Shown in pieces: positions 1 to 64,000 of a DNA stretch of 64,000 bases. Position numbers and translations under genes: made by a program. Under the pieces are notes generated by a model, which ran no database searches, had not been told where the DNA came from, and saw only the letters and a program-made list of their open reading frames with translations. The stretch's first letter is position 1, and each line of letters opens with the position of its first letter. The stretch comes from Nocardia seriolae NBRC 15557 (GTDB lineage: Bacteria > Actinomycetota > Actinomycetes > Mycobacteriales > Mycobacteriaceae), in contig NZ_BJWY01000005.1 of the NCBI RefSeq assembly GCF_007990715.1, forward strand, positions 1 through 64,000, given 5' to 3'.

Positions 1-41
1 CGACACTAGGATCGGGCCATGCGAAACCCGGACGTGGGCCG

Positions 42-674
42 ATGAGCCTGGCCACCCTGCTCACCCTCGCCGATTCCCGGCTGCCGATCGGCGGGCACGT
101 CCATTCCGGTGGCGTCGAGGAGGCCATCGCCTCCGGGCTGGTGCGTGATGTGACCACCGTCGAGCTCTACCTGCGCCGCCGCATCCGGACCTCGGGCCTG
201 GTCGCGGCCTCCCTCGCGGCGGCCGTCACCGCGGGCACCCTCGACCCGGCCCGCGCCGAACTCGAGTCCGACGCCCGCACCCCGTCCCCGTCGGCCCGCG
301 CCGCTTCCCGCGCCCAGGGCCGCGGGCTGCTGCGCCTGGCCAAACGGGTGTGGCCGCAGGCCGATTGGCTTCCCCTCGGCACCCGGCCACACCTGTCCAC
401 GGTGTTCGGCGTGGTCGGCACGCTCTGCGGCGCCTCGCCCGAGGACATCGCGGCGGTGACCGTCTACACCACCATGACCGGCGCCGCCACCGCCGCCCAG
501 CGCCTCCTCGCCCTCGACCCGGCCGCCGTGGCCGCCTGCACCATCCGGCTCGCGCAGGTCTGCGATGCCACCGCCGCCGAGGCGGCCAAAACGCCTGCCG
601 CACTCTCGGATCCGCTCCAGGACGTGCTCGCCGAACGTCACCTGCGCCGCGAAATGCCGCTGTTCGCGTCGTAG
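42..674 (+). CDS. ureF: Urease accessory protein UreF
   Basis: UreF (210 aa) works with UreD and UreG to load nickel into the urease active site in the cytoplasm. It acts as the scaffold and gate that recruits the GTPase UreG. The family opening is visible: [19 protein letters not shown] at residues 5-23, matching the usual D-S-x-x-P-x-G-x-x-x-x-S-x-G pattern. Length matches the mycobacterial protein (about 211 aa). The chosen ATG is the only ATG in this frame near the window edge, but the frame stays open to base 3, so an earlier start outside the window is possible. The urease structural genes (ureABC) should lie just upstream, outside the window. The gene runs into ureG with a 67-bp gap. 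Confidence 0.93.
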
Positions 675-741
675 CCGGTCGCGGGGCGGGTTACATCCGG
701 TTTACCTGGCTGGGCCAGGATGGGGTGGAAAGGTGCCGAAC

Positions 742-1455
742 ATGCCACCTCACCTCATCGACGGGGAACCGCACGATCACGACCACGACCGCCCGCGGCG
801 CGAGCGGACACCGGGGGAGCCGCTCCGGATCGGTATCGGCGGACCGGTCGGTTCGGGGAAGACCGCGTTGACGGCGGCGCTGTGCCGCCAGTTGCGCGAC
901 GAGCTGTCGCTGGCCGTGCTGACCAACGACATCTACACCACCGAGGACGCGGATTTCCTGCGCCGGCACGCGGTGCTCGTGGATGAGCGGATCACCGCCG
1001 TGCAGACCGGCGGCTGCCCGCACACCGCGATCCGCGACGACATCACCGCCAACCTCGATGCCATCGACGATCTGATCGAGGCGAATCCGCCACTGGATCT
1101 GATCCTGGTGGAGTCGGGCGGCGACAATCTCACCGCCACCTTCTCCTCGGGCCTGATCGACGCGCAGATCTTCGTGGTCGACGTGGCCGGTGGCGACAAG
1201 GTGCCGCGCAAGGGCGGCCCGGGCGTCACCTGGTCGGACCTGCTGGTCATCAACAAGACCGACCTGGCCCCCATGGTGGGCGCGGATCTGTCTGTCATGG
1301 ACCGGGATTCGACCAAGGTGCGCGAGGGCCGCCCGTTCGTATTCACCTCGCTCACCGAGGACCCGGCCGCGACACCGGTACTGGCCTGGGTGCGCGACCA
1401 GCTGAAGCTGGCCGCCGAACAGGATGCGGCGGCGGGCATTGCCCATTCGCACTGA
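742..1455 (+). CDS. ureG: Urease accessory GTPase UreG
   Basis: UreG (237 aa) is the SIMIBI-class GTPase that delivers nickel to apo-urease. The P-loop GPVGSGKT is at residues 34-41, preceded by a His/Asp-rich N-terminus (HDHDHD) typical of UreG and probably metal-binding. Other family signatures are [14 protein letters not shown] (the nickel-binding Cys-Pro-His), LVESGGDNL and NKTDL. The frame is open further upstream, but the ATG at 742 was chosen because it gives the family length and has a GGAAAGG ribosome site 8 bases ahead. Its 3' end overlaps the start of ureD by about 30 bases, which suggests translational coupling. Confidence 0.96.
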
Positions 1456-2095
1456 GCTCCGCATCACCGCGACCGCCGGGACGCTGCCGCACATTCACGC
1501 GGTCGGCGGCCTGGCGGCGCGGCGCACCGGCATCGACACGGTGCACTTCATCGGCACGGCCGCCACGCCGCTCGGTGGCGATGTGCTCGATATCGTTGTC
1601 TCCGTGGGGGAGGGCGCTCGGCTGACCGTCCGTTCGGTCGCCGCCACCATCGCGCTGCCCGGACGCGAGACCCGTAAGTCCGTAGCGCACTGGCGATTCG
1701 AAGTGGCCGCGGGTGGTGAGCTCAATTTCGACCCGGAACCCACCGTGGTCGCGGGCGGCGCCGAGCACGAGACCTTCACCGCGGTCACCCTGGAAGACGG
1801 TGCCCGCCTTCGCCTTCGGGAGCGCGTCCAGATCGGCCGCACCGGCGAGGACCACGGCTACTGGAGCGGTGAGCTCACCGCCGACGTCGGCCCGACCCCG
1901 CTGCTGCGGCACCGTCTCGAACTCGGCTCGGACGCCGTCACCGATGACGCACTGTCGGCTCCGCGCGCCCTGGAGAGCGTGCTCACGTACCCGGACGAGC
2001 GGCAGTCCGAAACCGTCGGCCTGGACGCGGCCCTGCTGCCACTGGCCGCGGGCGGCACGCTGTTCACGCGTACCGCCCGCTTGTTGATGGCTTGA
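1424..2095 (+). CDS. ureD: Urease accessory protein UreD (UreH)
   Basis: UreD (223 aa) binds apo-urease and together with UreF forms the platform for UreG-driven nickel insertion. The sequence has the short actinobacterial form: a beta-rich protein with [25 protein letters not shown] near residues 29-53 and [17 protein letters not shown] near residues 100-116, the latter matching the family motif around P-x-P. The ATG at 1424 lies inside the end of ureG. A TTG at 1439 in the same frame is an alternative start. It is the last gene of the urease operon here; the next gene, sdaA, is convergent 33 bp away. No clear hairpin was seen between them. Confidence 0.88.
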
Positions 2096-2128
2096 GCCGC
2101 AAGGACTCTCGCTTTCCGTTGTCGGATC

Positions 2129-3511
2129 TCAGCACTCGGTGAGGTTCACCGCGAGCCCGCCGCGCGCCGTCTCCTTGTACTTGACGCTCATGTCCGCGCC
2201 GGTTTCCTTCATGGTCTTGATGACCTCGTCGAGGGAGACCTTGTGGCTGCCGTCGCCGCGCATGGCCATGCGGGCGGCGGTGACCGCCTTGACCGCGGCC
2301 ATGCCGTTGCGTTCGATGCACGGGATCTGGACCAGCCCGCCGACCGGGTCGCAGGTGAGGCCGAGGTTGTGTTCCATGCCGATCTCGGCGGCGTTCTCGA
2401 CCTGTTCGGGGGTGCCGCCGATGGCCTCGGCGAATGCGCCCGCGGCCATCGAGCAGGCCGAGCCGACCTCGCCCTGGCAGCCCACCTCGGCACCGGAGAG
2501 CGACGCGTTCTCCTTGATGAGCATGCCGATCGCGCCCGCGGTGAGCAGGAATCGGATGATGCCCTCCTCGTCCGCGCCGGGTACGAAGTTCATGTAGTGG
2601 CTCAGTACCGCGGGCAGTACACCGGCCGCACCGTTGGTCGGCGCGGTCACGACCCGGCCGCCCGCCGCGTTCTCCTCGTTGACGGCCATCGCGTAGATGG
2701 TCGTCCACTCGGTGCGATGCATCATCGGATCGCCTTCGGCACGCAACTGCCGCGCCGAGGTGGCGGCGCGGCGGCGCACCTCGAGTCCGCCGGGCAGAAT
2801 CCCCTCACGATTCAGCCCGCGGTTCACGCACTCCTGCATGACCTTCCAGATTTCCAGGAGCCCGGTGCGGATCTCCTCCTCGCTGCGCCAGGCCTTCTCG
2901 TTCTCCAGCATGAGCGAGGAGATCGAGAGCCCCGTCTCGTTGGCGAACTTCAGCAGCTGTGCCCCGCTGTGGAACGGGTAGGCGAGCTGAGTGGTGTCGT
3001 CGTTGTCGGGATCGGCGCACACCGAGTCCTCGTCCACCACGAACCCGCCGCCGACCGAGTAATAGGTCTTCTCCAGCAACGGGATTCCGTCGCGGTCGTA
3101 GGCGAACAGCGTCATGGCGTTGGCGTGGTACGGCAGCGCCCGGCGCATGTGCAGGATGAGCTGGGTGGGCTCATCGAACGGAATCTCGTGGGTGTCACCG
3201 ATTTCGGTGCCCAGCAGCCGCAGCCGCTTGGTGCGGCGGATGCGCGCCACGTCCTCGTCGGCGACATCCGGGTCGACGGTGTTGGGGGAGTGCCCCTCCA
3301 GCCCGAGCAGCACCGCCTTGGGGGTGGCGTGCCCGCGGCCGGTCGCGCCCAGCGAGCCGAACAGCTCGACGCGGACCGAGGCGGTCTGGGACAGCAGGCC
3401 GTCTTCCTTGAGGCGGTTGGCGAAGAACTGCGCCGCACGCATCGGGCCGACGGTATGCGAGGAGGAGGGACCGATACCGATGGAGAAGAAATCGAAGACT
3501 GACAGTGCCAT
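2129..3511 (-). CDS. sdaA: L-serine ammonia-lyase (L-serine dehydratase), iron-sulfur
   Basis: This single-chain enzyme (460 aa) deaminates L-serine to pyruvate and ammonia with a catalytic [4Fe-4S] cluster. The beta domain opens with [18 protein letters not shown]. The alpha domain carries [20 protein letters not shown] and the cluster cysteines in [19 protein letters not shown] and [14 protein letters not shown]. Length fits the family (about 455-460 aa). An open extension of 57 codons precedes the chosen ATG but runs into the permease gene, so it was rejected. The gene sits 43 bp downstream of an APC permease on the same strand. This suggests an uptake-plus-deamination operon feeding pyruvate and nitrogen to the cell. 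Confidence 0.95.
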
Positions 3512-3554
3512 GACCAGACCTTTGACTGCTCGGGCGTTGGATGGGACGAATTGC

Positions 3555-5219
3555 TCAGGCGGGCTGCAGATTACGATCCGACTCGCTGCCGATGAGGTCG
3601 TCGAGCGGAACGATCTCGCTCTCCGGCTCGGCGTCGAGCACCGGATCCGGTCCGGGCAGACCCGACTCGTGGGCCTGCACACCGGCCCGCACGGCCCAGT
3701 AGTAGGTGGCCAGCGCGGCCCCGGCGACCAGCGCGATATCGATGCCGCCCGGAATCAGGCCGGTGCCACCGAAATCGGGCGAACCCAGGGCGGACACGGT
3801 CGCCATGAAGATCAGGAAGGCGATCATCCACCAGGCCGGTGCCAACTGCGCGGCGATGGTGCGCTCACCGCGCCGCCACAGCACGGCCACCGCGACCGGC
3901 ACGGACAGCAGCGTGATGAACACGATGCGGCCGGTGTTGGGCCAGTGCGTCCAGTACAGCGCGCAGGCGGCCAGGGTGAAGGCCAGCGGCGTGATCACAT
4001 TGGCGGCCGGGAGCCGGAAGGGGCGCGGCAGCTCGGGCTTGGTCTTGCGGAACACGCCCACGGCGATGGGGCCGATCAGGTAGGAGATCACCATGGCCGC
4101 GGAGACGATGCCCGCCAGCGCGTGCCAGCTGTGGCCGACGGTCAGCAGCAGGACCAGCGAGAAGGCGAGGTTCAGCCACATGGCCGGGCGCGCGGTGCCG
4201 TATCGGGGGTGCGACTCGCGCAGCTTCTTGGGGAAGAAGCCGGTCTCGGCCAGGTTCTGCACCATGTACGAGGCCGAGGCCACGTTGGCGATGTTCGCGC
4301 CGGACGGCGAGATGAACGCGCCGAACTGGAGCATGATCACCAGCCAGGCGAGTATCAGCAGCTTGGCGATATCGACGAACGGCGAGTTGAAATTGATTCC
4401 GACCCAACCGTGTTCGGCCAGCTGCTCCGGCGGTACCGCGCCGATGAAGGCGATCTGCAGCAGCATGTAGATGACCAGGCCGATCGACAGCGCGCCGACG
4501 AGCGCGGCCGGGATGGCCTTGCCCGGATTCTTCGCCGCGCCACCGAGATTGACCACGGCCTGGAAACCGTTGAAGGCGAACACGACACCGCAGGTGCTCA
4601 CCGCGGTCAGCACCGCGGCCCAGCCGTTGGGCGCGAAACCGCCGTAGCCGTGGAAGTTCTCGGTGTGGAAGCCCGATGCGATGAGCGAGGCGACGGCCAG
4701 CACCGGGATGCCGAACTTGACGGCGGTGAGCAGATTGTTCACCCGGGCGAGCAGTCCGACGGACCAGTAGCAGCACAGCCACAGCACCACGGTCAGCGCG
4801 AACGCCATGCCCATGCCCGCGAGGGTCAGCGAGCCGTCCTCCATCAGGCCCTGTGCCCAGGAGAAGCTCCACGACGACATGTACTGCGTGCTGGCGATGG
4901 ATTCGATGGGGATGAGGGCGGCGACGGCGATCCAGACCGCCCAGCCGGTGATGAAACCGAGCACCGGGCCGTGTGAGATGGAACCGAAGCGGGCCATGGA
5001 TCCGGGGAACGGGTAGGCGGCGCCCACCTCCGCGTAGGACATGGCGATCAAGCCTATGAACACCGCGCCGATCACCCAGGCGATGATCGCGGCCGGTCCG
5101 GCGACTTGGGCCGCCTGCCCGGCCCCGAAGAGCCAGCCCGACCCGAAGATCGAGCCGATGCCAATCATGATCAGGGCGAAGAGACTCAGCCCTTTGCGGT
5201 TCGCGGAAGGTATGTCCAT
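3555..5219 (-). CDS. APC-superfamily amino acid permease, YveA-like
   Basis: A 554-aa polytopic membrane transporter with about 12-14 hydrophobic segments. It starts [21 protein letters not shown], the APC helix-1 glycine-rich substrate-binding motif (G-I-G-S-I-F-G-S-G). The following [18 protein letters not shown] and the [15 protein letters not shown] region resemble the aspartate:proton symporter family of Bacillus YveA, though this is from memory. Position directly upstream of sdaA suggests that serine or a related amino acid is a substrate; this is inference. A TTG at 5240 in the same frame would add 7 residues. The ATG at 5219 was preferred, but neither start has a strong ribosome site. 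The C-terminus is a hydrophilic acidic tail of about 40 residues. Confidence 0.85.
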
Positions 5220-5386
5220 GCCTTGGACATTAGTGAGCAAACCAGCCCGCTTGAACGGACAAATGTCCTCAGTAGCACCGGTGTCGGATCACGTCAATGG
5301 TCCGATAACCCGCCATCCAGATCACATATTGGGCGCTCAGCACATGATCCGCAACACACTCGCGGGGCCGCGTTCGCGTGCGCGGC

Positions 5387-5413
5387 GGGAACCGGACCTC
5401 ACCGCCGGTTCCC
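5387..5413. terminator. Hairpin terminator below the 5474 gene
   Basis: GGGAACCGG and CCGGTTCCC form a perfect 9-bp stem around a 9-base loop, about 60 bp beyond the stop of the secreted-protein gene at 5474. There is no T-tract, as is common for actinobacterial terminators. The rest of 5241-5473 contains the unmarked promoter region of the permease-sdaA operon. Confidence 0.55.
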
Positions 5414-5473
5414 ACCGCGTGCGCACATCTGCTCACTGAAGCGGCTGTCGTCGAAGGGATTTCAGTGGGGTTG

Positions 5474-6253
5474 TCAGTCGCCGACGACGCGGGGTGGTGC
5501 GTTGAACGAATTCACCGCGCCCACAACGGCACCCACCGCGGCACCCGCGGCGGCCGCGGGGATGGCGATGACCGCGGCGCCGAACGCGGCGCCGAGGGCG
5601 GGACCGGCGACCAGACCGACCGGAACGAAACCGGCGCCGACGACCAGGCCCACAACACCGCCGACGGCGGCGGAGGTGAGCTCGATCGGGGCGGCGGTGG
5701 CGGCTCCGGCGACAGCGCCGAGGGCGGCGGTGCCGATGGTCTGCCCGGCAATGCGGTCGGAGCGGGAGCGCTCCATGCCGATCGAGTCGAGGAAGGTGGC
5801 GAGATTCGCCTCGAGCTGAGCGGCATTGTCATTGATCTGGATCGCCTGTTCCTTGTCGATCCAGTCGGGAGCCGGGACCTGCACATCGCCGAACCGGAAC
5901 ATGCCCGGCGGCGGGGCGATCGGCGGCACGGCCGGAACCGGGGCGGGCGGGTGCAGCACGCCGACGGGGGCCAGATAGCTCTTGTCCGGGGCCTGGCGCG
6001 ACCACTGGATGGAGCTCTTGGTGTCGCCCGGAATGTGCAGGCCCTCATAGGGACTCACATTCGGGGAATCAGCGGCGGGCCACTGGGGCTTGGGCGCGTC
6101 GTCGTGCTGCGCCACCGGAGCGACCTCGGCCGGGGCGGCATTGGCTGCGCCCGATCCGACGATCGCCAGGACTAGCGGGACCGCACCTGCCGCCACCACG
6201 TTTCCGACCTTGTTGCGGTGGGGGTTCAGTGCTCGGTGCTTACCTGCGGCCAT
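5474..6253 (-). CDS. Secreted glycine-zipper protein, paralogue A
   Basis: I do not recognise an assigned function. The 259-aa protein has a Sec signal peptide (VVAAGAVPLVLAIVGSGAANAA, cleavage near residue 42). A Pro-rich linker follows, then a conserved core (FRFGDVQVPAPDWIDKEQA) and a C-terminal third made almost only of Gly/Ala/Val/Pro with repeated GxxxG spacing. That last region looks like two or three hydrophobic glycine-zipper hairpins. The ATG at 6253 has GGAAAGG just upstream; an earlier in-frame ATG lacks one. The neighbouring gene at 6433 encodes a clear paralogue with the same order of parts. Insertion into the mycolate outer membrane or cell wall is a guess from the glycine-zipper composition. 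Confidence 0.8.
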   Translation of the reverse strand: MAAGKHRALNPHRNKVGNVVAAGAVPLVLAIVGSGAANAAPAEVAPVAQHDDAPKPQWPAADSPNVSPYEGLHIPGDTKSSIQWSRQAPDKSYLAPVGVLHPPAPVPAVPPIAPPPGMFRFGDVQVPAPDWIDKEQAIQINDNAAQLEANLATFLDSIGMERSRSDRIAGQTIGTAALGAVAGAATAAPIELTSAAVGGVVGLVVGAGFVPVGLVAGPALGAAFGAAVIAIPAAAAGAAVGAVVGAVNSFNAPPRVVGD

Positions 6254-6390
6254 GCATAACCTTTCCTCAGGGCACATCGACGACCGACATTCGAACCCAC
6301 CGGTCACCCGGATTGGTGGGGAATCGGACGTCTGGAAATCGTTGTCATAACTAGGGATTAGCTAACTTGCCGGTATTCGGGCGCGAAAGA

Positions 6391-6420
6391 GGCCGGAATC
6401 CCTGGTGAGAGATCCCGGCC
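6391..6420. terminator. Hairpin terminator below the 6433 gene
   Basis: GGCCGGAAT and ATCCCGGCC pair with one mismatch around a 12-base loop, 12 bp past the stop codon of the minus-strand gene at 6433. It has no U-tract. It separates the two paralogous secreted-protein genes, so each is probably transcribed from its own promoter. Confidence 0.5.
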
Positions 6421-6432
6421 CCGTTGGATCGG

Positions 6433-7470
6433 CTACGACTCTTCGATAGCTGACTGGTCGGCTACCGCGGTCGCCTGGTCCGATACCGCCGCGTCCACGG
6501 GCGCGCCCGGGGTGGCCGGAGCCAGGTACCCGTTCACCGCGCCCACGGTCCCGCCGATGACGGCCCCGACCGTGGCGGCGGGGATGGCGATGAGCGTCAC
6601 GGCCGCGGAAGCGCCCACGGCCGGGCCGAAGACCCAGCCCGCCGGAGCGAACGGCGTGCCCGCCATCGCACCGATGAATCCGCCCATGACGCCGCCCGCG
6701 ATCTCGAGCGGGGCCGCGACGCCCACGCCCACCGCCGCGCCCACGGCCGCGGTGCCGACGGTCTGCGCGGCCATCCGGTCCGAGCGGCTCGGCTCGAAAC
6801 CGGCCGAATCGTAGGTGCGGGCCAGCTCGGCCTCCGCGCCCGCGGCGAGCGCGTTCACCTGGGCGGCCTGCTCCGGGGTCAGCCAGGCCGGGATGTCGAC
6901 CTGGGTGTCGCCGAAACGCAGCTTGCCCTCGGGTGCGGCGATGGGCGCGACATCGGGGGCCGACATCGGATTGGGCTGGTGCAGTTTGCCCTGATCCACC
7001 GGCGCCAGCGGCGCGTTGGGGATGTCGCGCACGCCGGTGGCGGAGTTGCGGCCGACCCGCACGGGCGCGGCGGGCGGTGCCGGGGCCAGCGCCTCGGCAT
7101 TGTCGAGCGCGCCGGCATTGTCGAGCGCCTCGGCGGCGGTGCCCTCGGCGGCGGTGCCTTCGACCTCGGCCGCGGTGGCGGCGAGATAGTTGTGCGCCCC
7201 GTCGGCCAGGGCCTGCGGCACCGGCACCGCGATCTTGCCGAACGGGGTGTCGACCACCACGCCGGGCTGCGCGTCGGTGCCGCCGGGTCCCGCGGCGGCG
7301 GGCTGATTGTCGACCACGGCCGGCTGGGTGTCGTCGGACGAAACCGGTTCGGCCGCACTGGTTCCGGCGGCGGCGAGGGCGGCGACCAGCGGCAGCGCGC
7401 CCGCGACCGCCAGTGAACCCAGGCGTTGTCGCCGCGTCTGAACCAAATCGACCGGTTGGCGTTTGCCCAT
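6433..7470 (-). CDS. Secreted glycine-zipper protein, paralogue B
   Basis: Function unknown. The protein is 345 aa, with a signal peptide (RRQRLGSLAVAGALPLVAALAAAGTSAAE). An acidic Ala-rich linker follows that contains a local duplication (EALDNAGALDNAEAL), then the core shared with paralogue A (LRFGDTQVDIPAWLTPEQA). The C-terminal region is rich in GxxxG: SRSDRMAAQTVGTAAVG, then MGGFIGAMAG, then IGGTVGAVNGYL. Shared positions with the 5474 protein include R-F-G-D-x-Q-V, S-R-S-D-R-x-A-x-Q-T-x-G-T-A-A and G-P-A-x-G-A. The start ATG has GGAGAAAGG seven bases upstream. The pair looks like a tandem duplication followed by divergence of the linkers. No enzyme motif is visible. Confidence 0.8.
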   Translation of the reverse strand: MGKRQPVDLVQTRRQRLGSLAVAGALPLVAALAAAGTSAAEPVSSDDTQPAVVDNQPAAAGPGGTDAQPGVVVDTPFGKIAVPVPQALADGAHNYLAATAAEVEGTAAEGTAAEALDNAGALDNAEALAPAPPAAPVRVGRNSATGVRDIPNAPLAPVDQGKLHQPNPMSAPDVAPIAAPEGKLRFGDTQVDIPAWLTPEQAAQVNALAAGAEAELARTYDSAGFEPSRSDRMAAQTVGTAAVGAAVGVGVAAPLEIAGGVMGGFIGAMAGTPFAPAGWVFGPAVGASAAVTLIAIPAATVGAVIGGTVGAVNGYLAPATPGAPVDAAVSDQATAVADQSAIEES

Positions 7471-7588
7471 GAATGACCTTTCTCCCGAATGTCAACGGAT
7501 GTCGAACATTCGGATCCGGCCGGTGTGCCGGATTGGTCGGGACACGCAGCCCGGTCAGGCCACTATCGAGACCGCACGGTAGGTGCGG

Positions 7589-9037
7589 TCAGCCCGCGCG
7601 CTGTTCCGTGGATTCGCCCGGTTTGCCATTCGCCACGGATTTGCCGTTCCCCGAGGCGGATTCGGCGCCGATCTGCTTGGCCAGCTGCGCGGCCTCGGCG
7701 GGGTCGTCGAGTGCTTCCAGGGCCAGGCGCGCGAACACCCACTGCTCGGTCGCCGCCATCTGACCCCGGTGGCGGCCCAGAAAGGAGACGAACCATTCGA
7801 GCACGGTGACGAACCGGCTGCGGAAGCCGACCAGGTACCACAGGTGCAGGCCCAGCCACGCCAGCCAGGCGATGAAGCCGCTGAACTCGAGCTTGCCCAC
7901 CTGGCAGACCGCGCTGAACCGCGACACGGTGGCCATCGAGCCCTTGTCGAAGTACTTGAAGGGCTTGCGGTCGGAGACCTGCTGCTTGCCCTGGACCTCG
8001 GCCTTGATGGCCTTCGCCGCGTAGGTGCCGCCCTGGATCGCGCCCTGGGCCTGCCCGGGCACGCCCGGCACCGACATCAGGTCGCCGACGACGAAGACGT
8101 TCGGGTAGCCCTTGATGGTGAGGTCGGGTTCGACGATGACGCGTCCGGCCCGGTCCACCTCGGTGCCCTTGGACTTGTCGGCCAGGATCTTGCCCAGCCC
8201 GCTGGCCTGCACACCGGCCGACCACACCTTGCACGCGGATTCGATGCGCCGCTCGGTGCCGTCGGGGTCCTTCACGGTGACCCCGCGCGCGTCCACATTG
8301 GTGACGATGGCGTTGAGCTGGATCTCCACGCCCATCTTCTCCAGCCGCGCCTGCGCCTTGGAGCCGAGCTTGGGGCCCATCGGGGCGAGCACCGCGCCCG
8401 CGCCCTCGATGAGGATGACGCGCGCGTCGCGGGTGTCGATATTGCGGAAGGTGCCGTCGAGGGTGCGGTCGGCGAGTTCGGCGATCTGCCCGGCCAATTC
8501 GACGCCGGTGGGTCCCGCGCCGACCACGCAGAAGGTCATGAAGCGCTCGCGGGTCTCCGCATCGGTGGCCAGTTCGGCCTCCTCGAAGGAGCCCAGGATG
8601 CGCGCGCGCAGCTCGAGCGCGTCGTCGATGGTCTTCATGCCCGGGGCGTAGGTGGCGAAGTGGTCGTTGCCGAAGTAGGACTGCTGCGCGCCCGCGGCCA
8701 CGATCAGGCTGTCGAACGGGGTGACGTAGTCCTGGTTGAGCAGGCGCGAGGTGACATTGCCGCCCTCGACGTCGATATCGGTGACCTCGCCCATGATGAC
8801 GCGCACGTTCTGCTGCTTGCGCAGCACGATGCGGGTGGCGGGGGCGATCTCACCGACGGACAGGATGCCGGTCGCGACCTGGTACAGCAGCGGCTGGAAC
8901 AGGTGCGTGGAGGTCTTGGAGATGAGAGTGATGTCGACGTCGGCCTTGCGTAGGTGCTTGCAGGCGAACAGTCCACCGAACCCGGACCCGATCACCACCA
9001 CGCGATGACGCTGTGCGACGGATTTCTCGGCGTTCAT
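7589..9037 (-). CDS. ndh: Type II NADH:quinone dehydrogenase
   Basis: NDH-2 (482 aa) is a single-subunit FAD enzyme on the inner face of the membrane. It passes electrons from NADH to menaquinone without pumping protons and is the main NADH dehydrogenase in mycobacteria. The FAD Rossmann motif VVVIGSGFGGL is at residues 12-22 and the NADH motif VVGAGPTGVELAGQIAE near residue 170. The quinone-site region includes GAIQGG. A C-terminal amphipathic membrane segment (FIAWLAWLGLHLWYLVGF) is followed by a hydrophilic tail typical of actinobacterial NDH-2. The ATG has GGAGCAGGA upstream. An inverted repeat and a candidate promoter precede it. Confidence 0.95.
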   Translation of the reverse strand: MNAEKSVAQRHRVVVIGSGFGGLFACKHLRKADVDITLISKTSTHLFQPLLYQVATGILSVGEIAPATRIVLRKQQNVRVIMGEVTDIDVEGGNVTSRLLNQDYVTPFDSLIVAAGAQQSYFGNDHFATYAPGMKTIDDALELRARILGSFEEAELATDAETRERFMTFCVVGAGPTGVELAGQIAELADRTLDGTFRNIDTRDARVILIEGAGAVLAPMGPKLGSKAQARLEKMGVEIQLNAIVTNVDARGVTVKDPDGTERRIESACKVWSAGVQASGLGKILADKSKGTEVDRAGRVIVEPDLTIKGYPNVFVVGDLMSVPGVPGQAQGAIQGGTYAAKAIKAEVQGKQQVSDRKPFKYFDKGSMATVSRFSAVCQVGKLEFSGFIAWLAWLGLHLWYLVGFRSRFVTVLEWFVSFLGRHRGQMAATEQWVFARLALEALDDPAEAAQLAKQIGAESASGNGKSVANGKPGESTEQRAG

Positions 9038-9074
9038 CTAGTTCCTGCTCCTCGCCAGACGGTGAAACACGACA

Positions 9075-9104
9075 ACTCACCCGTAACGGTAGTGCAGGGT
9101 GAGT
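9075..9104. repeat. 8-bp inverted repeat upstream of ndh
   Basis: ACTCACCC and GGGTGAGT form a perfect inverted repeat with a 14-base spacer, 38-67 bp upstream of the ndh start. It could be an operator for ndh or an RNA hairpin in its leader. It is also 117 bp beyond the stop of the next upstream gene, so a terminator role is possible but less likely without a T-tract. Confidence 0.45.
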
Positions 9105-9139
9105 CGCGACGACCAATCAGGACCAACCGACAAACAGAC

Positions 9140-9167
9140 CTTTTAGACAACCGTCTCGAAGATACAA
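9140..9167 (-). promoter_or_regulatory. Candidate ndh promoter
   Basis: On the minus strand a TTGTAT element is followed after 16 bases by TAAAAG. This AT-rich island lies inside otherwise very GC-rich DNA, about 100 bp upstream of ndh and just before the inverted repeat at 9075-9104. The match to consensus is partial. Confidence 0.3.
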
Positions 9168-9220
9168 GATCGGCCGGTCGGGTCGGCGAGGATTGCGCGG
9201 CGTGGCGGAAATCGGGTGGG

Positions 9221-10141
9221 TCAGCGCCCTTGGAACAGCAATTGGGCGACGTGCGTGGTGGTTTCGGCGCCGTCGGTGTAGCCGCCCTGGTTGCCCTGTT
9301 CGGTCATGATGGCGAGGGTGTAGCGCTCGGCGGGGCCGGCGAAGCCGACCGAGTTGACGACCCAGCCGCCCTGTTCGTCGGACCAGCCGTTCTTGAGGCC
9401 GGGGTTCATGGCCGCGCCCGCGCCCCAGACGCCCCAGTGCTGGTTGGTGTCGACGCGGCGCATGCGGTCGAGCAGGTAGGCGCGGTCGTCGGGGTGCATG
9501 CGGGTCAGCACGTTGTCCATGAGCCGGTCCAGGTCGGCGGGGGCGCACTGCTGGAAACCCCAGTCCGGGAACATCTTGACCTGTTCGATGGAGGTGGTCG
9601 GCGGCAGCGGGACCAGGCCGGTCATGCCGTTGGCGCGGAAGGCGTTGTTGAACGACATCCGGTCGAAGCCGGCGAACTTGTTCCAGAGGATGTCGGCGGC
9701 AGTGTCATTGGAGGTTGCCAGCATCGACTCCATGAGCGAGCGGTCGTCGGGACCCAGCGTGATGGCGCCGATCCGGGCGCGGTTGAGCAGATCCTCCGCG
9801 ATTGCCAGCTTGATGGTGGAAGCGGTCCAGAAGCTGGTGTCGGCGTTGGCGTTTCGATAAATGCCGCCGGTGACCCGGTCGCGCATCACATAGCCGGTGA
9901 CGCCCGGGCGGGTGGCGAGGTAATTGTCGACCGCGGCAATGCGGTTGCTCATATCGGCGTCGAAACCCGCGATCGGGCCCTGGGTGTGGAGCGGGGTCCC
10001 ATTGTTTCCGGGCAAGGCGCCGGCGACGGGAACGAAGGCCGGGGCGGCCGGAATCAGTGCCGCGGCAGCGAGCACACAAGCGGAGGAGGCCACGCGCCGG
10101 GCCTTGGGGGAACGCACGAGGGAACACAATAGAGGGGACAA
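9221..10141 (-). CDS. Secreted class-A beta-lactamase-like serine hydrolase
   Basis: A 306-aa exported member of the penicillin-recognising serine hydrolases. Visible catalytic motifs are S-T-I-K (SxxK, in WTASTIKLAIAE near residue 109), S-N-D (in LATSNDTAADILW) and K-N-G in NPGLKNGW at the place of the usual K-T/S-G. The N-terminus has Arg/Lys residues followed by VASSACVLAAAALIPAAPAF, a signal peptide. Proteins of this type in mycobacteria and nocardiae are mostly uncharacterised, and they need not destroy beta-lactams. Asn in the KTG box and the absence of a recognisable class A omega-loop E-x-x-L-N make a lactamase assignment unsafe. The start is uncertain: TTG at 10141 or GTG at 10117, neither with a clear ribosome site. 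Confidence 0.75.
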   Translation of the reverse strand: MSPLLCSLVRSPKARRVASSACVLAAAALIPAAPAFVPVAGALPGNNGTPLHTQGPIAGFDADMSNRIAAVDNYLATRPGVTGYVMRDRVTGGIYRNANADTSFWTASTIKLAIAEDLLNRARIGAITLGPDDRSLMESMLATSNDTAADILWNKFAGFDRMSFNNAFRANGMTGLVPLPPTTSIEQVKMFPDWGFQQCAPADLDRLMDNVLTRMHPDDRAYLLDRMRRVDTNQHWGVWGAGAAMNPGLKNGWSDEQGGWVVNSVGFAGPAERYTLAIMTEQGNQGGYTDGAETTTHVAQLLFQGR

Positions 10142-10218
10142 TGCCCGATACGCACGTCTTGCAGGACATCGCCGCTTCTGTTATCGAATCGACACTGTCG
10201 CAACGAATTTCGCGCTTC

Positions 10219-10452
10219 TCACCGAAATGCCGCCCGTAGCTCTTCGATACTGCGCCCGTTGAGGCGATAGCAGTGCTCGAATGCCTCGCCGTGTCGTTCC
10301 CGGGGCCAGGACGCCAGCACCACGCCGCGGCCGTAATGCCGCGAGTTGACGAGCTCCCAGCGGTCTCCCACCCGGCGAACCGTGAACCCGGTTCTGGGCA
10401 CCAGGGGAATCACCGACGCAGACATCGACGCGAACCAGCCTTTCGAAGACAA
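10219..10452 (-). CDS. Small conserved-looking protein of unknown function
   Basis: A 77-aa basic protein, unrecognised. The core reads FTVRRVGDRWELVNSRHYG and continues with VVLASWPRERHGEAFEHCYRL, ending in SIEELRAAFR, which looks like a small folded alpha/beta domain. A TTG at 10452 has GGGAGG six bases upstream and is taken as start; an ATG at 10425 would give 68 aa but lacks a ribosome site. Codons favour G/C in third position, supporting coding. It lies between the secreted hydrolase and recC, on the opposite strand to recC. Confidence 0.5.
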   Translation of the reverse strand: MSSKGWFASMSASVIPLVPRTGFTVRRVGDRWELVNSRHYGRGVVLASWPRERHGEAFEHCYRLNGRSIEELRAAFR

Positions 10453-10567
10453 ACCGAACCTCCCCGAAAGGCACTGTCGCATACCACACTCGAATTTCGC
10501 GCTGACGCGCCCTAGCAAATCCCCGGCGTGTGGCAGGCGTCACCCGGCGAGCCGCGAGGGGTGGTGT

Positions 10568-10594
10568 TTGCATGTCGTTCGCCGACTGTATAAA
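10568..10594 (+). promoter_or_regulatory. recCBD promoter, leaderless type
   Basis: TTGCAT is followed after 15 bases by a good -10 hexamer, TATAAA (10589-10594). A start of transcription about 7 bases downstream falls at 10600-10603, the GTG of recC. No Shine-Dalgarno sequence precedes that GTG, so the message is probably leaderless. Confidence 0.55.
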
Positions 10595-10602
10595 CACGGG
10601 TC

Positions 10603-13600
10603 GTGCACATTCACCGGGCCGAACGAGCGGACACGCTCGCCGACGCGCTGGCCGGGCTGCTCGCCGATCCGCTCGGCGATCCGTTCACCCCGGAAGTGGT
10701 CGCGGTTCCCGCCAAGGGAATCGAACGCTGGCTGAACCAGCGCCTGGCCGCCGTGCTCGGCACCGGCGCCGGGACCGACGGCATTTCGGCCAATATCGAT
10801 TTCGCGGATCCGGCCGCGCTGGTGACGACGGTGCTGGCCGAGGCGACCGGAGTGGATCCCGAGCAGGATCCGTGGTCCCCGGCGCGACTGGTGTGGACGC
10901 TGCTGCCGGTGCTGGACGAGGTGCTGGCCGAATCGTGGGCCGCGGTGCTCGCGCGGCATCTGGGCCAGGGGGATCCGGGCGGGTACCGGGTCGGGCGGCG
11001 CTATGCCACGGCCGCGCGGATCGCGGCCCTGTTCGACGGTTACGCCGCGCAGCGCCCGGCCATGATGACCGATTGGGCCGACGGCCGCGACACCGACGGG
11101 GCCGGGAACGCGCTGCCGCCGGATCTGCTCTGGCAGCCCAGGCTGTGGCGGCGGCTGCGCGGGGTGGTCGGGGTGCCGGGTCCGGCCGAGCGGCTGGGCG
11201 CGGCGTGCGCGCGGCTGCGGGCCGAGCCCTCGATCGTGGCGCTGCCGGAACGGATTTCGCTGTTCGGGGTGACCCGTTTGACCACCGATCAGCTCGAGGT
11301 GCTCTCGGCGTTGTCGGCCGGGCGGGGAGTGCACCTGTGGCTGGTGCATCCCAGCCCGGCGCTGTGGACCAAGCTCGCCGATGCCGAGGTGATCCCGAAT
11401 CCCGGTGTCCGGGTGCGGCATCCGCTGCTGTCGGCGCTGGGCCGGGATGTGCGGGAATTGCAGCAGCGGCTGGCCGGGTACGACCACATCGACACCTACC
11501 ATCCGCGCCCGGAGAACGATCGGCAGCGGCCCGAGGCGGCTCATCAGCGCCTCGAGCCGGGTGATCGACGCCCGGAGTCGGGCACTCAGCGTTCGGAGGC
11601 GACGGGCCCGCGCACCCTGCTCTCGGAATTGCAGGCCGCGGTGCGGCAGGACCGCTGGTCGATCATGCCCGACCCGAGCCTGGCCGACGGGACCGTGGCG
11701 GTGCACTCCTGCCACGGGCCGTCGCGGCAGGTCGAGGTGCTGCGGGACGCGCTGCTCGGATTGTTCGGCGCCGACCCGACTCTGGAGCCGCGCGACGTCA
11801 TCGTCATGTGCCCGGATGTGGAGAGTTACGCGCCGCTGGTGCGCGCCGCCTTCGGCCAGTGGTCCCTGGACGGGGCCGAGCCCGGGCATCCGGCGCACGG
11901 TTTGCGGGTGCGGCTGGCCGACCGGGCGCAGCTCGCGGCGAACCCGCTGCTGGATGTGATCGGCACGCTGCTCGAATTGGCCGACGGCCGGGTCACCGTG
12001 ACCGAGGCGCTGGATCTGTGTGCGGCCGAACCGGTTCGGCTGCGCTGCGGCTTCGACGACGATGACATCGAGCGGCTGCGCGAATGGGCCACCGAGACCG
12101 GTGCGCGGTGGGGAATCGGGCAGCGTCAGCGGCAGGCGTTCGGGCTCGGCGACTTCGCGCAGAACACCCTCAATGCCGCGGTGGACCGCATTCTGCTCGG
12201 GGTGGCGGCGGGCGAATCCAGCGAGGATTGGCTGGATCTGGTGCTGCCCCTGGACGACGTGGACAGCAATGACATCGACCTGGCCGGGCGCTTCGCGGAA
12301 TTCGTGGACCGGCTCGCGGTGTGCCTGCGGGATCTGCGCGGCTCCACCCTCGAAGAACCGGCCGGGTCGGCGCGGGCCGCGGCGGACTGGGCCGCGGTGC
12401 TGGGCCGGGCCTTGGATCTGCTCACCGAGGTTCCGAACGGCCAGGGCTGGATGGGGGTGCAGGCGCGCCGGGAACTGGCCACCGCGCTCGAACCCGCGGG
12501 GCGGATTCCCCTGCGGCTCAGCGATATCGGGGCGCTGCTGACCGCACGGCTGGCCGGGCGGCCCTCGCGTGCCAACTTCCGCACCGGGGAACTGACCGTG
12601 TGCACCATGGTGCCGATGCGGTCGGTGCCGCACCGGGTGGTGGTGCTGCTCGGACTCGACGACGAGGTGTTCCCGCGCGCGGGCGGCATCGACGGTGACG
12701 ACGCGCTGGCCCGGCACCGCCTGCCCGGCGACCGCGACCCGCGCAGCGAGGACCGGCAGTTGCTGCTGGACGCCATCATGGCCGCCGGTGAGCGACTGGT
12801 GCTGCTGCACACCGGATCCGACCCGGTCACCGGTGCGCACCGCCCGCCCGCCATTCCCCTCGCGGAGTTGCTCGACACCGTGCGCGCGCACGTCGGCGCG
12901 TCCGCCATGGACCGGGTGGTGACGCGACATCCGTTGCAGCCCTTCGATCGCCGCAACTTCCGGGCCGGGGAGCCGTTCAGCTTCGACACCGTCGCGCTGG
13001 CCGGGGCGCGGGCCGCCGGGCGCGCGCCCGCGCCGCGGCCGCTGTTCCTGCCCGCGCCGCTGCCGCACGGCGAACGCGGTGACGTCGAGCTGGCGGAGCT
13101 GGTGGCCTTCGCCGAGCATCCGGTGCGGGCATTCCTGTGGCAGCGCTTGGGAATTCGGGTGCCCGAGGAAGAGGGGGAGATCGCCGACCGCCTCCCCGTC
13201 GAGCTCGACGGGCTGACCAAATGGAACATGGGCGAGCGCATGTTGACCGCCCGCCTCACCGGCGTCGACCCGAACGTGCTGCGGGCGGCGGAGTGGCGGC
13301 GCGGCACGCTGCCGCCGTTCGCCATGGGCTCGGCCGTGCTCGACGAGGTGGAGGGTACCGTCGACCAGCTGGTCCGGGTCGCCCGGCCACTGCACGAAAT
13401 CCCTTCCCGCACCATCGATATCGCCGTCGACCTGGGGGAGGGCCGCCGCCTCACCGGCACCGTCCCCGACGTCCACGACGATGCCTTGCTGCGCACCACC
13501 TACTCGCGCCTGGCCCCCAAACACCGCATGGCCGCCTGGATCCGCCTGCTCGCCCTGGCCGCCACCGGCACCCACCAGAGCTGGCGCGCCCTCACCATCG

Positions 13601-14007
13601 GCCGCGGCCAGCACCGCCGCCCCGCCTGGCAATCCACCCTCACCGCCCCCACCGCCGCCCTGGCCCGCGGCATCCTGCGCGACCTGGTGGCGCTGCGCGA
13701 CGAGGGCCTGTCCGAACCGCTGCCCATCGCGCCCGCCGCCTCGGCCGCCTACGCCGAGCGCCGCCTCGCCGGTGGCACCCCGGAGGACGCGCTGCTGGCC
13801 GCCGAAAAGGAATTCGGCGACCGCTTCGGCGAACACACCGACCGCTACCTGCGCCACATCCTGGGCCCGGCCCCCCGCTTCCAGCAGCTGACGGAGGCCG
13901 CCGCCCGCGCCCTGCCCGGCGTGGAATCCGAACCCACCCGTTTCGGCGAACTGGCGCGCCGCCTGTGGAATCCCTTGCTCGCCAACGAGAATCAGGGTCA
14001 ACCGTGA
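10603..14007 (+). CDS. recC: RecBCD subunit RecC
   Basis: RecC (1134 aa) is the non-catalytic recognition subunit of the RecBCD helicase-nuclease, which processes double-strand DNA ends; it has a dead helicase fold and reads Chi-like signals. The N-terminus is typical (IHRAERADTLADALAGLL, then PFTPEVVAVPAKGIERWLNQRLA). Family blocks follow: RISLFGVTRLTTDQLEVL, HSCHGPSRQVEVLRDALL, GELTVCTMVPMRSVPHRVV and DDEVFPRAGGIDGDDALA. An insertion near residue 305 (residues EAAHQRLEPGDRRPESG) is a degenerate polar repeat not expected in the core fold. The length is close to the mycobacterial protein (about 1100 aa). The start is GTG with the -10 element just upstream. It heads recC-recB-recD. Confidence 0.95.
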   Translation: MHIHRAERADTLADALAGLLADPLGDPFTPEVVAVPAKGIERWLNQRLAAVLGTGAGTDGISANIDFADPAALVTTVLAEATGVDPEQDPWSPARLVWTLLPVLDEVLAESWAAVLARHLGQGDPGGYRVGRRYATAARIAALFDGYAAQRPAMMTDWADGRDTDGAGNALPPDLLWQPRLWRRLRGVVGVPGPAERLGAACARLRAEPSIVALPERISLFGVTRLTTDQLEVLSALSAGRGVHLWLVHPSPALWTKLADAEVIPNPGVRVRHPLLSALGRDVRELQQRLAGYDHIDTYHPRPENDRQRPEAAHQRLEPGDRRPESGTQRSEATGPRTLLSELQAAVRQDRWSIMPDPSLADGTVAVHSCHGPSRQVEVLRDALLGLFGADPTLEPRDVIVMCPDVESYAPLVRAAFGQWSLDGAEPGHPAHGLRVRLADRAQLAANPLLDVIGTLLELADGRVTVTEALDLCAAEPVRLRCGFDDDDIERLREWATETGARWGIGQRQRQAFGLGDFAQNTLNAAVDRILLGVAAGESSEDWLDLVLPLDDVDSNDIDLAGRFAEFVDRLAVCLRDLRGSTLEEPAGSARAAADWAAVLGRALDLLTEVPNGQGWMGVQARRELATALEPAGRIPLRLSDIGALLTARLAGRPSRANFRTGELTVCTMVPMRSVPHRVVVLLGLDDEVFPRAGGIDGDDALARHRLPGDRDPRSEDRQLLLDAIMAAGERLVLLHTGSDPVTGAHRPPAIPLAELLDTVRAHVGASAMDRVVTRHPLQPFDRRNFRAGEPFSFDTVALAGARAAGRAPAPRPLFLPAPLPHGERGDVELAELVAFAEHPVRAFLWQRLGIRVPEEEGEIADRLPVELDGLTKWNMGERMLTARLTGVDPNVLRAAEWRRGTLPPFAMGSAVLDEVEGTVDQLVRVARPLHEIPSRTIDIAVDLGEGRRLTGTVPDVHDDALLRTTYSRLAPKHRMAAWIRLLALAATGTHQSWRALTIGRGQHRRPAWQSTLTAPTAALARGILRDLVALRDEGLSEPLPIAPAASAAYAERRLAGGTPEDALLAAEKEFGDRFGEHTDRYLRHILGPAPRFQQLTEAAARALPGVESEPTRFGELARRLWNPLLANENQGQP

Positions 14008-14056
14008 CCGCCCCGAGGAGGAATCCCCTGCCCGTCACCACTCCCGGGAGCCCCGC

Positions 14057-17664
<3,608 letters not shown>

Positions 17665-17668
<4 letters not shown>

Positions 17669-19557
17669 CCGCGATTCAACTGGCGCAGCGCGGCACCGGG
17701 CTGCTGCAGGTGTTCAACAACGCCGGGGTGCTGTCGGCGGCCGACGTGCACGTGGCGCTGCGATTGTCCCGACTCGGCGGCGAGCGTTCGGAGGCAGCGG
17801 TTTTCGCCACCGCGCTGGCCGTGCGCGCCGTGCGCTCCGGGTCGGTGTGCCTCGAGGTGCGGCGCATGCACGAGATCGGCGTGGACGCCGAGGGCACCGA
17901 GGAATCGGCCATCGACCCGGCCACCCTGCCCTGGCCCGAGGTCGAATCCGTCATCGCCGCACTGCGGGTCAGCCCGCTGGTCACCGGCAGCCCGGCCGGG
18001 CCGCTGCGCCCGCTGCGGCTGATCGACCCGCCCGGCGGGACCGACTCGGGTCCGCTGCTCTACCTGGACCGGTACTACCGGCAAGAGGAGACCATCCGCC
18101 GGGTGCTGACCGAGCGGGCCGAGAGCCACCCCATGGTGGACGCGGAACTGGTTCGCCGCGAACTGGATCGGCTGTTCCCCGACCAGGCCGGACCGGGCGA
18201 GCCGCCCGACCGGCAGCGGCTCGCGGCCGCGCTGGCCGCCACCCAGTGGACGACCGTGGTCGCGGGCGGGCCCGGCACCGGCAAGACCCACACCATCGCC
18301 CGCGTACTCGCCCTGCTGGTCGCGCACCAGCAGGCCGTGCCCGGCGCGCCCGCGCTGCGCATCGCCCTGGCCGCCCCCACCGGCAAGGCCGCGGCCCGCA
18401 TGCAGGAATCGGTGCGCGAGCAGGCCGGTGACATCGGCCTGCCCGAACTCACCGCCGCCACCCTGCACCGGCTGCTGGGCTGGCAGCGCGGCGGCGCGGG
18501 CCGGTTCAAGCACAACGAATTCAACCGCCTGCCCTACGACGTGATCGTGGTCGACGAGACCTCCATGGTGTCGCTGACCATGATGAGCCGCCTGCTGCCC
18601 GCCGTGCGCCCCGACGCCCGCCTGGTCCTGGTCGGCGACCCCGACCAGCTGGCCTCGGTGGACGCGGGCGCGGTGCTGGCCGACCTGGTGGCGGGACCGG
18701 TTCCGGGACAGGCGAATCCGGCCCTGGACCGCATTCTGGGCGGCGATCCGGGCGGCGCGGCCGCGCATCCGGACGCGCTGTCCAATCGTGAGCGGGAACG
18801 ACTGCGCGGCGGGATCGTGCGACTGACCCGGGGCCGCCGCTTCGGCGGGCGCATCGCCGAACTCGCGGTCGCCATTCGCGCGGGCGACGCCGATGCCGCG
18901 CTCGCGCTGCTCGCCGACGGCGGCGACGAACTGTCCCTGCACACGCCCGAGGACATTGCCGAGGTGCGCGCCGACGTGCTGCGCGCCTCCCGCGAGGCGA
19001 CCGACGCCGCCCTGGCCGGGGACGCCACGGCCGCGCTCACCGCACTCGAATCGCATCGGCTGCTGTGCGCCCACCGGCAGGGTCCCTACGGTGTCGAGCG
19101 GTGGGACCGGCTGGCCGGCGGCTGGGTGACGGCCGCGGGCATCAGCGCCGATCCCGGTGCCGGGCACTGGTTTCCGGGCCAGCCGCTGCTGGTCACCGCC
19201 AACGACCACGAGGCCCGCATCTACAACGGCGACACCGGGGTGATCGTCCGCATGCCCGACGGCACCCTGCGCGCCGCCCTACAACGCGGCACCGAACCGT
19301 ACCTGGTGCACCCCACCCAATTCCCGGGCGTGACCACCGTGTACGCCATGACCATCCACCGCAGCCAGGGCAGCCAGTACGACACCGTCTCGGTGGTGCT
19401 GCCCGGCCCCGAATCCACCCTGCTGACCCGGGAACTGTTGTACACGGCCATTACTCGCGCCCGCCGCCACGTACGCGTCCTCGGCACCGAGGAATCCATC
19501 TGCTCGGGCATCGCCCGCCGGGTACTGCGGGCGAGCGGGCTGCGCAACCGGGAATGA
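17665..19557 (+). CDS. recD: RecBCD subunit RecD, helicase
   Basis: RecD (630 aa) is the 5'-to-3' SF1B helicase of RecBCD. Walker A AGGPGTGKT is near residue 200 and Walker B VVDETSMV near residue 295. Motif III is VLVGDPDQLASVDAGAVL; a C-terminal helicase motif reads AMTIHRSQGSQYDTV, then TRELLYTAITRAR. The N-terminal domain that contacts RecC is present. Its GTG start overlaps the recB stop (GTGA), indicating translational coupling. Length fits the family (575-610 aa), slightly long. It is the last gene of the operon. Confidence 0.95.
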
Positions 19558-19615
19558 CAGGGAACCGGCCGCCTTGCTTTCGATAAAGCCAACTACCAGC
19601 AATAATATGACTGTA

Positions 19616-19631
19616 GTATGGTGGTATGGGG
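19616..19631 (+). promoter_or_regulatory. Tandem 8-bp repeats, candidate RHH operator
   Basis: GTATGGTG is followed directly by GTATGGGG, in an AT-rich island 27-42 bp ahead of the ribbon-helix-helix gene. RHH proteins usually bind short tandem repeats in their own promoters, so autoregulation is a reasonable inference. AT-rich hexamers (TAATAT at 19603, TAGTAT at 19614) could be -10 elements, but no matching -35 was evident. Confidence 0.4.
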
Positions 19632-19657
19632 TTCGACCGGTGGGAAGAGGAGAGTCG

Positions 19658-19993
19658 ATGATGAGTGAGAAGGACTTTCCGTCCAGTCCGGACGAGACGG
19701 CCGCGTTCATGGACCGGCTGGTTTTCAGCGACGAGCCGGTTCCGGCTGAACAGCTGCCGCCACGGCTCGGGCCTGGCGAGGACATTGTGGTCACTACCTC
19801 GATTCGGCTCCCGCTCCAGTTGCACACGAGACTCAAGGAGCTCGCCGATGAACGGACCGTCGGTGTCTCGACCCGCATCAGGGAATGGGCGGAGGCCGCC
19901 GTTGCCGAACTCGATGGCGAGGACCAATTGATCTCGCTCGCGGATGCGAAGCGCGCCCTATCGCGGGTTCATCCCATTCATAGGGCAAGTTGA
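19658..19993 (+). CDS. Ribbon-helix-helix (CopG/antitoxin-like) DNA-binding protein
   Basis: A 111-aa protein whose middle has the RHH pattern: a beta strand VVTTSIRLPLQLHTRLKEL, then a turn (ADERTVG) and helix 2 (STRIREWAEAAVAEL). The acidic N-terminus (SSPDETAAFMDRLVFSDEP) could be the part that neutralises a partner, as in type II antitoxins. Two ATGs are adjacent (19658, 19661) with GAGGAG upstream; the first is annotated. A tandem repeat in the promoter and a small overlapping downstream frame fit a toxin-antitoxin-like arrangement, but the downstream product matches no toxin I know. Antitoxin identity is inference. Confidence 0.7.
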   Translation: MMSEKDFPSSPDETAAFMDRLVFSDEPVPAEQLPPRLGPGEDIVVTTSIRLPLQLHTRLKELADERTVGVSTRIREWAEAAVAELDGEDQLISLADAKRALSRVHPIHRAS

Positions 19994-20105
19994 GACTTCG
20001 CCGCTGGGCGAGTGGGAATCGGCCCTTGTCGGCCGCTTCGGCATCGACAAGGTCGATCCGGACCGCGTCGCGGGGATCGTGCGCGAATTCTTTTCGCGTT
20101 CGTAG
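19944..20105 (+). CDS. Small ORF overlapping the RHH gene, unknown
   Basis: A 53-aa frame starting at an ATG inside the RHH gene and extending past its stop. The product ends VETSPLGEWESALVGRFGID then KVDPDRVAGIVREFFSRS. The portion beyond the overlap has strong G/C third-position preference (GGC, CGC, GAC, AAG, GTC), unlike random sequence, so it is probably or was recently coding. It could be a small partner of the RHH protein, or the C-terminal remnant of a longer gene. No family was recognised and no ribosome site is obvious at the ATG. Confidence 0.4.
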   Translation: MRSAPYRGFIPFIGQVETSPLGEWESALVGRFGIDKVDPDRVAGIVREFFSRS

Positions 20106-20150
20106 TGTCACCCGTGACCACGGCGCGTCCCCGGTCGATACGCTGAGGCT

Positions 20151-21605
20151 ATGGCCACTACGCCCGAGCACGTCGACGTGCTCATCGTCGGAGCCGGACT
20201 GTCCGGGATCGACGCCGCCTACCATGTGCAGCGCGCCTTTCCGTGGCGCACCTACGCCATCCTCGAGATGCGCGAGGCCAGCGGCGGCACCTGGGACCTG
20301 TTCCGCTACCCGGGGATTCGCTCGGATTCGGACATGTTCACCCTCGGCTACCGATTCCGGCCGTGGCTGGGCGACAAGGCCATCGCCGACGGCGACTCGA
20401 TCCTGGCCTACGTGCGCGACACCGCCGCCGAGAACGGGATCGACAAGCACATCCGCTATCGGCACAAGGTGGTCCGCGCCGAATGGTCGTCCGCGGACAA
20501 TCGCTGGACGGTGACCGCCGAGCACGACGGCGAGCAGACGGTGATGACCGCGAACTTCCTGTTCAGCTGCTCGGGCTATTACCGCTACGACGAGGGCTAC
20601 ACCCCGGACTTCGCAGGGACGCAACGCTTCCCGGGTCCGATCATCCATCCGCAGCACTGGCCCGAGCACGTCGAGGTCGAAGGCAAGCGGGTCGTCATCA
20701 TCGGCTCCGGGGCCACCGCCGTCACCCTCGGCCCTGCCCTGGCGGAGCAGGGCGCGCACGTGACCATGCTGCAACGCTCACCCTCGTACATCATCTCCAT
20801 GCCCGCGCGCGACGGATTCGCCAATGGCGCACGCAAATTCCTGCCCGCCCGCACCGCCTACGGCCTCGCGCGCGCCAAGAACGTCGCGCTCAGCACGATC
20901 ATGTACCAACTCTCGCAACGCTATCCCAAGCGCATGCGCGCCTGGATCCGCGGCTGGCAGGAACGCTGGCTGCCCAAGGGCTACGACATCGACACCCACT
21001 TCAACCCGACCTACAAACCCTGGGACCAGCGACTGTGCCTGTCTCCCAACGGCGACCTGTTCCGCGCCATCCGCCAGGACAAGCTGGACCTGGTCACCGA
21101 CCGCATCGACACCTTCACCGAAACCGGCCTGCACCTCGCCTCCGGCCGCGACCTGGACGCCGACCTCATCATCACCGCAACGGGATTGAACCTCGTCCCC
21201 TTCGGCGGCGTCGAACTCGTGGTGGACGGCCGCAAGGTCAACCTGCCCGACGCCATGGCCTACAAGGCGATGATGCTGTCCGACATCCCGAACTTCGCGT
21301 TCATCATCGGCTACACCAACGCCTCGTGGAACCTGAAGGCGGACCTGGTGTGCGAGTACGTGATTCGGCTGCTGCGGCACATGGACGCCGGCGGCTACGC
21401 CCGTGTCACCCCGGTCCGCGACGAATCGGTCGGGACCACGCCCTTCCTGGACTTCCAGCCGGGCTACGTGCTACGCGCGCTGCCACTGCTCCCGAAACAG
21501 GGTGATCGAGCCCCCTGGCGGCTGCATCAGAACTATCTGCGGGATGTCCCGGCCCTGCGCTTCGGAAGGATCACCGACCCGGCGCTGCGTTTCGAAAGCG
21601 CCTAG
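20151..21605 (+). CDS. ethA: EthA-like Baeyer-Villiger flavin monooxygenase
   Basis: A 484-aa FAD- and NADPH-dependent monooxygenase that inserts oxygen next to ketones. The M. tuberculosis relative EthA also activates ethionamide. FAD motif VLIVGAGLSGIDAA is near residue 10 and NADPH motif VVIIGSGATAVTL near residue 182. The Baeyer-Villiger fingerprint F-x-G-x-x-x-H-x-x-x-W-P is exact (FPGPIIHPQHWP, about residues 160-171). Long stretches match EthA as I remember it: GGTWDLFRYPGIRSDSDM, YKPWDQRLCL-SPNGDLFRAIR, ITATGLNL and WRLHQNYLRD. Length is close to EthA (489 aa). GAGG precedes the ATG. Unlike in M. tuberculosis, no divergent ethR-type regulator is adjacent; the neighbours are the small ORF and a convergent cupin gene. 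Confidence 0.9.
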   Translation: MATTPEHVDVLIVGAGLSGIDAAYHVQRAFPWRTYAILEMREASGGTWDLFRYPGIRSDSDMFTLGYRFRPWLGDKAIADGDSILAYVRDTAAENGIDKHIRYRHKVVRAEWSSADNRWTVTAEHDGEQTVMTANFLFSCSGYYRYDEGYTPDFAGTQRFPGPIIHPQHWPEHVEVEGKRVVIIGSGATAVTLGPALAEQGAHVTMLQRSPSYIISMPARDGFANGARKFLPARTAYGLARAKNVALSTIMYQLSQRYPKRMRAWIRGWQERWLPKGYDIDTHFNPTYKPWDQRLCLSPNGDLFRAIRQDKLDLVTDRIDTFTETGLHLASGRDLDADLIITATGLNLVPFGGVELVVDGRKVNLPDAMAYKAMMLSDIPNFAFIIGYTNASWNLKADLVCEYVIRLLRHMDAGGYARVTPVRDESVGTTPFLDFQPGYVLRALPLLPKQGDRAPWRLHQNYLRDVPALRFGRITDPALRFESA

Positions 21606-21624
21606 ACCTCCGGCCGTCCGGTGC

Positions 21625-21987
21625 TCAACTCCGCGGCCATTCGATGGCGGGCTCCTGCTCCGAGCTCAACAGGAAATGGCCCAGGAACACGACGTCTTCG
21701 TCGAGGGCGTCGAACTGGGCGATGCGGGTGGCCTCCGGCTCGAAGAACACGTCACCGGGACGCAGGATCACCAGCGGCTCGCCGTCGATGCGATAGGCCA
21801 CCGAGCCGGACACGATGCTGCCCACCACCGGGCCGTTGTGGGTGTGCAGTCCGGCCGGGGTGCCCGCGGGCATGGTGATGCGGCGGGTCTGGATGCGGTC
21901 GGTGACCTTGGCGGGACTCACCGGCACGTCCAGGACGACGGTGCGGGTGACAGCCGAGAAGGCTTGGGACGGGGTGGTTTCCGGCAT
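21625..21987 (-). CDS. Cupin-domain protein
   Basis: A 120-aa single-domain cupin. Motif 1 appears as GLHTHNGPVVGSIVSGSVAY, supplying two histidines of the metal site, and motif 2 as PGDVFFEPEATRIAQFD, which is divergent. The reaction is unknown; such small cupins range from isomerases to binding proteins. The gene starts 9 bp after the stop of the TetR gene on the same strand, so the two are very likely one operon. Its end faces ethA with 19 bp between stops and no terminator seen. A role in the same pathway as the ALDH and SDR across the divergent promoter is inferred from this arrangement. Confidence 0.8.
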   Translation of the reverse strand: MPETTPSQAFSAVTRTVVLDVPVSPAKVTDRIQTRRITMPAGTPAGLHTHNGPVVGSIVSGSVAYRIDGEPLVILRPGDVFFEPEATRIAQFDALDEDVVFLGHFLLSSEQEPAIEWPRS

Positions 21988-21996
21988 GCGGCCACC

Positions 21997-22686
21997 CTAT
22001 CCGGATTCGAAGAGGCCCGGGATCGTGAGGGCGTACTCGAGGTCCGCGCGAACGCCGAGCATGGCCAGTACGCCGCGGACCATGGTGATCCGGGCGGCAT
22101 CGATGGTGGGCTGATCGGGCTCGCCGTGCGGGGCCGCGGCGGAGATGCGGTAGACGACGAACTCGCAGATCTGCAGCGAGGTGTCGAGATCCAGCTCGGC
22201 GGGCGCGGGCCGGCCCAGGGAGATCACCTTGTCGCGCACCAGGATTCGAATGGCGGCGATGGCCTCCTCCCGATACGCCGACACCGGGGAGCCCGGATCG
22301 TGCAGCTCGGCGAACAGCGGGGCCAGCATCGGGCCGTGCCCGCCCGCCCAGTGCAGGTACGCCTCGATCAGATTGATGCCCAGTTCCACCGGTTGCTCGG
22401 TGCGGTCCAGGGCCGCGCCGATGCCGCCGACCAGATCCTCGTTGGAGATGGCGAGCACCGCGTGCAGCGGCTCGGTGGCATTGGCGAAGTACCGGTAGAA
22501 GGTGGGCCGGGCCAGCCCGGCCTTCTCGATGATGCGGGCCACGCTCAGCCCGCGCGAACCCTGTTCGGCGAAGACCTCGGCGGTAGCCAGCATGATGCGG
22601 GCGCGCACCTGGTCGGCCTGTTTCTCCGTCTGCGGCGGGCGGCCGCGACGAGCCGGGGTGGGTTTGTCCGCCGGAGGGCTTGACAT
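21997..22686 (-). CDS. TetR-family transcriptional regulator
   Basis: A 229-aa repressor. After a basic Pro-rich leader (ADKPTPARRGRPPQTEKQ), the helix-turn-helix reads ATAEVFAEQGSRGLSVARII then EKAGLARPTFYRYFAN, at about residues 35-70. The C-terminal part is a helical ligand-binding domain. The ATG at 22686 is taken as start; a GTG at 22698 is possible. It is divergent from an ALDH-SDR operon. The intergenic DNA holds two tandem palindromes, most likely its operators, so it probably represses both itself and the ALDH operon until an inducer (perhaps an aldehyde or its precursor) binds. Confidence 0.9.
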   Translation of the reverse strand: MSSPPADKPTPARRGRPPQTEKQADQVRARIMLATAEVFAEQGSRGLSVARIIEKAGLARPTFYRYFANATEPLHAVLAISNEDLVGGIGAALDRTEQPVELGINLIEAYLHWAGGHGPMLAPLFAELHDPGSPVSAYREEAIAAIRILVRDKVISLGRPAPAELDLDTSLQICEFVVYRISAAAPHGEPDQPTIDAARITMVRGVLAMLGVRADLEYALTIPGLFESG

Positions 22687-22710
22687 GGTGTGCGTCACGT
22701 CTATTAATCT

Positions 22711-22739
22711 AACACCAGTGTTCATGTAACACCGATGTT
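22711..22739. promoter_or_regulatory. Two tandem palindromes, TetR operator
   Basis: AACACCAGTGTT (22711-22722, palindromic arms AACAC/GTGTT) and AACACCGATGTT (22728-22739, one arm mismatch) lie 17 bp apart, centre to centre, between the divergent TetR and ALDH genes. The first copy is followed by CATG and the second by CATT, so the repeat unit extends to about 15 bases. AT-rich stretches on both sides (TATTAATCT; CATTAAATAG) look like the two -10 regions, so a bound repressor would block both promoters. Confidence 0.7.
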
Positions 22740-22776
22740 CATTAAATAGAGATCCGACTCCTCGAGAGGGCGACCA

Positions 22777-24348
22777 ATGACGACTGCCCAGCAGCTCGCC
22801 GCCGCCGATGCGCTGCCTTTTGACCTGGTCCAGCGGCTGCTCGGCCATGCCGTCGCGGGCGGTGCGCCCTCGGTGCAGGTGTTCGCGCCCGCCACCGGAG
22901 CCAAGATCGCCGACCTGCCGCAGTCCTCGATCGCCGATATCGAGGCCGCCTTCGCCACCGCGCGCGCCGCGCAGGAGAAGTGGGCGCGGGTGCCGGTCGG
23001 GGAGCGGGCCGCGCTGCTGCGCCGCATTCACGATCTGGTGCTCGCCGAGCAGGACACCATCCTCGACATCGTCCAGCTCGAGACCGGCAAGTCCCGGGTG
23101 CACGCCTTCGACGAGGTCTCCGATGTCGCGGTGAACACCCGCTTCTACGCCGCGGAGGGCAAATCGATTCTGGCGCACCGCAAGCCGCGCGGCGTCATGC
23201 CGATGCTCACCCAGGTGGAGGTGCGCAACCGGCCCAAGGGCGTGGTCGCGGTCATCTCGCCGTGGAACTACCCCCTCGCGCTGGGCGCCTCCGACGCGCT
23301 GCCCGCGCTGCTCGCGGGCAATGCCGTGATCGGGCGGCCGGACAACCAGACCGCGCTGACGCTGCTGTGGGCCATCGACATCGCCGAGCGCGCGGGCCTG
23401 CCCAAGGGCCTGTGGCAGGCGGTGCTGGGTCGCGGCGCGGTGGTCGGCACCGAGGTCATCGCCCGCGCCGACTATGTCGACTACACCGGGTCCAGCGCCA
23501 CCGGGCGCACCATCGCCCAGCAGGCGGGTGAGCGGCTCATCGGCTACTCGCTGGAGCTGGGCGGCAAGAACCCGCTGCTGGTGCTCGAAGACGCGGATGT
23601 CTCCGCCGCCGCCAAGATCGCGGTGCGGGCCTGCTTCGCCTCGGCCGGGCAGCTGTGCGAATCGATCGAGCGGATCTACGTGCACGACAGGGTGTACGAG
23701 CAGTTCGTCACCGAATTCGTGGCGAACACCAAGGAATTGAACCTGGGCAAGACCCTGGACTTCTCCTACGAGATCGGCTCGCTGACCTTCCCGCGCCAGA
23801 GCGACACGGTGAGCAAGCATGTCGACGACGCGGTCGCCAAGGGCGCGAAGGTGCTCGCGGGCGGCAAGGCACGACCGGATCTGGGCCCCTACTTCTACGA
23901 GCCCACCATCCTCGAGGGCGTGCGCGAGGGCATGACCGTCTACCGCGAGGAGACCTTCGGGCCGGTCGTCTCCGTCTACCGGGTGGGCTCCGACGACGAG
24001 GCCGTCGCCCAGGCCAATGACACCGCCTACGGCCTCAATGCCAGCGTCTGGAGCAAGGACGTGAACCGGGGCCGCGAGGTGGCCGCGCGGGTGCGCGCCG
24101 GATCGGTGAACGTGAACGAGGGCTTCATCGCCGCCTGGGGTTCGGTGGCCGCGCCCTCGGGCGGGCTCGGCATTTCCGGCACCGGTCGCCGGCACGGGCC
24201 CGAGGGCCTGCTGAAATACATCGACACCCAGACCATCGCGGTGCAGCGGGGCCTGCCCATCGCGCCGCTGCCGGGCATGTCGGAACAACTGTGGGCCAAG
24301 ACCATGACGCTCTACCTGGGCGTCATGAAGACACTGCGCCAGAAGTGA
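22777..24348 (+). CDS. Aldehyde dehydrogenase, GabD2-like (succinate-semialdehyde type)
   Basis: A 523-aa NAD(P)-dependent aldehyde dehydrogenase. The catalytic Cys is in SAGQLCESIERIY (about residue 293) and the general-base Glu in LELGGKNP (about residue 259). The sequence resembles mycobacterial GabD2 along its length (VISPWNYPLALGASDALPAL, GSSATGRTIA, SGTGRRHGPEGLLKY). The usual Lys of the cofactor loop (K-P-D-x-Q-T) is Arg here, GRPDNQT near residue 187, which may alter NAD/NADP preference. The true substrate is not determined by sequence. It heads an operon with an SDR 35 bp downstream and is divergent from the TetR gene across the operators. Confidence 0.88.
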   Translation: MTTAQQLAAADALPFDLVQRLLGHAVAGGAPSVQVFAPATGAKIADLPQSSIADIEAAFATARAAQEKWARVPVGERAALLRRIHDLVLAEQDTILDIVQLETGKSRVHAFDEVSDVAVNTRFYAAEGKSILAHRKPRGVMPMLTQVEVRNRPKGVVAVISPWNYPLALGASDALPALLAGNAVIGRPDNQTALTLLWAIDIAERAGLPKGLWQAVLGRGAVVGTEVIARADYVDYTGSSATGRTIAQQAGERLIGYSLELGGKNPLLVLEDADVSAAAKIAVRACFASAGQLCESIERIYVHDRVYEQFVTEFVANTKELNLGKTLDFSYEIGSLTFPRQSDTVSKHVDDAVAKGAKVLAGGKARPDLGPYFYEPTILEGVREGMTVYREETFGPVVSVYRVGSDDEAVAQANDTAYGLNASVWSKDVNRGREVAARVRAGSVNVNEGFIAAWGSVAAPSGGLGISGTGRRHGPEGLLKYIDTQTIAVQRGLPIAPLPGMSEQLWAKTMTLYLGVMKTLRQK

Positions 24349-24383
24349 TTTCCACCGACCATTCGACAGGGGAACAGAGGGGT

Positions 24384-25211
24384 ATGAAGACCGTAGCGGG
24401 CAAGAAGGTGCTGGTCACGGGTGCGGCCATGGGGCTGGGCAAGTCCTTCGCCCAGCGCGCGGTGGCCGAGCAGGCCGCCGACGTGGTGCTCTGGGACATC
24501 AACGAGACCGCGCTCAAGGAGACCGCGGCCGAGCTGGCGGCCCAGGGCGGCAGCCGGATTCACCACTACGTGGTGGACGTCTCCGACCGCCAGGCGATCG
24601 CGGAGGCGGGCGCGATCGTGCGCGCCGAGGTCGGCGGCATCGACGTGCTGGTCAACAATGCGGGCATCGTGCGCGGCAACGGCTACTTCTGGGAGACCGC
24701 GAACAAGGCCGACATCGACAAGACGATGGCGATCAATTCGCTCGCCCCCATGTACATCACCCTCGAATTCCTGCCCGCCATGGTGGCCAACACCGGCGTC
24801 GAGGGCCGCGTGCTGAACATCGCCTCCTCGGCCGGTCTGGTCGCCAACCCGCGCATGAGCGTCTACGCCGCCTCCAAGTGGGCCGCGCTGGGCTGGTCGG
24901 ACTCGGTGCGCCTGGAACTCGAGCAGTCCGGCAACGAGCACGTCAAGTTCACCACCGTCTGCCCGACCTACATCAACACCGGGATGTTCGACGGCGCCAA
25001 GGGTTTCTGGTTCACCCCGATCCTGGAGCAGGAGGAGGTCGTGGACACCTCCTGGACCGAGATGAAGAAGGGTTCGGCCCTGGTGGTCCTGCCCTGGACC
25101 TCGCGGCTGAACCGGGCGATCTCGGGCCTGCTCCCGCTCAAGGTCCGCGACTTCTATCTCAACACCGTCGGCGTCTACCACTCCATGGACGAATTCACCG
25201 GCCGCAAATAG
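24384..25211 (+). CDS. Short-chain dehydrogenase/reductase
   Basis: A 275-aa classical SDR. The cofactor motif is VLVTGAAMGLGKS (T-G-x-x-x-G-x-G, residues 10-22). D-V and NNAG (LVNNAGIVRG) follow, and the catalytic Ser-Tyr-Lys are in NIASSAGLVANPRMSVYAAS then KWA. An Asp in LWDIN after beta-2 suggests preference for NAD over NADP. The chosen ATG at 24384 has AGAGGGG immediately upstream; a longer open frame into the ALDH gene was rejected. Paired with ALDH, it could interconvert an alcohol and the aldehyde oxidised by the upstream enzyme; this is inference from operon position. Confidence 0.9.
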   Translation: MKTVAGKKVLVTGAAMGLGKSFAQRAVAEQAADVVLWDINETALKETAAELAAQGGSRIHHYVVDVSDRQAIAEAGAIVRAEVGGIDVLVNNAGIVRGNGYFWETANKADIDKTMAINSLAPMYITLEFLPAMVANTGVEGRVLNIASSAGLVANPRMSVYAASKWAALGWSDSVRLELEQSGNEHVKFTTVCPTYINTGMFDGAKGFWFTPILEQEEVVDTSWTEMKKGSALVVLPWTSRLNRAISGLLPLKVRDFYLNTVGVYHSMDEFTGRK

Positions 25212-25252
25212 CATTTCGGGCCCCGCCCGGCCGGTACCGCCATACTGGCCGG

Positions 25253-25606
25253 ATGGGAAACCGATGGGTCGGCGTGACGATAGATTGCGTCGACGTGGAA
25301 CGGGTCGCGACGTTCTGGAGTGCGCTGCTGGATCGCCCGCGGGGACCGTCGGAACCCGGTTGGGTCTACCTGGGCCACCCCGGCGATCAGCAGCCCCGCC
25401 TGGTCTTCCAGCCGGTGCCCGAGTCCACGCACGGCAAGGTGCGGCTGCACCTCGACGTCGCCGTGGACGACATCGGGGCGGGGATGGCGCAAGTCGAAGC
25501 GCTCGGCGGCCGAAATACCGGTGAGCGAAACGATTACGACGCCGGTGTGGTCGTGGTGATGGCCGATCTCGAAGGGCACGAATCCTGTCTCGTGCAGTAT
25601 TCCTGA
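25253..25606 (+). CDS. VOC-family (glyoxalase-like) protein
   Basis: A 117-aa single-module vicinal-oxygen-chelate fold protein. It begins WVGVTIDCVDVERVATFWSAL, the usual first beta-alpha unit, and ends VVVMADLEGHESCLVQYS, the typical last strand with the E of the metal site. The middle VRLHLDVAVDDIGAGMAQVE is the second unit. These proteins include dioxygenases, isomerases and antibiotic-binding proteins, so no reaction is assigned. It starts 41 bp after the SDR and may belong to the same operon. The next gene (AraC) is convergent with only 13 bp between stops. Confidence 0.75.
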   Translation: MGNRWVGVTIDCVDVERVATFWSALLDRPRGPSEPGWVYLGHPGDQQPRLVFQPVPESTHGKVRLHLDVAVDDIGAGMAQVEALGGRNTGERNDYDAGVVVVMADLEGHESCLVQYS

Positions 25607-25619
25607 GTCCGAGCCAGTG

Positions 25620-26639
25620 CTATGCCGTGCGCTCGGTGAGCGGGTCCTTGCGGAAGGTGTCGGGTGTCTGCCCGGTCCAGCGGTGGAAGGCGCGGCGCAG
25701 CGCGCGGGCGTCGGAGTAGCCGACCCGCGCGGCGACCGACTGGATCGGCAGGCCGGTCTCGCGCAGCAGATTCGTGGCCCGGTCGCGGCGGACCTGCTCG
25801 ACCTCCGTGCGCCAGGTGCTGTTTCGTTCGTACAGGCGGCGTTGCAGGGTGCGCGGGCTGATCGCCAGGCGGCGGGCCACGGTGTCGAGGCCGCAGCCGC
25901 CGGTCTCGAGGGCGCCGTGGATCGCGTGGTGCAGCTGCTCGCGCCAGTCGGGCGCCCGGCGGGAGGTGGCGAGCATGAGTTCGGCGTAGCTGCACAGCAT
26001 TTCACCCAGGACCGGGTCCTCGCCGGTGGGCAGCGTGCCCGCGTCCAGGAAGGTGATCTCGGAGAACGGCGCGCCGAAATCGATTCTGGTGGTGCCGAAT
26101 TCGTTGACGAGGTCGCGGTGGCGGGCGGTGACCCGGTGGGTGAAGGCGACGCGCACGGGGACGATGTGATGGCCGGTGGCTTCCCGCACGCGGCGCAGGA
26201 TCAGCGACAGCACGAATTCCTCGACCGGGACGAAGACCGGGTCGGACTCCACGGCCACCCCGACCCGGACGGTGAGCAGGCCGCCGTCCTCGAGGACCTC
26301 CCACACCACCGTGGGATCGGTGACCGCGGACCGGAATTCCATGACGGTGCGCAGACTCTCGGCCAGCGTCGGGCGGCTGGTGAGCAGGTAGTCCCACACC
26401 CCCAGGGCGCCGCGCTCGGCGGTGGCCGAGGCGCACAGGCCCGCTCCGGGCCCGCCGGTGGCGCCGATCAATTCCCACATCCGCCACGCCGACTCGATGG
26501 GTACGCGCAGCTTGTCGTCCTCGAGCCGGGACTGATCGATGCCCGAGACGCCGGCGATGTGCCCGGGTGTCGCGCCGACTCTCGCCGCCGTCTCCTGAAG
26601 CACGACCGCGGTGCGCATGGGGATGGTGCCTTCGATCAC
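25620..26639 (-). CDS. AraC-family transcriptional regulator (OruR/ArgR type)
   Basis: A 339-aa activator with an N-terminal arabinose-binding-like domain of the AraC_binding type (residues 20-215) and a C-terminal pair of helix-turn-helices: VARRLAISPRTLQRRLYERN and VAARVGYSDARALRRAFHRW then TGQTP, with the signature ending typical of AraC proteins. The ligand is unknown. The start is annotated as GTG at 26639. An ATG at 26618, preceded by GAAGG at 10 bases, is equally possible and would remove 7 residues. Just upstream on the same strand lies a truncated amidohydrolase gene, probably a former target or partner. Confidence 0.85.
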   Translation of the reverse strand: MIEGTIPMRTAVVLQETAARVGATPGHIAGVSGIDQSRLEDDKLRVPIESAWRMWELIGATGGPGAGLCASATAERGALGVWDYLLTSRPTLAESLRTVMEFRSAVTDPTVVWEVLEDGGLLTVRVGVAVESDPVFVPVEEFVLSLILRRVREATGHHIVPVRVAFTHRVTARHRDLVNEFGTTRIDFGAPFSEITFLDAGTLPTGEDPVLGEMLCSYAELMLATSRRAPDWREQLHHAIHGALETGGCGLDTVARRLAISPRTLQRRLYERNSTWRTEVEQVRRDRATNLLRETGLPIQSVAARVGYSDARALRRAFHRWTGQTPDTFRKDPLTERTA

Positions 26640-26682
26640 CGGCGGAGCATAACGAATGTTTCATACCGTTCGGTTTTCTGTG

Positions 26683-26706
26683 AGCGCCCCATCTTTCCGG
26701 GGCGCT
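26683..26706. terminator. Hairpin between truncated amidohydrolase and AraC
   Basis: AGCGCCCC and GGGGCGCT form a perfect 8-bp stem with an 8-base loop (ATCTTTCC), 19 bp after the stop of the minus-strand amidohydrolase fragment and 44 bp before the AraC start. There is no U-tract on either strand. Confidence 0.45.
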
Positions 26707-26724
26707 GGAAACCGGGGCGGCCGT

Positions 26725-27171
26725 TCAGCGTCCGAGCAGAGCCGCCTCGAACAGCGGATCGGCCAGGGAGCGGCCGAGGATGTCGGTGGTCACCGCGACC
26801 CCGGCCATGCCGAGATCGTCGAGGCCGCGCGACATTTCGGTGAGGGCGGCATCGAGGTGGGGCAGCGGCAGCGCCGCGAAGGCGGAGAACCGATCGGGGT
26901 GACGCGCGACGATATCGGCGTAGAGGTCGTTGGCCGCGCGGGCGGCGCTCACGGCGTGCTCGGGATTGTCGAAGTGCGGGCTCTGCGGCGTCACCGACAG
27001 CACCTGATGCTCGATCCCGGCCGAATCATTGAGCGCGAAACGCGCTTCCAGCTCGGCGGGGGTCTCGCCCGCACCCATGCCGCGCTGGGTGGCGGTGTCG
27101 GTGCGCCCGTAGGAGTCGAGCAGATCGAGGTAGCCCTCGCTCCACAGGTGGGCATGGATGTCGATACGCAC
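26725..27171 (-). pseudogene. Truncated amidohydrolase (ACMSD-like), N-terminal part
   Basis: The 148-aa product begins MRIDIHAHLWSEGYLDLLDS, with the metal-binding H-x-H of amidohydrolase-2 / ACMSD decarboxylases. It continues with the expected PHFDNPEHAVSAARAANDLY, HPDRFSAFAALPLPHLDAA and MAGVAVTTDILGRSL-ADPLFE. It stops exactly where the family's DPLFE block begins, so about 170 C-terminal residues with the remaining metal His and Asp ligands are missing. An intact ribosome site (AAGGAG, six bases before the GTG) survives. The following 85 bp before AraC contain no further homologous coding sequence, so a deletion rather than a simple frameshift is likely. Confidence 0.75.
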
Positions 27172-27288
27172 GGGGAACTCCTTGGACGATGTGACCGCTG
27201 GTGCTCCACGAACTTACGAGTGGCCGGGATGGCGGCCCGGGGGCCGAACGCGCCGCGAAGGGGACCGCGGCCGCCACGCCGGAACCGC

Positions 27289-27918
27289 TCAGAGGGTGCC
27301 GTTCTCGATATCGCGCTTGAGGGCTGCCTGGTACGCGCGGTGCGAGGACGTCCCGTTGTCGGCGGTGAAGGAGATCAGCAGCGGGTTCGCCAGGAAGGTG
27401 ATGTGCTCGTTCACCGTGGTGGTCCCGTTGCCGTTGTCGGTGAAGGTGATCTTCTGGTGGGTGATCACGTCACCCTGGTCGTAGCTGTCGGTGAGGTAGT
27501 AGTGGTCGGCGGGGTAGAGGCGTTGCTCGGCCTGGGTTTTCGCGGGGTAGTCGACCGAACCCATCGGGACGTTCTCCAGCGCGGTGAAATCGATGGTCTG
27601 CGTGAGGCCGTCGGAGCAGGTGCGATGGGTGATGATGTCCTGCAGGAACGGATGTCGTCCGATGTCGTTGCGCAGGTTCGAGTACACCGACCACACCTTG
27701 GCCAGCGGCGCGTTGATGGTGACCGGCAGATCGACCGTGCGCGACACCTGGCCCGAGGACGGAGCCTTCTGCTCGGTTTGATAGGTCGCCCAGGCGGTTT
27801 GCCAGCCCGGCGTGTAGGCGTTCGGGGTGTCGGTACACGTCGGTGCGGAATCCGCTTGCGCAACCGGCGAACCCGTCGCGAACGACAGGGCCATGGCGCA
27901 TCCCACAAGATATTTCAC
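27289..27918 (-). CDS. Secreted SRPBCC/START-like protein
   Basis: A 209-aa exported protein. A signal peptide (YLVGCAMALSFATGSPVAQA) is followed by a polyketide-cyclase/START-like domain: VSRTVDLPVTINAPLAKVWS then VYSNLRND is the classic opening strand and helix, and TVNEHITFLANPLLISF lies near the end. This fold binds lipids or other hydrophobic ligands, so a periplasmic carrier role is plausible but not shown. The start is set at GTG 27918 because it gives a normal signal peptide; an ATG at 27966 would place 16 extra charged residues ahead of it. A TACAGT element lies 6 bases before the GTG, so the message could be leaderless. Confidence 0.7.
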   Translation of the reverse strand: MKYLVGCAMALSFATGSPVAQADSAPTCTDTPNAYTPGWQTAWATYQTEQKAPSSGQVSRTVDLPVTINAPLAKVWSVYSNLRNDIGRHPFLQDIITHRTCSDGLTQTIDFTALENVPMGSVDYPAKTQAEQRLYPADHYYLTDSYDQGDVITHQKITFTDNGNGTTTVNEHITFLANPLLISFTADNGTSSHRAYQAALKRDIENGTL

Positions 27919-28085
27919 GAGCGGACTGTAACGTGTTCTCGACTTTTGCGGGCCGGGCTCCCTCATGAATCATTAACACTGCTCGTGGTTCGCTCGATAG
28001 CCACGTGACGGTGACCGCGCGCGTCGATCGCCCGTGCGATACTCGGCCGGGGCGGCGCAGCGCCCGAGGGAGGAAAGAGAACTCA

Positions 28086-29249
28086 ATGGGCCTGTTCGAC
28101 ATGATCCGCGGCGAATTCGTCGACATCATCGAATGGTTGGACGACACTCGCACCACGCTGGCGTGGCGGTTCCCGCGCTACGAGAACGAGATCAAGAACG
28201 GCGCGGAGCTGATCGTCCGGGAGGGGCAGCAGGCCGTCTTCGTCTACCGCGGACAGCTCGCCGACAGGTATGGGCCCGGGCACTACACGCTGACCAGCGA
28301 GAACATGCCGATCATGTCCACGCTGCAGGGCTGGCGGTACGGCTTCAACTCGCCGTTCCGGTCGGAGGTGTACTTCGTCAATAACCGCGCGGTCACCGAT
28401 ATGCGGTGGGGCACACCGCAGCCGGTCACCGTCCGCGATCCCGACTTCCGCATGGTGCAGATCCGCGCCAACGGCACCGCCAATGTCCGGGTCACCGACA
28501 TCGAGGTGTTCCTGCGCCAGATGATCGGCACCAATGCCGAGGTCGACGCCGAGGCGCTGAGCGAGCAGCTGCGCGCCAATGTCGCGCTGGCCTTCTCCGA
28601 CATGGTGCTGGCCTCCGGGCTGGGCGCCATCGACCTGCAGGGCCGTCAGGTCGAATTGTCGGACAAGCTGCGCGAATTCGTCGGCCAGCGGCTGTCCGGT
28701 TTCGGCATCGGCGTCGAGGGCGTCACCATGACGATCTCGCTGCCCGAGGAGATCCAGCAGGCCATGACCCGCGGTGTGGCGCGCGGCGTCGAGGCGGGCG
28801 GCTTCATGAACAATGTCGACCTCAACCGCTACCAGCAGATGCAGGCCGCCGACGCCATGCTCGCCGCCGCCCAGAACCCCGGCGGCGGCATGGGAGCCGC
28901 CATGCAGGCGGGCATGGGCGTCGTCCTCGGCGGCCAGATGGCCGGGGCCATGCAGGGCGGCTACGCCCAGCCGCAGCAGCCCGCCCCCGCCGCCCCGCAG
29001 CAGCCCGCCCCGCCGCCGCTGCCCGGCCAGCAGCAGTTCCACTTCGACAACGGCGGCCAGCCCGCGGGTCCTTTCACCATCGACCAACTGCGCCAATACG
29101 TCTCGTCGGGCCAGTTGAACCGCGACACCAACGTCTGGACCGAAGGCATGTCCGGCTGGCAGTCGGCGATCTCCGTCCCGGCTCTCCAGGCCCTGTTCAC
29201 CACCCCGCCCCCGCTCCCGGGCACCCCGCCGCCCCTGCCCCCGCGGTAG
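28086..29249 (+). CDS. SPFH-domain protein with C-terminal GYF_2 domain (YdjI-like)
   Basis: A 387-aa member of the SPFH (stomatin/flotillin-like) superfamily, virion-core-protein type, like Bacillus YdjI. Residues 1-225 are the SPFH part: AELIVREGQQAVFVYRGQLA, YGPGHYTLTSENMPIM and VYFVNNRAVTDMRWGTPQPV. A Gly/Met/Gln-rich linker follows (about 265-315), then a GYF_2 domain (GPFTIDQLRQYVSSGQLNRD then TNVWTEGMSGWQ) and a proline-rich end. The GYF_2 module usually binds partners or membranes. The ATG has GGAGGAAAG upstream. Two genes downstream encode a zinc-ribbon membrane protein and a small membrane protein, reproducing YdjI-YdjG-YdjH, a complex that anchors PspA in Bacillus. Confidence 0.88.
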   Translation: MGLFDMIRGEFVDIIEWLDDTRTTLAWRFPRYENEIKNGAELIVREGQQAVFVYRGQLADRYGPGHYTLTSENMPIMSTLQGWRYGFNSPFRSEVYFVNNRAVTDMRWGTPQPVTVRDPDFRMVQIRANGTANVRVTDIEVFLRQMIGTNAEVDAEALSEQLRANVALAFSDMVLASGLGAIDLQGRQVELSDKLREFVGQRLSGFGIGVEGVTMTISLPEEIQQAMTRGVARGVEAGGFMNNVDLNRYQQMQAADAMLAAAQNPGGGMGAAMQAGMGVVLGGQMAGAMQGGYAQPQQPAPAAPQQPAPPPLPGQQQFHFDNGGQPAGPFTIDQLRQYVSSGQLNRDTNVWTEGMSGWQSAISVPALQALFTTPPPLPGTPPPLPPR

Positions 29250-29262
29250 CGATCGCCCGCGC

Positions 29263-29285
29263 GGCGGCAGCGCTCCGCTGCCGCC
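29263..29285. terminator. Strong hairpin after the SPFH gene
   Basis: GGCGGCAGCG and CGCTGCCGCC form a perfect 10-bp stem with a 3-base loop, 14 bp after the SPFH stop codon. It may terminate or attenuate transcription before the zinc-ribbon gene. The remainder of the 255-bp gap (29250-29504) is GC-rich with no gene I can support. Confidence 0.55.
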
Positions 29286-29504
29286 CGCGGCAACGCCCGG
29301 CCGAACCCGCGCCGAGACGAGTCACCGACCGTGAACCACGAACCGCCGCAGCCGAACACCGCGGCACCCTCGCCTCGCCCACCGGGCCGCTTCGCCGCGC
29401 CCCGCGCCGCCGTTCGCCCACCACGCCCGACAACTCGGTGCGTCCCGAAAGTCCCTCCCCAGCAATGGCGCGACCGTCGAGTCCGCCGCACCGAGTGAGC
29501 TCCC

Positions 29505-31094
29505 ATGACTGACACCCCGCCCCCACCCCACCGCCCCGGCCCCCCGCCCCTCCCCACCGGCACCCCGGCCGAAGGCCACCCCGCCCAGCCGGCCACCGCC
29601 GCCCCCCAGCCCTGGACGCCGCCGCTCCCCACCGGCCAGCAGCCACCCGCGAGCCAATGGCCCCCCACCCCAACCGATCTGCCCGCCCCGGGCACGGGTT
29701 CGCCGCTGCCGCCGCCACTTCCGCCGCAGACCGGGCGTCAGGCGGCCCCGCCGCCCCTGCCCGGTGGGCTCGCGCCGAATCAGCCGGGGCGCGCGCCGAT
29801 GGGTGGGATGGCACCGCCCGTGATCGTGGCTCCGGTGATCGCGCCCGGGGTTGAGTTCGGCGGTGCGCCACCGGAAAGCGGTGCGCCGGTGGCGGGGTCG
29901 GCTGCGCCGGATCGGGCGATGTTGCACGGCACCGAGATGACTCGGACCTATCCGTGTTCCGCGTGTGGGGCGCAGTTGGTGTTCGATCCGGTGGGGCAGG
30001 ATTTGCTGTGTCCCAGTTGCGGGAATCGGTCGCCGGTGACCGCGCCGAATGTGCCGGTGCAGGCTCGGGAGTTGGGGCCCGCCATGGCGGCGTTGCGGGA
30101 GATGCAGGCCGGGCAGTCGGGGCCGCAGGTGACGGGGGAGTGGGAGGTGAAGTGCCAGAACTGCGGTGGGACAACCGGGTTCAACGGGAGCCTCACCGCC
30201 ACTCGGTGCCCGTATTGCGCCACGCCCATTCAGCGCGATGACGTGCACAATGCTCCGGCTCGGCTGCCCGTGGACGGGGTGGTGCCGTTCCTGGTGGGGG
30301 AGAAGCAGGCTCGGGAGCTGGTCGACAAGTGGGTGTCCAAGCGCTGGTTCGCGCCGTCGAATTTCAAGAAGTACAAGCGGATCGGGGCGTTCTCGAGTCT
30401 GTACACCGTGTATTTCACCTATGACGCCGACACCGCGAGCTGGTATCAGGGTGAGCGCGGGGACGACTATCAGGTGCGGGTCGGGACCGATGAGGACGGC
30501 GATCCCGTCTACGAGACCCGGACCCGGTGGTATCCGGTGGCGGGCGAGGTCGGCAATGACTTCGCCGATCTGCCGGTGCTGGCCAACGACAATCTGAACC
30601 GTGATCGGATCCGGGCGCTGGAGCCGTGGCCGGTCGAGCAGGCGCGCGCCTATTCACCGGAATTCGTGGCCGGGCACCTGTGCCGCACCTACGACCACGA
30701 CGCGGAGCAGTCGTTCCCGGAGGCGCAGCAGCGGATCGAGTCGGCCATCGAATCCAGCGTGCGCGCCGATATCGGCGGCGACCACCAGCGCATCCACGAG
30801 CTGAACACCTCGTGGAACTGGCTGGCGTACAAGCATCTGCTGCTGCCGATCTGGCTGCTGACGGTCATGTACATGAACCAGCCCTATCAGGTGTACATCA
30901 ACGGCCTCACCGGCGAAGTGTCCGGGGACCGGCCGTGGAGCAAGGTGAAGATCATCGCCGCGATCCTGGCGGTGCTCGCGATCATCGCGGCGATCGTCGG
31001 CGTCTATCTGGCGACGCGCGGCCAGCACACTCCCGCGCATCCGACCGGACCGGGCCGCACCACCATCGCGCCGCATCCCGCCACCCATCGTTGA
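29505..31094 (+). CDS. Proline-rich zinc-ribbon membrane protein (YdjG-like)
   Basis: A 529-aa protein with three parts. Residues 1-140 are a low-complexity Pro-rich tail (repeats of PPPLP and PPLPTG). Residues 148-245 hold two zinc ribbons: CSACG..CPSCG and CQNCGG..CPYC (TFIIB-like). After a soluble alpha/beta domain come two hydrophobic segments (HLLLPIWLLTVMYM; VKIIAAILAVLAIIAAIVGVY) near residues 445-505. The proline repeats echo the C-terminus of the SPFH protein (PPPLPGTPPPLPPR), so the two may share an SH3/GYF-type partner; the GYF_2 domain next door is an obvious candidate, by inference. It corresponds in position and architecture to YdjG. An ATG start was used; the ribosome site is weak. 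Confidence 0.82.
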   Translation: MTDTPPPPHRPGPPPLPTGTPAEGHPAQPATAAPQPWTPPLPTGQQPPASQWPPTPTDLPAPGTGSPLPPPLPPQTGRQAAPPPLPGGLAPNQPGRAPMGGMAPPVIVAPVIAPGVEFGGAPPESGAPVAGSAAPDRAMLHGTEMTRTYPCSACGAQLVFDPVGQDLLCPSCGNRSPVTAPNVPVQARELGPAMAALREMQAGQSGPQVTGEWEVKCQNCGGTTGFNGSLTATRCPYCATPIQRDDVHNAPARLPVDGVVPFLVGEKQARELVDKWVSKRWFAPSNFKKYKRIGAFSSLYTVYFTYDADTASWYQGERGDDYQVRVGTDEDGDPVYETRTRWYPVAGEVGNDFADLPVLANDNLNRDRIRALEPWPVEQARAYSPEFVAGHLCRTYDHDAEQSFPEAQQRIESAIESSVRADIGGDHQRIHELNTSWNWLAYKHLLLPIWLLTVMYMNQPYQVYINGLTGEVSGDRPWSKVKIIAAILAVLAIIAAIVGVYLATRGQHTPAHPTGPGRTTIAPHPATHR

Positions 31095-31107
31095 AAGTGA
31101 GCTGACC

Positions 31108-31608
31108 ATGCTGATTTTCGTGCTCGTCGTGCTGATCCTGCTGGCGGCGGTGGCGGGCGGGCTCATGCTGCTGTCCGCGCGCCAGAAACGCGTGACGGCG
31201 GACGCCAACCAGGTCGTGCCCGGCACCCCCACCCGCGCACCCGCCTCCTGGGCGGGCTCGCACGATCCGGAACCACGCCTGCACCGCCGCCTGCGTGACG
31301 CCATGACCGCCCTGCGCACCGCCAACTCCCTCGACGACGGCACCACCATCGTGCTGCGCGCCGAACTCGAACAGGCCGCCCTGGCCTGGGACGACCGCCT
31401 GGTCGCCATCGCCGCCCTGCCCGCCGCCGCCCGCGACGACCAGCGCGCCACCGCCACCAAGGGCGTCGAAACCATCGAATCAGCGGTCGCACAATATGTC
31501 TCGGCCGCCACCCAGCGCACCGCGGCCGACGTGACCGCCGGGCTCACCGCGGCCCGCGCGCAACTCGACCTCGAGGCCGAGATCCGCAAATCCCTCGAGG
31601 CGAGCTGA
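31108..31608 (+). CDS. Small membrane-anchored coiled protein (YdjH-like position)
   Basis: A 166-aa protein with one N-terminal transmembrane helix (FVLVVLILLAAVAGGLMLLS) and a cytoplasmic, alanine-rich, probably helical domain (LRDAMTALRTANSLDDGTTI; VETIESAVAQYVSAATQR; DVTAGLTAARAQLDLEAEIR). It starts 13 bp after the zinc-ribbon gene. I do not recognise a family. Its place in the operon and single anchor resemble YdjH of the Bacillus ydjFGHI operon, but sequence similarity could not be tested. No pspA (ydjF) gene is present in the window. Confidence 0.7.
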   Translation: MLIFVLVVLILLAAVAGGLMLLSARQKRVTADANQVVPGTPTRAPASWAGSHDPEPRLHRRLRDAMTALRTANSLDDGTTIVLRAELEQAALAWDDRLVAIAALPAAARDDQRATATKGVETIESAVAQYVSAATQRTAADVTAGLTAARAQLDLEAEIRKSLEAS

Positions 31609-31658
31609 ACCGGGGCGAGGCGCTGCGCCCCGGCCGGGTGACGCGCAGACTGTGCAGG

Positions 31659-32363
31659 CTACGGCCCGGCGACGGGCGAATCCAGTTCCGCCAGTGAGCG
31701 AATGACGGTGACCCGGTCGTGGGTGTCGCCGCCCAGCCCGGCGCGATCGAGCCAATACGCCCGCAGCCCGGCGTCTCTGGCCCCGAGCGCGTCCACGTCG
31801 TAGCGGTCGCCGACATAGGCGACCTGCTCCGGCGGCAGTCCGAGCATCTCGCATCCGGTGTGGAAGATCGCCGGATCCGGCTTGGCCGCACCGAATTCGT
31901 CCGAGCACAGGACCGCGTCCCCGAAGTGGCGCAGCAGTCCGACGGTGCGCAGCTTCCCGATCTGGTACGGCCGCGACGCATTGGATATCACCCCCAGCCG
32001 GACCCGCCCGTCCAGCGCCCGCAGCACGGGCGCGGCATCGGGAAACGCGGCCCACGCCGTATCCCGTTGCGCCGCATAGCGGGCGAACCAGGCCGCCGGA
32101 TCCTCGCTCACCACTTCGGCTTCCGCCAGGAACCGCCGCGTCCGCACCAGCTGCTGGCCCTTGAAGGTCAGCTCCCCGGTCAGGAACCGCGGGTATTCCT
32201 CCTCCTCCTCGATCACCCGCCACCGGTCCACCGCCGACCCGGGTGATTCGAACCGGTCGAGAATTCCCTCGGCCGCCAGGTGCGCCACGATCGCGATCCG
32301 AACCGTCGCCGAATAGTCGACGAGCGTGTCGTCGACATCGAAGAGCACGCCGCGAATACTCAC
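31659..32363 (-). CDS. HAD-family hydrolase
   Basis: A 234-aa haloacid-dehalogenase-type phosphatase or hydrolase. Motif I is LFDVDDTLVD (D-x-D nucleophile, residues 7-16), motif II the Ser/Thr in GVISNASRP, motif III the Lys in AAKPDPAIF, and motif IV AYVGDRYDVDALGARDAG. The substrate is unknown. GTG is the start. Its start overlaps the stop of the methyltransferase gene upstream by 4 bp (GTGA), so they are co-translated. A neighbouring operon on the plus strand ends 50 bp away in convergent orientation. Confidence 0.88.
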   Translation of the reverse strand: MSIRGVLFDVDDTLVDYSATVRIAIVAHLAAEGILDRFESPGSAVDRWRVIEEEEEYPRFLTGELTFKGQQLVRTRRFLAEAEVVSEDPAAWFARYAAQRDTAWAAFPDAAPVLRALDGRVRLGVISNASRPYQIGKLRTVGLLRHFGDAVLCSDEFGAAKPDPAIFHTGCEMLGLPPEQVAYVGDRYDVDALGARDAGLRAYWLDRAGLGGDTHDRVTVIRSLAELDSPVAGP

Positions 32364-33289
32364 GCCCGAGTCCCGATCACCACGGTGGCACCCAACTCCT
32401 CGGATTCCGCGATCCGCGCGCGCAACCCGTGCGCCCGCATGACCTCCGCCGCCACCGGAGCCTGCTCGTCACTCTCCTCGACCAGCAGATGCCCACCGGG
32501 CGCGAGCCAGTCACCGGCCACCGCCGCGATCCGCCGCAGCACATCCAGCCCGTCCGCCCCGCCGTCGAGCGCCCGCCGGGGCTCATGATCGCGCGCTTCG
32601 GGTGGCAGCCACGCGATCTCCTCCGAGGGCACATACGGTGTATTCGCGAGCAGAACGTCCACGCGCCCGAGCAGATCCGTCGGCACCGCCTCGAACAGAT
32701 CTCCCTCGAACACCCGTCCGCCCACCGGCTCGAGATTGACTCGCGCACAGTCGACCGCCGCCGGTTCGATATCCGCCGCTGTCAGATCGACCCGAATCCC
32801 CTCGGCGGTCAGTTCTTTCGCGAATGCCAAGCCCAAAGCCCCACAACCGCAACACATATCGAGGGCTGTCAACGTGTCTCCCTCGGCACCCGGCGGAATC
32901 TCCCCGCCCGCGGCAGGAGTCGGCAATGCCGCTGCGGCCCGCGGGTTCTCGGGCCGCAGGGCAGTGCGTCCGCGCTCCGAACGCATGGATCGACCGGCAC
33001 GGTCGCGGCCCAGGACAACAGCCTGTTCGACCAGGAAGCCGGTGCGCTGCCGCGGCACGAACACACCCGGTGCGACCGCGACGCGCAGCCCCCGGAATTC
33101 GGCCCAGCCCAGTAGATGTTCCAGGGGAAATCCGGCAATTCGCTGTGTGACAAGCGATTCCAGAGTGCCGGGATCGGTGGCGGCAGCCAGCAGCAGAGCG
33201 GCCTCGTCCTCCGCGAACACGCATCCGGCCGCACGCAGGCGGGCGACCAGGGTATCGGTGTCGGGGGAGCTCACCGCGTCATTGTGCAC
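32360..33289 (-). CDS. PrmC-related protein-(glutamine-N5) methyltransferase
   Basis: A 309-aa SAM-dependent methyltransferase of the HemK/PrmC superfamily. An N-terminal helical domain (ERIAGFPLEHLLGWAEF-like) precedes the SAM site ALDMCCGCGALGLAFAKEL and the acidic VDLTAADIEPAAVDCARVNL. The catalytic N-P-P-Y is replaced by N-T-P-Y (LLANTPYVPSEEI). True PrmC, which methylates release factors, keeps NPPY; the variant fits the actinobacterial 'PrmC-related' subfamily (TIGR03704, from memory). A disordered insertion of about 40 residues (about residues 97-135) splits the domains. GTG start. Substrate is uncertain and may not be a release factor. Confidence 0.78.
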   Translation of the reverse strand: MHNDAVSSPDTDTLVARLRAAGCVFAEDEAALLLAAATDPGTLESLVTQRIAGFPLEHLLGWAEFRGLRVAVAPGVFVPRQRTGFLVEQAVVLGRDRAGRSMRSERGRTALRPENPRAAAALPTPAAGGEIPPGAEGDTLTALDMCCGCGALGLAFAKELTAEGIRVDLTAADIEPAAVDCARVNLEPVGGRVFEGDLFEAVPTDLLGRVDVLLANTPYVPSEEIAWLPPEARDHEPRRALDGGADGLDVLRRIAAVAGDWLAPGGHLLVEESDEQAPVAAEVMRAHGLRARIAESEELGATVVIGTRA

Positions 33290-33344
33290 CCCCGGACGGT
33301 TGCCCAGTTCGGGCGGGGTCCGGGCGCGCGAAAGGAGTGGGAGG

Positions 33345-34205
33345 TCAGCGCTCGGCGGGCAGGCGCAGGGTGCGGCTGGCGTCGAGGTAGATGCCGCGCT
33401 GGTTGCTGCGGGCCGGGGGCGGGAGCTGCGAGACCAGCTGTTCGAGGGAGGTGGTCGCGCCGACGACCGGGATGCCCGCCACGATGAAGTCGGCGACCGC
33501 GCGCCGAATGTGGTTGGGGGAGGTCACCACAATGGTGCTGGTGGCGCCCGCGTCGCGCAGCATCTGCACGCCGAACAGGGCGTTCTGCACGGTCGAGCCG
33601 GCGCGGTGGTCGGCGAGGATGCGACTGGCGGGGATGCCGTGGCCGATGAGCCAGCCCTGCATGGCAGCCGCCTCGGTGATGCCGTTCTGCGGATTGCCGC
33701 CGGTCACCAGGATCGGGGACATCGGCGAGGCGATGGCCTGCAGCCAGGCCGCCTGCAGGCGGTTCACCAGTTCGGGGCGCATGGAGCCGTCGGGCAGCAG
33801 GCCGTAGCCCAGGACCGCGATGCCGGTCTGCGGTCCCGCGATGGCCGGAATCGGATTGGGCAGCGTGCCGACGGCCGCGCCGATGGCGCCGAACAGGTTC
33901 CGGGTTCCGGCGGCCAGCTTGGCGTCGATCCCGTTGAGCCGGTTCACCGCCATCTCGCGGGTGATCAGATCCCCGGTGTAGTCCGACCAGATCGCCTGCA
34001 AAGACAGCGCCTGCGCGTCATCGGGTGACTCGCTGAGCAATTGGCGCAGGTCGGCCAGCCCGGCCGCCTCGTTGCCATCGGTGAAATTGTCCTGTGCCGA
34101 GTTGTAGAGGGCGCCGGGATCCGCGTGCGCGGTGCCGGTGCCGAGAATGGTGAGCGCCGCGGCCGCCGCCGCGAGCAAAGTGGGGAAACGCCTGGCGATC
34201 TGCAC
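33345..34205 (-). CDS. Secreted DUF218 (SanA/ElyC/YdcF-like) protein
   Basis: A 286-aa exported protein. A signal peptide (RRFPTLLAAAAAALTILGTGTAHA) is followed by a short helical repeat-like region (YNSAQDNFTDGNEAAGLADL through ALSLQAIWSDYTGD). A DUF218 domain comes next: IAVLGYGLLPDGSMRPELVN opens it, ILVTGGNPQNGITEAAAMQG is the conserved G-G, and ADHRAGSTVQNALF then VVTSPNHIRRA complete the fold. ElyC and SanA homologues affect envelope carbohydrate or vancomycin tolerance, but the reaction is not known. GTG at 34205 was chosen because GAAAGG lies 8 bases upstream and it gives a normal signal peptide; an ATG/GTG-type extension to 34232 is possible. Confidence 0.82.
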   Translation of the reverse strand: MQIARRFPTLLAAAAAALTILGTGTAHADPGALYNSAQDNFTDGNEAAGLADLRQLLSESPDDAQALSLQAIWSDYTGDLITREMAVNRLNGIDAKLAAGTRNLFGAIGAAVGTLPNPIPAIAGPQTGIAVLGYGLLPDGSMRPELVNRLQAAWLQAIASPMSPILVTGGNPQNGITEAAAMQGWLIGHGIPASRILADHRAGSTVQNALFGVQMLRDAGATSTIVVTSPNHIRRAVADFIVAGIPVVGATTSLEQLVSQLPPPARSNQRGIYLDASRTLRLPAER

Positions 34206-34240
34206 TGCAAACGACCTTTCGGAGGGGGTCACGCATTGCT

Positions 34241-34271
34241 TTGCTGGCTATCTATGTAATTTGCTGGCTAT
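34241..34271. repeat. 11-bp direct repeat, 20-bp period, between divergent genes
   Basis: TTGCTGGCTAT occurs at 34241-34251 and again at 34261-34271, exactly 20 bp apart (about two helical turns), in an AT-richer patch between the DUF218 gene and folD. The spacing suits a protein bound twice to one DNA face, so this may be an operator. The rest of 34206-34455 shows no gene. Confidence 0.45.
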
Positions 34272-34455
34272 TGGCTCAGAACCGAATGTGGACACGATAC
34301 GACTGCCCACCGCCGTTGTCGGGTATTTGCCCAACAGATTTCGCAGGTTTGATCAGTTGTCACACCGGGAACGCGCGCGAGAATCGCCCCCGACCGTCCG
34401 GGCCCGGTGATGCGGTGCGCAGGCCCATTCCGATCGCGCGATAGGGTGTGGACCC

Positions 34456-35304
34456 GTGGATACGACTTCGCTCATCGGCAAGGATCTGGCCGCTTCTCTC
34501 AATGCCGACACCAAGCAGCGCGCCGCCGCTCTCGCCGAGCAGGGTGCCGCGCCCCGCCTGGCCCTGGTGATCGCGAACGACGATCCGGCCAGCGCCTGGT
34601 ACGTGAAGTCCCTCAACCGCGCCGCCGAGCGCCTCGGAATCGCCTGCGAGAACGTCGATCTCGGCGTCGAGGCCACCGCCGAGGAGATCCGCGCCAAGCT
34701 CGAAGAGCTGTCGGGGGATTCGTCCGTCGACGGCATCATGCTCCAGACCCCACTGCCCAAGGGCGTCGGCCTCGACGATGTCAGCCCCGCCATCGCGGCC
34801 GCCAAGGACGTCGACGGCGTCAGCCCGCTGTCGCTGGGCCTGCTCGCCTCCGGCCTGCCGGGCTTCCCGCCCGCCACCTCCCAGGCCGTCGTGGAACTGG
34901 CCAAGTTCCACCGGGTTCCGCTCGCTGGCCGCCTGGTCACCGTCGTCGGCCGCTCGAATGTGGTGGGCAAGCCCCTGCTTCAGCTACTCCTGGCCGAGAA
35001 CGCGACCGTCACGATCGCCCACTCCCGCACCGCGGACCTGCCCGCCGTCACCACGGCCGCCGACATCGTCGTCGCCGCGGTCGGCCGCGCGGGCCTCATC
35101 ACCGGCGAGCACGTCCGCGACGGCGCGGTCGTCATCGACGTGGGCACCAACGAGGACGAGAACGGCAACATCACCGGCGACGTGAACGCGGACTCCGTCA
35201 CCGGCAAGGCCTCCGCCCTGAGCCCCGTCCCCGGCGGCATCGGCCCCGTCACCACCGCCCTCCTCATGCGCCACGTGGTCGAAGCCGCCGAATCCACCCG
35301 CTGA
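34456..35304 (+). CDS. folD: FolD-like methylene-THF dehydrogenase, cyclohydrolase lysine lost
   Basis: A 282-aa FolD homologue. Canonical FolD oxidises 5,10-methylene-THF with NADP and hydrolyses methenyl-THF to 10-formyl-THF. Fold motifs are present: DGIMLQTPLPKG, KDVDGVSPLS, VVGRSNVVGKPL (cofactor) and SPVPGGIGPVTTALL. However, in the Y-x-x-x-K block (human Tyr52/Lys56) this protein reads Y-V-K-S-L, so the catalytic lysine is Leu53, and the usual P-C-T-P is P-P-A-T. In the human enzyme, replacing that lysine abolishes cyclohydrolase while leaving dehydrogenase activity. An FchA-type cyclohydrolase gene lies 1 kb away. M. tuberculosis FolD keeps the lysine, so this is probably a second, specialised paralogue. 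The start is GTG. Confidence 0.82.
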   Translation: MDTTSLIGKDLAASLNADTKQRAAALAEQGAAPRLALVIANDDPASAWYVKSLNRAAERLGIACENVDLGVEATAEEIRAKLEELSGDSSVDGIMLQTPLPKGVGLDDVSPAIAAAKDVDGVSPLSLGLLASGLPGFPPATSQAVVELAKFHRVPLAGRLVTVVGRSNVVGKPLLQLLLAENATVTIAHSRTADLPAVTTAADIVVAAVGRAGLITGEHVRDGAVVIDVGTNEDENGNITGDVNADSVTGKASALSPVPGGIGPVTTALLMRHVVEAAESTR

Positions 35305-35306
35305 CC

Positions 35307-35376
35307 AACAAGATCAGGGAGCTCTCACCGCGGGAATCCGTCCGATTCCCCGCGCTGAGAGCTCCCTGATCTTGTT
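35307..35376. terminator. Large bidirectional terminator, 21-bp stem
   Basis: The arms 35307-35327 and 35356-35376 are perfect 21-bp inverted copies (AACAAGATCAGGGAGCTCTC plus A). The inner bases continue the pairing with one bulge (CGCGGGAATC against GATTCCCCGCG). On each strand the 3' arm ends in TTGTT. It starts 2 bp past the folD stop and reaches within 2 bp of the L,D-transpeptidase stop, so it ends both convergent transcripts. Confidence 0.85.
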
Positions 35377-35377
35377 C

Positions 35378-36124
35378 TCACCAGTGGGTGGTGACGGGGT
35401 CGCCGATGGAGACGTTGTCGTAGTACCACTCGGCGTCGGCGGGGGCGAGGTTGATGCAGCCGTGGCTGACGTTCGCGACGCCCTGGGAGTCGACCGACCA
35501 CGGTGCGGAGTGGACGTAGACGCCACCCCAGGTCAGGCGCTCGGCGAATTCGCCGGTGATCAAGTACCCCTCGGGACTGCTCAACGGGATGCCGATCGTC
35601 CTGGAATCGAAGGTGACCGAGCGCTCGTGGGACAGCACCGGGAAGGTGCCGACCGGGGTCTCGCGGCCGGGCTTGCCCATCGAGGCGGGCATGGTGCGGG
35701 CGACACCGTTGATCCACACCGTGAACGTATGCGCCGACATGTCCGCATCGGCGGTGGTGCCGCCATTGGTCGCGAACTTCAGATGCTGACCCGCCGCGGA
35801 CACCGTGATCGGTGACGAGGTCGGCAGGAAGTTGTCCGGCTGCCACATCATCTGCCTGTCATCGAGCCAGGTGATGTGCCCCGCCAGGGCGTTCCCGGCC
35901 CGGACATCGACCGTGCGCTCGGCCTTCGCACGATCGGTGACCGCGGACGCGAACTGGACCGTGACCGGGGCCGCGATGCCCATCACCTGACCGGGCCGGG
36001 GTGAAATCGATTGAACCGCTGGGAGATCGGTGGAGGTGAGAACCGCACCCGCGGCTCCGGTTCCGAACGCGGCAGCCGCCGCGACGAAGCTTGCGACGAA
36101 CAGCGAGCGAAGCGCTTTCCGCAT
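35378..36124 (-). CDS. L,D-transpeptidase
   Basis: A 248-aa exported peptidoglycan cross-linking enzyme making 3-3 bonds, the main link type in mycobacteria-like walls. A signal peptide (LFVASFVAAAAAFGTGAAGA) is followed by one Ig-like domain (SPRPGQVMGIAAPVTVQFAS through TVSAAGQHLKF). The YkuD catalytic domain ends in HSAPWSVDSQGVANVSHGC then INL, with the nucleophile Cys near residue 223. Mycobacterial Ldts often have two Ig domains; this is the short single-domain form. The ATG is preceded by GGGATGGAAGG. It is convergent with folD across a shared terminator. Confidence 0.93.
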   Translation of the reverse strand: MRKALRSLFVASFVAAAAAFGTGAAGAVLTSTDLPAVQSISPRPGQVMGIAAPVTVQFASAVTDRAKAERTVDVRAGNALAGHITWLDDRQMMWQPDNFLPTSSPITVSAAGQHLKFATNGGTTADADMSAHTFTVWINGVARTMPASMGKPGRETPVGTFPVLSHERSVTFDSRTIGIPLSSPEGYLITGEFAERLTWGGVYVHSAPWSVDSQGVANVSHGCINLAPADAEWYYDNVSIGDPVTTHW

Positions 36125-36276
36125 CCTTCCATCCCTTCGAGAGGGTGTGGGCCTGGGTTCCTCAGCCTATGACCAGATGATCAGTCCCATCCGGAAATGT
36201 TCCCGGTTCGTAACCATTGCCCCGGCGTGGGGGCTTTGTTCGGTTCGTGTCGCCAGGTAGGAGGGCGGAAAACGGC

Positions 36277-36307
36277 TGTACCCCGCTCCATAACGGAACG
36301 GGGTACA
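36277..36307. terminator. Hairpin terminator after fchA
   Basis: TGTACCCCG and CGGGGTACA form a perfect 9-bp stem; a further TCC/GGA pairing narrows the loop to ATAAC. It lies 22 bp after the stop of the minus-strand cyclohydrolase gene, in the 204-bp gap before the transpeptidase gene. Confidence 0.7.
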
Positions 36308-36328
36308 GCACAAGCCTATTCGAACGAC

Positions 36329-36967
36329 TCAGCGTGTGATGGCCGCGACCACGTCGTTGTGCAGCGCGTCGGCGCGGGCGATGATTTCCTCGATCTGCTT
36401 CAGCACGGGTGCGAACTCCGCGCCCGCCGCCCCGTCGAGGGAGGCCACATTGATGGCGATATTGAGCTGCGAGCTGCCCGCGGCCGAGCGCGCGCAGTCG
36501 GCGGCCGCGCCGATATCGGTGACCACGTTCGGATTGCCGATGGGCAGCAGTTCGTGTGCGAGAGAGACGATTTCGTCGGCCTCGGCGACCACGGCCGCGG
36601 GCACCCGGGCGGCCTGCAGCAGCGCGGCGGTGATGGCCTCGCCGCGCGCGGCCTGCTCGGCCTCGGTCTCCTTGGGCAGCTTGTAGGCATTGCCGACGCC
36701 GGTGAAGGCCGCGGCATCGGCGTCGGCCAGCGCCAGCGCGCGCTCGCGAGCGGCGTCGGCGGCCTCGATGATGCGGTCGACGACCGGACGGTTCGCGGCG
36801 TCCTTGGCCCGGGTGGTGTAGCGCGCGACCATGGCCACCAGCGCCGCGCCCTGCGCCGCGTGCAGTGCGGCGACCGCGCCGCCGCCGGGGGCGGGCACCT
36901 TGGCGGCCAGTTCGTCCAGATACCCCCGCAGAGTCGAGTCACCGAAGCCGGTGGTGTCGCGAGTCAT
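36329..36967 (-). CDS. fchA: Methenyl-THF cyclohydrolase / cyclodeaminase (FchA-type)
   Basis: A 212-aa protein of the formimidoyl-THF cyclodeaminase / methenyl-THF cyclohydrolase family. The N-terminal motif is clear: LRGYLDELAAKVPAPGGGAV then AALHAAQGAALVAMVARYTT, with the P-A-P-G-G-G loop and the A-L turn. The all-helical pattern and length match clostridial FchA (about 209 aa). FchA converts methenyl-THF to 10-formyl-THF; the related cyclodeaminase acts on formimino-THF in histidine breakdown. No formiminotransferase or histidine-degradation gene is adjacent, whereas a FolD lacking its cyclohydrolase lysine lies nearby, so the cyclohydrolase role is favoured by inference. It is followed by its own terminator. 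Confidence 0.85.
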   Translation of the reverse strand: MTRDTTGFGDSTLRGYLDELAAKVPAPGGGAVAALHAAQGAALVAMVARYTTRAKDAANRPVVDRIIEAADAARERALALADADAAAFTGVGNAYKLPKETEAEQAARGEAITAALLQAARVPAAVVAEADEIVSLAHELLPIGNPNVVTDIGAAADCARSAAGSSQLNIAINVASLDGAAGAEFAPVLKQIEEIIARADALHNDVVAAITR

Positions 36968-37113
36968 GAGGGGTGGCCTCCCTTGGCAGTACGGCGAATT
37001 CGGGTGATTTCGCCGCCTACCGTACCGGCCGCCGGGTCGCTGTCCGGAACCTGGGTGGCCGCCACCAGCAACCCCCCGGTGTGCCTATGCAATTAGTTGG
37101 GTAAGGTCCGGGC

Positions 37114-38151
37114 ATGCGTATCGGGCTATCGATCAACTACACCGACGGCTTCAAGGAGATCGCCGCCGAGGTCGCCGACCTCGAACGGGCGGGCCTCGAC
37201 ATCGTCTTCGTGCCGGAGGCGTATTCGTTCGACGCGGTGAGCGCGCTCGGCTACCTGGCCGCGAAGACCGAACGGGTACAGCTGGCTTCCGGCATCCTGC
37301 AGCTCTACACCCGCACCCCCACGCTGACCGCCATGACCGCGGCGGGCCTGGACTACGTCTCCGACGGCCGCTTCATCCTGGGCCTGGGCGCCTCCGGCCC
37401 GCAGGTGATCGAGGGCTTCCACGGCGTGGCCTACGACGCGCCCATCGGCCGCACCCGCGAGGCCCTGGAAATCTGCCGCAAGGTGTGGAAGCGCGAACGC
37501 CTGGAATACCAGGGCAAGTACTACCAGGTGCCGCTGCCCGAGGGTAAGGGCACCGGCCTGGGCAAGCCGCTCAAGCTCATCAATCACCCTGTCCGCGAGA
37601 ACATTCCGGTGCTGCTGGCCGCGCTCGGCCCGAAGAACGTCGAACTGGCCGCCGAGGTGGCCGAGGGCTGGCAGCCCATCTTCTTCCTGCCGGAGAAGGC
37701 CGACGCGGTCTGGGGCGAATCGGTGAAAGCCGGTCTGGCCAAGCGTGATCCGGCGCGCGGCGACCTCGAGATCTTCGCCGGTCCGGCCCTGGCCATCGGC
37801 GACAATGTGGACGGCCTGCGCGAATGGGTCAAGCCGCACCTGGCGCTCTACATCGGCGGCATGGGCGCCAAGGGCAAGAACTTCTACCACACCCTGGCTA
37901 CCAAGTACGGCTACGGCGCCGAGGCCGACCGCATCCAGGAGCTGTACCTGAAGGGCGAGAAGGAGGCTGCCGCCAAGGCGGTGCCGGACGACCTGGTGCG
38001 CGATGTCTGCCTGATCGGTTCGGCGGGCTTCGTCAAGGAGCGCGTCGCCGCGTTCCGCGAGGCCGGTGTCACCGCCCTGAACGTGGTCCCGATGGCCGCC
38101 ACCCCGGCCGAGCGGGTGAAGCTGATCGAGCAGCTGCGCGAGCTGGTCTGA
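37114..38151 (+). CDS. F420-dependent luciferase-like oxidoreductase
   Basis: A 345-aa LLM-class TIM-barrel oxidoreductase. It begins MRIGLSINYTDGFKEIAAEV, with SALGYLAAKTERVQLASGIL then QLYTRTP, FILGLGASGPQVIEGFHG and ENIPVLLAALGPKNVELA, the standard blocks of F420H2-dependent members. It resembles mycobacterial Rv3520c as remembered. The hydride acceptor is unknown. TAAGGT lies 11 bases before the ATG. It is a single-gene unit, ending in a strong bidirectional terminator shared with the convergent STAS gene. Confidence 0.88.
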   Translation: MRIGLSINYTDGFKEIAAEVADLERAGLDIVFVPEAYSFDAVSALGYLAAKTERVQLASGILQLYTRTPTLTAMTAAGLDYVSDGRFILGLGASGPQVIEGFHGVAYDAPIGRTREALEICRKVWKRERLEYQGKYYQVPLPEGKGTGLGKPLKLINHPVRENIPVLLAALGPKNVELAAEVAEGWQPIFFLPEKADAVWGESVKAGLAKRDPARGDLEIFAGPALAIGDNVDGLREWVKPHLALYIGGMGAKGKNFYHTLATKYGYGAEADRIQELYLKGEKEAAAKAVPDDLVRDVCLIGSAGFVKERVAAFREAGVTALNVVPMAATPAERVKLIEQLRELV

Positions 38152-38169
38152 GCGAACTACGAAGCGAGA

Positions 38170-38198
38170 AGCCGAGTCCGATCGAATCGGACTCGGCT
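38170..38198. terminator. Strong bidirectional terminator
   Basis: AGCCGAGTCCGAT and ATCGGACTCGGCT form a perfect 13-bp stem with a 3-base loop. On the plus strand it is followed by GCTGTTTCGTT. It lies between the stops of the convergent oxidoreductase (38151) and STAS genes (38215). Confidence 0.88.
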
Positions 38199-38214
38199 GC
38201 TGTTTCGTTCAGCG

Positions 38215-38604
38215 TCAGCGCAGCGAGGTCAGCGCCGCATCCAGCGTGGAATGCAGCGAGAACACCTGATCCAGGCTGGTCATCTTCAACTGCCGACTGG
38301 TGGCCGGACCATCGGCCACCACCGCGATCCTGGTGTCCCCGGCGCGCTTGTGCACCGCGACCAGTGCCGCCATGCCCGCCGAGGCCAGGAAGCTGACCTC
38401 GGACAGATCGATCACCAGGGCGCTGGGCTTGGCGGTCAGGGCCGCGTCGATCGCGTTCTCCAGGGCCGGGGCGGTCGCCAGATCGACTTCACCGGCCACG
38501 GCGAGCACGGTGGCAGCATCGCGCTGGGTGACCGAGGTGGTCATCGACTCGGCGAAGGGATAGCCGTCTCCGGAAGTAGTGGTCACGTTTGCCAAATCTG
38601 CCAT
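38215..38604 (-). CDS. STAS-domain anti-anti-sigma factor (RsbV-like)
   Basis: A 129-aa STAS protein. In partner-switching it frees a sigma factor by binding its anti-sigma kinase when unphosphorylated. The core reads VLAVAGEVDLATAPALENAI, then VIDLSEVSFLASAGMAALVA. The phospho-acceptor Ser of the D-S-x-G site is kept (A-S-A-G), though the preceding Asp is Ala. An N-terminal tail of about 20 residues precedes the domain. It lies 137 bp downstream of the RsbU/W-like gene on the same strand and is the likely substrate of that protein's phosphatase and kinase domains, by inference. No sigma factor gene is in the window. Confidence 0.88.
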   Translation of the reverse strand: MADLANVTTTSGDGYPFAESMTTSVTQRDAATVLAVAGEVDLATAPALENAIDAALTAKPSALVIDLSEVSFLASAGMAALVAVHKRAGDTRIAVVADGPATSRQLKMTSLDQVFSLHSTLDAALTSLR

Positions 38605-38741
38605 GATCCGTCCGTTCGTGCTGCATGGTCTGCCACATCGGTATTGGTTCGATAGTCGGCGTTATCGCGAAAACCCCAGCTAACGCACTCTTTCGGAGGT
38701 CCCCGAAACCGCCCGCCACATTTGCGCCAGCGGGCCCGAAT

Positions 38742-41039
38742 TCACATACGCCCGGCCGCGGAGAATGAAACGGCCAATAGTCGCACCGACATCCGTACCC
38801 GCGTGCCCGGCCCGGAGGAATCGATGTCGAGATGATCGGTGAGCGCCCGCATCATGGCGATGCCGCGCCCGCGATTGCCCGGATCCGCGGGCAGCGGCCG
38901 CCACGCGCCGGTGTCGGCCACCTCGATGGAGAGGCTGTCCACCCCGCAGTCCGCGGTGAGCCGGACGCGACCCGGCTCACCGCCGAGGTAGGCGTGCTCG
39001 ATGCTGTTGCTACAGGCCTCGTTCGCCGCCGAGACCAGATCCACGGCGGTGTCGTGCGGGACCGCGGCGGCCGCGAGCCACGCGCGCAGGGCGCGCCGGA
39101 TGCCCGACAGCTCACGGGCTTCGGCGGGCACGTCCAGGCGCAGGGTCCGCGGCGGCTGGCGGTACACCACCATGGCCACGTCATCGTCGTAGCCGCCCGC
39201 GGGCCGCAGCCGCGACAGCACCGAGTCGGCGACCTCGCGCGGCAACTGACCGGCGACGCGGGCCAATTCGTCGGCCAGCTCGTCGAAACGGTCGGCGATA
39301 TCGACGTTGCGCTGTTCCACCAGCCCGTCGGTGAACAGCACCAGCGTGGAGCCGGGAGACATCGGGGTGGTGGCCTCGGGGCGGCGCGGAATATCGAAGG
39401 TGGCCAAGGGGAACGCGCGACCGCCCTCGAGCAGTCTGCCGCGTTTGCCGGGTTCGGCGAGGACCGGGGGCATGTGCCCGGCATTGGAATAGCGCACCAG
39501 CCCGCGCACCGGATCCAGAATGGCCGCGCACACGGTGGTGCACATGGCGCCCGGGATGCGGGAGGCGACGGTGTCCAGTTCGGCCAGCAGCTGGGCCGGT
39601 CCCGCGCCGCGCAGCAGCAATGCCCGTGCGGCCGTGCGTAATTGGCCCATCACGACCGCCGCCGACAGGCCCCGGCCGACACAGTCGCCGACCACCACGC
39701 CGATGGTGCCGTCCTCGAGGCGCACCACGTCGTACCAGTCGCCGCCGATTTCCAGGGGCGGCAGCGCGGGCTCGTAGTGCACCGAGAAACGCGGCGGCAG
39801 TTCGATCGGGCCGAGCATGGCACGTTGCAGGGTCAGCGAGGTGGAGCGGGCCTGATCGAAGTTGCGGGCCCGCTGCACGGCCAGACTGAGATGGCCGATC
39901 AGCAGCGAGAACAGCGCCCAGTCACCGGGGGTGATGACGCGCGGCGCGGCGAAGCGCAGCCACAGCGCCGAATCGCCGCTCTCGCCGAGCGGGGCCACGA
40001 TGCCCTCCGAACTGCTCGCGCCCTCCGGAATCGCGAACATGGTGCGGCCGGGCTGCAATCGGGCCCGATCCAGCAGGGCGCGGGCCCGCGCGTCGAGGAC
40101 CTGGCGGGACTCGCCACCGTTCAGAAAGCGGTCGGGCCGGGCGATCGGCTGCGTGTCGTGCGGTGCGACGCCCGCGCCGGTGTACGGAGTGTCCTCGGAG
40201 ACATACAGTTCCGGGCCGGTGTGGCGATTGGGCCAGACCGAGACGACCGCGGCCTCCGCGCCGACGGTGCGGCGCAGCTCCTCGAGGCCGACGGTGAGCA
40301 CCTCCACCACGCTGGTGGCCGCGCCGACCGCGGTGGCCAGCCGCGACACCGCCTGGTCGCGGGCCTGCGCGTCGTGCTCGGCGGTGACATCGCGCAGGGT
40401 TCCGACGAAAATACGTTCGCCGTCCTCGGGTTTCACCAGTGAGCTGGTCGACACCGCCAGCCACAGCCGCCGCCCGTCACGATGGCGGATGGGCATGACG
40501 AAGCGTGCGGCATCGGTGCCCAGATCCGGATAGCGCGGGGCCTCGGGCACGGTCCACGGATGGGGGAGCGCGTACGGAATGCCTTCGGACCCATAGCCGG
40601 TCAGCGCGCCGAACGCCGAATTCACCTCGATCAGCGTGCCGTGCGAATCGACCACGCAGAAGCCGTCCTGCAGCGATTCCACCAGCGCGGTGCGGAAGGC
40701 GTCGCGGCCCGCGAGATCGTCGGCGCGCAAACGCTGTTGCTCGTAGCGGCGGGTGCCGTCGAGGAATCCACGCGTGGCCACGTCCAGCGCCGCCATGGTC
40801 TGCAACAGGAACTCCAGCGCCGCCTCGGTGCGGTCGTTCCCGTCCGGCACCGGCATCAGCCCGTCGTGTTCGAGCAGCCGGTAGTGGTGCTCGGTGAGGT
40901 CGAGAATGCTCACGCCCTCGACCAGCGCCCGCCGCCCGAGTTCGTAGCCCTCGGCGAGACTGTTGTGATTGGGTGCGCGCAGGTGCAGGCGGAGCGCGGC
41001 GGCGTACGCCTCGCGGAAGGCGGCCAGTACCGCACTCAC
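38742..41039 (-). CDS. RsbU/RsbW-like fusion: PAS-GAF-PP2C phosphatase with kinase domain
   Basis: A 765-aa regulator. Residues 1-100 resemble the RsbU N-terminal domain that binds RsbT (FREAYAAALRLHLRAPNHNS then LAEGYELGRRALVEGVS). A PAS domain (about 115-235), a GAF domain (about 245-400) and a SpoIIE-type PP2C phosphatase follow (GGDWYDVVRLEDGTIGVVVG, VLFTDGLVEQRN, GGYDDDVAMVVY). A C-terminal RsbW-type ATPase is also present, with N box AANEACSNSIEHAY and G boxes VADTGAW and GRGIAMM. One chain thus holds opposing phosphatase and kinase activities for a STAS partner. GTG start, 13 bp after rsbX. It is the last gene of the stressosome operon. Confidence 0.9.
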   Translation of the reverse strand: MSAVLAAFREAYAAALRLHLRAPNHNSLAEGYELGRRALVEGVSILDLTEHHYRLLEHDGLMPVPDGNDRTEAALEFLLQTMAALDVATRGFLDGTRRYEQQRLRADDLAGRDAFRTALVESLQDGFCVVDSHGTLIEVNSAFGALTGYGSEGIPYALPHPWTVPEAPRYPDLGTDAARFVMPIRHRDGRRLWLAVSTSSLVKPEDGERIFVGTLRDVTAEHDAQARDQAVSRLATAVGAATSVVEVLTVGLEELRRTVGAEAAVVSVWPNRHTGPELYVSEDTPYTGAGVAPHDTQPIARPDRFLNGGESRQVLDARARALLDRARLQPGRTMFAIPEGASSSEGIVAPLGESGDSALWLRFAAPRVITPGDWALFSLLIGHLSLAVQRARNFDQARSTSLTLQRAMLGPIELPPRFSVHYEPALPPLEIGGDWYDVVRLEDGTIGVVVGDCVGRGLSAAVVMGQLRTAARALLLRGAGPAQLLAELDTVASRIPGAMCTTVCAAILDPVRGLVRYSNAGHMPPVLAEPGKRGRLLEGGRAFPLATFDIPRRPEATTPMSPGSTLVLFTDGLVEQRNVDIADRFDELADELARVAGQLPREVADSVLSRLRPAGGYDDDVAMVVYRQPPRTLRLDVPAEARELSGIRRALRAWLAAAAVPHDTAVDLVSAANEACSNSIEHAYLGGEPGRVRLTADCGVDSLSIEVADTGAWRPLPADPGNRGRGIAMMRALTDHLDIDSSGPGTRVRMSVRLLAVSFSAAGRM

Positions 41040-41052
41040 GCCGGGATTCCGC

Positions 41053-41706
41053 TCATGACTTCACCGCCGGAATGGGTTGGGCGGGATGGGAATGCCCGCG
41101 ATGGCGGGCGGCCAGCACGATCGCGTCGTCGGTGTCCTTGGCGTGGCGGGCCAGCACCTCCGCGGTGATCTCGGCGGTCGGCTTGGCCAGGTCGATGGAA
41201 TCGACGAAGGAGCTGGTGATGCCGTCGGTGGACATCAGCAGCAGATCGCCCGGGCGGACCGCGACCGTCTGGGGTTGCAGGTTCGGGGGCAGCAGGTAGC
41301 CGACGATGCCGCCCGAGAGCAGGGCGGTGGCGCGAATGGCCGGTTTGCCCGGAGCCGCTGCGACAATGCGGGATTCGACATTGCCGACGCCCAGCCAGTG
41401 CACCCGGTCGCGAGAGTCGAACAGCGCCAGCGAGACCGCCGCACCGCGGGTGTCGGACATGGCGCGATGGCACAGCAGCATGAGCACGTCCAATGGCTCC
41501 GCGCGGTTCTCGGCGAGCACCTGGGCGGCGCGATCGGAGGCGTCCGCGGCGGCGGCGCCGTGGCCGAGGCCGTCGAGCACGGCGAAGAGCACCGAGCCCC
41601 CGCCCGCGTCGAGCACGACCGACCGGTCGCCCGAAACTCGTTGCCCGGGTAGCGCGCGACCGGCGACGGCCCATTCGACCGTGCCGATGAAGCCGTCCTC
41701 ACGCAC
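41053..41706 (-). CDS. rsbX: RsbX-like PP2C phosphatase
   Basis: A 217-aa stand-alone SpoIIE/PP2C-fold phosphatase. Motifs: VSGDRSVVLDAGGGSVLFAV then LDGLGHG with the metal Asp and Gly-Gly pattern, LGVGNVESRI, and PGDLLLMSTDGITSSF. In Bacillus, RsbX resets the stressosome by dephosphorylating RsbS and RsbR. Its position after rsbR-rsbS-rsbT supports that role. GTG start overlapping the rsbT stop by 8 bp, so it is translationally coupled. Confidence 0.88.
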   Translation of the reverse strand: MREDGFIGTVEWAVAGRALPGQRVSGDRSVVLDAGGGSVLFAVLDGLGHGAAAADASDRAAQVLAENRAEPLDVLMLLCHRAMSDTRGAAVSLALFDSRDRVHWLGVGNVESRIVAAAPGKPAIRATALLSGGIVGYLLPPNLQPQTVAVRPGDLLLMSTDGITSSFVDSIDLAKPTAEITAEVLARHAKDTDDAIVLAARHRGHSHPAQPIPAVKS

Positions 41707-42118
41707 CGGTGGGTACCCACTTCCACATTTCGACGAGGGTGCCGTGCCCCGGTTCGGAAGTGATGACCATGCCGTCCATCAGGCGCTTGGCGCCCGGAAG
41801 GCCCAGGCCCAGACCGCGTCCGGTGGAGAAACCGTCCTCCATCGCGCGTGGAATGTCCGGAATGCCGGGGCCATTGTCCTTGGCCTGCACCACCATCGAG
41901 CGCTGGCCGTCCCGATCATGGACACCGAGGCGGATCTCCCCGGTGCCCGCGTAACTCGTGATATTGCGCGCCACTTCGGAAATGGCCGTCGCGATCATGG
42001 TGCGATCGGAGAGCGAGAAGCCGAGTTTGGCAGCCAACTCCAGCCCCGCTTGCCGAGCGGTCACGATGTCGTTGGACACGTTCACCGCGATCACCACGTC
42101 GTCAGCGGCCACGATCAC
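41699..42118 (-). CDS. rsbT: RsbT-like serine/threonine kinase
   Basis: A 139-aa GHKL-fold kinase. The N box is TAISEVARNITSYAG, G1 is KDNGPGIPD, and G2 is GRGLGLGLPGAKRLMD. In stressosomes RsbT phosphorylates RsbS and RsbR, leaves the complex, and activates the RsbU phosphatase. The N-terminus VVIAVNVSNDIVTARQAGLE is typical of RsbT rather than RsbW. GTG start, overlapping the rsbS stop by 17 bp. Its partner phosphatase with a matching N-terminal domain is encoded two genes downstream. Confidence 0.92.
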   Translation of the reverse strand: MIVAADDVVIAVNVSNDIVTARQAGLELAAKLGFSLSDRTMIATAISEVARNITSYAGTGEIRLGVHDRDGQRSMVVQAKDNGPGIPDIPRAMEDGFSTGRGLGLGLPGAKRLMDGMVITSEPGHGTLVEMWKWVPTGA

Positions 42119-42491
42119 GACCGTCTTTTTGGCTGCGACTGTGGATCTTCTTGTTCAGCCAGGACAGACCCTCTTCGAGGTCCAGGGCCGTGTGCATGCC
42201 CTCGAAGGTGAGTCCCAATTGCACCATGGCGAAGGCGACTTCGGGCTGCAGGCCCACGATGACCGTTTCCGCTCCCCGCAGCTTGGTCATGTGGGCGATG
42301 GTACGCAGCGATCTGGCGGCAAAGGAGTCCATTACGTCGATTGCGGTGACATCGACGATGATGCCCTGGGCGCGGTAGCGACTGACGTAGGTCATCAGAT
42401 CGTCTTGCAGGCGTTCGGTATCGGCGTCGGTGAGCGCTGACTGCACCGACGCGATGAGGTAGGTGCCCTGCTTCAGAATGGGTACCGGCAT
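42102..42491 (-). CDS. rsbS: RsbS-like stressosome STAS protein
   Basis: A 129-aa STAS-only protein. It starts VPILKQGTYLIASVQSALTD, close to the Bacillus RsbS opening. The phosphorylation site is in IDVMDSFAARSL, Asp55-Ser56, equivalent to Bacillus Ser59. RsbS holds RsbT inside the stressosome core until phosphorylated. It lies 14 bp after rsbR. The C-terminus carries a basic, polar tail (NKKIHSRSQKDGRDRGR). Confidence 0.92.
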   Translation of the reverse strand: MPVPILKQGTYLIASVQSALTDADTERLQDDLMTYVSRYRAQGIIVDVTAIDVMDSFAARSLRTIAHMTKLRGAETVIVGLQPEVAFAMVQLGLTFEGMHTALDLEEGLSWLNKKIHSRSQKDGRDRGR

Positions 42492-42505
42492 CTGCCCCGC
42501 CCTGG

Positions 42506-43399
42506 TTACCGTCCGTCGCGATCGGTGACGCGCGACACCTCGTAGCCGAGCAACCGCTCCGCTTCCTCGATGCCACCCTGGAGGTCACCGACGGCATTCA
42601 TCTTCGACAAATCCAGGCCGATGGTGACCAGGGTAAGCGCGATCTCCGACGACAGGCCGGTAATGATGACATTCGCACCCATGAGTCCGGAGGCGTCCAC
42701 GGTCTGCACCAGGTGGTTGGCCACCGTGGAGTCGATCGCGGGCACACCGGTGATATCGATGACGACGACCTTGGCGCGATTGGCGCGGATCGCCCGCAGC
42801 AACTGCTCGGTCAGCTGCCGGGCGCGCTGGGAGTCCAGCACACCGATGATGGGGAGGATGAGCAGCTGCTCGCGCACCTGGAGCACGGGCGTGGACAGCT
42901 CGCGAATCGCCTCCTGCTGCTGGCGGATGACGCGCTCGCGCTCCTGCACGAAGGACACGGCCACGGTGTTGGCGATGCGGTTGGCGGCGGGCTCGTAGGC
43001 GTCGAGCACCAGTTTCAGCAGTTCGAAGTCGGACTGGTACTTCTCGAAGAGGCTGCGCGCCAGCACGTCTCGCAGCAGCAGCACGATGCCGACGACCTCG
43101 TCGGTCTCGACGCCCCGGGGGATGATGCGCTCGGACAGATCGCGCGCGTAGGCCTGCAGCGCTTCGACGCTACCGGTCTCGAGCACCTCGACGTAGTTGT
43201 CGTAGACGGAGGTGGCTTCCGAGAAGATCTCCTCGGGCGTCATGGCGGTGAGCAGCTGGGCATCGGTAATGCGACGGGCCCACTCCTCGCGCAGTTCGGT
43301 GCGGTTCTGCCGCAGGTGTTCGACAAGCTGCGGCAGCAGATTGTCGACGGGACCCGCGGGCAGAGAATCCGCCGAGAGACCGATGGACACGTCGGACAT
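42506..43399 (-). CDS. rsbR: RsbR-like stressosome sensor
   Basis: A 297-aa stressosome scaffold. The N-terminal sensor (residues 15-150) is all-helical, RsbRD-like (LVEHLRQNRTELREEWARRI), rather than a haem or flavin domain. The STAS part begins STPVLQVREQLLILPIIGVL. The two phospho-acceptors of Bacillus RsbRA are Thr171 and Thr205; here the matching sites read LDSQRA and IDSTVA, so Ser seems to replace Thr. The ATG at 43399 has CAGGAG five bases upstream; a longer open frame lacks one. It is the first gene of the operon, behind a sigma-F/B-type promoter. Confidence 0.92.
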   Translation of the reverse strand: MSDVSIGLSADSLPAGPVDNLLPQLVEHLRQNRTELREEWARRITDAQLLTAMTPEEIFSEATSVYDNYVEVLETGSVEALQAYARDLSERIIPRGVETDEVVGIVLLLRDVLARSLFEKYQSDFELLKLVLDAYEPAANRIANTVAVSFVQERERVIRQQQEAIRELSTPVLQVREQLLILPIIGVLDSQRARQLTEQLLRAIRANRAKVVVIDITGVPAIDSTVANHLVQTVDASGLMGANVIITGLSSEIALTLVTIGLDLSKMNAVGDLQGGIEEAERLLGYEVSRVTDRDGR

Positions 43400-43465
43400 G
43401 AAAACTCCTGCCCCTTTCGCTGAGTCGGTGCCGACCACCGTCGGAAGCCGGTGCCGAGCCTAGTC

Positions 43466-43498
43466 TTACCCACTACCCCATGCGGCCCAAACCAAACC
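43466..43498 (-). promoter_or_regulatory. Sigma-F/sigma-B-type promoter of the stressosome operon
   Basis: On the minus strand GGTTT (43489-43493) is 17 bases from GGGTAA (43466-43471), and a second GGTTT (43494-43498) is 15 bases from GGGTA (43474-43478). Both fit the GGTTT-N15-17-GGGTA pattern known for actinobacterial sigma F / sigma B. The site is 67-99 bp upstream of rsbR, between the MarR stop and the rsbR start. Confidence 0.65.
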
Positions 43499-43516
43499 CA
43501 GGTCGCCGCTCGGTCG

Positions 43517-44026
43517 TCAAGAGGTGTGCTCGTCGCGGGTTTCGGGTCTTCGGTGGTGGGCCAGCAGCGTGTCGTAGATGTCGGCCAGGGCGGAGAGCTG
43601 GCCACGATCCAGCACATCGATCATGTGACGGCGCACACTGTCGACATGCGAGGGGGCGGCGGAATCGAGGACCTGCGCGCCCTTTTCGGTGAGCACCGCC
43701 GCGGTGCGGCGGGCATCGTCGGGAATGGACTCCCGCGCAACCAGTCCGCGCTTCTCCATCCGGGTGATCTGATGCGAGAGCCGCGACTGCGACCACTCCA
43801 GCACCGCCGCGAGCTCGGCGAAGCTGCGCCGATGATCGGTGGCGTCGGCGAGCCGGGCCAGCACCGTGTACTCCACATAGGTCAGATTCGAAACGCGCAG
43901 CGAATCCCGCCCGACCGCCGCGGCGATGAGATCGCGGGTGAACACATATCCCAGCCACGCGCGCATCTCGACATCGTCGAGCCAACGGGTTTCGGCCACA
44001 GTTCCACTCCCGGGTTCCACTGCCAT
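43517..44026 (-). CDS. MarR-family transcriptional regulator
   Basis: A 169-aa winged-helix regulator. The core reads LTYVEYTVLARLADATDHRR, FAELAAVLEWSQSRLSHQIT then RMEKRGLVARESIPDDARRT, the recognition helix and wing of MarR. A hydrophobic helix at each end would form the dimer. The ATG has GGGGAGGA upstream. It is divergent from the fumarase gene, with a candidate operator between. Ligand unknown. Confidence 0.9.
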   Translation of the reverse strand: MAVEPGSGTVAETRWLDDVEMRAWLGYVFTRDLIAAAVGRDSLRVSNLTYVEYTVLARLADATDHRRSFAELAAVLEWSQSRLSHQITRMEKRGLVARESIPDDARRTAAVLTEKGAQVLDSAAPSHVDSVRRHMIDVLDRGQLSALADIYDTLLAHHRRPETRDEHTS

Positions 44027-44063
44027 GCTAAGTCCTCCCCGTCGCCGACAAGCGCATCATGCA

Positions 44064-44097
44064 CAGGTAACACCCGCCCGGTTGAAGGTGCAACCTG
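44064..44097. promoter_or_regulatory. Imperfect inverted repeat between marR and fumarase
   Basis: CAGGTAACACC (44064-44074) and GGTGCAACCTG (44087-44097) match as inverted copies in 8 of 11 positions, about 38 bp upstream of the MarR start. A further ACCTG follows at once. It is a candidate MarR operator that might also affect fumarase transcription. Confidence 0.35.
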
Positions 44098-44192
44098 TAC
44101 CTGTTCGCAACGGCCTGTTGGGTGCTGGATAGAGTCACTCTGCTTGAACCGTTGGCTGACCAGCCCCCAGCCCTGCTCGAGGAGTGCGATTC

Positions 44193-45869
<1,677 letters not shown>

Positions 45870-45873
45870 TCCG

Positions 45874-46437
45874 ATGAGCGTGGACGGCGGCACCGAGATG
45901 CCGATGATCCGGCGGCGCGGCGTGCGCCGCGTGGCGGCCATGGCCGTGCTGCTCGGCGGCTCGCTGGCCGCCGTCCCCGCGGTGCACGCGGTTCCTGTCC
46001 TGCCACAGGATCTTTCGATCAACGGCGAGGGCATCCCGACCGCCCAGGCCATCGCCGCCGGCACCGACGGCCTCGATCCGCTATTGGCCGCCGCCTACAC
46101 CTCGGCGGCGGCCCAGGCCCACGCCAACGGCGTCGCACTGTGGATCACCTCCGGCTACCGCACCCCCGCCGAACAGGAAGCCCTCTGGGAAGACGGAATC
46201 CAGACCTACGGCACCCCCGAGGCGGCCCGCCGCTGGGTCCTCCCACCCGGCGAATCGACCCACGTCACAGGCGAAGCCATCGACGTGGGCCCCCGCGAGG
46301 GCGCCCAGTGGCTCGAGGACAACGGCAACCACTGGGGCCTGTGCCGCATGTACGACAACGAGTGGTGGCACTTCGAACTCGCCACCGCCCCCGACGGCCC
46401 CTGCCCGGCCCGCCTGCCGGACGCCAGCCTGCGCTGA
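45874..46437 (+). CDS. Secreted D-Ala-D-Ala carboxypeptidase (VanY/M15B)
   Basis: A 187-aa exported peptidase of the M15B family that trims the terminal D-Ala of peptidoglycan stems. Signal sequence: RRVAAMAVLLGGSLAAVPAVHA. Active-site motifs: LWITSGYRTPAEQEALW, the zinc His and Asp in STHVTGEAIDVGP, and catalytic Glu and His in EWWHFELA. The ATG at 45874 is used; the ATG at 45898 is an alternative closer to the signal peptide. It begins 4 bp after the fumarase stop, so it probably depends on fumarase transcription, an odd pairing of functions. Confidence 0.9.
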   Translation: MSVDGGTEMPMIRRRGVRRVAAMAVLLGGSLAAVPAVHAVPVLPQDLSINGEGIPTAQAIAAGTDGLDPLLAAAYTSAAAQAHANGVALWITSGYRTPAEQEALWEDGIQTYGTPEAARRWVLPPGESTHVTGEAIDVGPREGAQWLEDNGNHWGLCRMYDNEWWHFELATAPDGPCPARLPDASLR

Positions 46438-46598
46438 TCCGGCGCGCGGTACCTGCCCGCCAAGCCCTTCTGACGCCGGGCCGCCCGGGTATGACCTGAA
46501 TGTCCGTAATTGGAAGCTGATCGGTCATATTCGGGCACCTGGAGGTTTATCTGGTAACCGTACCGTCGCCCCTGAAGGGCTCGGCGGACGGAGATGTG

Positions 46599-47981
46599 AT
46601 GCTGGAACCGCGGCTTCGGACCATGTGGCTGGCCAATGCGGCGAGCGCGGGCGCGGCGGTGGCCGTGCGCACGCCGCGCCCGCTGTTCGCCGCGGAGGCG
46701 CGGCGTGAGCAGCGCGAGGCCGTGGTGGCCTCGGACCTGGAAGTCGTGACGGTGACCGATCATTCGGCCGTCATCACCTGGACCACGCGGGCGCGCAACC
46801 GGGCCGGGCGACTGCGGCCGGTGCCCGCCGACACCGAGGTGCGCATCGGGCCCGCCGACGGCCGCGCCGAACCGCGGATCTGGCATTTCGAGGGGCGGCG
46901 GACCGCCTATCACTACGCGGAGATCCGCGATCTGGAACCGGGGCGGGCCTATCGCTTCGCGGCCTACTCCGACGGCCGGCGGGCGACGCCCGCGCGCACA
47001 CTGGTCACCCGGCGGTCCGGAACACCCGAATCCACCGGTGTTTTCACCACTTTGACACCGCCGCCCGGACGGCTGATCCGGACCCTGGCCCTGGCCAACG
47101 ACCTGCACTTCGGCGAACTCGCCAGCGGACTGTTCGCGGGCCTGTTCGAGGGACTGCGCCACAGTACCGACGAATATCCCGAATTCATGCTGCGGGCCGT
47201 GCTGGAGGATCTGCGACTCCCGGACCGCGCGGCGGACCAGCTCATCGTGGCGGGGGACATGACCGATTCGGGGACGGCCGCGCAATCGCGGGGCGTGCGC
47301 GAACTTCTCGACGGATGGGGCAGCCTCGGCCGGGACTACTTCGCGTGCAGAGGAAATCACGACATCCGGCCGCCGGGGGAGCCCGATCACTGGGGCGAGG
47401 CGTTCCACGCGCGCGAGCGGCTCGTCGAATATTTCGTCGGCGGCCTGCGCCTGATCGGACTGGACACCACTCGCCCGCGCGGCGCGGGCGGCACCATAAG
47501 CCCGCCGCAGCTGGACCACCTGCGCGAACTCCTGCGCGGCGAACCCGATCGGCCGACATTGATTTTCGGCCACCACCCGGTGACCAGGCATGCGGCGGTG
47601 AGCAATCCGGGCGGCCCCGGATTCGTCATGGACCGGCTCAACGCGGCGGCACTGCACGCCATCTACGCGGCCGCGCCGGGCGTTTTCCTGCATCACAGCG
47701 GCCACACCCACCGAAACCGACTGAGCCGTCCGGATTCCGGCGTCGGGGTGGAGTTCCTCGAGGTCGGCGCGGTCAAGGAATACCCGGGCGGCTACACACT
47801 GCTGCGCGTCTACGAGGGCGGCTACATGGTCAACTTCTGCAAGACACGTTCCGAGGCGGCCCGCCGCTGGAGCACCCGCACCCGCAGCCAATACCTGGGC
47901 CTGCACCCCGACCACGCGCTGGGCAGTCTGCTCGACCGCAATCACGTTGTGCTGCGCGACTTCTCGGGCCTGGCCGGGTAG
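46599..47981 (+). CDS. Metallophosphoesterase with N-terminal fibronectin-like domain
   Basis: A 460-aa purple-acid-phosphatase-like protein. Residues 45-155 form a fibronectin III-like domain (VVTVTDHSAVITWTTRARN; YAEIRDLEPGRAYRFAAYSD). The calcineurin-type domain has LANDLHFGE (D-x-H), VAGDMTDSG (G-D), CRGNHDIRPPG (G-N-H-D), LIFGHHPVTRH (G-H) and HHSGHTHRN (G-H-x-H), a complete metal site. An N-terminal segment is Ala-rich but not a convincing signal peptide. The ATG at 46599 is preferred, with GGAG five bases upstream; a GTG at 46596 abuts it. Substrate unknown. Confidence 0.86.
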   Translation: MLEPRLRTMWLANAASAGAAVAVRTPRPLFAAEARREQREAVVASDLEVVTVTDHSAVITWTTRARNRAGRLRPVPADTEVRIGPADGRAEPRIWHFEGRRTAYHYAEIRDLEPGRAYRFAAYSDGRRATPARTLVTRRSGTPESTGVFTTLTPPPGRLIRTLALANDLHFGELASGLFAGLFEGLRHSTDEYPEFMLRAVLEDLRLPDRAADQLIVAGDMTDSGTAAQSRGVRELLDGWGSLGRDYFACRGNHDIRPPGEPDHWGEAFHARERLVEYFVGGLRLIGLDTTRPRGAGGTISPPQLDHLRELLRGEPDRPTLIFGHHPVTRHAAVSNPGGPGFVMDRLNAAALHAIYAAAPGVFLHHSGHTHRNRLSRPDSGVGVEFLEVGAVKEYPGGYTLLRVYEGGYMVNFCKTRSEAARRWSTRTRSQYLGLHPDHALGSLLDRNHVVLRDFSGLAG

Positions 47982-48202
47982 CAGGGCCCGCGCCCCACCC
48001 ACACCGAGACAGCCGGTGAGCGCGACACACCGGGCGTGCCGTTTTCGGTATGTCCGGGCAATGTGACCCCAATGTCCGTCCTGTTCGGCATACTCCGTGA
48101 TGCGAGTGCACGCCCAGCCCGACCGGACATCGCGGTGTCCGCTCGTTCGCCGCTGTGCGAGCACCGCCGATTCGGCATGCTGGGTTCGGGACTTCCCTAG
48201 TG

Positions 48203-48472
48203 ATGGAGGCATTGGTGGGCAGGCAGGGCACGCAGTACCGTTCCAATCACGGCACGCTCCGGCATCAGCGCCCACCCGTCCGAGTCCACCGCTCCGCCCA
48301 CCCCGTCCGCGACGCCGTATTCGCCACCGGCTGGCTGATTCTCGAACTCCCCACCGCCGTCCTGCTCGCCGTTTTCGTCGGCACCGGCTGGCTCGGCTAC
48401 GTCCAGCACACGGGCACCCCCACCCAGCCCCGCTCGGCCGTCGTCGTACCCGCCGAGACCGCCGCTCGCTGA
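48203..48472 (+). CDS. Small single-pass membrane protein, unknown
   Basis: An 89-aa product with a basic N-terminal half (NHGTLRHQRPPVRVHRSAHP) and one strong transmembrane segment (WLILELPTAVLLAVFVGTGW then LGYV). A polar tail follows. Codon bias in this frame is high in third-position G/C and the hydrophobic segment is coherent, which supports coding. There is no good ribosome site before the ATG. The 221 bp upstream (47982-48202) show no other gene. No family recognised. Confidence 0.5.
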   Translation: MEALVGRQGTQYRSNHGTLRHQRPPVRVHRSAHPVRDAVFATGWLILELPTAVLLAVFVGTGWLGYVQHTGTPTQPRSAVVVPAETAAR

Positions 48473-48500
48473 GCGACACCGCCGCGCGCCGAGGTGATTC

Positions 48501-48520
48501 CGGCCGATCGAGTTCGGCCG
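48501..48520. terminator. Small hairpin between convergent genes
   Basis: CGGCCGA and TCGGCCG pair over 7 bp around a 6-base loop, between the stops of the small membrane-protein gene (48472) and the MBL gene (48539). No T-tract, so assignment is weak. Confidence 0.4.
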
Positions 48521-48538
48521 CCGTGCGATCGAAAGACG

Positions 48539-49306
48539 CTACTGCCGTTGAGCCTGTTCGATATTCGAGCGGTGGATGGGGAGCCAATCCCGGGCTTGGG
48601 GTGCATCCGGGCCGAGGCGCGCGTCGTCCGGTTCCGCGCCGCGGCGTAGGGCCTCGATGTAGGCGCGATCGGCGGTGATGCGTGCGGCTACCTCGGGCCC
48701 CTCGGCGACCGTGCCGTGGCCGGGGATCAGGACCTCGATGCGCTTCGCAGCCTCTTCCAGGTGGTCGAGGGCCGACCGGTAGGCGTCGATCTGGCCGGGG
48801 CGGCGCGCGTCGAGCATCGGGATCAGGATGTCGGAGAACATGTCTCCGGCGATCAGGACGCCACGGTCGGCGAGCAGGACCGCGGCGTGGCCGACCGCGT
48901 GTGCCCCGTGTTCGATGATCTCGCCCGGCACCGGCCCGCCGTCCGCGGGCAGCGGGGTGACGAGCGCGACCAACTCCAGGGGGACGCCCGACGCGCTCTC
49001 CGCCGCCATCGCCCGTGCGCGTTCCCGGGCTCCCGTGGCCAGCTCGGCGCACGCGGCGGTGGCGTAGCGCGGCACGTCGCCGAACCGGGAATGCCACAGC
49101 AGGTGGTCCCAGTGCGGATGGGTGCAGCACCCGGCGACCACCGGAATGCCCAGCCGGTCAACCTCATCGGCGAGCTCGTCCAGATCGGAGCCGTCGATGC
49201 CCGGATCGACCAGGATCAACCCGTCCTCGCCGCGCACCACGGTCGCGTTGCTCCAGACCCACGCGCTCTGCCGCACCCAGACGCCGTCGGCCACCTGCTT
49301 CAGCAT
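48539..49306 (-). CDS. MBL-fold metallohydrolase
   Basis: A 255-aa metallo-beta-lactamase-fold hydrolase. Zinc motif H-x-H-x-D-H is CCTHPHWDHLLW near residue 64; further ligands are in HAVGHAAVLLA, IAGDMFSDI and LIPGHGTV. The opening VADGVWVRQSAWVWSNATVV then RGEDGLILVDPG is typical. The third-metal loop E-H-G-A-H-A-V-G-H differs from the usual P-G-H-T-P-G-H. No signal peptide, so it is cytoplasmic. Substrate unknown. The start ATG is used; upstream lies the terminator region of the next gene. Confidence 0.87.
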   Translation of the reverse strand: MLKQVADGVWVRQSAWVWSNATVVRGEDGLILVDPGIDGSDLDELADEVDRLGIPVVAGCCTHPHWDHLLWHSRFGDVPRYATAACAELATGARERARAMAAESASGVPLELVALVTPLPADGGPVPGEIIEHGAHAVGHAAVLLADRGVLIAGDMFSDILIPMLDARRPGQIDAYRSALDHLEEAAKRIEVLIPGHGTVAEGPEVAARITADRAYIEALRRGAEPDDARLGPDAPQARDWLPIHRSNIEQAQRQ

Positions 49307-49389
49307 CGGCTCACTCTGTCAGGCGAATCCGCAGGGGCGCAAGGGGTGTCCGGATCCCCCCGACGGAGATTTCGGCGGCCGGAAACGAC

Positions 49390-49427
49390 GCCACCCCGGT
49401 GCCGCTGGGTGCGGGCACCGGGGTGGC
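49390..49427. terminator. Strong hairpin terminator, 14-bp stem
   Basis: GCCACCCCGGTGCC and GGCACCGGGGTGGC are perfect inverted copies around a 10-base loop, 53 bp after the stop of the minus-strand membrane-protein gene at 49481. Confidence 0.75.
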
Positions 49428-49480
49428 GGGCGGGTGGATCGGCCGGAGCCGGTGGGGCGGTGGCCGATTCGGGTGGCGGC

Positions 49481-50677
49481 TCAGTCGTCGAGGGAGCTGC
49501 CGTTGCGGGGACGGGAGGCGGTGCGGGCGCGGCGGCGGGCGGCCTGCAGTTCGGCGAGTTCCTGCTCCAGGGTCTCGGCGATCCGGAACTGGCCGGTGTC
49601 GTAGACATTGAGCGGGGGCACCGGGTCGGTCAGGTCGGCGAGCGGGGAGCGCTCGTCCTCTTCGGCCTTGCGGGTCTTGCCGGTGGCGGAGCGGCGTTCC
49701 TTGTCGGCGGACTTGCCATTGTCCGAATGGGTTTCGGACTTGGTGGCCCGGGTGTCGGGCTCGACCACCCGGGCATCGGCCTCAACGGTCCGCTCGGCCT
49801 CGACCGGGGCCGCGGGCAGGGCGGGGGTCGGGGTGGGCGCCGAGGGCGGCTGCGGGCGGCTGGGCCACGACACTACGGTCGGTGCGGCGCGGCGTAGTTG
49901 TTCGCCCGGATCGGGTAGATCCCGGATCTGGTCGGTGGCCCGCACGATGGCCAGGCCGTACCGTCCGGCCGCGGCATTGTGGATCAGCAGCGCCACACCG
50001 ATCATGACGGGTGCGATGGTGTGCACCGCCACGTCGTACCAGCTGCCCTGCTTGAGATACGGGTAGGTGTTCAGGATGACCGTCAGGCTCAGCAGCGCGA
50101 TCTCGGCGACCACGACCTGCTTGCGGCTGTCGATCACACCCCACTCGGCCACCTTGTTGGTGCCGATCATGATGATCACGAGGCAGACCGAGATCATGCC
50201 TTCGAGCAGGTAACTGAACCAGTAGAGCGGATCGCTCGCACCGCCCGGCGCGATATTGTGCTGCACGTTGACCGCGGACCAGAGCATGCCCGCGGCGACC
50301 ACTCCCGCGAGTGCGCGCTGGCTCCACGCGCGATGTTTGTACAGCGACGCCAGTTTGGCGTGCGGGCTCGATTCTCGCCGCTGCGCGGCGATCGCCTTGC
50401 GGGCGAGCAGCAAGTCGCGAATGTCGGCCTTCTCAATCTCTTCGGTGGTCTGCCGGGCGCGATCGGCGGCATTGGCCGCGGCCTCGGCCTGCTTCCAGCG
50501 TTGAGCCCGCTCCTGCTCGCGAATGCGCTCGGCTAGATCGCGCTCGGCGACCAGTTCGGTCTCCGACAGCGCATCGGTGAGAGCGGGATCGTATTGGTAG
50601 GCCAGCCGACCCCGGGCCTTCTCGACCCGTTGCGCTAGCTGGCTGACCTCGTCCTCGCGCGGATGTTCAATAGTCAT
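49481..50677 (-). CDS. Four-helix membrane protein with long charged tails
   Basis: A 398-aa protein, unrecognised by name. Residues 1-110 are a charged helical, probably coiled-coil region (ETELVAERDLAERIREQERA). Four hydrophobic helices follow between about 118 and 245 (ALAGVVAAGMLWSAVNV; YWFSYLLEGMISVCLVIIMI; VVVAEIALLSLTVILNTYPY; IAPVMIGVALLIHNAAAG). The C-terminal 140 residues are Pro- and charge-rich and disordered. The four-helix layout recalls DUF2637/SpdB-like proteins of actinobacterial integrative elements, but no other mobile-element gene is nearby, so this is only a resemblance. Start ATG at 50677; a longer open frame has no support. Confidence 0.7.
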   Translation of the reverse strand: MTIEHPREDEVSQLAQRVEKARGRLAYQYDPALTDALSETELVAERDLAERIREQERAQRWKQAEAAANAADRARQTTEEIEKADIRDLLLARKAIAAQRRESSPHAKLASLYKHRAWSQRALAGVVAAGMLWSAVNVQHNIAPGGASDPLYWFSYLLEGMISVCLVIIMIGTNKVAEWGVIDSRKQVVVAEIALLSLTVILNTYPYLKQGSWYDVAVHTIAPVMIGVALLIHNAAAGRYGLAIVRATDQIRDLPDPGEQLRRAAPTVVSWPSRPQPPSAPTPTPALPAAPVEAERTVEADARVVEPDTRATKSETHSDNGKSADKERRSATGKTRKAEEDERSPLADLTDPVPPLNVYDTGQFRIAETLEQELAELQAARRRARTASRPRNGSSLDD

Positions 50678-50977
50678 CTGGACCCCCGTCCAGGGAGTCC
50701 GGATGGCTGACAGGTGATTCCGGTAGGCACGGAGAACATTTTTAGTCGATACACGCCCAACCGCGAAACTGTTGATTTGCCGATGGTCCAATCCTTACGG
50801 CGCGCCGCCCTGCGACACGCGGGTGAGTGGGTAAGTCGGGGCAGGATCGATCGCGGTTCGGACCGCGCGTTCAGCGGGGTTGCCGAACCCGGCGTGGCGC
50901 AACCGGATTGCGATATTGATCCCATTCGGGGGCGAAGGTCCCTAGGCCGCGCCGCACCCCGCCACCAGACTTGGGCC

Positions 50978-52847
50978 GTGCGCATCGGCGACCTCGACCG
51001 AATCATCACCGAAATCGACACCCTGCGAGACGCGCTGGCGGACGCCGAACGGCAATGGGCGGTCCGGATCGCCGGCGTCGACCCGCGCCATCGCGCGGGT
51101 GCGCTGAATCTCGTGCACTACTGGGCGATCCGCCAGTTCGATCTGCGCGGGCTGCAACGGCGGCTGGCCGCGTTCGGACTGTCCTCGCTCGGGCGCAGCC
51201 AGGGGCACGTGGCATCCACGCTGAACGCCATCGGCACGGCGGCGCGGGCGCTGGCGCACTCCGACGATCCGGACCGGTTGCCGCCCAACGGGTACACCGC
51301 CGGGGCGAACGTGCTGCGGCGGCGCACCTTCGAGCTGCTGGGGCCCGCGCCCGCCCGGCGCTCGACCCGCATCATGGTCACCCTGCCCGGAACGGCCGCG
51401 GCCGACCCCCAGCTCATCGCCGATCTCGTCGACCGGGGCATGGACGTCGCCCGGATCAACTGCGCCCACGACGATCCGGCCGCCTGGGCCGCGATGATCA
51501 CCGAACTGCGGCGGGAGGGCCCGCGATCGTGCCGTGTCGCAATGGATCTGGCGGGACCGAAGCTGCGCACCGGCCCGATCGCCCAGGGCCCGCCCGTGGT
51601 GAAGCTGCGCCCGGTGCGCGACGTGCTGGGCCGGGTCACCGAGACGGCGTGGTGCTGGCTCACCCCGATCGATCGGCCTGGCCCGCCGCCGCGCGCGGAC
51701 GTCCCGGTGCTGCCGGTGGACGCCGCCTGGCTGTCGAAGCTGGCCCCCACCTCCACTTTCCGGCTGCAAGACGCCCGCGACGCCAAGCGGTTGTTCACGG
51801 TCGTGCACGCCGACGCCGGGGGCGCGCTGGCCTGTACCGGCCGCACCGCCTACATCCTGGCCGGTACGAAACTGGTCGCCGATACCGGCGTCATCACCGA
51901 GGTCGGCCCGCTGCCCCCGGTCGAGCAGCACCTGGTGCTCTCGCCGGGGGACACGCTGCTGCTGACCCGCGACTGCGTTCCGGCCGAGGTCCCGCCCCGG
52001 GGTCTGCCGCGCATCGGCTGTACGCTGCCGGAGGTCTTCGGCAATGTCCGCCGCCGCCAGCCGATCCTGTTCGACGACGGCAGGATCACCGGCCGGATCC
52101 TGGACTGCGACGCGGACACCATCACGGTCACCATCACCGAGGCCACCGCGCCCGGCAGCAAACTGCGCGCCGGCAAGGGCATCAACCTGCCCGAGACCAC
52201 CCTGCCGGTGCCCGCCCTGACCGAAACCGACCGTGCCAACCTGCCGTTCGTCATCGAGCACGCCGACCTGGTCGAGATGTCGTTCGTGCGCACCCGCCAG
52301 GATGTGAGCGATCTGCTGGCCGCCCTCGACGAGCTCGGCGGCGACGGACTCGGCGTCATCGTGAAAATCGAGACCGCGCAGGGCTTCCGGAACCTGCCCG
52401 CCATCCTGCTCGAGGTGATGCGCCGTCCCCGCGCCGGTGTCATGATCGCGCGCGGCGATCTGGCCGTGGAATGCGGCTACGAGCGCCTGGCCGAGCTCCA
52501 GGAGGAGATTCTGTGGCTGTGCGAGGCGGCCCACCTGCCGGTCATCTGGGCGACCCAGGTGCTCGATCAGCTGGCGCGTTCGGGGCGGCCCTCACGCGCC
52601 GAGATCACCGACGCCGCCATGGGAGTCCGCGCCGAATGCGTCATGCTCAACAAGGGGGCCGTGCATCGTCGACGCGGTCGCCACCCTCGACGACATCCTG
52701 CAGCGCATGAGCGCCCACGCCGACAAGCAGACCACCTTCATGCGCTCTCTGCGGTCCTGGTATCGCGCCGAAACGCCGCAGGCGACCGGTGCTGAGGGCG
52801 GTGGATCGTCGTGTGACGAATCGACGACACCGTCGGCCCCGCAGTAG
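50978..52847 (+). pseudogene. Pyruvate-kinase-like gene with a one-base frameshift
   Basis: Reading through one extra base, the product would be about 622 aa: an N-terminal helical domain (LRDALADAERQWAVRIAGVD then PRHRAGALNLVHYWAIRQFD) followed by a pyruvate-kinase barrel (RIMVTLPGTAAADPQLIADL; RVAMDLAGPKLRTG; GVIVKIETAQGF with the catalytic Lys; VMIARGDLAVECGY; WATQVLDQLARSGRPSRAEI). At 52654-52658 five G residues occur where the protein needs NKGPCIVDAVATLDDIL; with one G fewer the frame continues to TAG at 52845-52847. As read, it ends instead in an Arg-rich nonsense tail at 52795. The start GTG at 50978 is an estimate; the frame is open further up, and 50678-50977 holds nothing else I can support. 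Confidence 0.75.
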
Positions 52848-52882
52848 GTCTCCGGCGGCGTCCGGTGGCCACGCATCGGTGC

Positions 52883-52921
52883 GTCGTCACGCGACGACCG
52901 GGCGCGTCGGCCCCCGGGGGC
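52883..52921. terminator. Palindromic region between PK-like gene and jetC
   Basis: GTCGTC-ACGC-GACGAC (52883-52898) can form a 6-bp hairpin, and GCCCCCGGGGGC (52910-52921) is a perfect 12-base palindrome. They fill most of the 85-bp gap between the convergent stops at 52847 and 52933. No remnant of another gene is visible in this gap. Confidence 0.35.
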
Positions 52922-52932
52922 GGATTCGGTTG

Positions 52933-55900
52933 TCAGCCCACCGTTTCGAGTTCCTCGTCGAGCGGGATCGCGCCTTCGAGGCCGTGCGGGAGACGGCGGC
53001 GGTTGGGGGAGCCGAGGGCGGTGGTGAGATCGGAGCCGTCGTGCTCGGCGAGCAGATCGTCGGAGTCCCAGACGAGCAGGGTTGCGCTGACGGTGTTCTC
53101 GGCCGCCGAGTGGGCCAGATCGTAGTGGGCGCAGGCCGGGACGTGGGGGTAGGTGATCCAGAGGTCGTAGCCGGTCATGAACAGGTCCAGGTCGAATTGC
53201 ACGGAGAGACCGAGCAGTTCGCTGCGGCCGTTGTCGTCGACACCGGCGAAGGCCTCGTCCAGGGCCAGCAGGCGGGGCGCCTGCGGGTCGGCCGAGTCGA
53301 GCATGACGTGGGCCGCGGCGAACAGCGGCAGGTGCAGTGAGACCGACTGTTCGCCGCCGGACAGGGCGCTGTGGCGGGCCACGGTGAGGCGGTCCTCGGT
53401 GCCGTCGGCGGTGAGGATGGTGAACGAGAAGATGCGCCAGGCGCGGTAATCCAGGGTGGCGGCCAGGATCTCGGGAAAGGAGCGTTCCGGGTGCGCGGTG
53501 CGGGCGGTGCGGATCTCGGCGGCGAAGTAGGCGCGGATGGTGGACAGGTCCTCGGGTGTGAGGTCGGCGGAGTCGCGGTCGAGGAGCTTGCAGACCGCGC
53601 GGGCCGGTTCGGAGAGGTTGTCGGCCAGCACCCAGTGCACGCCGATGGTGTTGCCCGAGGACATGCGCCGCTGCTTCATCTCGGTGCCCATGCGGGAGAT
53701 GAGATCGCGGGCGTCGGAGGTGCGTTCGTGGATCTGCTGGGCCAGGCCGGTGAGCAGCGCGTCCTCCAGGATGCGGCGCTCGGCGTCGGTGAGCAGCAGT
53801 TCCTGGTCGCGGCGCGCGCCGCCGATGCGCTCGGCGAAATCGGCCAGCGCGGACAGGCCGTGATCGTCGTGCACCTGGACCACGGTGAGGCCGTCGGCGG
53901 CATCCCAGTGCAGCCGGTAGTCCTGGCGGGCGGCGGTGAGCGCCGCGTCGAATTCCTGCAGGGCGGTGGTGACCGCGCTGCGGGTGGCCTTGCGCGCCGC
54001 CTCACCGGCGCGCACCGAAGCCGTTGCGGTGGCGAGGGTTTCGAACAGGGCCGACACCTCGTCGGGCAGCACCTTCGGCGCCTGCTCCGGGTCGCCGTTC
54101 TCGATCCGGTACAGCAGCTGCTCGGGCGTCGGCCAGGCGGCATCGCTGCTGGGCCAGCGGATCTCGGCGGGCGCGCCCAGCAGGCTCAGCAGGTCCGGGC
54201 GCGCGTAGGGCGCCAGATGCCGGACGTCGGCGAGCAATTCGGTCAGCGCGGTGCCCAGCGTGTCGTGTGCGGCCCGATGCGCGCCCTCGGCGGTACCGAC
54301 GGCCTCGATGGCCTCCGCGGCCGCCTTGCGGGCCGCCTTCTGCTCGGCGCGGGCCGCGTCGATCTTCTCCCGGGCCGCCTCGAGCTCCCGATCGATATCG
54401 GCCGCACCGGCTCCCAGCGCGTCGCGCAGCGTCTCCAGCTTGCGCAACTGCTCCTGATACCCGCTGCGCGCGGCCTCGGCCTCCTCGGCGAACGCCTCGG
54501 CCAGATCCTTGGACTCCTCGAGCCGATCCCCGGCCTCCCGCGCCCGCTCGTGCTCACGCTGATGATCCCCGCGCAGGCGCAGCAGCGCGGTCCCCGCGTT
54601 CTCGAAATGCCTTACGGCAGCGGCCAACGCGTCCAGTTCGGCCGGATCCCGCGGCGCCTTGTGATCGGCCGCGATGGCCCGGACCTTCTTGTCCGCCGCG
54701 GAGTATTCCGCCACCGCCTGATCCAGATCCCGCTCCGCCTGCCCGGCGGCCTCGGCCCGCGAGCGCAGCATGCCCGCCGCCTCGGCGACGCCCCGCAGCG
54801 CCGCGGTGACCGCGGTGGTGCGCGGAAGCGCCTTGGCGGCGGCCGAAATCCGGCCCAGTTCGTCGGTGGCGGCCTGTTCGGCGGCCGCGGCGATCTCGGC
54901 CTCGGTCACGGCCGCCTCGATCGCAGCGGCCAGCTCGGCCAGGCGCAGCTCGCGTCGCCGGGCACGCGCGGTGGTGCCGATGAACTCCGCGTCCGCCTTG
55001 ACGTGACGGCCGACCTGAACCCCCTGCCGGAAGCGGCCGTCGGCGCCTATGGCGACACCGCCGCCGGACGCGACCGGTTGGGCCGCCGCACCGGAAACCC
55101 GCTGTGCGGAACCGCTCCCGGGCGCGGGGTCGTCCTTGCCGGAGGCCCGCTTGCCGTCGGCCGCGTCGGATTCGTGCAGGGCGATCGAGGCCAGGACGTC
55201 GGCCACGGTCTGTCGTGGCACGGTCAGTGAATCGGTGTCGTCCTCGACCACGAGGACGTCGGCGAGCGTGCGCCCGGAGGGCCGCTCTCCCGGCGGCAGC
55301 GGCACCAGGAATTGATCGGAGGCGTGCTCGGGCAGTTCCTCGCCGGGGCACACCCACGCGTCGAGCAGGTTCGCGGCCTGCAGGGCCGCCTCGATCCCCG
55401 CCGCCCGCGCCGGGGGGACGGCATCGGCGAAACGGACCAGACGCCACAGGGGCGCGCCCGGGCGGTCCGGCCGGATATCGGTGCGGGCCGCGAAACCGGC
55501 TGGCGCGTCGTCGCGTTCGGCCGCGACCGACTCCCGCTCGGCGCGCAGCTCACCCGCCCGGGTGGTGGCCTGCGCGGCGCGCGCACGCGCCTCCTGCCGC
55601 CGTGCGCGGATCTCGTCGGTCAGCGGTTCGGTGCGCTCGGCGAGGACCTCCGCCGGTGTGGCGGGAGCGGTGTCGTCGTCGAGGGCGATGGCCAGCGCTG
55701 CCCTCGCCTCGGCGGCTTCCAACGCCGCGCCGCCCGCGCCCGTTGTGGCGGAACGATTTCCGGCCGCCTCGCCGGACGCGGTACCGCGCCCCTTCTTCGC
55801 CTTGCCGCCGGAGGTGGCGTCCCGGGGAGGGGCCTGCTCGGTGCCGACCATGGCGAGCGCATCGTCGATGGCCTCGAACAGGCCGGTCCGGATGGGGGAG

Positions 55901-57396
55901 TAGACCTCTCGGTGCGTGTCCCACCAGTCACGCAGGGACACAGCGGTATTCGATCGGGCGAGCGCGACTCCGGCTTCGGCCGCGGCCAATTCGGCGGCCG
56001 CGGACTCGCGCGCCTCCACGGCACGCTGGGCGGCGCGTTCGGCGCGGGTGCGTTCGGTGACGGCCTGGTCGACCAGGGTCAGGGCGCGGCGGACGGCGCG
56101 GACGTCGGCGTCACGTTCCTCGGCGTGGGAGCGGACGGTGGTGGTGAGATTGTCGGCGCGGGCGGACTCGGGCAGCGTCGTCCACGGGATGCCCGCTTCC
56201 TCGGCGGCGGAACGCAATTCGTCCTCGCCACGGGCCAGGGCCGACGATGCGTTCGTCACGGCGGCCTGGGCGCGTTCGGATTCCTCGAGACGCTGATCGA
56301 CGGTCTGGCGCGACTTCAACGCCTTGTCGTTGTGGACGGCGGCGGAGGTCTCCAGACGGCGGACCGCGTCGGCGAGGTCGTCGAGCTGCTGTTTGCCCTC
56401 GTAGGCGCTGGAGCGCTGCAGGGTCTCGCGGTCGGCGAGGGCCTGCTCGTAGGCGCGGTCGGCGTCCTCGGCGCGGGTCTCGGCGGCGGCGCGCTCGGTG
56501 TCGCGGCGGCGGCGCAGCGCGGCGGCCGCGTGCAGGGCGGTGCCGGAGTGGGTGACCGCGTCCAGGCGGGTGCGCACCTGGTCGATATCCGTCTTCGCCT
56601 GCACGGCAAGGTATTTGTGGTAGACCTTGACGAAATCGCGGGTGGCGGTGTCGGCCTGGATCAGGCCCTCGAGGGTGCGGCCGACCTCCTCCATATCGCT
56701 GAAGGAGCGGGCGGCGTCGAGGATCAGCTGCTCGTCGAGCGGGCGCAGGCCGTCGGTGAGGGCCTGGGACAGTCCGCGCGGGTCGAGGTTCTTGGCCAGC
56801 TGTGGGCGGCGCAGCGTCAGAATGAGATTGATCAGCTGGTCGTAGCGCTGCTGACCGAGGCCGAACATGCGGGCGTCGATGGCATTGCGGTACTCGACCG
56901 GCCGGTCCACGATGGCGTCGGAGCCGATCTGCTCGGCCAGCTGCTTGCGGGTCAGCGGCCGGTCGTCGGGGCCCAGCAGCGAGAAGTCCACGCCCACCCG
57001 GCCGTCGGCCACGAAATACCAGCGGGTCACCTTGTCGTTTGAGCGGGTGGCGCGCATGCCGATGCCGATGGTCACCGTCTCCGGGGAGTCCCAGCTGCCG
57101 CGCGCGAACTCCATCCACACGTAGGAGTAGGCCGATTCCTGCTTGCGGTAGAGCAGGTTCGACTTCATGGTGCGTTCCTCACCCGCGAACGGGTTGAGCC
57201 GGCGCGGCTCGATCCGGCCGTCGAGCACGAACGGGAACAGCACCTCGAGGGCCTTGGTCTTGCCCGAGCCATTGGGCCCGCGCAGCACCAGGCGGCCGTC
57301 GGCGAAGCAGAACTCCTGGTCGCGGTAGTCCCACAGGTTGATGATGCCCGCCCGGGTGGGGACGAAGCGCACTCCACCGTGAATGTGGTCGGCCAT
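52933..57396 (-). CDS. jetC: Wadjet JetC-like SMC ATPase (TIGR02680 family)
   Basis: A 1487-aa SMC/MukB-like motor. The Walker A loop GPNGSGKT is at residues 40-47, with FVPTRAGIINLWDYRDQEFC before it. Long heptad-rich, Ala/Glu/Arg coiled-coil arms fill most of the middle, interrupted by a hinge-like globular region near residues 640-800 (RLVRFADAVPPARAAGIEAA). The C-terminal head carries the ABC signature ALSGGEQSVSLHLP (about 1345) and Walker B RLLALDEAFAGVDDNGRSEL (about 1380). Length and motifs match the TIGR02680 family. In Wadjet systems JetC, with JetA and JetB, extrudes plasmid loops. The ATG overlaps the jetB stop (TGATG). A longer open frame upstream lies inside jetB and was rejected. 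Confidence 0.88.
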   Translation of the reverse strand: MADHIHGGVRFVPTRAGIINLWDYRDQEFCFADGRLVLRGPNGSGKTKALEVLFPFVLDGRIEPRRLNPFAGEERTMKSNLLYRKQESAYSYVWMEFARGSWDSPETVTIGIGMRATRSNDKVTRWYFVADGRVGVDFSLLGPDDRPLTRKQLAEQIGSDAIVDRPVEYRNAIDARMFGLGQQRYDQLINLILTLRRPQLAKNLDPRGLSQALTDGLRPLDEQLILDAARSFSDMEEVGRTLEGLIQADTATRDFVKVYHKYLAVQAKTDIDQVRTRLDAVTHSGTALHAAAALRRRRDTERAAAETRAEDADRAYEQALADRETLQRSSAYEGKQQLDDLADAVRRLETSAAVHNDKALKSRQTVDQRLEESERAQAAVTNASSALARGEDELRSAAEEAGIPWTTLPESARADNLTTTVRSHAEERDADVRAVRRALTLVDQAVTERTRAERAAQRAVEARESAAAELAAAEAGVALARSNTAVSLRDWWDTHREVYSPIRTGLFEAIDDALAMVGTEQAPPRDATSGGKAKKGRGTASGEAAGNRSATTGAGGAALEAAEARAALAIALDDDTAPATPAEVLAERTEPLTDEIRARRQEARARAAQATTRAGELRAERESVAAERDDAPAGFAARTDIRPDRPGAPLWRLVRFADAVPPARAAGIEAALQAANLLDAWVCPGEELPEHASDQFLVPLPPGERPSGRTLADVLVVEDDTDSLTVPRQTVADVLASIALHESDAADGKRASGKDDPAPGSGSAQRVSGAAAQPVASGGGVAIGADGRFRQGVQVGRHVKADAEFIGTTARARRRELRLAELAAAIEAAVTEAEIAAAAEQAATDELGRISAAAKALPRTTAVTAALRGVAEAAGMLRSRAEAAGQAERDLDQAVAEYSAADKKVRAIAADHKAPRDPAELDALAAAVRHFENAGTALLRLRGDHQREHERAREAGDRLEESKDLAEAFAEEAEAARSGYQEQLRKLETLRDALGAGAADIDRELEAAREKIDAARAEQKAARKAAAEAIEAVGTAEGAHRAAHDTLGTALTELLADVRHLAPYARPDLLSLLGAPAEIRWPSSDAAWPTPEQLLYRIENGDPEQAPKVLPDEVSALFETLATATASVRAGEAARKATRSAVTTALQEFDAALTAARQDYRLHWDAADGLTVVQVHDDHGLSALADFAERIGGARRDQELLLTDAERRILEDALLTGLAQQIHERTSDARDLISRMGTEMKQRRMSSGNTIGVHWVLADNLSEPARAVCKLLDRDSADLTPEDLSTIRAYFAAEIRTARTAHPERSFPEILAATLDYRAWRIFSFTILTADGTEDRLTVARHSALSGGEQSVSLHLPLFAAAHVMLDSADPQAPRLLALDEAFAGVDDNGRSELLGLSVQFDLDLFMTGYDLWITYPHVPACAHYDLAHSAAENTVSATLLVWDSDDLLAEHDGSDLTTALGSPNRRRLPHGLEGAIPLDEELETVG

Positions 57397-58835
57397 CAGT
57401 GCCCGGATCCCTTCTGTGTGGAGCTGTCCGCGTCGTTGTGCGCGGGAGAGTTGGTTTGCGCGTGAGAGTCGAGTTGCGTTGGGGAGAGGAACAATTCGGA
57501 TTCCGCACGGGTGCGGATGGTGACGATCGCACCCCGGTAGCGGGCCAGCGCGGGCAGGATGAGCAGCCCGCCGTCGACGAGCTCGACCAGGCGCAGCCGC
57601 TCGAGCAGGGACACCACCTCGGCGGTCAGGCCGGGGACGTCGGCCTGCCACTGGGCGGCGAAGGTGTTGCCGTAGCGGCCGGTCAGCATCTGCACGGTGT
57701 CGCGGATCCAGGACGATTCGACGAACGGGAAATCCGGGATCTCGGGTTCCTCGGCGTCCTCTTCCGAATCCTCGTGCGCGCCGAAGACATCCACGGGATC
57801 GGCCAGCGGGGCGAAGACGGTCGTCACCGGGATGGCGGTGTCGAGCTGCTCGGCCAGATCGGTGAACGGACGGTCAGGGCGGGGCCTGCGCTGCACCGGA
57901 TTGTCGAGATCCAGCACCAGATCGGCGATCTCGCCCGCGAGCAGCAGCGCCACCTGCGCGAGCGTGCCGGTGCCCGGGAAGCGGACATCGGAGAGCCGCC
58001 CCGAACTGTCGATCAGCGCAACGCCTTCCGCGCGCCGCTCGGCCCGCAGGCCGGTCAGATACTCGACCTCGGTGACCAGTTTCTCCTGCGCCAGCAGTGA
58101 CCGCTCGGGTTCGGTGAGCTCGTCGGCGTAGACGACCGGCTGCTCCACCAGGGCCCGGCGCACCTTCCGCGCCGCCAGAGCCATTGCGGGAGAACGAGTA
58201 TCGGAGCCACCGGCCTCCTCGCCCAGCAACCCGGTGACACTCTGCAGGTGCTGCAGCGCCCGCGGCGGCCGGAACAGCGCGAACACCACCGACCGGTCGA
58301 TGTCGTAGAGCGCCTCACCGGCCTCGGGATCACTGGCCCAGCCCCCGGCGTCACCGTCGGCGAGGGTGACCGCGCCGCGCGCCGCCAGCCAGCCGACCGC
58401 GTCCACGAACGCATCCCGATCCGCGGCCCGATCCGGCGCGAGCTCCAGCCCGTCCACCCGCTCGGTATACGCCGCCACCTGATCGGCCAACTCCGACAGG
58501 GTGATCTGATCCCCGGCCCGCCCCAACGCGGCCAGCGCCAACGCCAGATAGGAGTAACGCCGTCGATCGAACAGCCGGTCGCCCGTGGTTCGTGCGGGCC
58601 GCCCGCCATCGAGCCGATCCAGCACCGGGAACAACCGCGCCGTCGTCTCGGTCACCTCCAGCCGATACCCGAACAGCTCGGCCGGGTCCTCCCGCAACTC
58701 CGTCGCCCACCGCCGAAGCAGCGGCAGCGCAATCCGATCCGGATAAGTCCGCGTCACCAGATGGTTGGCAAGGATCACCCGCGCCGCGCGCTGATAACTG
58801 TCCAACGCCAGCGAATCGATACTCCGCGCATGCAT
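57396..58835 (-). CDS. jetB: Wadjet JetB-like subunit (TIGR02678 / DUF2398 family)
   Basis: A 479-aa protein matching the second gene of the four-gene TIGR02677-TIGR02680 neighbourhood. It starts LALDSYQRAARVILANHLVT then RTYPDRIALPLLRRWATELR, with REDPAELFGYRLEVTETTAR shortly after. A middle winged-helix-like region contains LFRPPRALQHLQSVTGLL. It corresponds to MukE/JetB, the winged-helix subunit bridging the kleisin and the SMC heads. Both ends overlap neighbours by single TGATG junctions (jetA stop/jetB start, jetB stop/jetC start), showing a tightly coupled operon. Acidic insert near residue 350 (AHEDSEEDAEEPEIP). Confidence 0.85.
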   Translation of the reverse strand: MHARSIDSLALDSYQRAARVILANHLVTRTYPDRIALPLLRRWATELREDPAELFGYRLEVTETTARLFPVLDRLDGGRPARTTGDRLFDRRRYSYLALALAALGRAGDQITLSELADQVAAYTERVDGLELAPDRAADRDAFVDAVGWLAARGAVTLADGDAGGWASDPEAGEALYDIDRSVVFALFRPPRALQHLQSVTGLLGEEAGGSDTRSPAMALAARKVRRALVEQPVVYADELTEPERSLLAQEKLVTEVEYLTGLRAERRAEGVALIDSSGRLSDVRFPGTGTLAQVALLLAGEIADLVLDLDNPVQRRPRPDRPFTDLAEQLDTAIPVTTVFAPLADPVDVFGAHEDSEEDAEEPEIPDFPFVESSWIRDTVQMLTGRYGNTFAAQWQADVPGLTAEVVSLLERLRLVELVDGGLLILPALARYRGAIVTIRTRAESELFLSPTQLDSHAQTNSPAHNDADSSTQKGSGH

Positions 58836-60631
58836 CAGCCCACCTCCCCGCCGCTGCGAGGATCTCCACCGGTGCTGCCGGGATCGCCACTGCCGCTGTC
58901 GATGTGGGTCCCCGCGTCGCTGCCGTGCTCGCTGTCACTGCCGTCGGTGACGTCGTGTGCCGACGGCGTGGGTGGAACCTGCCGGGTGGCAGACGATTCC
59001 GGCGCGCCATCGGCCTGGCGTGAGGTCGGCTCCTCGATGGTGGCGGTCGTCGGTTCCGGTACGCCGCGACCTGCGCGCGCACCGGACCCGCGTGCCCGCA
59101 GCGAGGCGGTCTCGCGCACTTCCAGGCGTCGATTGTTCAGGTGCAGTACGCCTTTGGAGGTGCGGACCAGGGTCGAACCGGTGTGTTCGGACACCGTCAG
59201 CGTGACGCCGTTGTCCGAGCCGGATGTGCCGGGTACGCGGCCGCTGACCGGGACCCACGCGGTGGAGGCGGCGTCGAGAAGCTTGAGCAGGACCTCGGTT
59301 TCGCCCTCGTCGAGCTCGCGGTCGTAGAGGTCGGCGGAGGCGAGGGAGCGGGCCGCTTCGGCGCGGGCGCGCTGGGCGTCGAGCTGGACCTGACGCAGGC
59401 GGCGGATGCCCGCGTCATTGCGTTGCAGGCGGGCGGGCGCGCCCGGCGTGGGCGGGCGGCCGGTTTCGGCGAGGGTGCGCGCTATCTCCAAAGGCGGTGC
59501 GTCCCACAAGGATCGGATGGCGGGGATGACATCGGCGTCCGGATGGTACATGGACAGGTGGCGGGGGCGGCCGAGGCCGAAGACGGCGTCGTAGAGGGCG
59601 TGGGCGGCCTCGGCGGTGGGGGCGGCGGTGAACCAGCCCGCGAGATGGCGCAGCGCGGATTCGCGGCTGACGCCGCCCTTGCGGGTCTCGGTGACACGGC
59701 GCAGCAGCGACAGCACGGCGGCGATGGCGCTCATGGTGGCCTCGCGCAGGCGCTCGCATTCGGTGAGCCCGCCCTCGTCGTCGCCGATGAACCAGGCCCG
59801 CAAACCCTGCCAGCGGGACCGCCAATCGGCTTGGCGCTCATCGGTATTCAGCAGCACGCGCTCGTCGCAGCGCGCCGCCCGCTCGATGAGGTCCTCGACG
59901 CCGGTGGCCTCGACCTCGCGGATGGCGGTGGCCAGGCGCGGCGCGAAACGAGCCAGATCCATGGAGAATTCGCGCATGTGCGCCAGCAGCGCGTCCTTGT
60001 GCGCGAGGAAGGCTTCGGGGGTGGCCTCGGTGGTGCGCACCAGATCGCCGAGGGTGAGGTAGAAGTGGGCGGCGCGCTCGGCCAGGTCCGAGAGCGCCCG
60101 GTCCAGGCGGTTGAGCACCCGGTACACCCGGGGCGCGTCGGCGCTCTTGTTGGCCTCGGCCAGGGTGTGCAGATCGGCCAGCAGCTCCGGCAGGACGAGA
60201 CGCGACAGGGATGCCTCGTCGAGCCGCGCGTCGAGGACCTCCGAAACCGCCCGATATGCCTGATATCCCGCCTGCGAGAACTGATAGACGAAGTGCCGGT
60301 TCCGATATTCGGCCAGCGTGGCCGCCCGCGTCCCGTCGTAACTGCGCTCCAGCACTCCCCACTGGTGCAACTGCTCGAGCAGCGGCCCGACCTCGGTCGC
60401 GGTCAGCGCGGGCGCACCCGGGCAACGATTGAGCGTGTCGGCGACATCGGAGGCGTGCAGCAGCACCACGTACGCGGCGCGGGCGGTGTCGAAGGCCCGC
60501 AACACCCACAGGTAGTCGGCCCGTTTCTCGGCGGTGGCGAAGGAGAACAAGCGCAGCCGGTCGGCATGTGGAAACTCCTCGGACCCGACCCCCCTCGGGT
60601 CGGGCAGCAATCCATCAGCGGACTCGGTCAC
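58835..60631 (-). CDS. jetA: Wadjet JetA-like kleisin (TIGR02677 / DUF2397 family)
   Basis: A 598-aa protein matching the first gene of the same neighbourhood. It begins RLRLFSFATAEKRADYLWVL then RAFDTARAAYVVLLHASDVA, with a winged-helix region LLEQLHQWGVLERSYDGTRA, helical middle parts (DARLDEASLSRLVLPELLAD) and ETRKGGVSRESALRHLAGWF. It corresponds to the MukF-like kleisin JetA. The last 75 residues are a disordered Ser/Gly/Asp tail. GTG start without a ribosome site. A TACTAA element 10 bases upstream suggests a short-leader or leaderless transcript. It is the first gene of jetA-jetB-jetC; no jetD (TIGR02679 / DUF2399 Toprim nuclease) follows jetC or precedes jetA. Confidence 0.85.
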   Translation of the reverse strand: MTESADGLLPDPRGVGSEEFPHADRLRLFSFATAEKRADYLWVLRAFDTARAAYVVLLHASDVADTLNRCPGAPALTATEVGPLLEQLHQWGVLERSYDGTRAATLAEYRNRHFVYQFSQAGYQAYRAVSEVLDARLDEASLSRLVLPELLADLHTLAEANKSADAPRVYRVLNRLDRALSDLAERAAHFYLTLGDLVRTTEATPEAFLAHKDALLAHMREFSMDLARFAPRLATAIREVEATGVEDLIERAARCDERVLLNTDERQADWRSRWQGLRAWFIGDDEGGLTECERLREATMSAIAAVLSLLRRVTETRKGGVSRESALRHLAGWFTAAPTAEAAHALYDAVFGLGRPRHLSMYHPDADVIPAIRSLWDAPPLEIARTLAETGRPPTPGAPARLQRNDAGIRRLRQVQLDAQRARAEAARSLASADLYDRELDEGETEVLLKLLDAASTAWVPVSGRVPGTSGSDNGVTLTVSEHTGSTLVRTSKGVLHLNNRRLEVRETASLRARGSGARAGRGVPEPTTATIEEPTSRQADGAPESSATRQVPPTPSAHDVTDGSDSEHGSDAGTHIDSGSGDPGSTGGDPRSGGEVG

Positions 60632-60641
60632 CGGGAGAAGG

Positions 60642-60669
60642 TTAGTACCCCCTGCCGACCGGTTCGGAA
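60642..60669 (-). promoter_or_regulatory. Candidate promoter of the jetABC operon
   Basis: On the minus strand TTCCGA is followed after 16 bases by TACTAA, 10 bases before the jetA GTG. The -35 match is weak; the -10 is fair. The absence of a Shine-Dalgarno sequence at jetA fits a nearly leaderless message. Confidence 0.35.
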
Positions 60670-60736
60670 TCGTGCCGAGTGTCGGCGCGCCCGATCCGGC
60701 ACCCGGCGACCGATTCGCCCGGGATGTACCAGCCCG

Positions 60737-60972
60737 TCAGCCGCCCAGCGCGGCCACGCCCGCCTGGGCGAACTTCTCGTCCAGATCACCGCTGGGCGCG
60801 CCCGCCACACCGATGCCCGCGATGGGCGCTCCACCCTTGGCGGTCACCGGCGTCCCGCCCGCGAGGAACAGGGTGCCCGGAATATCGGCCAGATGCGGTG
60901 CGCCGTCGAGCCGCTTGACCAGCTGCGAGGTCGGCGCGTTCCAGGAGACCGCGGTAAACGCCTTCTGCTGGG
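60737..60972 (-). pseudogene. C-terminal fragment of a GlcG/HbpS-family protein
   Basis: Reading the minus strand gives AQQKAFTAVSWNAPTSQLVK, then APHLADIPGTLFLAGGTPV and IAGIGVAGAPSGDLDEKFAQ, ending AGVAALGG and a TGA at 60737-60739. This is the second half of the heme-binding GlcG/HbpS (DUF336) family, whose members are about 130-150 aa; only about 78 residues remain. The family N-terminus is missing and replaced by unrelated DNA near 60975. No start codon or ribosome site serves this frame, so it is a remnant. It lies between jetA and a TetR gene. Confidence 0.65.
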
Positions 60973-60981
60973 CCGACCGGG

Positions 60982-61116
60982 ATGGTACGGGACGGGGAGG
61001 GGCCGCCGTCGGGAATTGCGGGCGAATGCCCGCAGTTCGACAACACCACCTACCAGGAGGATGCCGACCGCGGCTTCCTCGCCGAGCCGGTGCACGGATT
61101 CAGTTCGCGCGGGTGA
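60982..61116 (+). pseudogene. Short coding remnant, possibly from an alkylsulfatase
   Basis: A 44-codon plus-strand frame ending CPQFDNTTYQEDADRGFLAE then PVHGFSSRG. The E-D-A-D-R-G-F-L-A-E part resembles the segment DFADTDKGFIAELEPD near the N-terminus of the alkylsulfatase gene at the end of this window. It is cut off at both sides: unrelated sequence precedes it, and it runs into the 3' end of the TetR gene in antisense. Similarity is short, so the origin is tentative. Confidence 0.3.
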
Positions 61117-61693
61117 GCATCGCGGTCAGGGCCTGGCGTACGGCGTCGGAGGCGGCGCGTTTGGACAGTCCGCGCCGGTCCATGAGGTGGTGGCGGTAGG
61201 GCCAGCCGACGGTGGCGTCGACGAGATCCAGCAGCCGCGCGCTCTCGGCGCGGTCCAGTTCCGGCGCGAAGACGCGGGCCAGGGCGTCGCGAATCCGCTT
61301 GTCGGTCAATCGCATCCGGGTGTCCACCGCGGGCGTGCGCAACGATTCGATCAGGCCCAGCACCCGGGGTTCGCGTTGCAGGGTGAAGATCGCCTCGCCC
61401 TGGCGCACCACCGCGTCGATGCGCTGGGCCAGCGGCAGTCCCGGATCGACGTCGGCGATGAGCGCCTCGACCTGCTCGGACTGCAGGTCCACCGCGGCGG
61501 TGAGCAATGCCGTGCGGGTGGGGAAGTGCACGAAGATACTGCGCTCGGACACCCCGGCGCGTTCGGCGATGCCGCGGGTGGTGGGGTCGAACTCACCGTC
61601 GTGCACCGCTGCCAGCAGGCCCTCGATGATCGCCTTGCGAGTCTGTTCCGGATTGCGCCGCCGCCGTGGGCTGTCGCCTTTGCTCTCGCTCAT
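61100..61693 (-). CDS. TetR-family regulator divergent from alkylsulfatase
   Basis: A 197-aa TetR-type repressor. The helix-turn-helix reads TRGIAERAGVSERSIFVHFP (about residues 39-58), after a basic N-terminus (SPRRRRNPEQTRKAIIEGLL). The C-terminal helices form the ligand domain. The ATG at 61693 is preceded by AAAGG inside a 20-bp tandem duplication; the upstream copy makes a 7-codon leader frame whose stop overlaps this ATG. It is transcribed away from the alkylsulfatase gene, and palindromes in the 212-bp intergenic region are candidate operators, so it probably controls that gene. Confidence 0.88.
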   Translation of the reverse strand: MSESKGDSPRRRRNPEQTRKAIIEGLLAAVHDGEFDPTTRGIAERAGVSERSIFVHFPTRTALLTAAVDLQSEQVEALIADVDPGLPLAQRIDAVVRQGEAIFTLQREPRVLGLIESLRTPAVDTRMRLTDKRIRDALARVFAPELDRAESARLLDLVDATVGWPYRHHLMDRRGLSKRAASDAVRQALTAMLTRAN

Positions 61694-61717
61694 AAGCCTT
61701 TGCCCTCGCTCATAGGG
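61678..61717 (-). repeat. 20-bp tandem duplication at the TetR start, creating a leader ORF
   Basis: CCTTTGCTCTCGCTCATAAG (61678-61697) is followed directly by CCTTTGCCCTCGCTCATAGG (61698-61717), 18 of 20 identical. On the minus strand each copy has ATGAGCGAG. The upstream ATG (at 61713) opens a 7-codon frame, M-S-E-G-K-G-L-stop, whose TGA overlaps the TetR ATG as ATGA. Confidence 0.6.
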
Positions 61718-61769
61718 GGAATCCGATCACATCGGGCCGGACCGTGCACTCGCGGGTCCGGTGGCGGGC

Positions 61770-61808
61770 GGGTGGTGCCACCCCTCGATCATGGTGCAGT
61801 GAGACTGC
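61770..61808. promoter_or_regulatory. Two palindromes between TetR and alkylsulfatase
   Basis: GGGTGGTGCCACCC (61770-61783, arms of 6 bp) and GCAGTGAGACTGC (61796-61808, arms of 5 bp) lie in the divergent intergenic region. The second precedes an AT-richer stretch (CAATAGTGGTGTAGTGT). Either may be the TetR operator; they are unlike each other. Confidence 0.4.
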
Positions 61809-61905
61809 AATAGTGGTGTAGTGTGGCCAGCGGGCAGAATGGCAGCGAATCATTGGCTATTCGTTCTGCCGCGCACGTCCATCGCATGGAGACAGGAGAG
61901 CGCCG

Positions 61906-63981
61906 ATGACCGAGGAAGTCCTCACGAACAACGGTGACGACGGCAAGCCCGGCGGGTTCCGCGTGTCCCGGCGCGGGGTGTTCGGGGCGGGCGCGGCGGC
62001 GCTGGTGGCGGCGGGCGTGGGCGCGGCTGTCTCGGGGTGCGGCGGCAAGGCCGACAACGGCTCGGCCGCGGAGAAGACCGCCAAGGACGCGGTCGACCCC
62101 AGCGGTCACATTGTCGATCAGCAGAAGCAGGCGCAGTCCTCGCTGCCCTTCGCCGACCGGCAGGACTTCGCCGACACCGACAAGGGCTTCATCGCCGAGC
62201 TCGAGCCCGACCTGGTCAAGGACGCCAAGGGAAATACGGTCTGGGACAACGAGTCCTACGGCTTCATCCAGGGCAACTGCCCCAACTCGGTGCATCCCTC
62301 GCTGTGGCGGCAGTCGCAGCTGGTGGTGAAACAGGGCCTCTACGAGGTGGTTCCGGGCATCTACCAGATCCGCGGCCTGGATCTGTCGAATATGACCATC
62401 ATCGAGGGCAAGTCCGGCGTGATCGTCATCGACCCGCTGATCTCCACGGAGACCGCCAAGGCGGGCATGGACCTGTACTTCGCGCACCGTGGCCGGAAGC
62501 CGGTGACGGGCATGATCTACACCCACTCCCACGTCGACCACTTCGGCGGCGCCATGGGCGTCATCACCCTGGAAGATGCTGTCTCCGGCCGCATTCCGGT
62601 GATCGCGCCGCAGGGCTTCATGGAGCACGCCGTGGCCGAGAACATCTTCGCCGGCACCGCCATGGCGCGCCGCTCAGCCTACATGTACGGCGCGGCGCTC
62701 CCGCGCGGCGAGAAGGGGCAGGTCGGTGCGGGTCTGGGCATGACCACCTCGATCGGCACCGTCAGCCTGATTCCGCCGAACAAGGACGTCACCCACACCG
62801 GCCAGGAAGAGGTGGTCGACGGTGTGCACGTGCAGTTCCAGATCACCCCGGGCACCGAGGCCCCGTCGGAGATGAACTTCTACTTTCCCGACTTCCGCGC
62901 GATGTGCATGGCGGAGAACGCTACTCACACCCTGCACAACCTGCTCACCCTGCGTGGCGCGCTGGTGCGTGACGCGCACGTGTGGTCGCAGTACCTCACC
63001 GAGACGATCAATATGTTCGCCGACATCTCCGATGTCGCCTTCGCCTCGCACCACTGGCCCACCTGGGGCTCGGACCAGCTCACCGAATGGCTGTCGCTGC
63101 AACGCGATACGTATGCCTACCTGCACGACCAGACCCTGCGCATGCTCAACCAGGGCTACACCGGCATCGAGATCGCGGAAATGATCCAGCTGCCACCGGC
63201 CGTCGAGCAGAAGTGGTACAACCACGGGTATTACGGCTCGGTCAGCCACGACGTCAAGGCCGTCTACCAGCGCTACATGGGCTGGTTCGACGGCAACCCG
63301 GCCCACCTGTGGGAGCACCCGCCGGTCGACTCCGGCAAGCGCCACGTGGACGCCATGGGCGGCGCGAGCGGTGTGCTGAAGGTGGCCCGCAAGGCCTACT
63401 CCGACGGCGACTACCGCTGGTGCGTGCAGGTTCTCAACTATCTGATCTTCGCCGACCCGGACAACGAGAAGGCGAAGATGCTGCAGGCCAGCGCCTTCGA
63501 ACAGCTCGCCTACGGCTCGGAGAACGCCACCTGGCGCAACTTCTTCCTCTCCGGCGCCTACGAACTGCGCAACGGCAACTTCGGCACGCCCACCAAGGCC
63601 AGCTCGGTCGGCATGATCAGCGCCCTGAGCGTGGACCAGGTATTCGACTCTGCGGCCTTCCTGGTCAACGGCCCCAAGGCGTGGGACCTGCACCTGGTCA
63701 ATGACTGGATCATTACCGACCAGAATCAGACCTACCGCACCGAGCTGCGCAACGGCGTGCTCATCCACTACGTGGTTCCCGCCGATTTCAAGGGCCCGGC
63801 CCCGGATGCCACCTTCACCCTGTCGCGGCTCGAGCTGATCGCCACCATGACCGGGGCCAAGGACATCGTGAAGGAGATCCAGGCCGGAAACATCAAGGTC
63901 AGCGGCGATCCGGCCAAGCTGAAGCAGCTGAAGGATGTCATGGAGAAGCCGGACCCCAACTTCAATATCGTCACCCCCTGA
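61906..63981 (+). CDS. Tat-exported alkyl/aryl sulfatase (MBL fold, SdsA1-like)
   Basis: A 691-aa type III alkylsulfatase, which hydrolyses long-chain alkyl sulfates such as dodecyl sulfate. The N-terminus has a Tat signal (RVSRRGVFGAGAAALVAAGV) ending in VSGCGG, which may also be a lipobox, so a lipoprotein is possible. The family start is LPFADRQDFADTDKGFIAEL and SYGFIQGNCPNSVHPSLWRQ. The binuclear zinc motif MIYTHSHVDHFGG is near residues 203-215, with MCMAENATHTLHNLLTLRGA and FASHHWPTWGS supplying further ligands. A dimerisation domain and a C-terminal SCP2-like domain (LIHYVVPADFKGPAPDATFT then LSRLELI) follow. The ATG has GGAGAG upstream. It is divergent from a TetR gene. Confidence 0.93.
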   Translation: MTEEVLTNNGDDGKPGGFRVSRRGVFGAGAAALVAAGVGAAVSGCGGKADNGSAAEKTAKDAVDPSGHIVDQQKQAQSSLPFADRQDFADTDKGFIAELEPDLVKDAKGNTVWDNESYGFIQGNCPNSVHPSLWRQSQLVVKQGLYEVVPGIYQIRGLDLSNMTIIEGKSGVIVIDPLISTETAKAGMDLYFAHRGRKPVTGMIYTHSHVDHFGGAMGVITLEDAVSGRIPVIAPQGFMEHAVAENIFAGTAMARRSAYMYGAALPRGEKGQVGAGLGMTTSIGTVSLIPPNKDVTHTGQEEVVDGVHVQFQITPGTEAPSEMNFYFPDFRAMCMAENATHTLHNLLTLRGALVRDAHVWSQYLTETINMFADISDVAFASHHWPTWGSDQLTEWLSLQRDTYAYLHDQTLRMLNQGYTGIEIAEMIQLPPAVEQKWYNHGYYGSVSHDVKAVYQRYMGWFDGNPAHLWEHPPVDSGKRHVDAMGGASGVLKVARKAYSDGDYRWCVQVLNYLIFADPDNEKAKMLQASAFEQLAYGSENATWRNFFLSGAYELRNGNFGTPTKASSVGMISALSVDQVFDSAAFLVNGPKAWDLHLVNDWIITDQNQTYRTELRNGVLIHYVVPADFKGPAPDATFTLSRLELIATMTGAKDIVKEIQAGNIKVSGDPAKLKQLKDVMEKPDPNFNIVTP

Positions 63982-64000
63982 TCCGGGGCGAGGGGTCGTC

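What the first reader, a model, noticed from the sequence alone, without database searches (positions are those of the whole stretch)
52933..60631. Wadjet-type SMC anti-plasmid operon without its nuclease gene
Three tightly coupled genes (TGATG junctions) match the TIGR02677, TIGR02678 and TIGR02680 families, which correspond to JetA, JetB and JetC of type II-like Wadjet. The fourth member, JetD (TIGR02679 / DUF2399, the Toprim-type nuclease that cuts plasmids), is absent: 85 bp after jetC lies a convergent pyruvate-kinase-like gene, and ahead of jetA lie only gene scraps. Either jetD was lost, it sits elsewhere, or this is a nuclease-free loop extruder used for chromosome or plasmid handling like MksBEF.
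Basis: partly seen in the sequence, partly recalled or inferred. Interest (0 to 1): 0.7.

Follow-up and report, generated by a model that had tools for sequence, protein, structure and literature searches.

The report
Wadjet motor without its DNA cutter
This Nocardia operon is a plasmid-defence DNA motor (Wadjet) whose cutting enzyme gene is gone, and the same cutter-less motor is kept across most Nocardia and many relatives, so it probably does a DNA-handling job that needs no cutting.

Summary
Window 52933-60631 (- strand) carries intact jetA, jetB and jetC of type II Wadjet, joined by TGATG overlaps; no jetD follows. This is not peculiar to one assembly. The jetB orthologue occurs in 122 of 148 Nocardia genomes, and none of the 122 has a DUF2399 nuclease near it, while the 25 listed distant jetB copies in these genomes all do. 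80 of the 122 have no DUF2399 anywhere. This genome's only JetD sits in a separate, complete Wadjet (order D-A-B-C). In a family sample, 18 of 96 orthologue-bearing genomes keep jetD just after jetC; nine more distant relatives all have DUF2399, eight of them there. On the JetABC tree jetD presence needs at least 7 changes, and JetD similarity tracks JetABC similarity. So jetD was probably inherited with jetABC and lost repeatedly, without detectable remnant, while jetABC stayed under purifying selection. A second, distant jetABC lineage in other genera is also jetD-less. Best reading: a non-cutting loop extruder, parallel to Pseudomonas MksBEF but reached from type II Wadjet. Its cellular task is untested.

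The parts
58835..60631 (-). jetA, DUF2397/TIGR02677 kleisin-type subunit, 598 aa; residues after about 510 predicted disordered
   Evidence: PDB JetA 9qe0_E at E 1.5e-17; pLDDT below 50 for 510-598 in a model of low confidence overall
57396..58835 (-). jetB, DUF2398/TIGR02678 subunit, 479 aa; TGATG overlap with jetA
52933..57396 (-). jetC, TIGR02680 SMC-type ATPase, 1487 aa; TGATG overlap with jetB; Walker A, signature and Walker B intact
   Evidence: PDB JetC 9qe0_A at E 2e-67
52796..52932 (.). 137-bp gap after jetC where jetD stands in jetD+ relatives; no JetD remnant detected
50978..52795 (+). flank: convergent pyruvate-kinase-type gene (PRK14725); not part of the operon (start codon uncertain)
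   Evidence: its cluster has one other member among the 60 loci (L007)
49481..50677 (-). flank: 398-aa protein of no known family, downstream of jetC on the same strand in all 9 loci of this Nocardia subclade (window, L006-L013), in some with another gene between
   Evidence: no Pfam, NCBIfam or PHROG match below E 0.5 for the window's copy
61100..61693 (-). flank: TetR-family regulator upstream of jetA

Best explanation
The operon encodes a JetABC SMC motor of the type II Wadjet family from which the Toprim nuclease JetD was deleted in an ancestor of Nocardia. Shown: the three genes are intact and conserved, jetD is absent from the locus in every Nocardia genome examined that holds it, and relatives show a jetABCD form. 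Inferred: the complex still binds and hydrolyses ATP, loads on DNA and extrudes loops, but cannot cut what it extrudes. Without a cutter, extrusion of the chromosome carries no risk. The most likely job is accessory chromosome or replicon organisation beside Smc-ScpAB, functionally parallel to MksBEF of Pseudomonas, reached independently from type II Wadjet.
For: Nocardia: orthologue in 122 of 148 genomes, 0 of 122 with DUF2399 nearby (nearest on one contig about 0.48 Mb away), against 25 of 25 listed distant jetB copies with DUF2399 within about 7 kb (compared by eye). 80 of 122 have no DUF2399 match anywhere. Family sample of 251: 96 with the orthologue, 18 with DUF2399 about 5 kb from jetB, 78 without. 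More distant relatives (48-52% JetB identity): 9 genomes, all with DUF2399, 8 of 9 beside jetC, the ninth cut by a contig end. JetABC tree: at least 7 changes of jetD state, starred branches force 7, the six outgroup rows all jetD+. JetD against JetABC similarity, Spearman 0.92 over 55 ingroup pairs. Near pair G283/G366: about 91% identical DNA on both sides of a clean jetD-sized gap. Purifying selection: dN/dS 0.06-0.32 for jetA, jetB, jetC in 11 jetD-less pairs, 0.04-0.29 in 4 jetD+ pairs, 0.05-0.19 in 2 mixed pairs. Sites invariant in all 17 jetD+ rows stay 97-98% conserved in jetD-less rows. Shared chromosomal neighbourhood with metH, PAC2 and mshC in many genera. ScpA is encoded separately. 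Second jetD-less JetABC lineage.
Against: No activity was measured. In C. glutamicum MksB (JetC homologue of a system with nuclease) had no effect on chromosome organisation (PMC10123090, passage), and review PMC10586767 (section 6) says chromosomal loop extrusion has not been documented for any JetABCD. 26 of 148 Nocardia genomes lack the orthologue, so it is dispensable; jetC is frame-broken in L010. The loss direction rests partly on a JetD tree in which L031 and L032 pair on long branches; holding L032 with the g6 rows costs 14 log units, AU p 0.046, so a separate jetD gain there is not excluded. No jetD fossil was found in any jetD-less locus, so deletion is inferred from pattern. Nothing distinguishes chromosome from plasmid as substrate.
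Confidence: 0.55

Rival explanations
1. Still a plasmid-handling system, but by compaction, silencing or copy-number control instead of cutting: JetABC fully extrudes small circles and holds them.
For: Motor subunits are about as conserved as in jetD+ relatives. The family recognises small circles through JetABC (PMC10586767, passages and sections 6 and 7). In C. glutamicum, loss of MksB raises plasmid copy number (PMC10123090, passages).
Against: In C. glutamicum deletion of the nuclease gene mksG, or of mksF, has an effect on the plasmid similar to deletion of mksB (PMC10123090, passage), so cutting appears to be needed there. The operon shares a chromosomal core-gene neighbourhood across genera, unlike a mobile defence module.
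Confidence: 0.22
2. Works with a nuclease encoded in trans: the JetD of another Wadjet in the same genome, a DUF3322-type JetD, or an unknown nuclease.
For: This genome does hold one complete JetD on C171. 42 of 122 orthologue-bearing Nocardia genomes have a DUF2399 match somewhere. An unrelated nuclease cannot be excluded by profile searches.
Against: 80 of 122 have no DUF2399 match at all. DUF3322 occurs in only 19 of 148 and not in this genome. No nuclease was seen as a constant neighbour; flanking genes change between lineages. The C171 JetD belongs to an operon whose JetC is only 30-36% identical.
Confidence: 0.15
3. A decaying remnant of a Wadjet on its way out.
For: The nuclease is gone; 26 of 148 Nocardia genomes lack the orthologue and 3 of the 122 hold it only in pieces; jetC is frame-broken in L010.
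Against: All 73 aligned rows keep exact Walker A, signature and Walker B motifs (L010 and four other rows were left out of that set). dN/dS is 0.06-0.32 in jetD-less pairs. The jetD-less form is shared by a whole genus and by several others.
Confidence: 0.05
4. On evolution, not function: the family ancestor was already jetD-less and jetD was gained several times.
For: Fewest-changes counting needs only 7 changes, while a loss-only history needs about 18 losses (hand count on the tree). No remnants of jetD were found in jetD-less loci. JetDs of L031 and L032 sit oddly in the JetD tree.
Against: All nine genomes of the next-nearest relatives have DUF2399. Ingroup JetDs form one clade (100/100) next to the f4 JetD, and similarity of JetD pairs tracks JetABC (Spearman 0.92). 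In the jetD+ loci read, jetD follows jetC.
Confidence: 0.2

Closest known systems
Type II Wadjet (JetABCD; TIGR02677/02678/02680/02679)
   Same: JetA, JetB and JetC belong to these families by curated cut-offs; gene order A-B-C as in the jetD+ relatives; ATPase motifs intact
   Different: JetD, the DNA-cutting subunit that defines the anti-plasmid system, is absent from the locus and, in most such Nocardia genomes, from the genome
[quoted passage not shown]
   Same: A three-subunit SMC complex without a nuclease
   Different: That MksBEF stands on the type I side is recalled, not tested; the window's proteins match type II models, with several apparent losses inside one bacterial family. A chromosome role is shown for MksBEF (as the review reports) and untested here
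MksBEFG of Corynebacterium glutamicum / EptABCD of M. smegmatis
   Same: Actinobacterial SMC-type plasmid-control complexes
   Different: Both are described with the nuclease subunit (PMC10123090 and PMC10586767, passages); C. glutamicum's is called type I there
Own-genome Wadjet on contig C171
   Same: Also type II, by all four NCBIfam models
   Different: Complete, order jetD-jetA-jetB-jetC; JetC 30-36% identical to the window's

Membership tests
Type II Wadjet | JetA of TIGR02677/DUF2397 | tested here: met
   242.5 bits against cut-off 165.85; DUF2397 478 bits
Type II Wadjet | JetB of TIGR02678/DUF2398 | tested here: met
   148.2 bits against cut-off 124.65; DUF2398 232 bits
Type II Wadjet | JetC of TIGR02680 with SMC ATPase motifs | tested here: met
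   702.3 bits against 462.85; motifs in 73 of 73 rows of the tree set
Type II Wadjet | JetD of TIGR02679/DUF2399 in the operon | tested here: not met
   Only DUF2399 in the genome is on C171 in another operon; a JetD profile finds nothing credible in 59 loci without an adjacent jetD, while it finds the distant C171 JetD at E 2e-75
Type II Wadjet | Cuts small circular DNA / lowers plasmid transformation | not testable with these tools
   No wet experiment possible
MksBEF-type nuclease-free SMC complex | SMC, kleisin and KITE genes in one operon without a nuclease | tested here: inconclusive
   Three-gene operon without nuclease shown; that JetA is a kleisin and JetB a KITE protein is recalled from the family, not shown here: AlphaFold models were too weak (mean pLDDT 58 and 54)
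MksBEF-type nuclease-free SMC complex | Sequence membership on the type I side | tested here: not met
   PADLOC JetC2 1437 bits against JetC1 30 bits; MksB/MksE/MksF sequences themselves were not compared
MksBEF-type nuclease-free SMC complex | Role in chromosome organisation | not testable with these tools
   Needs Hi-C or segregation assay

The most novel reading that the evidence does not exclude
Type II Wadjet has repeatedly been converted, inside one bacterial family and in two distantly related JetABC lineages, from a plasmid-cutting defence into a standing, nuclease-free loop extruder that is now part of the near-core chromosome of Nocardia. In Nocardia the loss was followed by erosion of a charged JetA patch (Glu130, Asp139, Lys172), which would mark the JetD docking site.
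Probability: 0.35. Interest if true: 0.78.

Novelty: new variant of a known kind. Interest (0 to 1): 0.6.

Why it matters
How defence SMC complexes relate to chromosome SMC complexes is open; the review PMC10586767 proposes that MksBEF arose from Wadjet by loss of JetD but calls the origin unresolved. Here are close species pairs, one with and one without jetD at the same site with near-identical flanks, which make that step directly testable. It also means that defence-system counts that accept JetABC alone could overcount anti-plasmid immunity in Nocardia and relatives.

Tried and rejected
Assembly artefact or contig break: rejected. The operon has genes on both sides within the 64-kb window, and the same state occurs in single-contig relatives such as G040, G042, G043 and G120.

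Divergent JetD missed by Pfam: not found at the locus. A profile built from 19 JetDs of this clade and its outgroup was run against six-frame translations of 59 loci without an adjacent jetD (two of them, L049 and L070, end inside jetC); best domain i-E 0.55, upstream of jetC, and nothing credible after jetC. On 80 named loci the same profile hit the Rhodococcus sp. G-MC3 locus (E 3e-186); two Nocardia loci gave chance-level matches (E 0.13 and 0.35), and all 6 positive controls were found. By my criterion 60 of the 80 show the jetC end and at least 1.5 kb beyond; most of the other 20 end in or near jetC, but in L111 and L151 the jetC match stops early with 8.4 kb beyond, not examined. DUF3322, the other JetD-type domain, is absent from this genome and present in 19 of 148 Nocardia.

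Replacement nuclease next door: none seen; neighbours differ between lineages, though only some neighbours were searched against families. The one constant neighbour in the window's subclade (398 aa) matches no family.

jetD-docking patch: sites invariant in 17 jetD+ rows but under 80% kept in jetD-less rows number 8 of 165 in JetA, 2 of 120 in JetB, 6 of 369 in JetC. Five of the JetA eight fall in residues 121-139 (permutation p 0.00075, not corrected for phylogeny). Against it: in the 36 jetD-less rows outside Nocardia, Glu130 is kept in 33, Asp139 in 32 and Lys172 in 32 (counted), so the change is mainly one Nocardia event. A branch-based count put 121-145 first in JetA but only at p 0.005 before correction; a JetC stretch (about 621-654) scored stronger (p 1e-7, counts overdispersed) and was not pursued.

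AlphaFold models of JetA and JetB were too weak to use; no fold search was run. Plasmid records hold no close relative (13 records, all under 60% identity, 12 Streptomyces and 1 Cupriavidus). Organism names could be attached only to Nocardia and one Rhodococcus genome; other genera keep their codes.
Full report
WHAT IS THERE. Three genes on the - strand, jetA (58835-60631), jetB (57396-58835) and jetC (52933-57396), overlap by TGATG at both junctions. All pass the curated NCBIfam cut-offs for TIGR02677, TIGR02678 and TIGR02680 and match PADLOC JetA2, JetB2 and JetC2 best, with a JetC2 model over nearly the whole protein at 1437 bits against 30 bits for JetC1. Two solved entries, 9qe0 and 9qe1, hold a related JetC (E 2e-67) and JetA (E 1.5e-17); JetB found no credible chain (best E 0.24). 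The convergent gene after jetC is a pyruvate kinase (PRK14725) 137 bp away.

NO JETD BESIDE IT, AND NONE TO BORROW IN MOST GENOMES. The draft genome (7.6 Mb, 284 contigs, completeness 100 by the tool) has one DUF2399 gene, on contig C171. That gene is the first of a complete jetD-jetA-jetB-jetC operon, all four over the NCBIfam cut-offs; its JetC is 30-36% identical to the window's. The genus is Nocardia: the match G059:C127:121562-123004 has the contig length (133,837) and position of NZ_BAFX01000080.1, Nocardia concava, the best named locus. In a draw of 148 Nocardia genomes, 129 have a JetB match; 7 of these (G021, G050, G088, G097, G110, G122, G125) have only distant ones, leaving 122 with the orthologue, three of them in pieces or partial (G027, G028, G146). 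DUF2399 matches at E up to 0.001 occur in 52 of 148, over the family cut-off in 48. Comparing the two lists by eye, none of the 122 has DUF2399 near the orthologue; the closest on one contig is about 0.48 Mb away (G132). Some orthologues lie near a contig edge on the jetC side (for example G138, G133, G070, G068; these four have no DUF2399 match anywhere). 42 of the 122 have DUF2399 elsewhere and 80 have none. As an internal control, the 25 listed distant jetB copies (33-40% identity) in these genomes all have DUF2399 within about 7 kb on the same contig; the match list was cut after its last shown row, so weaker copies were not checked.

THE WIDER FAMILY SHOWS THE MISSING GENE. In 251 genomes of the family, 105 have a JetB match; 9 have only distant ones, leaving 96 with the orthologue. 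In 18 of the 96, DUF2399 stands about 5 kb from jetB on the jetC side: 14 of genus code g6, 2 of g23, 1 of g27, 1 of g16. 78 lack it nearby, some of them cut by contig ends (G173, for instance, ends inside jetC). In the order-level draw of 298, nine genomes have JetB at 48-52% identity; all nine have DUF2399, 8 of 9 beside jetC and the ninth (G529) with a contig end inside jetC. The neighbourhood is shared across genera: of 60 loci compared, metH-type genes lie in 20, PAC2 in 24, mshC in 26 and DUF3090 in 13 (named from one representative each). In loci such as L026 (g6) and L030 (g23) jetD lies between jetC and mshC; in L034 and L047 the same two genes are adjacent without it. The window's own flanks are rearranged and hold none of these genes; downstream it has a class I fumarase gene also found near other Nocardia copies. 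In plasmid records the nearest relatives are under 60% identical, mostly in Streptomyces.

LOSS, REPEATED. A tree of 2325 JetA+B+C columns from 73 of 78 loci (five dropped for broken, unmatched or truncated genes) puts jetD-less rows (56) and jetD+ rows (17) in an interleaved pattern: at least 7 changes, 7 forced by starred branches, and the six outgroup rows all jetD+. Loss only would need about 18 events by my hand count. The JetD tree recovers the ingroup as one clade (100/100) with f4 as sister and the same g6 and g23 groups; JetD similarity follows JetABC similarity (Spearman 0.90 over 136 pairs, 0.92 over 55 ingroup pairs; pairs are not independent). One conflict remains: JetDs of L031 and L032 pair on long branches, and holding L032 with g6 gives AU p 0.046; holding L032, g6 and g23 together gives p 0.109. 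Between G283 (jetD+) and G366 (jetD-less) the DNA is about 91% identical up to 9 bases after jetC and again from about the end of jetD on. In the pair G284/G337 about 4.5 kb of other DNA stands in jetD's place. No jetD remnant was detected in 59 loci without an adjacent jetD.

STILL UNDER SELECTION. All 73 aligned JetC proteins keep the exact Walker A, signature and Walker B motifs. In 11 jetD-less pairs dN/dS is 0.06-0.32 for jetA, jetB and jetC; in four jetD+ pairs 0.04-0.29 for the same genes and 0.07-0.33 for jetD; in two mixed pairs 0.05-0.19 (Nei-Gojobori counting of my own). Positions invariant in all 17 jetD+ rows are 96.9, 97.2 and 98.1% kept in jetD-less rows for JetA, JetB and JetC. 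A small exception is JetA 121-172: Glu130 and Lys172 are replaced in 20 of 20 Nocardia rows and Asp139 by Glu in 19 of 20, while all 17 jetD+ rows, down to about 50% identity, keep them. This is a lead for the JetD docking site, not a demonstration: the changes are mostly shared by descent in Nocardia, and the 36 jetD-less rows of other genera keep Glu130 in 33, Asp139 in 32 and Lys172 in 32.

A SECOND CASE. In the family sample the distant jetB copies are not all beside DUF2399: by eye, of 28 genomes with such a copy 8 have DUF2399 beside it and 20 do not, 15 of these in g27, 4 in g14 and 1 in g18. I fetched 10 of the 20 (L166-L175, g27 and g14) and two copies with DUF2399 as controls (L176, L177). 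The ten show jetA-jetB-jetC and no JetD-profile match better than E 0.78; the two controls hit at E 5e-60 and 1e-59. TIGR02679 finds nothing in these ten genomes; of 16 genomes searched only this genome and G376 have it, G376 below its cut-off, so that model alone is not very sensitive. In L167 the flanks are thiolase, acyl-CoA ligase and malQ genes; the other g27 loci show genes of like size and order. jetC dN/dS is 0.16-0.20 among the close pairs; L166 stands apart (0.39-0.46 with the other g27 copies, near 1 with g14 at saturated distance), and my motif pattern found no Walker A in its called gene. So jetD-less jetABC appears in two distant type II lineages; the second was examined less closely.

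MECHANISM. Shown by others and read here: JetABC senses circle size and shape, presumably by loop extrusion, and JetD cuts; MksBEF of P. [quoted passage not shown] chromosomal extrusion by JetABCD itself is not documented; the origin of these complexes is unresolved (PMC10586767, passages, sections 6 and 7). In C. [quoted passage not shown] the latter speaks against a chromosome role for that complex, which has its nuclease. From this I infer that a conserved JetABC without JetD keeps extruding but does not cut, and acts on the chromosome or a large replicon beside Smc-ScpAB, whose ScpA is encoded separately here. Which substrate it serves is not decided by sequence.

IS IT KNOWN. Searches of the paper library for Wadjet with JetD and type II (17 papers), 'without JetD' (none), Nocardia, EptC, MksBEF and related terms (20 of 672 listed), Wadjet since 2025 (40 of 43 listed), TIGR02680 (1 unrelated), JetABC with JetD and absence and loss or lack phrases gave no report of a jetD-less type II clade in the listings or in the passages I read. 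Four of these papers were opened: PMC10586767, PMC10123090, PMC10482375 and PMC12287153, by passages or sections only. PMC10482375 counts Wadjet in 42% of Actinobacteria genomes and does not name JetD. Panas 2014 was not held, and most subscription papers are outside the library, so an earlier report may exist.

VERDICT. A real, genus-wide and wider nuclease-free form of type II Wadjet. New variant of a known kind; interest 0.6 because it gives natural with/without pairs for the defence-to-housekeeping question, held down by the lack of any functional test and by the known MksBEF precedent.

Noticed in passing
L002:494-8702 (contig C171 of this genome): A complete type II Wadjet in the order jetD-jetA-jetB-jetC, with D first, unlike the A-B-C-D order of the window's jetD+ relatives.
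   Followed up: partly
L166-L175 (genera g27 and g14): A second, distant type II jetABC lineage without jetD; 10 of 20 such copies in the family sample were examined. L166 is more diverged and showed no Walker A by my pattern.
   Followed up: partly
window 49481-50677 (-): A 398-aa family-less protein, by eye with a coiled-coil-like N-terminus and membrane stretches, lies downstream of jetC on the same strand in all 9 loci of this Nocardia subclade; role unknown.
   Followed up: partly
jetA residues 121-172 (window 58835-60631): Glu130, Asp139 and Lys172 are invariant in 17 jetD+ rows and changed in nearly all 20 Nocardia rows, but mostly kept in jetD-less rows of other genera; possible JetD docking patch.
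   Followed up: partly
L010 (G071), jetC region: jetC is spread over three reading frames in this Nocardia genome; either a pseudogene or sequencing errors.
   Followed up: no
window jetC and jetA: JetC of the window's Nocardia subclade is longer (1449-1602 aa in the intact copies against 1385-1420 in jetD+ family members), apparently through low-complexity inserts, and JetA has a tail of about 80 residues.
   Followed up: no
L079 (G337) after jetC: About 4.5 kb of other DNA stands where the sister genome G284 has jetD; content not examined.
   Followed up: no
L111 and L151, jetC: In these two named Nocardia loci the jetC match stops at about residue 522 although the locus goes on for 8.4 kb; a break or a search artefact.
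   Followed up: no
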